DNA from: Saprospiraceae bacterium
GTDB lineage: Bacteria; Bacteroidota; Bacteroidia; Chitinophagales; Saprospiraceae
Direction of reading: 5' to 3'
Length of the DNA stretch: 35,545 nt
Assembly (NCBI GenBank): GCA_013214355.1
Contig: JABSSL010000058.1
Location: forward strand, 1 to 35,545
The notes under the pieces are model-generated. The model saw only the letters and a list, made by a program, of their open reading frames with translations, had not been told where the DNA came from and searched no databases. The position numbers and the translations under genes were made by a program. Of this stretch, positions 1 to 35,545 are shown one piece after another. How positions within the stretch are numbered: the stretch's first letter is position 1; each line of letters opens with the position of its first letter.

Positions 1-23
1 AAAAAAATAATACAACACTCACC

Positions 24-47
24 CGCTCAGTACTCACACCCTGAGCG
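24..47 (+). other. Short inverted repeat in the leader of the cytochrome-type gene
   Basis: CGCTCAG (24-30) and CTGAGCG (41-47) are perfect 7-bp arms around a 10-nt loop, 24 nt before the ATG at 71. No T-run follows on the plus strand. On the minus strand the hairpin is followed a few bases later by a T-rich stretch. It may be an operator or leader hairpin; the function is unknown. Confidence 0.3.
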
Positions 48-70
48 AAACTAACTTAAATATTCCTAGA

Positions 71-3000
71 ATGATGAAAAAAGGCATTTGGAAATTAGGT
101 ATTCTACTGCTGGCCGCTATTCTGCTCCACAATTGTCAAAGAGCACTACCCGAAGAGGTAGCAGCTGCCTACGAGGACCTGCCAGCAAAAGTTGATTTCA
201 ATTTCCACATTCGGCCTTTGCTGAGCGATCGATGTTTTAGCTGTCATGGGCCGGATGAAGGTTCTCGGGAGGCGGGCCTACGCTTAGATCTGGAGGACGA
301 AGCCTTTACCTCCTTACAAGAATCCAAAGGGCAGGCTTTCGTGAAAGGACAGCTGGCAAAGAGTGTGGCCTGGCAACGCATCATTGCTGAAGATCTCGCC
401 CTGCAAATGCCTCCCCCTGAATCCCACCTTAGTCTTTCCCCCTATGAAAAAGCCCTGATTGCCAGGTGGATTGAGCAAGGGGCCAACTGGAAGACACACT
501 GGGCCTTCATTCCTCCCGAAAAGCCAGAAGTACCCAAGATTAAAGACAATAAAGGGACGAACGAAATTGACCATTTTATTCGAGCCAAGCTGAAGGAGCT
601 AGGGCTACAGTCATCCCCAGAGGCGGATAGAGAGCGACTTATCAGACGGGTGACGATGGACTTGACTGGCCTCCCTCCCACCATCGCAGAACTAGATGCT
701 TTTCTAGCGGATGACACCCCTGATGCCTACGAAAAACTCGTCGATCGCTTGCTTCAGACCGAGACCTATGCCGAACGAATGGCCATGGAATGGTTGGATG
801 TGGCTCGCTATGCAGATTCGCATGGCTTGCACGCGGACGGTTTGCGTGAAAACTGGCCATGGCGTGATTGGGTTATCCGTGCCTTTCAGGCGAACCTCTC
901 GTACGATGACTTTGTCACTTGGCAATTGGCAGGCGATTTACTGCCCAAGGCGAGGCGAGAACAAAAATTAGCCACCGCTTTTCACCGCAATCACACGACC
1001 AATTCAGAATCGGGTATTGTGAGTGAAGAGTTTCGGTTGAATTACGTAGCCGACCGTACCAATACTACGGCCACGGCTTTCATGGGCTTGACGATGGAGT
1101 GCGCCACTTGTCATGATCATAAGTTCGATCCCATCTCGCAAAAGGAGTATTACCAGATGAGTGCCTTTTTCAATAACGTTCCCGAATTGGGCATGATCGG
1201 AAATGACAAAAACTTCGGCCCGCTCTTACTCTTACCCGATCCCGAGACAGAAAGAAGAATTGATAGTCTCGAGGGAGAAATGCAAGTGCTTGATGAACAG
1301 ATCGAGGGAAGGTTAGCTGACTTAGAAGCCATCAAGAAATACATCAAAACGATAGATGCCGCAAGCATTGCTCCTCCCCAAGCTGATCGTTATTTCCCCT
1401 TTGAATCTATTACCCAAAAAAAGGATGAACGGGGAAGAACACAGCAGATCTTGGATCTAGATCCGACTACCATAGTGACCAATGGGGCAGAATTGGTAGC
1501 AGGAAAAAAAGGGAAAGCCATTCGAATCGATCGGGACAATGAACAGATACACTTGGGAAAGGTCAACAACTTCGACCTAGATGAGCCCTTCTCCGCTGGT
1601 ACCTGGGTCAAAGTCGAAGAGCAAGGTACCTTCCAAACCCTGATGGGAAATATTGGAGACAAGAACACAGGTTGGCGAGGATGGGTATTTTATTTGGATA
1701 GTCTGAATCGACCGGCCATGAAAATCGTGCATTCGCTTTCTCACAATTATCTACACGTTACGACGACTGCGCAAGTTCCTATCGAAGAATGGACCAGTCT
1801 ATATTTCACTTATGATGGCTCTGCCAAAGCCAAGGGAATCCAGCTTTTTGTAAATGGCGAGGAATTGGAAACCACCATACACAAAGACCAATTGTATAAG
1901 AACATCTTACCCGTCAGGACTAGAAGCTACCGCCCCGATCACAAGCGGAGAGTCAAAATGGGCATTGCGCACAACTATCTTTTCACAGATACAGATAATG
2001 GCGTTCTGGTGGGATCTCTAGACGAAGTAAAAGTTTTTCATCGATATCTAACTGCGCTAGAGGTGGCAGCCATCTATCGGGAGGATACCAAAGTCCCAAA
2101 TCTTGAAATCGCTCCTGGAGACCAAGCCCTTTCCCATCACTATTTTCATCGAATCGATCCCGAATTTCAACAGCTCAACACGCAACTTAGAGCCCTTCGT
2201 TCCAAGAGATTCGATCTCATTGATCCAGTACAAGAGGTAATGGTGATGGAAGAGATGTCCCCTCCAAGAACAACACACATTCTAAACCGGGGTTTGTACA
2301 CCGATCTGGGAGAGGTGGTCTACCCTGCCACGCCTTCGGCCCTACCGGCATTTCCAGAGGAATTCCCCAAGAACAGATTAGGATTAGCACAGTGGCTCTT
2401 CAGCGATACGCATCCACTAACAGCAAGAGTAGCCGTGAATCGATATTGGCAGATGTTGTTTGGAAAGGGCATTGTGGATACACCCCATGATTTCGGGATA
2501 CAAGGAGCCCTACCCACTCACCCTGAACTCCTAGATTGGTTAGCTGTGGCATTTCGTGAAAGTGGATGGGATATCCGATTTTTACTAAAAAAGATGGTCA
2601 CTTCTGCTACCTATAAACAATCTGCCGTAGCCACGGAGGTGCATTTGGCCAAAGATGCCAAAAACACCTATTTCGCCCGAGGTAGCAGCTATCGACTACC
2701 AGCTGAAATGATCCGGGACAATGCTTTAGCGGCCAGTGGGCTCTTGAACCGGACCGTTGGTGGAGAAAGCGTCAAGCCTTACCAACCCAAAGGCCTATGG
2801 AGAGATAAAAATGAATTCTCTGGCTATTTGGCCTACTACGTGCCTGATTCTGGAGACAGTTTGTATAGAAGAAGTATGTACACTTTTATTCGCCGGACCT
2901 CCCCACACCCCGCCATGACGGCTTTTGATGCACCTGATCGATCCATCTGTACGGTCAAACGAGAGAAGACTAACACCCCTTTACAAGCGCTGGTCTTACT

Positions 3001-3322
3001 CAATGATCCTCAGTTTGTAGAAGCAGCCCGGGTACTAGCCGAACGGATGCAAAGGGAAGGAGGGGAAGCAATCGATGATCAGCTCCGGTACGCCTTCCGC
3101 TTATTATGCAGCCGCAGACCGACAGTTAAAGAAATGAAATTAATGAACCAGCAATATCAATTGGCGATCAACAAGTACCAAAATCAACCGGAGGCAGCCG
3201 ATGCCCTATTGGCCATTGGTGAACATCCATTTGACGAAAGTCTTGATAGAACCAGGACGGCAGCATTGGCCATTGTTGCGAATAGTATGATGAATTTTGA
3301 TGAGGCTTATATGAAGCGGTAA
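71..3322 (+). CDS. PSD1/Planctomycete cytochrome C domain protein with LamG insert
   Basis: A 1083-residue exported protein. An N-terminal hydrophobic segment (5-20) ends at Cys22 in the context LLHNC, a weak lipobox, so it is probably a lipoprotein. Residues 42-100 form a PSCyt1 domain with a haem-type motif C55-x-x-C58-H59. Residues about 160-370 match DUF1549 (PSCyt2), with a second motif C344-A-T-C347-H348. Residues about 440-680 look like a LamG/concanavalin-like carbohydrate-binding module, and about 760-1060 match DUF1553. Families of this architecture are abundant in Planctomycetes and marine Bacteroidota beside sulfatases and glycosidases. Their reaction is not established, but periplasmic redox chemistry on carbohydrates is usually assumed. 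The usual DUF1501 partner is not downstream; an unrelated ATPase gene is there instead. The last 24 codons, including the stop, are repeated at 5058-5129. Either of the two leading ATGs could be the start. Confidence 0.9.
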   Translation: MMKKGIWKLGILLLAAILLHNCQRALPEEVAAAYEDLPAKVDFNFHIRPLLSDRCFSCHGPDEGSREAGLRLDLEDEAFTSLQESKGQAFVKGQLAKSVAWQRIIAEDLALQMPPPESHLSLSPYEKALIARWIEQGANWKTHWAFIPPEKPEVPKIKDNKGTNEIDHFIRAKLKELGLQSSPEADRERLIRRVTMDLTGLPPTIAELDAFLADDTPDAYEKLVDRLLQTETYAERMAMEWLDVARYADSHGLHADGLRENWPWRDWVIRAFQANLSYDDFVTWQLAGDLLPKARREQKLATAFHRNHTTNSESGIVSEEFRLNYVADRTNTTATAFMGLTMECATCHDHKFDPISQKEYYQMSAFFNNVPELGMIGNDKNFGPLLLLPDPETERRIDSLEGEMQVLDEQIEGRLADLEAIKKYIKTIDAASIAPPQADRYFPFESITQKKDERGRTQQILDLDPTTIVTNGAELVAGKKGKAIRIDRDNEQIHLGKVNNFDLDEPFSAGTWVKVEEQGTFQTLMGNIGDKNTGWRGWVFYLDSLNRPAMKIVHSLSHNYLHVTTTAQVPIEEWTSLYFTYDGSAKAKGIQLFVNGEELETTIHKDQLYKNILPVRTRSYRPDHKRRVKMGIAHNYLFTDTDNGVLVGSLDEVKVFHRYLTALEVAAIYREDTKVPNLEIAPGDQALSHHYFHRIDPEFQQLNTQLRALRSKRFDLIDPVQEVMVMEEMSPPRTTHILNRGLYTDLGEVVYPATPSALPAFPEEFPKNRLGLAQWLFSDTHPLTARVAVNRYWQMLFGKGIVDTPHDFGIQGALPTHPELLDWLAVAFRESGWDIRFLLKKMVTSATYKQSAVATEVHLAKDAKNTYFARGSSYRLPAEMIRDNALAASGLLNRTVGGESVKPYQPKGLWRDKNEFSGYLAYYVPDSGDSLYRRSMYTFIRRTSPHPAMTAFDAPDRSICTVKREKTNTPLQALVLLNDPQFVEAARVLAERMQREGGEAIDDQLRYAFRLLCSRRPTVKEMKLMNQQYQLAINKYQNQPEAADALLAIGEHPFDESLDRTRTAALAIVANSMMNFDEAYMKR

Positions 3323-3362
3323 GCTAATTGAAGCAAAAGCATTGAAGATACCATTCCTTCAA

Positions 3363-4805
3363 TCATACCTCCCTAAATAAATCATCCAAAGTCAATGACC
3401 GAGCAACAATTCCACTACTATATTGATTCTCTGTTAAACCAAAAGTCGTAATGAAAACTAAGAATAGCTGTTTTCTGGTTTTAGTAGTGGCTCTAAAGAT
3501 GCTTACCTTGTCGCTTAAATTTTCAAAATAGGCCTTTGAAATACTAAAGAGTTGATTGCTAAATTTAATCTCAAATAGATTTATAACTTGATCATTCCGA
3601 TCCAATAGCAGATCAATTTGAGTGCCTTTCTCCGTTTTAGTACCTTTCTTAAAAAAAGAAGCAGAAGTGCTTTGAATGCCTTCAATTCCCAACGCTTTCT
3701 TTATTTGTGGTAAGTGTTTGAGACAAATACTTTCGTAAGCATAACCACTCCATGCCTTGATGGCAGGCGTCTGTCCCAATAAATTCCAAGTATCTCCCCC
3801 TTCAAATTCATTAGATTCAATGAACTGAAGATAGAATAGCGAGTATTCATCAATTAACCGGTATAACTTCTCCTTCTTTTTCCTTTTGTAAGGACGATAG
3901 ACTGCAATAAAGCCAGATTGCTCTAGTTCTTGCAGCACTCGTTGAATACTTCCTCCTTCTGGTACATTGGTTGCTTCAACAATCTGTTGTCTGGTCAAGC
4001 CTTGCTTCTTCTTTGCTAGTGCTCGGATAATTGCAATATGTCGATCTGCATTGGCGAAAAGAGAAGGATAGAGGTTCAGAAATTCATCCCTTAATAATCC
4101 TCCCTTCGAAAAACAAATTCGATTGATATTTTCAGTGGCACTTTTCCCTTTGGAAATCTCTTTAAGATAATGAGGAATACCACCCATTGCCATATACAAT
4201 TGCACGATTTGATATTTCTCAAAATGCAAATTGCGACTCTTTAGGTACAGCTCCGTTTCTGATAAATCAAATGGTTCAAGGAAGATCCGCTGAGTGATTC
4301 TATTGTATAACCCACCTCGATGATGCACTACTTTTTGAATCATCCAAGAGGCAGCAGACCCACAAATAACAACAACAATATTTTGTCGAACTGCCCAGTT
4401 ATTCCAAAAGAAACTGAAACTTCGCAAAAAGCCGGATCGAGGAGTTGCCAACCATGGTAGTTCATCAAAGAAGACAACTATTTTTTCTTTAGATTTGACT
4501 GTTTTCTCCTTCAGATAGGTAATCAACATCTGAAATGCCTCTTGCCAAGAATCTGGTGTTTTATAGGCTATTGTAGAATTGGCATATTCATTTAATAGGT
4601 AGGCGAAATTACCCAGTTGCTCCTTCAAAGGGGTGTTCTGTGTTCCTGAGATTGAAAAAGCAATATGCTTTTCATAAATTTGATTGATAAGAAAAGTTTT
4701 GCCGACCCTACGCCGACCAATAACGGAAACCATTTCTGCGGTAGTACTTTTTAAGGCATTCTCAAGCACGGCTATCTCTTCTTTTCGGCCAATCAACTGT
4801 TCCAT
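3363..4805 (-). CDS. AAA/STAND-like ATPase with winged helix and DUF234 nuclease-like domain
   Basis: A 480-residue protein of the archaeal-type ATP-binding family found in archaea and Bacteroidota. Residues about 1-230 form a P-loop domain with Walker A GRRRVGKT (30-37) and Walker B VVFFDELPW (D114, E115). A winged-helix region (KKKQGLTRQQIVEAT...) follows. The C-terminal DUF234 region has the residues of a PD-(D/E)xK fold: E in GYAYE, D in QIDLLLD, and E/K in LFEIKFS. Family function is unknown; a defence or mobile-element role is often suspected, which is inference. I start at the ATG at 4805, although a GTG lies directly before it. The gene is visibly more A+T rich than its neighbours and lies between two copies of a 72-bp repeat, so acquisition is likely. 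A 15-bp dyad sits 8 nt upstream of the start. Confidence 0.88.
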   Translation of the reverse strand: MEQLIGRKEEIAVLENALKSTTAEMVSVIGRRRVGKTFLINQIYEKHIAFSISGTQNTPLKEQLGNFAYLLNEYANSTIAYKTPDSWQEAFQMLITYLKEKTVKSKEKIVVFFDELPWLATPRSGFLRSFSFFWNNWAVRQNIVVVICGSAASWMIQKVVHHRGGLYNRITQRIFLEPFDLSETELYLKSRNLHFEKYQIVQLYMAMGGIPHYLKEISKGKSATENINRICFSKGGLLRDEFLNLYPSLFANADRHIAIIRALAKKKQGLTRQQIVEATNVPEGGSIQRVLQELEQSGFIAVYRPYKRKKKEKLYRLIDEYSLFYLQFIESNEFEGGDTWNLLGQTPAIKAWSGYAYESICLKHLPQIKKALGIEGIQSTSASFFKKGTKTEKGTQIDLLLDRNDQVINLFEIKFSNQLFSISKAYFENLSDKVSIFRATTKTRKQLFLVFITTFGLTENQYSSGIVARSLTLDDLFREV

Positions 4806-4812
4806 CACACTT

Positions 4813-4880
4813 TATATTTGGAGAAATCAACACAAAAAACACACATTTCTCCAAATATAGGAATATAAAAATGGAGAAAT
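4813..4880 (-). promoter_or_regulatory. 15-bp perfect dyad plus third half-site upstream of the ATPase gene
   Basis: TATATTTGGAGAAAT (4813-4827) and ATTTCTCCAAATATA (4845-4859) are perfect 15-bp inverted arms separated by 17 nt. The core TGGAGAAAT recurs in direct orientation at 4872-4880, exactly 53 bp from its first copy, or about five helical turns. The dyad begins 8 nt from the ATPase start codon, so it would lie in the promoter or leader. It may be an autoregulatory binding site for the winged-helix ATPase, or an RNA hairpin; this is inference. Confidence 0.6.
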
Positions 4881-5057
4881 GTTATGCCTTTGTAGTTTTT
4901 CAAAACATTAGCACCTTGATTTTCTGATATCAGACGAATTCATTACAAACCTAACAAGAGAAATCTGAGGCAAGAGAGAAGAAGTATGAGGACATACCGT
5001 CAGCGTAAAGTCAATACAACTCCTTTGACTTCACTTCTTACAACGAAGCAATATGAA

Positions 5058-5129
5058 ACCAGGACGGCAGCATTGACCATTGTTGCGAATAGTATGATGA
5101 ATTTTGATGAGGCTTACATGAAACGTTAA
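5058..5129 (+). pseudogene. Duplicated 3' end (24 codons) of the PSD1/cytochrome gene
   Basis: These 72 nt match 3251-3322 at 68 positions and encode TRTAALTIVANSMMNFDEAY followed by MKR and a stop. Three of the four differences are silent third-position changes, and one changes Ala to Thr. Homology starts abruptly and stops exactly at the stop codon. No start codon or larger homologous stretch lies upstream, so it is not an intact gene. It is either the tail of a deleted tandem paralogue or one side of a duplication made when the ATPase segment entered. The rest of the 4881-5270 interval holds no recognisable gene. Confidence 0.85.
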
Positions 5130-5164
5130 TACCTGGAAAGGGCTACTAAAACCATTGGCTCAAA

Positions 5165-5220
5165 GGCAAACATCCGAAGTTCCGCTAGGAAATAGCTAGG
5201 CTAACTTCGGATGTGTTGCC
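5165..5220 (-). terminator. Hairpin downstream of the M56-ankyrin gene
   Basis: ACATCCGAAGTT (5170-5181) pairs perfectly with AACTTCGGATGT (5203-5214). GGCAA/TTGCC extends the stem across a one-base bulge. The loop is 21 nt. Read on the minus strand it lies about 50 nt past the stop of the M56-ankyrin gene, followed by a weak T-rich tail, so it is a probable terminator. Confidence 0.6.
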
Positions 5221-5270
5221 AATGATCTTCACACAAACTTAGTTTTACAAAAGACGGCAGTTTTTCAGCT

Positions 5271-7868
5271 TTACTCTCGAGCCCCTTTTGATTTAAGAAA
5301 CTCGACCACTCGCCATTTACTGTTCCGATAAGCTGCGGCTAAAGGTGTACCTTCCCCGGTACTAGATAAATTCAAGTCCGCTCCTTTTGATACCAATAAC
5401 TCTACCGTAGCTAAATGCCCGTTTCTGGAAGCTGCATTCAATGCAGATCCATGTCTGGCATTTTGGGCATTGATATCTGCTCCTTTAGCCAATAGCACTT
5501 CCACCGTCTTATTTTGTCCATTCCGGGCCGCAGCATTCAGGGCAAAACCTTGTCCTGCATTTTGGGCATTGATATTTGCTCCTTTCGAGAGTAGTAATTC
5601 CACGATTTCATATTGACCATTGCGGGCAGCAGCAATCAAGGCATTACCTTGTTCATCATTTTGAAGGTGAATATCGGCTCCTTTGGACAAGAGGAATTCT
5701 ACCGTTTCGGCCTGGCCATTCCTAGCCGCGGCAATTAGCGCCGTGACGCCCAATCCACTTTGTATATCTCTATTCCCCAACCCTAGCATCATTTCCGCGC
5801 CAGTGTACACTTCTAATTTAGCAGCAGTATTCACCATTCTACCCTTTTGATTGGTTGGTAGGTCTATACTTGCCCCTTTCGCTATTAACAGATCTACGGT
5901 TTCCATATGCCCGTGCCAAGCAGCAGTAGTCAAGGCTGTCCCCCATTCTCCTCCTTGTTGATCAATGTTCGCCCCTTTGGACAACAGAAAGGCTGCTGTT
6001 TCAGCGTGACCAAACCAAGCCGCTCCAATCAAGGCTGTCCCATCTCGGGTTTGCCGATTTATAGCTGCCCCCTTGGATAGTAGTAATTCCACCGTTTCCG
6101 TATGACCATACATAGCAGCCGCGTAAAGTGCGGATCTCATATCCCCTTGTGACTCAATCTCTGCCCCCTTTTCTAATAGTAAGGAAATGGTTTGATTATC
6201 ACCTCTTAAACCAGCACGCGTAAGCGCTGGTACCTGTTTAGGATCTGATGCATTAATCAGCGCACCACGATCTATCAAAAAGGCTAGCAGTTCTCTGTGT
6301 CCGTTTTTAGCAGCACTATTTAAGGGTGTACCTTCTCGGTAGATATAGGCATTTATATTCGCTCCCTGTTCAAGTAAGTAGGTTGCTATTTCTAGGTGTC
6401 CTCCTTTTGCCGCACAGTGCAAAGGGGAACCGTGATTGTCACTGATGGCATTAACATCCGCACCATTTTCCACTAGGAATTTTACAAAATCGAGATGCCC
6501 GGCTTTTGCTGCAGCCATTAATGGAGATTGGACATACACATCGTAAAAGTCAATTTTCGAACCAGCATCCAGTAGCAATTTTGCGATTTCTAGATTTCCA
6601 ACTTTAGCCGCAGCGGAAAGGGGGGTATGAGCTACTTCAACATAATGACGAGGACTGAATTCCTTTTCATTTACCTTTGGTGCAATACAGTTAGGATCTA
6701 TCGTTTTTAATAATGATTTGATCTCGGCTATAGCTTGTTCTAGGATCAAATCCGAGAGCTTTTCACAAGCCTTAGTTGGCTTTGTTTTCTCCCGTTCTTG
6801 CGTGTGACTAGGGGTTGTTGTCAGTAGGGCATTCTGAGCGTTTGCATCATGAGGTTGGTTTAAAAGCAGTAATAAGATAAAGATAGTCGGTGCGACAAAA
6901 GCATATTTCCAGTAACTGTTGGGGTTTGATTTTTTGGTATTCATTTTTAATATCCTTTGTTTAATAAGAGATTGGTTGTAATTCGTAGTAATAGCAAGCG
7001 GATAGGTATAGGTAGCTATTTTCAAGAGATTCATTTGGTAGTTTTCCTTGGATTCCTCCTCCCCTTGTAGCATCAGATGGTCCGTCTGGTACTCTATATT
7101 TCTTTCTACATCTTTGCGCAAAAGCCAAATGAAGGGATTAAACCATAGTACGATTGCTGCCAGTTCAGATAATAACAGGTCAAGGGTATGCCATTGTGCT
7201 ACATGAATTTTTTCATGTGCGATGATCTGTTCATAGGTATCCAGTTCATAGCCTGCTGGATTGATGAAGATGTATTTGAAAAAAGAACAAGGCTCTGTCT
7301 TTTCACTTCTATTTACAATGACACAGTCTATATCCTCAATCTGGTCTTCAGTCCGGTATATTTTCCACAGGATTAGTCCAAGTTGCAGGAGAAGGTTAGC
7401 GGAAAACACAATGACACCAAAGATGTATAAGCAGATCAACCAGAAGGAAATACCCTTACTTCTCGGAAGTCGATTAGGACCTACCTGTGCTGGTTCGGAC
7501 GTCTCCTTGCTGAGGGAGTTTTTTGTAGAGGCCGGCTGTGATTTGCTCGTAGAAGTCTTTTTTTCAGCAGCTTGACTCAATGCCTGAGTCGACTTGATCG
7601 GAGCGTGCCCGAAGTCTCCTCCAGAAAGCATGGCTTCCTTGTCTAAAACAGGTTCTTGGACCTGATAATTTTCCAGCAAAGTAGAGAGCATACCTTGGTG
7701 CTCAACCAAGGTTGGCAAAGCCATAAAGGGAAGCACCAAAGCCAAAACGAGACAGCTTAGTAGATAAATTCGGTTCGCCACAAAGAAGCTCTCCTTTTCC
7801 AAAAAAAGCCGATAAAAGGCTAAGAATACGACAATAACAAGTGAAGCCTTAACAAGTAACGCTATCAT
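5271..7868 (-). CDS. BlaR1-like M56 membrane metallopeptidase fused to about 14 ankyrin repeats
   Basis: An 865-residue integral membrane protein. Hydrophobic segments lie at about 2-20, 33-52, 140-168 and 322-337. Between the third and fourth is the M56 zinc protease motif HEKIH (218-222), with a downstream glutamate in NIEYQTDH as likely third ligand. In BlaR1/MecR1 this site faces the cytoplasm and triggers cleavage of the BlaI repressor. The last membrane segment ends in ANAQ. From residue 414 to the end there are about 14 ankyrin repeats (TALIAAARNGQ.ETVEFLLSKGAD type), and repeat 9 is degenerate. By topology the repeats would be periplasmic, where BlaR1 has its sensor domain. Repeats 10-13 are nearly identical, suggesting recent expansion. 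An in-frame TTG at 7898 could extend the protein by 10 residues, but the ATG at 7868 starts directly before the first membrane helix. The BlaI-type gene lies 62 nt upstream in the same direction, probably as an operon. Confidence 0.88.
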   Translation of the reverse strand: MIALLVKASLVIVVFLAFYRLFLEKESFFVANRIYLLSCLVLALVLPFMALPTLVEHQGMLSTLLENYQVQEPVLDKEAMLSGGDFGHAPIKSTQALSQAAEKKTSTSKSQPASTKNSLSKETSEPAQVGPNRLPRSKGISFWLICLYIFGVIVFSANLLLQLGLILWKIYRTEDQIEDIDCVIVNRSEKTEPCSFFKYIFINPAGYELDTYEQIIAHEKIHVAQWHTLDLLLSELAAIVLWFNPFIWLLRKDVERNIEYQTDHLMLQGEEESKENYQMNLLKIATYTYPLAITTNYNQSLIKQRILKMNTKKSNPNSYWKYAFVAPTIFILLLLLNQPHDANAQNALLTTTPSHTQEREKTKPTKACEKLSDLILEQAIAEIKSLLKTIDPNCIAPKVNEKEFSPRHYVEVAHTPLSAAAKVGNLEIAKLLLDAGSKIDFYDVYVQSPLMAAAKAGHLDFVKFLVENGADVNAISDNHGSPLHCAAKGGHLEIATYLLEQGANINAYIYREGTPLNSAAKNGHRELLAFLIDRGALINASDPKQVPALTRAGLRGDNQTISLLLEKGAEIESQGDMRSALYAAAMYGHTETVELLLSKGAAINRQTRDGTALIGAAWFGHAETAAFLLSKGANIDQQGGEWGTALTTAAWHGHMETVDLLIAKGASIDLPTNQKGRMVNTAAKLEVYTGAEMMLGLGNRDIQSGLGVTALIAAARNGQAETVEFLLSKGADIHLQNDEQGNALIAAARNGQYEIVELLLSKGANINAQNAGQGFALNAAARNGQNKTVEVLLAKGADINAQNARHGSALNAASRNGHLATVELLVSKGADLNLSSTGEGTPLAAAYRNSKWRVVEFLKSKGARE

Positions 7869-7930
7869 AATTAAAGACTTTGTCGGGATGTCGATCAAGT
7901 GGTTTTACCTGCTGACCGATGATATTTCCA

Positions 7931-8290
7931 CTATCCCTTAGACTTAATAATTCGGATTAATTCTTCCTTCTCTGCTTCTGACAAATTCTCTTTTTTGGCG
8001 AAGTAAGCCATCATTTTTGGAAATGAATTATCAAAGAAGTTCTCCTTGATTTCTCCCAGGTGTTCCTCCCGGTATTCTTCAAAGTTTTGTGTGGGGCGAT
8101 ACTGATTAGTATTTCCAATTCGTTCGGCCTTCAACACGCCCTTTTTCTCCAAGATTTTCACCAAGGTAGCCACGGTGTTATAATGCGGTTTAGGTTCGGG
8201 AAATTCAGCCAATACATCCCTAATCACCGCTTTTCTAAGCCGCCAAATTATTCGCATAATCTGGTCTTCTCTTTTGGTCAATTCTTTCAT
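7931..8290 (-). CDS. BlaI/MecI/CopY-family transcriptional repressor
   Basis: A 119-residue protein with an N-terminal winged helix (MKELTKREDQIMRIIWRL, then HYNTVATLVKILEKKGVL as recognition region) and an acidic C-terminal dimerisation tail, the normal length for the family. BlaI proteins dimerise on TACTA/TAGTA-type operators and are inactivated by cleavage after the partner M56 sensor is stimulated. The partner is the next gene in the operon. Clustered half-sites at 8304-8370, just upstream of the ATG, suggest autorepression of the pair and perhaps control of the divergent subtilase. Confidence 0.93.
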   Translation of the reverse strand: MKELTKREDQIMRIIWRLRKAVIRDVLAEFPEPKPHYNTVATLVKILEKKGVLKAERIGNTNQYRPTQNFEEYREEHLGEIKENFFDNSFPKMMAYFAKKENLSEAEKEELIRIIKSKG

Positions 8291-8303
8291 CCTTGATTGC
8301 TTA

Positions 8304-8370
8304 TACTACAAGTATACTAATTTCTTAGTATTAATCCTAAAAAATTAGTAATTCAACTAAAAAAATAGTA
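8304..8370 (-). promoter_or_regulatory. Probable BlaI operator cluster with phased TACTA/TAGTA half-sites
   Basis: TACTA occurs at 8304 and 8315; TAGTA occurs at 8326, 8346 and 8366; ACTAA lies at 8356-8360. Start-to-start spacings are 11, 11, 20 and 20 bp, close to one or two helical turns. Within this, ATACTAA (8314-8320) and TTAGTAT (8325-8331) form a perfect 7-bp dyad, and TTAGT (8345-8349)/ACTAA (8356-8360) form a second. BlaI-family operators are built from TACA/TGTA- and TACTA/TAGTA-type half-sites. The cluster lies between the repressor gene and the divergent subtilase. Confidence 0.65.
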
Positions 8371-8562
8371 GGAAAAGTATTACTCCTAGACCTGAATAAA
8401 TGTGCTCTTACAGCGTTTAAAATCAAGTTTGGACAAGTGGCACAAAATGTTAAGAAAATCTTAAAAATGAGCTTTTTTAGGACTTCCCTAACAATTCTAT
8501 TGACAGTCTATTGTGAGTCCTTTCGAATACATCCGCATTTAAAACCCTTAAAATCACTTATC

Positions 8563-9945
8563 ATGAGAAATTTGTATCTAGCCCTAATGTGCTTGGTAGG
8601 CTTTAGTACCATGGCTATCGCCCAAGATCCTGGCACCCCCGGTAAAAGCGACATCCTGACCGAAAAAAGTCAAATCGTGCAGGAGCTGAAAAAAGAAACC
8701 GCAAAAGTTAAAGACGTGACAGGCGCCCAGTCCACTCCGGTCATGAAAAGCAAGCATTCCAAAGGCAAAAAAGTCCCCAACAGCTTCGTTGTGATGCTGA
8801 AAGATGATGTTGTGCAGCCACTAGCCAAAACAAAATCCAGCGCTAGTAGTCGCGAAAGTCAAAGAGCTGCCGCCGAAAAACACGAAGCTGCTGCCGAAAA
8901 AGCAATCCGAAAATACGCTATCGAAACCTTAGGCTTGAGTAATAGCGAAATCCAGGAAATTTACACGGGTGCTATCTCAGGCTTTTCCGTCAAACTAAGT
9001 GGCAAAAAATCTAGTAGCTCCTGGATCACAAAAACAAAAAGTGCAAAAAGCACGCTAGATGTAGCACAGGACGAAGAATTTGAACTGGCAGACTACACCG
9101 AAGGAGAACTAGTTGATGCCTACAGCCCCGCCGCCTGGGCCCCTCAATATGCTGATTACGGGAATTGGGTAGCCGGAGGATGCAATTGCACCGGTCACAG
9201 CAAGTGGATCTGGGTAATTGACACTGGCATTGATCTTAACCATCCCGACCTGAATGTAAGAACAGGTTTTTACGCCCGTTCTTTTGTACCCGGAGAATCT
9301 CCCGAAGACTACCGAGGTCATGGCACACACGTCGCTGGCATTGCCGCTGCTAAACATAACAGCTTTGGTGCAAAAGGCATTGCTTATGGCGCGACCGTAG
9401 TTCCCTTGAAAGTATTCCCTAGATCAGGCGGAGCTCCAGATAGTAGAATCGTTGCTGCCTTAAACTGGGTATATAAATATGGCGTACGAGGTGATGTCGT
9501 TAACTTAAGCCTGGGCCGCTTCATCAATCCTATCTTTGGAAAAACCTCTGTAGAGGCCTGCATTGAAGCATTGGCCAAGAAAGGGATATACGTTGTTATC
9601 TCTGCCGGTAATGACAAAATACACGCTCGCTATAAGACTCCAGCTCGAGTTAATGGTTCCAAGATCTATACCATTGCTGCTACTCAAAAGTCACCATACT
9701 GGTGGACACACCAGTTTGCCAGCAGCTATTCCAACTACGGTAAGAATCCAGTGGACTTTGCCGCTCCTGGAACAAGCATTTACTCTACCTACAAAAATGG
9801 CGGATACCGATACATGAGCGGTACTTCCATGGCAGCGCCCAACTTTGCCGGTGCCCTGCTTTGTGGAACCAAACGCAAAAAAGGCTACTATTACTACCGG
9901 GTCAATCCGACTAGCCACAAGCTGTATGTCATTAGAGCTAAATAA
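8563..9945 (+). CDS. Secreted S8 (subtilisin-like) serine peptidase
   Basis: A 460-residue exported protease. The ATG at 8563 gives a clear signal peptide (MRNLYLALMCLVGFSTMAIA, then QDPG). The frame stays open 42 codons upstream, but that extension has no signal features. Residues about 45-160 resemble an I9-type propeptide (VPNSFVVMLKDDV...), rich in Ala, Glu, Lys and Ser. The catalytic domain carries D220 (VIDTGID), H253 (GHGTHVAG), oxyanion N350 (SAGND) and S422 (SGTSMAAP), so it should be active. The C-terminus is short, with no type IX secretion tail. It is transcribed away from the BlaI/M56 operon and shares its upstream region. A terminator follows the stop. Confidence 0.93.
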   Translation: MRNLYLALMCLVGFSTMAIAQDPGTPGKSDILTEKSQIVQELKKETAKVKDVTGAQSTPVMKSKHSKGKKVPNSFVVMLKDDVVQPLAKTKSSASSRESQRAAAEKHEAAAEKAIRKYAIETLGLSNSEIQEIYTGAISGFSVKLSGKKSSSSWITKTKSAKSTLDVAQDEEFELADYTEGELVDAYSPAAWAPQYADYGNWVAGGCNCTGHSKWIWVIDTGIDLNHPDLNVRTGFYARSFVPGESPEDYRGHGTHVAGIAAAKHNSFGAKGIAYGATVVPLKVFPRSGGAPDSRIVAALNWVYKYGVRGDVVNLSLGRFINPIFGKTSVEACIEALAKKGIYVVISAGNDKIHARYKTPARVNGSKIYTIAATQKSPYWWTHQFASSYSNYGKNPVDFAAPGTSIYSTYKNGGYRYMSGTSMAAPNFAGALLCGTKRKKGYYYYRVNPTSHKLYVIRAK

Positions 9946-9974
9946 GACAACAAACACCTAAATCTTTCAGCATT

Positions 9975-10010
9975 ACCCCTGGACATCTTCGTTCAGGGGT
10001 TTTGTTGTTT
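9975..10010 (+). terminator. Rho-independent terminator after the subtilase gene
   Basis: ACCCCTG (9975-9981) and CAGGGGT (9994-10000) form a GC-rich 7-bp stem with a 12-nt loop, followed by TTTGTTGTTTT. It lies 30 nt after the S8 peptidase stop. Confidence 0.85.
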
Positions 10011-10060
10011 TAGAAGCTTCGTTGCATGAACATCTTTTTATTTGGGAGTTGTGGGTGGAC

Positions 10061-10230
10061 AATCTATCTGGCTATCTAGACGGGCAACTGCAAGGGCGTG
10101 GGATTACCCATCTACTCACCCCCTTGATCTCCCCAGCCGATGGATGGTGTTTTCCACCACCATCTCTCCTGGATACCTTAATCTCCCCGGATATGTCGCA
10201 GGTGAAAATCTATCTGGCTGGCTAGACAGG
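10061..10230 (+). repeat. Imperfect 24-nt direct repeat in a 460-bp non-coding gap
   Basis: The sequence from 10061 to 10084 (AATCTATCTGGCT..CTAGAC.GG) recurs at 10207-10230 with three mismatches. The interval 10011-10473 has two short overlapping open frames but no recognisable protein, and they start without convincing signals. Apart from this repeat and the small palindrome at 10428, I see nothing clear in the gap. It may be a decayed gene or a spacer. Confidence 0.4.
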
Positions 10231-10427
10231 CTCCTGCGCCTTGCCTACATTCAAAATAGCCCTCCTAATACACCAGACCACTCATTACCACTACTTAGTT
10301 TCATCAATATATTCATGCAACAATGCCCATTTTAGGACTAAAATGTTGGTCTAAATTCAAATAATTTCTCTATTTAAATACTGCTGAGGATGCTTACTAA
10401 ATCCTGCTAAAACACAGCATACAATTG

Positions 10428-10441
10428 GCTTGGCACCAAGC
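10428..10441 (+). promoter_or_regulatory. Small palindrome upstream of the GH97 gene
   Basis: GCTTGG-CA-CCAAGC is a perfect 6-bp dyad with a 2-nt centre, 32 nt before the GH97 start codon. Its position fits an operator or core-promoter element. No regulator is identified. Confidence 0.3.
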
Positions 10442-10473
10442 TCTTTGTTATTGCTAGAAAACCAACTTAACAG

Positions 10474-12381
10474 ATGTTACAACGAAACTTTTCCTACTTG
10501 ATCATTTCTGTCCTATTCAGTGCTTTAATCTGCCTATCGGCCTGTTCTGAACCGGAAATCAGGATCGAAAGTCCGTCCGGAAAACTAGCGGCTAGTGTTT
10601 TCGAAACGAAGCAGGGCTTACAACTGGCATTAAACCAAGAAGGACATCGAGTAAGTACAATAAGCTTAGGAAAATTTGTCCTTGGAAGAGATACCTTGGG
10701 ATTAGCCTACCAGATAAAAGATAGCAAATTCGATAGCAAAAAGGAGCAATGGACTCCGGTCTATGGAGAGCGCAAGCGTATCACGAATCACTATTCAGCC
10801 GTACAACTCACCTTAGAGGATCCGCTTTATGCTGATTTATCTTTCCTACTAGAGTGTAGGTTATACGATGAAGGTCTAGCTTTTCGCTATCACTTTGATC
10901 CTTCCCTTACTGATACCCTGCGGGAAGAATTAACCACCTTTGGTTTTGAGCAAGATCACCTGACTTGGGTGACCGAACGGGCACAAGGGGCATATCAAAA
11001 GACACCTATTTCTGCCATTCCTACTGTGGCAGAACGTCCTTTAGTCATCTCGCAGCATGACAGCCTCTACTTGGCTATAGGAGAAGCTGCTTTGGTGGAC
11101 TTTGCACGGATGAAACTAGCCAGTCAGCCAGAACAACCACACGCACTCAACGTACAGCTGGAAGGAACAATCAACTTAGAACTCGCCCGACACCAGACGC
11201 CATGGAGATACGTCATGGTAGCCGATAGCCCAGGACAATTGCTAGAAAACAACTACTTCGTACTCAACCTCAACGAACCAAATCAGCTTGAAGACACCTC
11301 CTGGATTAAGCCTGGCAAGGTGATTCGAGAAGTGACCTTAACTACGCAAGGTGGAATTGCCTGCATCGACTTTGCCGCCCAACACCATCTGCAATACGTA
11401 GAATTTGATGCGGGTTGGTACGGCAATGAATACGATGATGCCTCAGATGCCACTACGGTTACTGTTGACCCCAAAAGGTCTCCCGGCCCACTTGATCTAC
11501 CCTACCTTATAGATTATGCCAACAGCAAGGGTATTGGTATTCTCTTGTATGTCAATCGCCGAGCCCTGGAACAACAACTGGATGAAGTATTACCCTTATT
11601 TAGATCTTGGGGGATCAAGGGTGTGAAATACGGATTTGTACGGACGGGCTCACAGGAATGGACCACCTGGCTTCACGAGGCTGTGCGAAAAGCGGCAGAT
11701 CATCAATTGATGGTCGATATCCACGATGACTATCGCCCTACTGGCTACTCTCGTACCTATCCCAATCTGATGACGCAGGAAGGGATCCGGGGTGACGAGG
11801 AAAGCCCTAGTACTGAACATACCCTAATTACGGCCTTCACCCGAATGATCGCCGGAGCAGGTGACAATACGAATTGCTACTTAGCTTCCCGAGTACCCGA
11901 AAAAATGGGTGGGAAAGCGGCCCAAATGGCCAAGGCCATTATTCTATATAGCCCCTGGCAGTTTCTCTACTGGTACGATCGTCCAGAAGCTTCCCCGCAT
12001 AAAAAAGGAGGTGCAGGTTCTGCACAAAGTATTATCCGACCAGAAGAAAATCTTGATTTCTATGACCAACTACCCACCGTCTGGGACAACACTAAGGTAC
12101 TAGAGAGCAAAATCGGCGAATACGCCACCATCGCTAGACAACATGGAGAAACTTGGTATGTAGGCACCTTAACTGCCAAGACAACTAGAGAAGTAAACCT
12201 CCCGCTTTCATTCCTGGAAAAAGACCTAAAGTACCAGGCAAAGATTTATTTCCAAGCGGAAGCCGATCTACTATCCAATGAAATTCGAATGGAAACCATA
12301 CCCGTGACACCGGACATGCTTTTGTCTAGAACGGTTTCGGCGAATAGTGGGTTGGCTATAGTTATTCGGAGGAGGGACTAG
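10474..12381 (+). CDS. GH97-family glycoside hydrolase, lipoprotein (alpha-glucosidase or alpha-galactosidase)
   Basis: A 635-residue protein with a lipoprotein signal ending LSAC (Cys24), so probably anchored in the outer membrane or periplasm. Residues about 27-280 form the GH97 N-terminal beta-sandwich (IRIESPSGKLAASVFET). Residues about 300-560 form the TIM barrel with YVEFDAGWYG and VDIHDDYRPTGYSRTYPNLM (D415 onward) followed by TQEGIRGDEE, a GH97 signature. A C-terminal beta domain follows. GH97 contains inverting alpha-glucosidases (SusB) and retaining alpha-galactosidases, and I cannot assign the mechanism from the motif alone. It opens the carbohydrate cluster, 162 nt before the peptidase gene. 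Confidence 0.93.
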   Translation: MLQRNFSYLIISVLFSALICLSACSEPEIRIESPSGKLAASVFETKQGLQLALNQEGHRVSTISLGKFVLGRDTLGLAYQIKDSKFDSKKEQWTPVYGERKRITNHYSAVQLTLEDPLYADLSFLLECRLYDEGLAFRYHFDPSLTDTLREELTTFGFEQDHLTWVTERAQGAYQKTPISAIPTVAERPLVISQHDSLYLAIGEAALVDFARMKLASQPEQPHALNVQLEGTINLELARHQTPWRYVMVADSPGQLLENNYFVLNLNEPNQLEDTSWIKPGKVIREVTLTTQGGIACIDFAAQHHLQYVEFDAGWYGNEYDDASDATTVTVDPKRSPGPLDLPYLIDYANSKGIGILLYVNRRALEQQLDEVLPLFRSWGIKGVKYGFVRTGSQEWTTWLHEAVRKAADHQLMVDIHDDYRPTGYSRTYPNLMTQEGIRGDEESPSTEHTLITAFTRMIAGAGDNTNCYLASRVPEKMGGKAAQMAKAIILYSPWQFLYWYDRPEASPHKKGGAGSAQSIIRPEENLDFYDQLPTVWDNTKVLESKIGEYATIARQHGETWYVGTLTAKTTREVNLPLSFLEKDLKYQAKIYFQAEADLLSNEIRMETIPVTPDMLLSRTVSANSGLAIVIRRRD

Positions 12382-12543
12382 GAGTGAGAGAGAGGTCAGC
12401 AGGAAGCAAACAGAAGACAATAGGCAGATGAAAGAGGACAGAGTGAAGAAGTCAGCAGATGCCGCAAAGCAATCTGGCTTCTTTCTTCTCAATAAAACCC
12501 TATCTTCCCAAACCATTACTTTTTACTTCCAAGACGAATACCC

Positions 12544-13938
12544 ATGTTTCACCAGCTGACTTACGTAGAAAGGAGGAAGATTCTCCAACAAAAAGTAGAA
12601 AAAGGCTTGATCCTCCTATTTGGAAATGAGGAATCTCCGATGAACTATACGGACAACACCTATCATTTTCGACAAGACAGTACCTTTCTTTATTATTTCG
12701 GCATTCAAAGGCCGGGTTTGGTGGCGCTCATTGACGTAGAGAGAGATCGAGAGGTGATATATGGAGAGGAATATACCGTAGAGGACTATGTGTGGCGAGG
12801 CCCTCAGCCCACCCTCCATGAGCTGGCCTCCTCCTGCGGCATTAAAGAAGTCCGACCTATCCAGGAGCTAGCCAATACCTTGAGTCACGCAAAGGCCTCG
12901 AGTACTCCCGTACATTTTTTGCCACTATACCGTGCTGAGAACCAACTGAAGCTTCAGGCCTGGCTAGGTATCTACCCCCAGGAAATCAACAGCAAGCGGT
13001 CTCTGGATTTAGTCAGAGCTGTGATCAGCCAACGAGAGTATAAAAGTCAAGAAGAAATTGAACAGCTACATCGAGCAGTTGATGTTTCCGTAGATATGCA
13101 TGTGGCAGCTATGAGATTTGCCAAGCCGGGCATGACGGAGGCTCAGGTCACTGCAGAAATACACCGAGTCGCCTTGGCTGCCGGAGGAAACATCTCATTC
13201 CCGATCATCGCCACCAAGGACGGTCAGACCCTACACAACCACTATCATGGCAATACGATCCAAGCAGGAGACCTATTTCTCGTGGATGCCGGTTTTGAAA
13301 ATCCCATGGCTTATGCAGGAGACCTCTCCAGCACCTTCCCGCTTAGTGCCACTTTTACGCCCGTACAAAAAGACATTTACCAACTCACCTTAGATGCTCA
13401 TCAAGCCGCTATCGATGCACTCGGCCTAGGCATCCCCTTTAAAGCGGCTCATTTGGCCGCCTGCCGAACGATTTTCGATGGTCTAAAGGCCATGGGCCTG
13501 ACTAAGGGTAATACGGAAGATGCAGTAGAAGCGGGTGCCCATGCCCTATTTTTCCCTTGTGGTACGGGCCATATGATGGGCTTGGATGTGCACGATATGG
13601 AAGACCTAGGAGAAGTCTGGGTTGGCTACGAAGGCCAAGCAAAAAGTACGCAATTTGGTCTAAAGTCCCTCCGATTGGCGAAGCCACTGGGAGTGGGTCA
13701 TGTTTTGACGATCGAACCCGGGATCTATTTTATCCCTGAATTAATGGATCTCTGGCGAGGACAAGGTCAATTCAATGAGTTCATCCATTGGGATAAGGTC
13801 AATGTCTATCGGGATTTTGGAGGCATCAGAAATGAGGAAGATTTCGTCATGACCGAAGAGGGCGCTCAGCTGCTGGGCAAACCCAAACCTAAGACTATTG
13901 AAGAAATAGAAACCATTCGCACCGAAGTCTATGCCTAA
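12544..13938 (+). CDS. Xaa-Pro aminopeptidase (M24B, aminopeptidase P family)
   Basis: A 464-residue cytoplasmic-type enzyme with no signal peptide. It has the aminopeptidase P N-terminal domain (residues 1-150, with NYTDNTYHFRQDSTFLYYFG) and a pita-bread M24 catalytic domain. All five expected dimetal ligands are visible: D248 (LVDAG), D260 (AGDLSS), H343 (GTGHMMGLDVHD), E391 (TIEPGIY) and E431 (GIRNEEDF). It removes N-terminal residues preceding proline. Only 11 nt separate it from the GH78 gene, so the two are probably co-transcribed, although a peptidase has no obvious role in glycan breakdown. The 162-nt gap upstream is notably purine-rich (12378-12470) and holds no gene. Confidence 0.93.
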   Translation: MFHQLTYVERRKILQQKVEKGLILLFGNEESPMNYTDNTYHFRQDSTFLYYFGIQRPGLVALIDVERDREVIYGEEYTVEDYVWRGPQPTLHELASSCGIKEVRPIQELANTLSHAKASSTPVHFLPLYRAENQLKLQAWLGIYPQEINSKRSLDLVRAVISQREYKSQEEIEQLHRAVDVSVDMHVAAMRFAKPGMTEAQVTAEIHRVALAAGGNISFPIIATKDGQTLHNHYHGNTIQAGDLFLVDAGFENPMAYAGDLSSTFPLSATFTPVQKDIYQLTLDAHQAAIDALGLGIPFKAAHLAACRTIFDGLKAMGLTKGNTEDAVEAGAHALFFPCGTGHMMGLDVHDMEDLGEVWVGYEGQAKSTQFGLKSLRLAKPLGVGHVLTIEPGIYFIPELMDLWRGQGQFNEFIHWDKVNVYRDFGGIRNEEDFVMTEEGAQLLGKPKPKTIEEIETIRTEVYA

Positions 13939-13949
13939 AGCCCTACCGT

Positions 13950-16364
13950 ATGAAAAACACCTACCTATTCCTGATCGGCATTTCTCTGCTTGCTTGCCAG
14001 CAGCAGCAAAATCAAATGGCACCAAATCTTAGCCTTGGAGCGGAATCCCTCTGGATTCAAGATGATCGGCCGCTACCTGTCAATGATTCTCTTTTCTATC
14101 AAGATTATCCTGCTCCGCTTTTCCGCAAAACCTTTAGTGTGGATAATAACCTCCAGGAAGCTCATCTTTTGATCACGGCAGCAGGGTACTATAAAGCATC
14201 CGTGAATGGTTCAGCAGTTGAGAACAATATCCTTGATCCTGCTTGGACAGATTTCAGCAAGCGGATCTACTATTCAAACTATGATGTCACTGACCTGCTA
14301 CAAGCTGGTGAGAACTGCCTAGGAGTAACCCTCGGAAATGGTTTTTATAACCCACTTCCCCTCCGCAAATGGGGAAGGCGGAATCTAAGAACAGACCTAG
14401 CTAAAGTCGGGAAGCCTAGCTTTACAGCCAAGTTGGTAGTGAGGTATCAAAATGGGCAAACCAAAGAAATCGTTTCCGATGACTCCTGGTCCTACGCCTA
14501 CGGGCCGCTGGTACGTAATAGTGTCTACCTTGGCGTGACCTACGATGCCCGCCAAGCACTGCCCGGATGGGACGGTCCCGATTACAATGCTAAAACTTGG
14601 AAGCCAGCGCAAATCACGGAAGGGCCCGGTGGTGAATTGCAGGAAGCCTTTTTCCCTCCGGTACAAATCACTGAGGAGATTACACCTGTGGATATCTATT
14701 CTCCCAAAGCGGGGACCTGGCTGGTGGATATGGGCGTAAATTTCACTGGGACTTTCCGGATTAAATTGTCTGGTAATCCTGGTGACACCATTACCTTTAG
14801 AGCAGGAGAGCGGGTATATGAGGACGGAACAATAAATCCGATGACGGCAGTGATTGGCCAGATCAAACGCCCTGGTGTGGGTGGGCCGGGTGCGCCGGAT
14901 ATTGCTTGGCAAGGGGCGCAGTATATTATCGGGAATGGGCATGAGCAATGGTTCCAGCCTGAATTTACTTATCTAACCTTTCGCTACTTAGAGATCGTAG
15001 GACTAGCTCAGAAACCAGCTCTTGCGAATATCAAAGGCTTATTTCTTCATACCAATGTCGAAGCCCCCAATCATTTCTCTAGCTCATCGACATTACTCAA
15101 CTCCATCCAGGAAGCCACGCAAAGGACCTTCCTCGCAAACCTAGTGAGCGTACAATCGGATTGCCCAGCTAGAGAGAAATTTGGCTACGGAGGCGATATC
15201 AATGCCACAAGCGAATCCTTCATTTACAATTTCGACATGCAAGATTTCTATCGCAAAACGATCTACGATTGGGTAGATGCGATGAATGACTCTACCTTCA
15301 TTGATACAGCACCTTTTGTGGGCATCCAATATTGTGGCATCAGTTGGGAGTCTGCTTTCCTGACCACTCAGTACTTTTTGTACCTGTACTACAAGGACAC
15401 TGATATCATTAAGGAATTGTATGAATTGGATAAAGAATGGATGGACAAAGCCGCCCGACTCCATCCTGATGGATTGGTAGAACAAGGACTTAGCGACCAT
15501 GAGTCCTTAGAGCCCGTTCCTGTTGAGTTGACCGGTACCGCGCATTACCTACAGTGCGCCAACATCATGACTACCTTTGCTAGCGTCATGGGGGATCAGG
15601 AAGCTGAAAAACAATATGCCCAACTGGCTGAAAAACTGAGACTGATCCTACAGGCACGTTTTTGGGATCAAGCAGTAAAGGGACCTATTAACCGGCAAAC
15701 ACTCTTTGCTACCCTACTCTACCACAACGCAATACCAGAGGCGGATATACAGGCTGCCACTGATTCGCTCCGCCAAGCGGTGCAAAACGGCCCAGCCGGG
15801 CATTTCAAGACGGGTATTTTCGGAACTAAATATGCCTTAGAAACCCTTTCCAAATTTGCCTCTCCAGATGAAGTTTTTGCTATTGTAAACAGCACCGAAT
15901 ATCCTGGCTGGGGCCACATGATCGATCGTGGAGCCACGACCATTTGGGAAACCTGGAAGGAAAGCGATAATATTTACTCCAATTGCCATCCTATGTTTGG
16001 CACGGTAACGGAATGGTATTATCGTTGGCTTGGAGGTATTCGGCCGATGGCTGAAAAACCAGGTTTTGAGGAATTCGTCCTAGCGCCCTCAACGCCTGCC
16101 GGATTACCCGCTGCCAATTGCACCTATCATTCCCCTTTCGGTCCGATTGTTTCGAATTGGAAGCAGGTAGCAGATAACTCCTACACGTATGAAATGAGTA
16201 TTCCCAAAGGAAGTACAGCTAAAGTAAGCCTCCCCTTAGACGAGGGACAACAACTAGTTGTACAACGGAAAAGTGATAACACAGTAGTCAGTGACCTTGC
16301 AGGATTACAAACTGGACAATTTGAACTGATAGCTGGTGAATATATTATTACCCGCTCCCGATAA
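13950..16364 (+). CDS. GH78 alpha-L-rhamnosidase, lipoprotein
   Basis: An 804-residue protein with a short lipoprotein signal (LLAC, Cys16). An N-terminal beta-sandwich (Bac_rhamnosid_N type, ASVNGSAVENNILDPAWTDF), a concanavalin-like domain, an (alpha/alpha)6 barrel and a C-terminal beta domain are in the usual order. Catalytic-region residues D404, E409 and D416 (QSDCPAREKFGYGGD) keep the 5- and 7-residue spacing of Bacillus RhaB D567/E572/D579. E667 (GATTIWETW) fits the general base. It should release terminal alpha-L-rhamnose from polysaccharides such as ulvan, rhamnogalacturonan or bacterial exopolysaccharide. It follows the M24 peptidase gene and converges on the GH95 gene with only 15 nt between stops. 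Confidence 0.95.
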   Translation: MKNTYLFLIGISLLACQQQQNQMAPNLSLGAESLWIQDDRPLPVNDSLFYQDYPAPLFRKTFSVDNNLQEAHLLITAAGYYKASVNGSAVENNILDPAWTDFSKRIYYSNYDVTDLLQAGENCLGVTLGNGFYNPLPLRKWGRRNLRTDLAKVGKPSFTAKLVVRYQNGQTKEIVSDDSWSYAYGPLVRNSVYLGVTYDARQALPGWDGPDYNAKTWKPAQITEGPGGELQEAFFPPVQITEEITPVDIYSPKAGTWLVDMGVNFTGTFRIKLSGNPGDTITFRAGERVYEDGTINPMTAVIGQIKRPGVGGPGAPDIAWQGAQYIIGNGHEQWFQPEFTYLTFRYLEIVGLAQKPALANIKGLFLHTNVEAPNHFSSSSTLLNSIQEATQRTFLANLVSVQSDCPAREKFGYGGDINATSESFIYNFDMQDFYRKTIYDWVDAMNDSTFIDTAPFVGIQYCGISWESAFLTTQYFLYLYYKDTDIIKELYELDKEWMDKAARLHPDGLVEQGLSDHESLEPVPVELTGTAHYLQCANIMTTFASVMGDQEAEKQYAQLAEKLRLILQARFWDQAVKGPINRQTLFATLLYHNAIPEADIQAATDSLRQAVQNGPAGHFKTGIFGTKYALETLSKFASPDEVFAIVNSTEYPGWGHMIDRGATTIWETWKESDNIYSNCHPMFGTVTEWYYRWLGGIRPMAEKPGFEEFVLAPSTPAGLPAANCTYHSPFGPIVSNWKQVADNSYTYEMSIPKGSTAKVSLPLDEGQQLVVQRKSDNTVVSDLAGLQTGQFELIAGEYIITRSR

Positions 16365-16379
16365 AAACAAGTGGGATCT

Positions 16380-16615
16380 TTAGTTGCCAGCGTTGCGGCC
16401 CATCTGCTTCCCGTCCCAACTCATCTCCTGCGCTCTAGAAAATGCACTGAAAGTAGCTTCAGCCTCTCCATACTTTAAGCGGAAGCTTCCTGGGCTAGTA
16501 TTTCTTACCCGGGCCTGCACGAGCTGACCATTTGACCAACTTAGGTCAACTTCTACGCCTCCTCTGGCTTTGAGGCCCTTCACAGCTCCTTCTTTCCAAG
16601 CATAGGGCAAAGCGG
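16380..16615 (-). pseudogene. Out-of-frame C-terminal domain of the GH95 fucosidase
   Basis: The frame reading [20 protein letters not shown] through GRNAGN is the typical GH95 C-terminal beta domain, and it directly continues the upstream GH95 sequence (VIELLP). On the coding strand CTCCCGCTTTGCCC needs one extra G (CCG GCT TTG CCC) to join them as LLPALPYAW. A one-base deletion at about 16611-16617 therefore separates the last 75 or so residues. It may be a genuine mutation or an assembly error. No start signal for independent translation is apparent. Confidence 0.88.
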
Positions 16616-18850
16616 GAGTAGCTCAATCACACCAGCGTGAGACTGTATTAGCATTTCGGCAACACCAGCCGTTACCCCCATATTCCCATCCAATTGGAAA
16701 GGTGGATGCGTGGACAAAAGATTGGAATATACCCCTCCCCCATCTGACATGTTCACACTTTTATCTCCTGTCAATTTTAAGGCTCGACGCAACATCGTAT
16801 AGGCATTAAAACTATTATGCAACCGGGCCCAGAAATTAATTTTCCAACCGATAGACCAACCCGTACCTTCATTACCTCTCGCTACAAGGGATTTTCTGGC
16901 AGCTTCTGCCAGTTCAGGGGTCTTAATCGTACTAATTTGCTTCCCTGGATATAAGGCAAAGAGGTGAGATAAATGTCGATGTTTATTCTCCGGATCATCT
17001 AAGTCCTCCTTCCACTCTTGTAACTGCCCCCAACGGCCAATCCGCAACGGCAAGAGTTTTTCCTTGGCACTGATCAATTCTGCTTTGAAGTCGGGCTCAA
17101 TTCGTAGGATATCCAATGCTTGGATGGTGTTGGTAAATAAATCCCAAACAATCTGAATATCCATGTAAGCGCCGGTAGAAATTCCACCATGTTCGGGTGA
17201 ATAGGAAGGTGAGGAAACCAATTGGCCAGTTTCATCTTCAGTCAAATAGTCTAGCCAAAACAAGGCCGCTTCCTTAAGTATAGGATAAGCCTTGTTTCGC
17301 AAATAATCGTCATCCGGATTGTATTCATAATGTTGCCAGACGTGTTGTCCGTACCAGGCTGCTCCAGCGGGAAAGAATCCCCAGGGAAAATCCCAACCTG
17401 GTGCCGTAAAGCCAAAGGTATTGTTCATGGTATTGACAATCCATCCCCTGGCATTGAAGAAATCCTTAGCACTTTGACGACCCGGCGCTCGTAGCCGATC
17501 TATGTACTCAATTAGGGGTTCATGCACCTCGGATAGATTGGTTACTTCCGCTGGCCAATAGATCATTTGGATGTTGATATTGGCGTGATAGTCGCTGGCC
17601 CAGGGGGGATTGTTGATGTGGTTCCACTTTCCTTGCAAGTTAGCAGGTAGGCTCCCTGGGCGTGAACTACTGATGAGCAGATAGCGGCCGTATTGAAAGT
17701 ATAAGGCTTCCAATGCCGGATCTTCCACCCCCTGCTGATAGGCTTGCAAGCGTTCATCGGTAGGTAGCCCACTATTATCTGAATCTTTCAAATTGAGCGT
17801 AACCCGACTGAAAAGCCCTTGGTAGTCTTCAATATGTTCTGTCAAGAGCTGATCATAATTGGCCGCGGCCAATTCCGTCATGGTTTCCTGGTTTAATTTT
17901 TCAAAATCTCGCCCCTGATAGCGGGGATATTCATTCAGGTAATCAGTGGCAGCCGTAAGGTAGAGATCCAGCTTTTGGGTAGCCTCGATTTTGACTAGTC
18001 CTTGATCATACGATACCTGAGCTCCATGGGCATCGATTTTCATTCGGCTTTCGAAAGCCATGCCATTATTCGACAAGGTTCCCCTCATAATGAGCTCATC
18101 CCCCTCCAATCGTACCTTTCGCTCCTGATGCAAAGAGCTCAATTCAATTTCATAAGCCACGCCTTCCGCCGCGTCGTTCTCAAAATGAAAAACCAAGGCT
18201 CGCTTTGGATAGGAAGCAAAGTAGGTGCGTCTGTGCTGCACCTCACCCGCTTTGAACCTCACTTTACCGACGGCCTTTTTGAGGTCAAGCTCTCTGCGGT
18301 ATCTCGTTATTGTATCCTGTATAGCGGGTCGGATATATAGTTCTCCAAAGGATTGATAAGCCCCATAGCCAACCCAGCGGCTATCCCCTTTATTCTCCTT
18401 GATGACGCCTGTTAGTTCTTGCCTCGCTAAGGCATGGGCCTCCTCGTATTTCCCATCCTGCAGCAATTGTCTCACTTGTGGCAGATATTCATGAGCCCCA
18501 GGTCGATTGCCCCCATTGTATGCTGCCCATTCCCCTTTGCCGCCACTCCATAATGACTCCTCATTAAACTGAATGCGTTCTTCTGCTGCGCCCCCAAAAA
18601 ACATGGCCGCCAAATAGCCATTACCAATGGGTAATGCCTCTTGCATCCAGTCTGTTGCGGCTTGCGTATACCACAACCTTAAATCTATCTCTGGTAACAC
18701 CTTATCATGCTGAATCAGGCCCTTCTTATGATGAGAAGGAGGAGGGCTTGGTGATAAGGGTGGATCAGGTGCCTGATCATTGGAGCAGCCTACGAAGAGG
18801 CTTAGGGAAAAAAATAAAGGTAGGGTATATTTCATCATGCTAATTTTCAT
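16580..18850 (-). CDS. GH95 alpha-L-fucosidase/alpha-L-galactosidase, C-terminally frameshifted
   Basis: A lipoprotein with signal [22 protein letters not shown]. ATGs at 18874, 18838 and 18835 are alternative starts. The N-terminal beta domain ([20 protein letters not shown]...[10 protein letters not shown]) is followed by the (alpha/alpha)6 barrel. Catalytic residues match the inverting family: N424 and N426 ([15 protein letters not shown]), the E of SYSPEHGG, and D721 ([10 protein letters not shown]). The enzyme would release terminal alpha-1,2-linked L-fucose or L-galactose. The open frame ends prematurely after a one-base deletion and replaces the C-terminal beta domain with [11 protein letters not shown]. 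The catalytic barrel is complete, so partial activity is possible. It lies 38 nt downstream of GH20, probably as an operon. Confidence 0.9.
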
Positions 18851-18888
18851 CCACAGAGAAGATTGGAATAACATACAAAACGAAAGCT

Positions 18889-21237
18889 CTAATTAACAAC
18901 AATTTCCCCTACAAATAACCAGGCAGGTTGCCCAGCGCCAGCTTGCCCTTCCGGAATCAGGCCATGATTTTCTGCTACGATTTTTACAAACTGAACGGCT
19001 TCAGCTGCTTCTAGGCTGATTTTAGGATTAGCTACTTTCTGATCACTAACGATCGAATCGGATACGCCAGCCTCTTGGTAGATCTTGCCGTCTGCCGAAG
19101 TATATATTTTCATACCCTTTGGGAGGTATATCCAAGCGTTATTATCCTGAAAGAAGCGACAAGACACCTCCCTTACTTGTTCGGGTTTCCCTAGATCAAT
19201 TACCGCCTCAAAATTCACCTCATTGAATCCCAGCCATTCGCGATCAGAGAAGCGTCGGTCACTCCCAAATACCCCATTGATGATTGCTGCATGTCCTCCT
19301 TTGCTATATTTCTCAGCAGGTGCTTCTGCAATAGTAATGGAGGCCCCCAGCGCTTTATGCCGTTCCACATAGACTTCCCAGATTCCCCCTATCTGTTTCC
19401 CATTCAGGAAATTGGCAGCCTTAAGGGTACCGGTCTCTTGGATTTCTACAGAACCCTTGTAGGTAGTAGAATTTGCGGTAGGTGCTGTTCCATCTAGGGT
19501 ATAAGTGATCACATGTTGCGGGTTTACATTGGATAAACTGACCGTAACGACACCATTGGCCGTTTCGATTTTACCGACTGGGTCAAAAATGCGCTCAGCC
19601 GCTTTAACTCCATAAGCTTGTAGACGGGGTAAGTGCTCAATGAGACGTCCTGAAAATCCCTCATAATTTCGCTGCTCCTTTCCTGACCACAGCACCTCAG
19701 CCATGGCCGAAGCACGGGGATAAGTCATATAATCTAATTGGTTTTGGGTGGGAATATATTCCGTCCAGATATTGGCCTGCGCACCGATAATATGATGTTG
19801 TTTATCAGCCGGCAAATCTGCAGGGACAGGCTCAAATTCGTATACCTTTTCGATCGGTAGGTATCCGCCAATCGCAAGCGGCTCATTTTCGTTTTGAGAT
19901 TGGTAATAATCGAGATAGCAATGTGAGGTTGGCGTCATGATGACATCATGGCCTTCCTTAGCCGCTTCGATTCCACCTGCGATACCACGCCACGACATGA
20001 CGGTAGCATTTGGCGCCAGCCCACCTTCTAAGATTTCGTCCCACCCAATTAAGCGTTTGCCTCTGGCCGTAAGCATTTTCTCTACCTTTCTGATGAAATA
20101 ACTCTGCAACTCAAACTCGTCTTTGAGGCCCTGTTCACGCATTAACTGTTGACAAAAGGCGCTCTCTTCCCATTGTTTCTTGGGACACTCATCGCCACCT
20201 ATATGAAAGTATTCGCTGGGAAATAGCTGAGCCACCTCATCAATGACGTCTTCTAAGAAATTAAACGTATACTCAGTGGGACAATATACATTTTCAGAAA
20301 CGCCCCAAAGTGTCATCACTTCTAAGGTATCTTCTTTACACCCAAGCTGCGGATAGGCCGCAATGGCTGCCTGTGCATGCCCTGGTAGTTCAATTTCAGG
20401 AATAATGGTAATGTAACGATCTTGGGCATAGGCAATGACTTCCTTGACTTCCTCCTGGGTGTAGAACCCGCCGTAAGGCCTTCCATCAAACCGATGAGGC
20501 TGATCACTGTAATGCCCAATTAAGGTTTCCTTTCGAAAACCGCCAACCTCCGTCAATTTGGGGTATTTCTTGATCTCAATGCGCCATCCTTGATCCTCCG
20601 TTAAGTGCCAGTGAAAAGTGTTGTATTTGTGCATGGCCATCAGATCAATGAAGCGTTTAATGGCCTCCACATCATAGAAGTGTCGCCCCACATCTAAATG
20701 CATTCCCCGATAGGCAAAACGTGGATTATCTTCCACTGCAATACTTGGCACGGACAAAGGCAATTTTAGCTGTTGTTCTGTCGAGTAAACAGCGGAGGGT
20801 AGCAATTGTAATAGGGTTTGTACTCCATAAAAAGCACCTTGTGGATCACCGGCCTTAATGCGTATCCCCTCCTGCTGGACAAGTAACTGATAAGCTTCTT
20901 TGTCGGCTAGGTTTTCATCCCGCTGAAAAGTAATCGCTGCTCCTTCTTCCTCTATAATCTTAATTTGATAACCCGTAGTAGTACGTATCCGCTCCACGAA
21001 ATACGCTGCTGATTTCGCCCAGGAAGCATCACCAGGTGGAACACTAATTTGCAATCCCGTCTTCAACTGAAAATTGCCTTCCCCTTTGGTGATCTGAGCA
21101 GGTGCGGGGATAATGGCAATCTTGGCATTTTCCGCTACATCAGGTGCTTGCTCAGGGGTACAACCGGGCGAGAGGAAAACACAGATCGCAATGATCAAAG
21201 TAGTGGAGAAAGATCTTAGGAGACTAATATCATACAT
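18889..21237 (-). CDS. GH20 beta-N-acetylhexosaminidase, lipoprotein
   Basis: A 782-residue protein with a lipoprotein signal ending LSPGC (Cys26). Residues about 40-160 form the GH20b domain ([15 protein letters not shown]). The GH20 barrel (about 165-510) holds [12 protein letters not shown] and the catalytic pair D349-E350 in [12 protein letters not shown], consistent with substrate-assisted catalysis. A chitobiase-type C-terminal module ([15 protein letters not shown]) and an F5/8 type C-like carbohydrate-binding module (residues about 640-780) follow. It would remove terminal beta-GlcNAc or GalNAc. It is the first gene of a minus-strand operon with GH95 and is divergent from the sulfatase gene. 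Confidence 0.94.
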
Positions 21238-21282
21238 CGAAAAACATTTTAATAATGGTAGTAAAATTTTCCTAACTTGATT

Positions 21283-21300
21283 GCATGAACAACGTCATGC
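21283..21300. promoter_or_regulatory. Dyad in the divergent GH20/sulfatase intergenic region
   Basis: GCATGA-acaacg-TCATGC is a perfect 6-bp inverted repeat with a 6-nt centre in the 150-bp region between the divergent GH20 and sulfatase starts. It could be a shared operator for both operons. No cognate regulator is present nearby. Confidence 0.4.
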
Positions 21301-21387
21301 TATGCAGTTGTCTGTAAGCGTCGAATTAATGATCGAATGGTAAAATAGCAATTGATTTATAATGTCGACTTAAGAAGTATCTCACTA

Positions 21388-22818
21388 ATGAAAAACCTAC
21401 TACTTTTCTTGGCCATTACCCTTTTGGTAGGCTGCCAGCAGCAACCTAAGCCGCTCAATGTACTCTTCATCATTGCTGACGATTTAACGGCAACCGCCGT
21501 TTCTGCTTATGAGAACAAAGCTTGTCAGACTCCTAATATCGACCGCTTAGCTGGAGAGGGTGTCCGATTCACCCGAACCTATTGCCAATATCCAGTTTGT
21601 GGCCCTTCCCGAGCCTCCTTTATGTCTGGCTATTACCCCAGTGCCACCACTACCTATGGCTACGTCAGCGGCAGGAAGAACATCGGTCCAGACCGAAAAA
21701 CTTGGTCTCAACTATTCAAAGAGAATGGTTATTACACAGCACGGGTCAGTAAGATATTCCACATGGGAGTACCCATAGATATTGAAAAAGGTAGTGATGG
21801 AAAAGACGATCCCGCTTCCTGGACAGAAAGATTCAACAGCCAAGGTCCGGAATGGCTAGCCCCCGGGGAAGGTGAGCTGGTACAAGGTAACCCCGATGGT
21901 ACTTTACCCATTAAAGGTGGAAATGTCATGACGATTGTAAAGGCAGATGGCGACGACTTAGTGCATTCTGACGGGAAGACAGCAGAAAAAGCTAGTGCTC
22001 TAATTCGGCAACATAAAGACAAGCCCTTCTTCCTGGCAGTCGGATTCGTCCGGCCACATGTTCCTTTTGTAGCACCAAGAGCATATTTTACCCCCTACCC
22101 TTTCGAAGCCGTATCACTGCCTCCAAAGGTAGAAGGAGATTGGGATGACATTCCAGAACGAGGCATCAACTATGTGACCAGTGTCAATGGTCAGATGAAC
22201 GAGACCCAGGAACAAAAAGCCATTGCTGCTTACTACGCCTCCGTGACTTTCTTGGATGCTCAAGTAGGTAAAGTGCTCCAAACGCTAGAAGAAGAGGGAT
22301 TAGATGACAATACCATTGTTGTGTTCACCTCAGATCATGGTTTTCATCTGGGAGAACATCGCTTTTGGATGAAAGTGAGTCTTCACGAAGAATCCGTACG
22401 AGTTCCCATGATCATTAAGGTGCCCGGTAAGAAAGCGGCCGTTTGTCACTCTTTTACGGAACTCCTTGACCTATATCCCACCATCGCGGCATTGGCAGGT
22501 CTAGATTATTCGGAGAATCTGCAAGGGAAAAGTCTAGTAGAAGTCTTGGATGATCCTAGCAAAACAGTTCGCGACATGGCCTTTTCGGTTTCTCAGGGAG
22601 GAAAAACCTTTTTGTTGAGAACGAAAAAATGGGCTTACATCCAATACGATGAAGATGCGGCGGCAGGTATAGAACTTTTCGATATGGAAAACGACCCGAA
22701 GCAATATACCAACCTGGCCATGGATCCAGACTACAAACAGGTGGTAGCCGAATTTCAACAAAAATTAAAGGCCAAACTCCTGGCGGTTAGAACGAATGAT
22801 TTGGGTAAAACCTATTGA
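21388..22818 (+). CDS. S1-type sulfatase, iduronate-2-sulfatase-like lipoprotein
   Basis: A 476-residue protein. The ATG at 21388 starts a lipoprotein signal ending LLVGC (Cys16); the frame is open upstream to a TTG but without signal features. Metal ligands D31/D32 (IIADDLTA), the formylglycine motif C71-G-P-S-R (PVCGPSRASFMSGYYP), and D/H in TSDHGFHLGEHRFW with downstream K and H (MKVSLHEES) are all present. It is therefore a Cys-type sulfatase needing a maturation enzyme, which is not in this window. The overall pattern resembles the iduronate/polysaccharide sulfatase subfamily acting on sulfated glycans. The SGNH hydrolase gene follows after 30 nt in the same direction. Confidence 0.93.
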   Translation: MKNLLLFLAITLLVGCQQQPKPLNVLFIIADDLTATAVSAYENKACQTPNIDRLAGEGVRFTRTYCQYPVCGPSRASFMSGYYPSATTTYGYVSGRKNIGPDRKTWSQLFKENGYYTARVSKIFHMGVPIDIEKGSDGKDDPASWTERFNSQGPEWLAPGEGELVQGNPDGTLPIKGGNVMTIVKADGDDLVHSDGKTAEKASALIRQHKDKPFFLAVGFVRPHVPFVAPRAYFTPYPFEAVSLPPKVEGDWDDIPERGINYVTSVNGQMNETQEQKAIAAYYASVTFLDAQVGKVLQTLEEEGLDDNTIVVFTSDHGFHLGEHRFWMKVSLHEESVRVPMIIKVPGKKAAVCHSFTELLDLYPTIAALAGLDYSENLQGKSLVEVLDDPSKTVRDMAFSVSQGGKTFLLRTKKWAYIQYDEDAAAGIELFDMENDPKQYTNLAMDPDYKQVVAEFQQKLKAKLLAVRTNDLGKTY

Positions 22819-22848
22819 TCAGAAAAAACCTCATCTAAGCTTGACCTC

Positions 22849-23550
22849 ATGAAATGGCAATCCATCAGAACAGGTACCCTAATTTTCTTTACCTCTCTAC
22901 TTGCATTAGGATGTGCAGAGAACCCAAGAAAGGTCATCGCCTGCGTCGGGGACAGCATTACCTTCGGGGCACGCTTGGAAGCCCCTGATACCTATTCCTA
23001 CCCCGCTCAACTTCAGCTAATGCTTGGTAATCAGTACCAGGTACATAACTTGGGTGTAGGCAGTTGCACCTTGATCCGGAAAGGTAAACCTACGGTCTGG
23101 GATCAGCTCTCGAAGGTTAAGGCTCTGCAGCCAGAGATGGTGGTGATAAGTCTAGGCACTAATGACACCTGCGGGCTGGGCACCTGTGGTGATAGGAAAT
23201 GTTGGGAATATAAGGAGGAGTACAAAAAAGATTATTTGGATCTAATTGACACATTAAAGGCCCTACCTTCAAAACCTAAGATCTGGGTCTGCGCCCCTTC
23301 ACCCATGGTTGTGGAGACACCTGGTTTAAGCCCAGAACGACAAGAGGGTTTAAGCATTCGAAAGCCACGCCTGCAGGAAATAATCGGCTGGATAAAGGAG
23401 GTAGCCGCAGAAAAAAAAGTAGGTTTTATAGACCTGAATACCCCGCTAGATCATCGCCCTGAGCTCTTCACGGAAAAAGATGGAGTTCATCCGAATCAAG
23501 CTGGGTATAGAGCCATGGCAGAATTGGTATCTCAAGGCATAAAACGGTAG
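22849..23550 (+). CDS. SGNH/GDSL hydrolase, lipoprotein (putative carbohydrate esterase)
   Basis: A 233-residue protein with a lipoprotein signal ending LALGC (Cys22). SGNH blocks are clear: S36 in VGDSITFG, Gly in NLGVGS, N105 in SLGTNDT, and D211-x-x-H214 in DGVHPNQAG. Such enzymes often remove acetyl groups from polysaccharides. Its place directly after the sulfatase suggests co-expression and removal of ester decorations from the same glycan. The substrate is inferred. It converges with the YitT gene with one nucleotide between the stop codons. Confidence 0.9.
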   Translation: MKWQSIRTGTLIFFTSLLALGCAENPRKVIACVGDSITFGARLEAPDTYSYPAQLQLMLGNQYQVHNLGVGSCTLIRKGKPTVWDQLSKVKALQPEMVVISLGTNDTCGLGTCGDRKCWEYKEEYKKDYLDLIDTLKALPSKPKIWVCAPSPMVVETPGLSPERQEGLSIRKPRLQEIIGWIKEVAAEKKVGFIDLNTPLDHRPELFTEKDGVHPNQAGYRAMAELVSQGIKR

Positions 23551-23551
23551 T

Positions 23552-24451
23552 TTAGGCTTGACTCGTGGTCATGCTCCAGAGGGATTTCAAGCCTTGCTTA
23601 CTGAGGTATTTTCGCAGTATGCCGCCTTGAATGGCATTGACATCAAACTCAATGATAAAAGCTGTTTTATCCACTCTATTGATCGCCTTGTAAGTCTTTC
23701 GAATATCAATCCGGTTGATAACCATCTGCAAAACCTGTAGATCCTCCCGTTGCCCTCGAGAACCATAGCCTTTTACGCCTTGATAGATCGTCATACCCAT
23801 ACCCACCTGTTCAATCAATTCCTTTTCCAAAGCTGTTGCTTCGTTGGATACAATTAGTAAACCAATATAATCTTCGAAGCCTTCAATCATATAATCAATT
23901 ACCTTCGCCGTGACCAAATAGGTCAGTACCGAATACATAGCAACTTCTACCGACAGTAACTTCGCAGTAATCGCAAAAAGGATCACATTAAAGGTTAAAA
24001 TGACCTTCCCGATGCTAATACCGTAGTATTCGTTGGCAAATATTCCAAGGATTTCGGCTCCATCCAGTACCGCACCATTCTTGATGGTAAGGCCAATGCC
24101 TGCCCCCAGAAACAAGCCGCCAAAAATGGCAATTAGGAGTTTATCTTCCGTGATCGGGGTGAAGTTTTCGAAGTGGATAAATAAAGCCAGGCCAATGATC
24201 GACGCCACGGATTTATAAACTATTCTTCGAGAAACGGTGTACCAGGCTAGTACTAGAAAAGGTATACTAATCCCCACCAACAGATAGGAAATATCTAGTT
24301 CTGTTTTTTCACTGATCAAGATAGCAATACCTGTAACCCCACCGTCCAGGAATCCATTCGGCAACAGGAATGCCTTCAGGCCAATGCTGGCCAGCAGTAT
24401 TCCCAACACAATTTGCAGGTATTCAGAAGTCAAATCGAACCATTTCGTCAT
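23552..24451 (-). CDS. YitT-family membrane protein with DUF2179 domain
   Basis: A 299-residue inner-membrane protein. Five or so hydrophobic segments occupy residues 10-200, including LPNGFLDGGVTGIAILIS and the internal repeat-like GGLFLGAGIGLTIKNGAVLDGAEILGI typical of YitT. Residues about 215-295 match the soluble DUF2179 domain (GMTIYQGVKGYG...VINRIDIRKTYKAI). The function of the family is not settled; some members affect membrane or ion homeostasis. It is transcribed against the SGNH gene and is not obviously linked to the surrounding glycosidases. Confidence 0.92.
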   Translation of the reverse strand: MTKWFDLTSEYLQIVLGILLASIGLKAFLLPNGFLDGGVTGIAILISEKTELDISYLLVGISIPFLVLAWYTVSRRIVYKSVASIIGLALFIHFENFTPITEDKLLIAIFGGLFLGAGIGLTIKNGAVLDGAEILGIFANEYYGISIGKVILTFNVILFAITAKLLSVEVAMYSVLTYLVTAKVIDYMIEGFEDYIGLLIVSNEATALEKELIEQVGMGMTIYQGVKGYGSRGQREDLQVLQMVINRIDIRKTYKAINRVDKTAFIIEFDVNAIQGGILRKYLSKQGLKSLWSMTTSQA

Positions 24452-24645
24452 GCTATTAAATTTGGTTTTAGCTGTAAAATAGAGAGCGGAATGCCCCTCC
24501 TCCCCTGACCAGCGTTATTGGTCAAAATGTACCTATAATGGATCAGGATTTCTAGTTTGAAGCAGTGCAAAGGGTCAGTTCCTCCAGTTTTAGCCCTTAG
24601 TGCCAAAGCTTATTTTAGTATCTTTCATCATCATACTAAATGTAA

Positions 24646-26829
24646 ATGATGAATCAAGCCATACTGTCCAACACCAAGACCTTTTTTTGTCTCTTCTTGT
24701 TTATTTATCTCCCCACTTATTTATTCGCCCAGCATACTCAGCTTAGTGGGATGGACCAGCTGCAGTGGGAAAAAGTATTGCCAGGGGTATGGAAGGCGAG
24801 CATCGGAAAGCTGAAGCTTAATGCCTTGGATTACACTAGTGGTCCAAAAGTAGAAGCTATTAAAAAGCTGGGAGAAGCTGACTTCCCCTTTAGTAAGACC
24901 GAGACCTATCATCACAAGACTCCAAGCCGCATTGGAGTGAGACTTCCATTAGAAAAAGAAGAGAAAATATATGGCCTAGGGTTAGAATTTGAAGGTATTA
25001 ACCGCCGTAAGCAGGTGTACACCCTCAAAGTAGATCATTATGGCGGAGTTAAGGGTTACACACATGCTCCAGTCCCATTTTATCTCTCCAGTAAAGGTTA
25101 TGGGGTATTGATCAATTCTCCTCAACGGGTGAAGATCCATTTGGGGGTGGGCAATCGAAAGGATAGTCAACTGCCACAAGCAGTAGACCGGACCACCGGT
25201 GGAAGTGCCTGGTCGGCTCGCCCTTTGTCGGATGCAGTGGAAGCTAGTGCCATCGGTACAGGAATGGAAGTCTACGTATTTGCGGGCAACACTCTTTTGG
25301 AAGTAGTGCAGCGATACAATCTATACGGTGGCGGTGGAGTGCTTCCTCCAAAATGGGGGCTTGGCTTTTGGCACCGGGTACATACCCAAAGCGCTGACCA
25401 AGATGTTTATCAGGAGATCGCAGATTTTAAAAAATACAACTTCCCATTAGATGTGATTGGCTTAGAACCAGGTTGGCAGGATTTCGCCTATCCCTGCTCT
25501 TATGACTGGGATAGCACTCGCTTTCCTAAACCCGAAGCCTTCGTACGCAAGTTGTCTCAGCAAGGAATCAAAGTTAACCTTTGGGAAAATCCATACGTCG
25601 CTACCACTTCCAGCATGTATGAGTCCATCAAGCCTTACACCGCGAGTCATACGGTATGGCTAGGAGAAGTACCTGATTACACCCTTCCATCCGCACAGGA
25701 AGTCTTACTTGCACATCACCAAAAGAATCACCTGGATATTGGCATTAGCGGGTATAAGTTCGATGAAGTAGATGGCTATGATTTTTGGCTATGGCCAGAT
25801 CATGCCACCTTCCCTTCGGGCCATGATGCAGTGGAGATTAGACAGCTGTATGGAATCATTATCCAGTATTTGTTTCAGGAACAATTGAAGAAACAAAATA
25901 AGAGAAGCTATAACCTGGTTCGCTCTTCCTACATCGGAGCCAGCGACAAGAGTTCCGTTATCTACAGTGATTACTACAAGCATAGACCTTACGTCACTGC
26001 TTTGGCCAATGCTTCACTGGCCGGTTTGTTGTGGACGCCCGAAATTCGCAGCGCTACCTCTGCTGAGGAATGGATCAGGCGATTTCAGACCGTTTCTTTT
26101 TCCCCCCTTATGATGCTCAACGCCTGGTACAGTGGTACCAAACCCTGGAGTTTCCCAGAAGTTACCGATATGGTTCGAGAAGTTATTCTCTTGCGCAAAA
26201 GACTCTTACCCTACCTCTACACGGCCTTTTATGAATATCAAAGCAGCGGAATACCTCCCTTTCGGGCGATGGTCTTGGAGCAAGGCTTTGTGCCAGATGA
26301 AAAATTAGTAGGCGGCCAATTGGATGATATTGCCAATCCCTACGCCGAACTTAAGCGGCTAGAGGTGAGCGATCAATACATGATGGGACCATCGCTACTA
26401 GTAGCTCCTGTCTTCACCGGTGAAAAAAGCCGAAAGGTTGTTTTACCCAAAGGTAAATGGTATGACTTTTACACTGGCGAATACGTTGGTGATGGGGAAA
26501 CGATTTCCCTAGAGGCACAGTTAGATAAGATCCCCCTATTTGTTAAAGATGGAGGCATTATTCCTATGATTGCTGCAGGGGAAGATCTAAACAGTACTGC
26601 ACCTAAATTGGAGGTTAGACATTATGGTACCCAAGCCAACCGCTATCTGCTATATAATGATGATGGCGAAAGCTACAATTTCGAAAAGGGTCAATACAGT
26701 ATTACTGAGTTTCAGGTAGAGTACCTAAAAAATGGGCGTCCTCAAGGCAAAAGCAAAGCCATAACAGCCAATCAAAGCTATTATAATCCCGAACTGGAGT
26801 GGAAATGGATGACCTCCAAAGAAAGGTAA
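24646..26829 (+). CDS. GH31-family glycoside hydrolase
   Basis: A 727-residue exported enzyme. The N-terminal signal peptide ends YLFAQ. An N-terminal GH31 beta-sandwich (about 30-220) precedes the barrel, with GFWHRVHTQSADQDVYQEIA and LEPGWQ. The likely nucleophile is D373 in GYKFDEVDGYDFW and the likely acid/base D442 in VIYSDYYKHRP. The usual GxQR stretch before the acid/base is GASDK here, so it belongs to a divergent subgroup. C-terminal beta domains (YMMGPSLLVAPV, YDFYTGE) are normal. GH31 includes alpha-glucosidases, alpha-xylosidases and sulfoquinovosidases; the substrate cannot be read here. The 194-nt upstream gap holds no gene. Confidence 0.9.
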   Translation: MMNQAILSNTKTFFCLFLFIYLPTYLFAQHTQLSGMDQLQWEKVLPGVWKASIGKLKLNALDYTSGPKVEAIKKLGEADFPFSKTETYHHKTPSRIGVRLPLEKEEKIYGLGLEFEGINRRKQVYTLKVDHYGGVKGYTHAPVPFYLSSKGYGVLINSPQRVKIHLGVGNRKDSQLPQAVDRTTGGSAWSARPLSDAVEASAIGTGMEVYVFAGNTLLEVVQRYNLYGGGGVLPPKWGLGFWHRVHTQSADQDVYQEIADFKKYNFPLDVIGLEPGWQDFAYPCSYDWDSTRFPKPEAFVRKLSQQGIKVNLWENPYVATTSSMYESIKPYTASHTVWLGEVPDYTLPSAQEVLLAHHQKNHLDIGISGYKFDEVDGYDFWLWPDHATFPSGHDAVEIRQLYGIIIQYLFQEQLKKQNKRSYNLVRSSYIGASDKSSVIYSDYYKHRPYVTALANASLAGLLWTPEIRSATSAEEWIRRFQTVSFSPLMMLNAWYSGTKPWSFPEVTDMVREVILLRKRLLPYLYTAFYEYQSSGIPPFRAMVLEQGFVPDEKLVGGQLDDIANPYAELKRLEVSDQYMMGPSLLVAPVFTGEKSRKVVLPKGKWYDFYTGEYVGDGETISLEAQLDKIPLFVKDGGIIPMIAAGEDLNSTAPKLEVRHYGTQANRYLLYNDDGESYNFEKGQYSITEFQVEYLKNGRPQGKSKAITANQSYYNPELEWKWMTSKER

Positions 26830-26915
26830 AGAAGTGCCCCTTACTATTTGCGGTAGGCTGAAATAAATCGAGCGGAAAAATCATACGGTGAACTAAAAAA
26901 ATTCTTTAGTTGTTC

Positions 26916-26946
26916 TTGTTCATGTAAGAAAATGGTTGTAAGTTTG
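26916..26946 (+). promoter_or_regulatory. Bacteroidota-type promoter (TTG-N20-TAAGTTTG) ahead of the tRNA/rpmB block
   Basis: TTG at 26916-26918 is followed after 20 nt by TAAGTTTG (26939-26946), matching the Bacteroidota primary sigma consensus TTG / TAnnTTTG. Transcription would start near 26953 and run into the tRNA-like sequence, tRNA-Arg and possibly rpmB. Confidence 0.7.
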
Positions 26947-27029
26947 CAACCGCTTTGGGGCAATGGCCCACAAAAGCATTTCTCAAAGAGAAATATTGAT
27001 TTCTTTAATTCATTGTAAATGAATGATTT

Positions 27030-27123
27030 GGCTCCGTAGCTATTGCCTGTCTACCGACAGGTAGAGATAGAGCATCCCGATCACAGATCGGGAAGGTTCT
27101 AGGTTCGAGGATACGGGGAGTGA
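27030..27123 (+). pseudogene. Decayed tRNA-Arg copy with a palindromic insertion in the D-arm
   Basis: It starts with GGCTCCGTAGCT, identical to the real tRNA-Arg 130 bp downstream, and keeps GATAGAGCA, AGGTT and AGGTTCGAG. The D-loop is interrupted by about 20 nt containing CCTGTC-TACC-GACAGG (27046-27061). The anticodon arm reads TCCCGA-TCACAGA-TCGGGA, well paired but different. The T-stem 3' side (GATACGG) and the acceptor 3' side (GGGGAGTGA) no longer pair. It is 94 nt instead of 74 and is unlikely to function as a tRNA. Confidence 0.8.
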
Positions 27124-27159
27124 TTGCAGATCAATTTTTATTCTTTGAAATAGTTTTTT

Positions 27160-27233
27160 GGCTCCGTAGCTTAATTGGATAGAGCACCTGACTACGGATC
27201 AGGAGGTTCCAGGTTCGAGTCCTGGCGGAGTCA
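27160..27233 (+). tRNA. tRNA-Arg (anticodon ACG)
   Basis: A complete cloverleaf: acceptor GGCTCCG/CGGAGTC with discriminator A, D-arm GCTTAATTGGATAGAGC, anticodon stem CCTGA/TCAGG around CTACGGA (anticodon ACG), and T-arm CCAGG-TTCGAGT-CCTGG. CCA is not encoded. A34 would be deaminated to inosine to read CGU/CGC/CGA. Confidence 0.97.
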
Positions 27234-27255
27234 CTATTATAATTAGATTTGTTGG

Positions 27256-27300
27256 ACGCTCCATTCTTAGTTTGATCTAAGGTTGGAGCGTTCGAACGCT
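27256..27300 (+). promoter_or_regulatory. rpmB leader with two mutually exclusive hairpins
   Basis: ACGCTCCATTCTTAG (27256-27270) pairs with CTAAGGTTGGAGCGT (27277-27291) at 13 of 15 positions around the loop TTTGAT. The 3' arm overlaps the perfect palindrome AGCGTTCGAACGCT (27287-27300), which can fold alone as a 5-bp tetraloop hairpin. Only one structure can form at a time. It ends 14 nt before the rpmB ATG, so it is a candidate ribosomal-protein leader or a tRNA-transcript end. The mechanism is inferred. Confidence 0.5.
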
Positions 27301-27314
27301 AAAGCGGCAGTGTT

Positions 27315-27563
27315 ATGTCTAAAGTATGTCAATTGACGGGTAAGCGCCCAATCACGGGAAACAATGTGTCTCACTCTAATCGTAAGACCAAGCGTCGTTT
27401 TGTGCCAAACTTGCACAAGAAGCGTTTCTTTATTCCTGAAACGGGAGAGTGGGTGACTTTGAAAGTATCTTCTTCTGCTATTCGCAACATCAACAAGCTA
27501 GGCATTTATGCATACTTGAAGAAATTGGAGCGCAAGGGAGTTGATACAGGTGTTAAATTATAA
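27315..27563 (+). CDS. rpmB: 50S ribosomal protein bL28
   Basis: An 82-residue basic protein with the L28 signature [20 protein letters not shown] and [12 protein letters not shown], the full length for Bacteroidota. It is a large-subunit component. It heads the conserved cluster with rpmG, DUF4295 and ftsY, 27 nt before rpmG. A structured leader lies just upstream. Confidence 0.98.
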
Positions 27564-27590
27564 TTTGATTACTATTTAAGTTTTTATATC

Positions 27591-27779
27591 ATGGCAAAGA
27601 AGAGTAAAGGAAATCGCCAGCAAATCATCTTGGAATGTACCGAACACAAGAAATCTGGTATGCCCGGTACTTCTCGGTATGTGACGCAAAAGAACAGGAA
27701 GAATACGCCTGATAGACTAGAGCTAAAGAAATATAATCCTATACTTAAGCGCGTAACTGTACACAGAGAGATTAAGTAA
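27591..27779 (+). CDS. rpmG: 50S ribosomal protein bL33
   Basis: A 62-residue basic protein ([20 protein letters not shown], then [16 protein letters not shown] and a VTVHREIK end), a normal Bacteroidota bL33. It has only one cysteine, so it is the zinc-free form. It is co-transcribed with rpmB. A hairpin with a T-rich tail begins directly after the stop codon. Confidence 0.98.
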
Positions 27780-27820
27780 GATATTGCACTTGCATGATCA
27801 AGTGGATATCCTTATTTTTG
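27780..27820 (+). terminator. Hairpin with T-tail between rpmG and the DUF4295 gene
   Basis: GATAT-tg-CACTTG (27780-27792), loop CATGAT, CAAGTG-g-ATATC (27799-27810), followed by CTTATTTTTG. The stem starts at the base after the rpmG stop. It looks like an intrinsic terminator or partial attenuator that would set the level of DUF4295 and ftsY below rpmB-rpmG. Confidence 0.65.
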
Positions 27821-27858
27821 ACATCCTTACAGCACTTCACGCTTAAAATTCGAATATT

Positions 27859-28032
27859 ATGGCAAAGGTATCAAAGAACGCGAGGGTCGCGCAACGTAAA
27901 GCTAACGCTGGATCAGGTCGTGACTTCGTGAAAGTAGTTCAAAGTGTAAAAAATCCTAAGACTGGAACATACTCCTACAAAGAAGTGATGATCCACAAGG
28001 ATAAAGTGAAAGAATTCTTGGCTAAGAAATAA
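27859..28032 (+). CDS. DUF4295 small basic protein (probable ribosome-associated protein)
   Basis: A 57-residue, strongly basic protein, MAKVSKNARVAQRKANAGSG onward, ending KVKEFLAKK. It is a Bacteroidota-specific family always found after rpmG. From memory, an extra large-subunit protein called bL38 seen in Flavobacterium ribosomes may be this family; I am not certain of that identity. Its composition and position between ribosomal protein genes and ftsY support a ribosomal role. The ATG at 27859 is the only sensible start. Confidence 0.93.
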   Translation: MAKVSKNARVAQRKANAGSGRDFVKVVQSVKNPKTGTYSYKEVMIHKDKVKEFLAKK

Positions 28033-28055
28033 GACCAAGATTAACTTTCAGCCCC

Positions 28056-28090
28056 CAAAGAGGCTTTTCTGACCAAGGAAAGCCTCTTTG
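28056..28090 (+). terminator. Hairpin between DUF4295 and ftsY
   Basis: CAAAGAGGCTTT (28056-28067) and AAAGCCTCTTTG (28079-28090) are perfect 12-bp arms with an 11-nt loop, starting 23 nt after the DUF4295 stop. The following bases (TGCATTTG) are only weakly T-rich, so termination may be partial. Confidence 0.65.
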
Positions 28091-28169
28091 TGCATTTGTA
28101 GATGTTGATATCCTAATCATAAATAGGTTGGAATCAAACCTTCCCACCGCTTTCTAATCCACCATCGCT

Positions 28170-29135
28170 ATGAGCTTTTTTTCCAAGTTTTTCAACAACG
28201 AAAAGAAAGAAGACCTTGATAAAGGCCTTGAAAAAACGAAAACCAGTTTCCTTGGTAAAATCTCCAAGGCCATTGCTGGTAAATCTACCGTAGATGTAGA
28301 TGTCTTAGATGAGTTAGAAAATATATTGGTGTCTTCTGATGTAGGAATTGACACCACTGTAAAGATTATTGAGCGGATCGAAGCACGGGTTGCCCGCGAT
28401 AAATACTTTGCCAGCGAACTACAGAACATCTTAAGAGATGAAATTGTACAGCTGCTGGCTGAAAATAATACCGTAGACCTCGAAGACTATAGCTTACCTA
28501 CTGAGGAGTTTCCTGCGATTATCCTAGTTGTTGGTGTAAATGGGGTAGGTAAGACGACGACTATTGGTAAAATCGCTCACCAGTACAAAAAGCAAGGTAA
28601 AAAAGTCGTATTGGGTGCAGGGGATACCTTCCGTGCAGCAGCAGTAGATCAATTAAAGATTTGGTCAGAAAGAGTGGGCTGTGACTTCTACAGCAAAGGA
28701 ATGAATACGGACCCGGCAGCGGTTGCCTATGAAACGGTAGAATACGCCATCACCAATAAATGTGATGTGGCCATCATCGATACAGCAGGACGCCTCCACA
28801 CCAAGATCAACCTGATGAAGGAGTTGAGTAAAATCAAGCGTTCGATCAGTAAGAAGATGGAAACAGCTCCACACGAAGTGCTATTGGTCCTGGATGCTAC
28901 TACCGGTCAGAATGCCATCGAGCAGGCTAAACACTTTACCGCAGCTACTGAAGTCAGTGCTTTGGCCTTAACCAAATTAGATGGTACGGCTAAAGGCGGT
29001 GTCGCTATTGGGATCTCTGATCAGTTTAAAATCCCGATCAAGTATATTGGTGTAGGCGAGGGTATGGAGCAACTTCAGATCTTCAACAAAAGAGCATTTG
29101 TAGATTCCATCTTTACCGGCACTCCCCAAGAATAG
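28170..29135 (+). CDS. ftsY: Signal recognition particle receptor FtsY
   Basis: A 321-residue SRP GTPase that docks SRP-ribosome complexes at the inner membrane. A short N domain (residues about 15-95) precedes the G domain with G1 GVNGVGKTTTIGKIA (from 122), the insertion-box region GDTFRAAAVDQL, G3 DTAGRLHTK, G4 TKLDGTAKGG and the C-terminal GVGEGMEQLQIF. The long acidic A domain of proteobacterial FtsY is absent, as in other Bacteroidota. It is the last gene of the conserved rpmB cluster, with a strong hairpin after the stop. Confidence 0.98.
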   Translation: MSFFSKFFNNEKKEDLDKGLEKTKTSFLGKISKAIAGKSTVDVDVLDELENILVSSDVGIDTTVKIIERIEARVARDKYFASELQNILRDEIVQLLAENNTVDLEDYSLPTEEFPAIILVVGVNGVGKTTTIGKIAHQYKKQGKKVVLGAGDTFRAAAVDQLKIWSERVGCDFYSKGMNTDPAAVAYETVEYAITNKCDVAIIDTAGRLHTKINLMKELSKIKRSISKKMETAPHEVLLVLDATTGQNAIEQAKHFTAATEVSALALTKLDGTAKGGVAIGISDQFKIPIKYIGVGEGMEQLQIFNKRAFVDSIFTGTPQE

Positions 29136-29146
29136 ATACCCCTATT

Positions 29147-29198
29147 CGTTCCTTGAGCAGAGATATAAACTAACCAGGCTCGCTCAAGGAACGTTCTT
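29147..29198 (+). terminator. Terminator hairpin after ftsY
   Basis: CGTTCCTTGAGC (29147-29158) and GCTCAAGGAACG (29182-29193) are perfect 12-bp arms with a 23-nt loop, followed by TTCTTCTT. It begins 12 nt after the ftsY stop codon. Confidence 0.75.
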
Positions 29199-29792
29199 CT
29201 TAGGCCTTATCCTACCACCTATTGGTCTGTAAAAGACCTACCTTCCTTTCCTTCTCTTCCGATTACTTACCTTTTCCCTTCCCCAAAAATTTCTAATCCC
29301 AGCTAAAATTTCCTCCCTCAGAGCTGTTACTTGTTGAATTTTTCCAGTCTAAAAGACAAATTCCCAGAAACTGGAAAAACAACTACACCTCAATTCTCGC
29401 ATCAATAATCTGAAAATCAATCAGAAATAGATGTGAAGAAAAAAATTAAAAAATTTTACGGGGATGAAAAATAATAAAACTAAGCCAGGAGAAGTTATAC
29501 AAGCTATAAAATGGAATTCTGATTTTATTGGAATTTACCAAATGAGTTTCGGTTCAAATTTTAACCACCTAGATAATTTGAACGCACAGAAACGACAGCA
29601 TCACACCAAAAACTCCAGTCTTAAACATTTTGAACAAGACTCATCCCACAGCTTTCCGTTACTACATGATTCTATACCCGTTACTACCGTAACAGCGTAC
29701 CTGAGCGCGACTATCCGTGCGACAACTGGATGATAACCGACATTTACTGACTGAACTAGTAGACTTGTCACTGACACCCTTTCTTTCATCTA
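29199..29792. other. Gene-poor interval after ftsY
   Basis: This region has a pyrimidine-rich stretch at about 29221-29300 and an inverted repeat TTTTTCCAGT (29339-29348)/ACTGGAAAAA (29370-29379). An open frame at 29464-29733 would give 89 residues (MKNNKTKPGEVIQAIKWNS...), but it shows no domain, no signal and no conserved-looking pattern. I do not call it a gene, though a lineage-specific small protein cannot be excluded. Confidence 0.4.
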
Positions 29793-29975
29793 AGAACATG
29801 TTTAAACTTTCATGATTGAGCGAAAGCGAACAAATTTTGTTCTGAACGAGGCAAAAAATGCAGGCATATTCCGCAACCCCGGAACGGGGCCTGGAAGGTA
29901 CCGCGAGGCTTTTTAACGCTGTACAGGAGAAAATTTGCCGTTTGTAGCCGATTGATGGAATTTTAAACACGTTCT
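29793..29975. mobile_element. 183-bp miniature element with terminal inverted repeats (copy 1)
   Basis: AGAACATGTTTAAA (29793-29806) is inverted at 29962-29975 with one mismatch. The size and ends closely match the second element at 32536-32719 (14-bp ends AGAGTATGTTTAAA). The interior has a 34-codon open frame (29812-29916, MIERKRTNFVLNEAKNAGIF...) and a CCCCGGAACGGGG hairpin. There is no transposase, so a MITE-like non-autonomous repeat is likely. No clear target-site duplication is seen. Confidence 0.55.
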
Positions 29976-30029
29976 AATATCCTTACATCTACTCCTATGC
30001 TCTACGATTACCAAATCAAAAACCTGGTT

Positions 30030-30932
30030 ATGAGAACCTTACTAATGACATTCGCCCTAATCAGTACTTACTCCCTAAGTTATACGCAGGAGCGCCTGAT
30101 CGGTGCCGACTACAACGCTTATTACGATTGGTTCAATAAATATTCTCAGACGACAAAGCAATACGATCAAGGTAGCACATTGTATGTTTTCGGGCATGAT
30201 ATAAAGATCTATGAAGGTCCTTGCGAAGACGCCAAAGTGGTTACGCAGGTTAAGATGGGACAGACTGTCAAGAACCTGGTGGACTACGCTGAAAGTATGC
30301 AAGTACCAGAAGACGAGATAAATGGTTATGGGGATATCTGGTATCAGGTTGGTGGAAGAGATAGCGATGGCAAACGTTTTTCTGGTTACCTCTGGGGAGG
30401 GCACATTGCGAAGGCTTGGGCCTATCATGATTTCACTGGAGATCAGCGGAAAGAACTTGTCATGTTGGGCCTTTCTCCAGCGCCTAAGCGCAATGTGAGT
30501 GACATCAAGGCAGAAATTCGAATTCTTCAGAATGAAAGCCTCCTTTATCAGAAGATAGTACCAGGCTTGTGTGTTTTTGAAGATTGTGGGTCTAATGTAC
30601 TCTTGCGGGTTATCCCTGACGCTCCCGTCCCAGGCAGTTTTATGCTGGAGGCTAGTACCATGACCGTAAGCTGTTTTGCAGGGATTGAAAAAGCATTTTA
30701 CAATTGGGATGGTCAACGATTGAACTTGGCCTACCATGCCGAATACACCACGAAGCATCAGTTTGCCAATCAGCCTTTCCGTTTGGAGGCAGCCAACGGA
30801 TCCGTCCAGATATGTCGTTATAGTCAGGAGGGGAAGAACTTTACGCCAGAATGGAGTTGCCAAGAAATCACACCTGAATCCACCCCTCAGCAGGTGCGTC
30901 CAAAGGCAGCTCCAGTCGCCCGAGCAAGATAA
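30030..30932 (+). CDS. Exported SH3-like domain protein of unknown function
   Basis: A 300-residue protein. I start at the ATG at 30030, which gives a good signal peptide (MRTLLMTFALISTYSLSYTQ); the frame opens 11 codons earlier without signal features. Residues about 50-125 (LYVFGHDIKIYEGPCEDAKV...WYQVGGRDSDGKRFSGYLWGGHIAKA) resemble a bacterial SH3 fold, usually a peptidoglycan or ligand-binding module. The rest (DFTGDQRKELVMLGLSP onward) resembles no family I can name. It stands alone between a miniature element and a hairpin at 30961. Confidence 0.8.
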   Translation: MRTLLMTFALISTYSLSYTQERLIGADYNAYYDWFNKYSQTTKQYDQGSTLYVFGHDIKIYEGPCEDAKVVTQVKMGQTVKNLVDYAESMQVPEDEINGYGDIWYQVGGRDSDGKRFSGYLWGGHIAKAWAYHDFTGDQRKELVMLGLSPAPKRNVSDIKAEIRILQNESLLYQKIVPGLCVFEDCGSNVLLRVIPDAPVPGSFMLEASTMTVSCFAGIEKAFYNWDGQRLNLAYHAEYTTKHQFANQPFRLEAANGSVQICRYSQEGKNFTPEWSCQEITPESTPQQVRPKAAPVARAR

Positions 30933-30960
30933 ACCTTAGAGAAGCTACACTATGAAAAAC

Positions 30961-30993
30961 AAGGGGAAGTCTATCTTACGTAGGCTTCCCCTT
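30961..30993. terminator. Terminator-like hairpin between the SH3-like and CPBP genes
   Basis: AAGGGGAAGTCTA (30961-30973) pairs with TAGGCTTCCCCTT (30981-30993) over 13 bp with one G-T wobble and a 7-nt loop. The plus-strand tail has few T residues. On the minus strand it is followed by GTTTTTC. It probably ends the SH3-like transcript. Confidence 0.6.
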
Positions 30994-31037
30994 CTGCATA
31001 TAGGAGCTCATAAATTATACCTATCTTTACCTAAAAC

Positions 31038-31952
31038 ATGACCACTTCCAACTCGGGACTGACTAAAGCCTGGCGCTTATTGATCCGTCTCTTGGGGTTT
31101 TCACTCACCTTATTGCTCCTTACCGTTCTCTTTTCTTTTGTACTCTTTCAGGTATTTGGAATGTCTGCTCCCTTTGGGGAGGATACGGAAATGACAGATC
31201 TGAATATTAATTCTATGATCTTCTTTTGGACTGCCCTTACCATTGCTACCTTCGTGGCCATCTACCTGTTTTGGATAAAGATCGATAAGGATTCGTGGTT
31301 GCTCATCGGTTTGAAAGATGTGAAGGGCTGGCCTAACTTTTGGTATGGAACGGCCCTGGGGGCGGGCATGGTCAGTACAGGTTATGTGCTCATGCTAATC
31401 TTTGGGGTGGCCACTTTTGAGGCAGGGAACTTCGTTTTCGGTTCCTTCCTAGCTTGGTTGATCTTCTTTTTAATCCAACCCTTCTTTGAGGAATTGCTTT
31501 TCCGCGGCTATGTCCTTCGATTAGTCGAAAGATATTTTAGCACCTGGGCCGCCATTATTATCTCCTCTATCCTTTTTGGGCTAGTACATGCTCCCAACGA
31601 CAATTTTTCCATTATTGGTCTTCTAAGCATTGCTTTGTCCGGCTTATTGATGGGCTGGCTTTTTGTACGCACCAATTCTTTGTGGGCCCCAACCGGTCTA
31701 CACTTTAGCTGGAACTTCTTTCAAGGTGTGATTTATGGATACCCTACCAGTGGGATTAATACTTACGAAATTATGGCCAATCAATATAGTCTACCCGAAT
31801 GGTTATCCGGGGGAGATTTTGGTTTCGAAGGTTCCATATTGGCTGTCCTTCTCCTAGCTGGTGTTTTCTACTGGGACTGGAAAAAAGGGAAAGCAGAAGT
31901 CGCGCTTGCCCAAGAGGGCCTAGCTGATGATTTAACGATGGATGAGTTATAA
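31038..31952 (+). CDS. CPBP-family intramembrane glutamic/metalloprotease
   Basis: A 304-residue polytopic membrane protein with seven or eight hydrophobic segments. The CPBP (Abi/CAAX-like) motifs are intact: E151-E152-x-x-x-R156 in EELLFRGYVLR, H184 in FGLVHAPND, and H222-x-x-x-N226 in LHFSWNFFQG. Such enzymes cleave within membranes. In bacteria they are linked to bacteriocin processing, immunity or membrane stress; no such partner is seen here. The promoter candidate TATCTTTA lies just upstream of the ATG. Confidence 0.93.
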   Translation: MTTSNSGLTKAWRLLIRLLGFSLTLLLLTVLFSFVLFQVFGMSAPFGEDTEMTDLNINSMIFFWTALTIATFVAIYLFWIKIDKDSWLLIGLKDVKGWPNFWYGTALGAGMVSTGYVLMLIFGVATFEAGNFVFGSFLAWLIFFLIQPFFEELLFRGYVLRLVERYFSTWAAIIISSILFGLVHAPNDNFSIIGLLSIALSGLLMGWLFVRTNSLWAPTGLHFSWNFFQGVIYGYPTSGINTYEIMANQYSLPEWLSGGDFGFEGSILAVLLLAGVFYWDWKKGKAEVALAQEGLADDLTMDEL

Positions 31953-32062
31953 GTGGATAAAAAAGTGGAGGCCAACAAAGTCAGTATCGTCCAAAGCGGT
32001 AAAAAATACTTATTAAACTGTTTTTTGCTACTCCTTCCGATTTTCGGCTGGAATCTGTTGTT

Positions 32063-32518
32063 CTACAACTCAATATACATTTTGTTGGTAATCTTCCACT
32101 GCGCATCCATTTTCTGCAAAGACAGGACATCAACATATACCTTATCTCCCACCTCCATTTGAATGGTAGCTATAGCCATTTTGGCTGAGACCACATTAAT
32201 ATTCCAAATCTCCAACTTAGCTGCTGCCAAGACGGCTGCTGGAAGCTTTTCTCTATTACCCCACTTCGGGACGATCTCCTTAAAATATCCATTTTTAAAC
32301 CCCTGTTCACCACTTTCGGTCTGGTAAGGTAGCTTCATGGTTCCATTCTCGGTATCAAAGGCTAATTCAAGGCGAGCCAGATCCCGATGGATATAGCCTT
32401 GAAAATAGTTTTCAACACTGGTCTTCACTTGGGATAAATCGTCAACTTTTTCTTGCGCAAGTCCCGTGTGTATCGACACAATTGTTAAAAGGACTATCAA
32501 ACTGAAGGTAGCTTTCAT
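32063..32518 (-). CDS. Secreted NTF2-like/lumazine-binding-like protein
   Basis: A 151-residue protein with a signal peptide (MKATFSLIVLLTIVSIHTGLAQ). The remainder (QVKTSVENYFQGYIHRDLARLELAFDTENGTM...GDKVYVDVLSLQKMDAQWKITNKMY) matches the putative lumazine-binding/SnoaL-type NTF2-like fold common in Bacteroidota secretomes. No catalytic residues can be assigned. It converges on the CPBP gene. A miniature element lies 17 nt upstream of its start, possibly inside its promoter. Confidence 0.85.
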   Translation of the reverse strand: MKATFSLIVLLTIVSIHTGLAQEKVDDLSQVKTSVENYFQGYIHRDLARLELAFDTENGTMKLPYQTESGEQGFKNGYFKEIVPKWGNREKLPAAVLAAAKLEIWNINVVSAKMAIATIQMEVGDKVYVDVLSLQKMDAQWKITNKMYIEL

Positions 32519-32535
32519 AAGTTTTGAATCAAGTT

Positions 32536-32719
32536 AGAGTATGTTTAAAATTAATCCCTGCCGGCCGGCAGGCGGGCTTTCACTAATTTGAACGCCTCTC
32601 TTTGCCGGGCTTCAGCTAATTTTTGGGCCGTATCTTCCAGATATGCCCCAAAAATGAAGCTTCGCGCGGCTATGAGATCCATTTCATATTACCAGAAAAA
32701 CTAAATTTAAACATACTCT
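32536..32719. mobile_element. 184-bp miniature element with perfect 14-bp terminal inverted repeats (copy 2)
   Basis: AGAGTATGTTTAAA (32536-32549) and TTTAAACATACTCT (32706-32719) are perfect inverted ends. Length and end sequence resemble the element at 29793-29975, although the interiors differ. Inside are the 16-bp palindrome CCTGCCGGCCGGCAGG (32557-32572) and a 43-codon minus-strand open frame. No transposase is encoded. Confidence 0.6.
32551..32682 (-). CDS. 43-residue open frame inside the miniature element
   Basis: The frame reads MDLIAARSFIFGAYLEDTAQ, continues KLAEARQREAFKLVKARLPA and ends GRD. The composition looks protein-like, with a long amphipathic helix, and the last residues are encoded by the CCTGCCGGCCGGCAGG palindrome. 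It could be a captured gene fragment rather than a functional gene. I recognise no family. Confidence 0.3.
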   Translation of the reverse strand: MDLIAARSFIFGAYLEDTAQKLAEARQREAFKLVKARLPAGRD

Positions 32720-32872
32720 TAAATAGATGTGGCAAAGGTAGGTATTTCTGAAGCCATACTCCTCCGTTTCCATTTTTACGCTGTCCATCCTCTCCCATTA
32801 GGCATGATTCTTCTCCTTTGGAACAATAGCTAACATAATGGAACAAATAATGGGTGTTTACTAAAGGCTTGC

Positions 32873-32956
32873 AACAATAGCTACAAGATGTCTGCTGTGC
32901 TTCGCCCACCTTTGTCATGACTTCACCGGTGAAGGATTTCTTAATCCAAATCCTTC
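32873..32956 (+). promoter_or_regulatory. Conserved structured leader of the first aspartic protease gene
   Basis: AACAATAGCTA (32873-32883; a further copy at 32822-32832) is followed 38 nt on by the perfect palindrome CTTCACCGGTGAAG (32921-32934). This overlaps a hairpin GAAGGATTT (32931-32939)/AAATCCTTC (32948-32956) with an 8-nt loop. The hairpin ends 5 nt before the ATG at 32962. The same order and spacing occur before the paralogous gene at 34549, so it is a shared promoter/leader module. Confidence 0.7.
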
Positions 32957-32961
32957 TAATC

Positions 32962-33894
32962 ATGACAAGGTTACTATTTATATCTATTCTATTACTTTCT
33001 ACCGCTGGCCAACTGCTACTTGCACAAGGGCAAGCTATTCCCTTCCAGATGGCAGGGAAATTAATCCTTATCCAAGCAGAGGTTGGAGGCGTAACGGGCA
33101 ATTTCATTGTGGATACAGGGACTAGTCATCTCGTACTAAATGCCAAGTATTTCTCTGGACCCAAAATAGAAAAGGTCTTTAATGGAGTGAATGGGGAGAC
33201 CAATAAATTAGAGGCAGACTACTTTGACGTAAAGATTGGAGACTACAAGTGAAACAACTGCTATGCAGAAATTATGCCGCTAGAGCACTTGGAAAAATTA
33301 AAATTCAGGCAGATCCATGGTTTAATAGGCGGCCGAATGCTGCGAAAATTCAAAGTATTAATCGACTACCGCGCCGCTCATATCCTGCTGGAAAAGCAAG
33401 CTAAGAACTCCTCCTACTCCATCAAGCATTTAGATCCCCCCCATCTTAGTTACAGTTTCCGATACAAAGGAGATACACCTATGATCGAGGCTAATTTGGG
33501 TGGTTATGACTTAAAACTGGCGATTGATACTGGCGCCGAAATCAACCTCTTTGATCAGAAGTTGTACGCTAGCTATCAAACATTTCTGCAGGTAGGTGAT
33601 CGTAGAAAGCTAAGCAGTTTTAGTAAACGTACCCAAAATCACCGATCCAGTAAAATGCGTAAGCTCTCCGTAGATGCCTCTCCACTAGCCCCAATGAACA
33701 CCTTATTTGTCTCCCTTTCTGATTGGAATACTTCCACCGCTGGACCTCGCACAGACGCTATCCTGGGCTTTGAGTTCCTGGTACAGTTTCAAATTGAAAT
33801 CAACTATCGAACGAAAGAGCTTAAGCTCTGGTACCAGCATGACCCCAAAGCTACCGTAGGTACGTCTACTCCTAGAACGGGCCGCTCCAAATAA
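32962..33894 (+). pseudogene. Double-DTG aspartic protease (retropepsin-like), interrupted by an in-frame TGA
   Basis: A 310-codon frame with a signal peptide (MTRLLFISILLLSTAGQLLLAQ) and two aspartic protease half-domains, D51-T-G (NFIVDTGTSH) and D189-T-G (KLAIDTGAEI). Each is followed by a G-rich strand (LIGGRML, ILGFEFL). Codon 97 is TGA (33250-33252), aligned with Trp98 of the paralogue at 34549, so a single TGG-to-TGA change explains it. The following 213 codons remain open and conserved, so the loss is recent, or the stop is read through, or the assembly has an error. Restart at the ATG at 33274 would give only the second half-domain. An in-frame ATG at 32917 would place the leader palindrome inside the coding region. 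Confidence 0.85.
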
Positions 33895-33995
33895 CGCCCT
33901 TGGGGGAGCCACAACGAGTATCGACGCTTAGTTGGCAAGCTATCTCTCCCCTACCGGGCCATTTATTATCTCCAATTACAACTTATCTCCATCCT

Positions 33996-34316
33996 ATGGA
34001 AAATCAACAGTTTCTAAAGGCTCTGAATAAACTAATAGAACGAAACATCAGCAATCCTGATTTCGGCATACAAGAGATTTGTGCAACCCTCCAGATCAGT
34101 AGAGCTCAACTTCATCGGGTATTGAAGAAAACCAGCAAAAAATCTACCTCTTTCTACATTCGATCCGTACGGATGCGTCGAGCCAAACAACTACTACTGA
34201 CTTCTGAACTGAATGTCTCAGAAGTTGGATATGCGGTTGGGTATGAGAATCGCAGTCACTTTTCACAGGATTTTAAGAGTGAATTCGGTTATCCACCTTC
34301 ACATTTAAAGACGTAA
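33996..34316 (+). CDS. Solitary AraC/XylS-type HTH DNA-binding protein
   Basis: A 106-residue protein consisting almost entirely of the double helix-turn-helix domain: DFGIQEICATLQISRAQLHR (first HTH), RMRRAKQLLLTSELNVSEVG then YAVGYENRSHFSQDFKSEFG (second HTH with the signature), ending YPPSHLKT. There is no sensor or dimerisation domain. I start at the ATG at 33996; the frame continues upstream to a TTG without family similarity. It resembles the C-terminal output domain of Bacteroidota hybrid two-component regulators, so it may be a detached fragment or a stand-alone regulator. It sits between the two aspartic protease paralogues and might control them. Confidence 0.88.
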   Translation: MENQQFLKALNKLIERNISNPDFGIQEICATLQISRAQLHRVLKKTSKKSTSFYIRSVRMRRAKQLLLTSELNVSEVGYAVGYENRSHFSQDFKSEFGYPPSHLKT

Positions 34317-34408
34317 ACGCTGGCTCGTAATCAATGTATATATTTCAACCAAAACCTACTAATATTCACGAATTTGGAACAAAAAAGAGCTTCTTTAAGA
34401 AGATTTGT

Positions 34409-34543
34409 AACAATAGCTAAAACTTTCCAGCTCTAAAATCCTCATATTTGTAGTGACTTCACCGGTGAAGGATTTTCTCACCTCGGTGCTTGTTTCAAGC
34501 TTGACTTTGGAAGTGAAGCTCGAAACAAGCACCAAAATCCTTC
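34409..34543 (+). promoter_or_regulatory. Conserved leader of the second aspartic protease gene with an extra long hairpin
   Basis: AACAATAGCTA (34409-34419) is followed after 37 nt by CTTCACCGGTGAAG (34457-34470). GAAGGATTTT (34467-34476) then pairs with AAAATCCTTC (34534-34543). Inside this outer stem lies an 18-bp inverted repeat, 34485-34502 with 34516-34533 (17 of 18 paired, 13-nt loop), which is absent from the first leader. The outer stem ends 5 nt before the ATG at 34549, exactly as in the paralogue. Confidence 0.72.
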
Positions 34544-34548
34544 CGACT

Positions 34549-35457
34549 ATGAAAGTTCGAACCTCTCTTTTCTGCGCATTATTCTTGTTTTTAACGACAT
34601 CACATTTACAAGCTCTAAGGATTAGTATACCATTCAAATTGGCCGACAAGATGATCATCTTATCGGCCACCGTAAACGGTAAATCGGGAAACTTCATTCT
34701 CGATACAGGGATCCCCCATGCCGTCTTGAATGCTGCCTACTTTAATGGGCAAAAAGTAGATCGGGTTTATAGCAGTGTCTTAGGTACAACACCTAAGATC
34801 AAGGCTACGCATGCTAAGGTAGAAGTAAAGAGCTTGCGTTGGAAATGGGTATATGCAGAAGTCCTCCCATTGGAGCACTTGGAGAAGACCAAAGGGATGC
34901 CGATACTGGGATTGCTCGGTGGTCGTATGCTCCGGAACTATATGCTCTGGATTGATTATGAGCAAGAACTGATCTGGTTGGAGAAGGATGGGGATCAGTG
35001 GGAAACTTCCTTTTTTCCACTGCATTCTGATGAATCCCTGATTGAACAACGCTTTCACTTCAAAAATGGTAGTCCAAGCGTTAAAGTAAAGCTCGGTGAT
35101 ACTAGTTACCCTTTTAGTTTGGATACAGGAGCAGAGACGAATATCATAGACAGCAAGTACCGTTCAGCTTTTGCTCCTTTTTTCAACCTGGAACGGCAAA
35201 AAGTCCTGACCAGCTTTACCCAAAAAGCAGATCGGATTACCTCCACGTTGATCTACGATATGAAAGTAGACGGAATAAGTTGTCAACCCATGATTAGTAC
35301 TTTTCTCAGTTTAAGCGATTGGAATACCAGTACTAAGGGGCCAAAGGTAGCAGGAATACTGGGCTATGAGTTCTTACATCAGTTTAGAGTATGTATTGAT
35401 TTCAAGTCCCGAGTTTTGTATTTAGGGCGTCCTCAAAAAGGGTTTGTGGATCAATAA
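34549..35457 (+). CDS. Double-DTG aspartic protease (retropepsin-like), secreted
   Basis: A 302-residue exported protein. The signal peptide MKVRTSLFCALFLFLTTSHL starts at the ATG at 34549. The frame continues upstream to a GTG, but that part is the structured leader. Two retropepsin-type half-domains carry D52-T-G (NFILDTGIPH) and D192-T-G (SLDTGAETNI), with the partner strands ILGLLGGRML and VAGILGYEFL. One chain can therefore form a complete pepsin-like active site. It is clearly paralogous to the interrupted gene at 32962 (shared PLEHLEK, GGRMLR and LSDWNTST). The substrate is unknown and it likely acts in the periplasm or outside. The last 88 bases of the window hold no gene. Confidence 0.9.
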   Translation: MKVRTSLFCALFLFLTTSHLQALRISIPFKLADKMIILSATVNGKSGNFILDTGIPHAVLNAAYFNGQKVDRVYSSVLGTTPKIKATHAKVEVKSLRWKWVYAEVLPLEHLEKTKGMPILGLLGGRMLRNYMLWIDYEQELIWLEKDGDQWETSFFPLHSDESLIEQRFHFKNGSPSVKVKLGDTSYPFSLDTGAETNIIDSKYRSAFAPFFNLERQKVLTSFTQKADRITSTLIYDMKVDGISCQPMISTFLSLSDWNTSTKGPKVAGILGYEFLHQFRVCIDFKSRVLYLGRPQKGFVDQ

Positions 35458-35545
35458 AGGGCTGATGTATAAGTAATTGAATGTGCTAAACTATAACTAT
35501 TGAAGTATCAAATGCAAAGAAAAAGGCTTAGCTTAGTCAAAATCC

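Follow-up and report, generated by a model that had tools for sequence, protein, structure and literature searches.

In the 35,545-nucleotide stretch of DNA that we analysed (the window; Saprospiraceae bacterium, assembly GCA_013214355.1, contig JABSSL010000058.1), we detected a BlaI-type repressor gene adjoining a gene for a membrane-bound M56 protease that ends in a long array of ankyrin repeats. We give a probability of about 0.6 to the reading that this pair is a proteolytic switch of the BlaR1–BlaI kind, built into one membrane, that listens through its ankyrin solenoid. The domains, motifs, gene order and palindromes of the system can be read directly from the DNA.

The M56–ankyrin gene lies at 5271–7868 on the minus strand and encodes 865 residues, as judged from the open reading frame listing, Pfam and the starts of its relatives; a TTG at 7898 is an alternative start that would give the 875 residues of the listing, and the ATG at 7868 agrees with the relatives. 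An earlier note on this DNA had these coordinates right, leaving the strand unstated, and had described four membrane segments, an HEKIH motif and an ankyrin C-terminus in one chain beside a BlaI gene, all of which Pfam, hydrophobicity and motifs confirmed. Pfam scores were far above chance for Peptidase_M56 (40.3 bits, cut-off 31) and Ank_2 (252 bits, cut-off 27.3) in this protein and for Penicillinase_R (101.9 bits, cut-off 22.6) in its neighbour. The protease part covers residues 1–336 (6861–7868, minus strand), with hydrophobic segments at residues 1–19, 37–55, 143–161 and 318–336 and a fifth, weaker one directly behind the zinc motif. Both gluzincin motifs are present: HEKIH at residues 218–222 (7203–7217, minus), its two histidines and glutamate invariant in the 64 rows of A2, and EYQTD at residues 259–263 (7080–7094, minus), which aligns with the EXXXD of BlaR1. 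A long loop of 87 residues between TM2 and TM3 (7443–7703, minus, from hydrophobicity) stands at the position of EL1 in BlaR1, and residues 71–136 within it have low pLDDT in the AlphaFold model.

A 17-row M56 profile matched Staphylococcus aureus BlaR1 (8exp) with an E-value of 8e-22 over residues 9–318, with HEXXH, EXXXD, Tyr261 and Arg294 in register, the two last corresponding to Y277 and R305 of the window protein; for the roles of these BlaR1 residues we follow the available part of the account in PMC9834060. That part also calls Asp210 near strictly conserved in BlaR1, whereas the window protein carries a histidine instead at +9 of HEXXH and has an aspartate at +12, both invariant in the same 64 rows, and it was therefore filed under M56 rather than BlaR1. 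The NCBIfam BlaR1 models reached about 21 bits, where their cut-offs are 400 and 1200. BlaR1 was absent among the fold matches listed for the window model, a list filled by the repeats; for a Pontibacter protein of the window's M56 clade (L109), the top five fold matches were BlaR1 cryo-EM entries (E-values 3e-5 to 2e-3). The system resembles BlaR1/MecR1 with BlaI/MecI of S. aureus and Bacillus licheniformis in its membrane M56 gluzincin with HEXXH and EXXXD, its four membrane helices, its predicted outside C-terminal domain and its adjoining BlaI-type repressor, and differs in the long TM2–TM3 loop and in carrying ankyrin repeats instead of a penicillin-binding domain. Pfam found no penicillin-binding sensor domain with SXXK in the window protein, and no beta-lactamase among the four neighbouring window proteins scanned (M56–ankyrin protein, BlaI, subtilase and ATPase). 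A BlaR homologue of Mycobacterium tuberculosis is described, in the portion of PMC9834060 available to us, as an M56 protein with a BlaI pathway and without a sensor domain; the window protein likewise lacks a penicillin sensor but has a large ankyrin domain at that place.

The earlier note had presented the protein as one BlaR1 with an exchanged sensor, a framing that does not hold in the setting of its own genome (11.2 Mb, 224 contigs). There we found 17 M56 genes and 17 BlaI genes, adjacent by coordinates in all 17 cases, and Pfam detected a penicillin-binding domain in none of the 17 M56 proteins, so that beta-lactam sensing is not supported. Their C-termini vary widely: ankyrin repeats in three, HEAT in one, CarbopepD_reg in one (with a type IX sorting-tail match) and TonB_C in two (one also matching Plug and a sorting tail), while the remaining ten have no further Pfam domain above cut-off behind M56. 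One of those ten, L030, carries repeats of about 30 residues with the motif IHDV. The seemingly singular replacement is one version of an outside domain that is swapped often. As a side observation, two of the M56 C-termini (L023 and L028) match Por_Secre_tail over its cut-off, which is surprising in a protein that four helices hold in the membrane. The two ankyrin paralogues, L018 and L026, share 18% and 13% identity with the window's M56 part, and their place on more distant M56 types suggests separate ankyrin fusions.

The ankyrin domain spans residues 414–865 (5274–6629, minus strand) and was delimited with Pfam, the repeat ladder and AlphaFold. The predicted "about 14" repeats were borne out: 13 are clear and one is degenerate, sitting in a 65-residue step of a ladder otherwise spaced by 32–33 residues, and in the AlphaFold model 14 helix pairs make up the repeats and a further pair makes up the cap. 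The repeats fit the 33-residue helix–turn–helix ankyrin pattern, and pLDDT exceeds 90 in most repeat blocks and falls below 50 in the degenerate one (residues 676–705). Ahead of the repeats, a motif scan and AlphaFold delimit the cap helix pair (6687–6773, minus), which holds Cys368 and Cys394 in a C-x25-C arrangement, a probable disulphide. This cap occurs in four of seven ankyrin forms (the window, L104, L105, where it is found twice, and L106) and in the paralogue L026. The exact spacing is missing in L085, where the pair is shifted, in L107 and L108, which are short, and in the paralogue L018; nor is the cap present in four free ankyrin proteins of the same genome, seen among the top 20 of 44 ankyrin matches.

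Well-studied ankyrin repeats are mostly intracellular, which would favour a cytoplasmic ankyrin part that binds BlaI or another cytoplasmic protein. Several observations stand against that placement, and we rejected it as highly improbable. All seven ankyrin forms (the window, L085 and L104–L108) have three to five lysines or arginines in the 15 residues before TM4 and none or one in the 15 after it, and over 114 M56 rows (110 distinct) the bias runs in the same direction in 97, is equal in 13 and is reversed in four. In the window protein this pattern agrees with an N-out/C-out topology, as given for BlaR1 in the available text of PMC9834060. A protein of 426 residues in genome G161 (L103) has no M56 domain but a signal-peptide-like start, followed by the same C-x25-C cap and repeats of the NGQGSALNAAARNGH type as in the window protein; at a strict cut, two of 149 genomes of the order matched the window's cap together with its first repeats, G161 and the window's own. 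The charge bias, the cap cysteines and the start of L103 together strongly suggest that the repeats lie outside the inner membrane, where they would occupy the position of the BlaR1 sensor, in keeping with the periplasmic location proposed in the earlier note. Signal-peptidase-like AxA motifs after TM4 (30 of 114 against 15 expected; ANA-Q in the window) were dropped as evidence because only two of the seven ankyrin forms have them.

A profile search of genome contigs, with C-termini typed by profile, gave a best 80 loci among which five are ankyrin forms, 53 IHDV forms and 22 other. A BlaI-sized frame lies upstream of M56 in 77 of them; the remaining loci stand at contig starts or are unresolved. 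The five ankyrin forms (L104–L108) come from Roseivirga (Cytophagales), from Winogradskyella, Kordia and Pelagihabitans (Flavobacteriaceae) and from a Bacteroidia bin; with L085 (genome G032) and the window, the search for M56–ankyrin architectures suggested in the earlier note thus gave at least seven, reaching Cytophagales and Flavobacteriaceae. Other Bacteroidota M56–BlaI pairs (IHDV, HEAT, TonB_C and CarbopepD_reg) share with the window the M56 domain, the approximate position of the last helix and an adjacent BlaI, and differ from it in the C-terminal domain. In a quick-search tree that carried a long-branch warning, built from 74 of 101 M56 rows (27 were dropped, mostly near-copies or cut rows) and without nine of the genome's own M56 proteins of more distant types (L018–L026), the seven ankyrin rows form a clade, starred in the tree, with the IHDV rows L109 and L110 (support 98); the ankyrin label needs one change, and the seven ankyrin rows alone have a support of 60. 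Since ankyrin and IHDV rows share an M56 clade, one protease chassis carries different repeats.

This exchange of arrays bears on what the ankyrin part does. Two members of the window's M56 clade carry the unrelated IHDV array, and the number of scored repeats differs widely, from 13–14 in L104–L106 to 6–7 in L107–L108 and few in L085, as might be expected if the ankyrin part were a periplasmic tether or dimerisation brake and the signal were read by the membrane helices or the TM2–TM3 loop. We consider such a role unlikely, since all seven ankyrin forms retain repeats behind the same TM4 and the sensor of BlaR1 is its C-terminal domain, according to the available part of PMC9834060. A long spring that senses a mechanical or cell-wall state, rather than a specific protein, would suit the long ankyrin arrays among the fold matches of the window model, such as ankyrin-1 and NOMPC. 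Fold similarity does not show function, the Pfam scan found no peptidoglycan-binding domain and some ankyrin forms have only 6–7 repeats, all of which makes a spring very unlikely next to a solenoid that binds a protein.

The repressor half of the proposed switch is the BlaI gene of 119 residues at 7931–8290 on the minus strand, which precedes the M56–ankyrin gene. A palindrome scan found three operator-like sites at blaI's own promoter, spaced exactly 20 bp: an exact TACTAAnnnnTTAGTA at −40 of blaI (8315–8330), a copy with one mismatch at −60 (8335–8350) and a copy with two mismatches at −80 (8355–8370). The same ACTA-N6-TAGT motif lies upstream of BlaI genes in 71 of 75 regions, against an average of 0.2 in local shuffles. 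Among the best 80 loci it stands 330–700 bp ahead of the M56 start in 71, with nine sites in the 833,048 bp elsewhere in these loci, and two exact copies lie 20 bp apart in 53 of the 80. The site is shared by the closer Bacteroidota M56–BlaI pairs, and L104–L108 have the same 20-bp steps as the window. These regularities strongly suggest that the three palindromes are BlaI sites. The gene pair carries operator-like sites that fit the BlaI circuit of the earlier note. The interpretation given there is supported in part, as to the outside position of the repeats and these sites; a protein partner or a cell-wall state is a candidate signal. Divergent from blaI, the window also encodes an exported-looking subtilase (8437–9945; Peptidase_S8, 131 bits), for which an ATG at 8563 is the likelier start.

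Beyond the blaI promoter, a search for double sites in seven genomes with at most two mismatches rose weakly above control (13 versus 6 in the window's own genome; 5/7, 12/7, 6/3, 4/3, 2/1 and 2/3 in the six others), and we took up 11 places plus L085; no target of the window BlaI besides its own promoter was identified in this search. Scanning the own genome for single sites with one mismatch told us nothing (40 sites versus 72 in control), and an exact site at C220:47871, next to a TetR-like gene, was set aside. With at most one mismatch, double sites occur at five places in the own genome: before the BlaI genes of C159, C156 and the window, and on C30 and C169. The place on C169 (G000:C169:21625–21678, L216) lies just ahead of a MacB/FtsX permease gene and resembles the genome's own BlaI site at C156. 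The exact motif precedes three of the genome's other 16 BlaI genes; the 13 without it probably depend on different sites. Upstream of blaI in the ankyrin paralogue L026 are the palindromes TACTACAAGTGTAGTA and TACTACAGCTGTAGTA, which we take to recall the classical MecI/BlaI site. In G181 a double site with one mismatch (C1:14322–14355, L219) stands ahead of a small membrane-protein gene, one of three similar genes in a row with no BlaI gene nearby, whose products presumably recall TonB-like proteins.

The sites and their surroundings also bear on whether the locus still functions. The orthologous blaI frame of genus-mate G001 contains a late stop, by true loss or assembly fault, both being possible; its M56 gene is cut by a contig end, and no ACTA-N6-TAGT-type site lies within 220 bp ahead of blaI. 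At the phylum level, 26 of 395 sampled genomes match at a strict cut; with two candidates scored in each genome, A1 had no further full-length match, the C-termini of the 25 other matching genomes lying outside that comparison. Both findings would suit a decaying or orphan locus with no present function, to which we give little credence: the window's genes and three sites are intact, and the architecture with its sites recurs in five of the best 80 loci. Viral origin was discarded after one scan of viral contigs returned no relative. Matches were found in 223 plasmid records, in none of which a single place covers 80% of the query; the 15 matches listed start at residue 328 or later and so fall on the repeats. 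A defence system was likewise rejected, the PADLOC matches of the M56–ankyrin protein lying on the repeats and BlaI having none. The architecture might already have been characterised with a defined ligand, as the earlier note allowed; we noticed no description of an M56–ankyrin protein in the open-access literature, most subscription journals being outside that scope.

The IHDV repeat, roughly 30 residues forming two helices, is the commonest C-terminal domain of the best 80 loci. It matched no Pfam family above cut-off in L030 and L109, and a short UBA-like match in L215 was barely over cut-off. The IHDV region of L109 (residues 407–770) is predicted to be a two-helix solenoid behind a beta domain (pTM 0.43), with a weak likeness to TALE-type repeats (E-value 0.1). 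We also found this sensor free of any protease: in the window's own genome, G000:C30:28403–30102 (L215 6404–8106) encodes a protein of 526 residues that has a signal-peptide-like start and nine IHDV repeats that score well but lacks HEXXH, with an operator-like place upstream (28403–28456). The free gene is near-identical or similar in all four genus genomes examined (G000–G003, 70–91% identity), each time with three sites 20 bp apart that carry two mismatches each against the window consensus; in five other family genomes, the search returned only IHDV copies joined to HEXXH or in edge-cut frames. The sites of the free genes resemble those of the genome's own IHDV BlaI (L030); the IHDV sensor thus exists in both protease-bound and free form, probably under one repressor. 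The ankyrin parallel is incomplete, as L103 has no ACTA-N6-TAGT-type sites upstream. The sensor of S. aureus BlaR1 is released by signal peptidase, as stated in the available portion of PMC9834060, and by analogy we would guess that the free IHDV gene copy could serve a similar end. We also make, tentatively, a wider proposal that we hold to be possible rather than probable: Bacteroidota may share one BlaI–M56 chassis with interchangeable extracytoplasmic solenoids (ankyrin, HEAT and IHDV), together with free secreted sensors under the same kind of operator that would compete with, or relay to, the membrane-bound one, and the window would be one edition of it. Separately, in G181:C31 (L217 4655–9501) one blaI gene is followed by three M56 genes in tandem.

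For the window system we propose that BlaI would repress its own operon at the three palindromes 20 bp apart, and that the M56 protease would be embedded in the inner membrane, the zinc site facing the cytoplasm. After TM4, a flexible, disordered linker would lead to the periplasmic solenoid of 14 repeats, its cap pinned by the probable disulphide. The solenoid would bind an envelope protein, and a change in binding would shift the membrane helices and open the protease to BlaI, its presumed substrate, whose cleavage would open the operon. That the ligand is a protein we infer; that it is an outer-membrane protein or a precursor of one is a guess, the one hint to the ligand being a barrel gene in one of the seven ankyrin forms. 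There (L085, G032), three sites with 22- and 20-bp steps stand ahead of an OMP_b-brl_3 gene (344 bits), after which come blaI and the M56–ankyrin gene, so that the barrel gene and the ankyrin system apparently share one operon. In G182 (C1:222777–227500, L224), sites lie ahead of a lipoprotein-like gene followed by blaI and M56, an envelope-type gene in an apparent operon. In Riemerella, disruption of an LPS-related gene raised a BlaI-family gene, according to the available part of that report (PMC5294843); if that gene has an M56 partner, this would hint that BlaI genes of the present kind respond to envelope damage.

BlaR1 is read as an antibiotic sensor. Here the BlaR1-type switch looks like a general chassis for proteolytic signalling whose outside domains can be exchanged, present in 17 copies in one genome and in none of them with a penicillin-binding domain detected by Pfam. 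That these outside domains include repeat solenoids points to proteins, rather than drugs, as ligands. Shared sites make some of the regulons predictable, and the signals of M56–BlaI pairs without a penicillin sensor are therefore testable by genome search and simple reporters.
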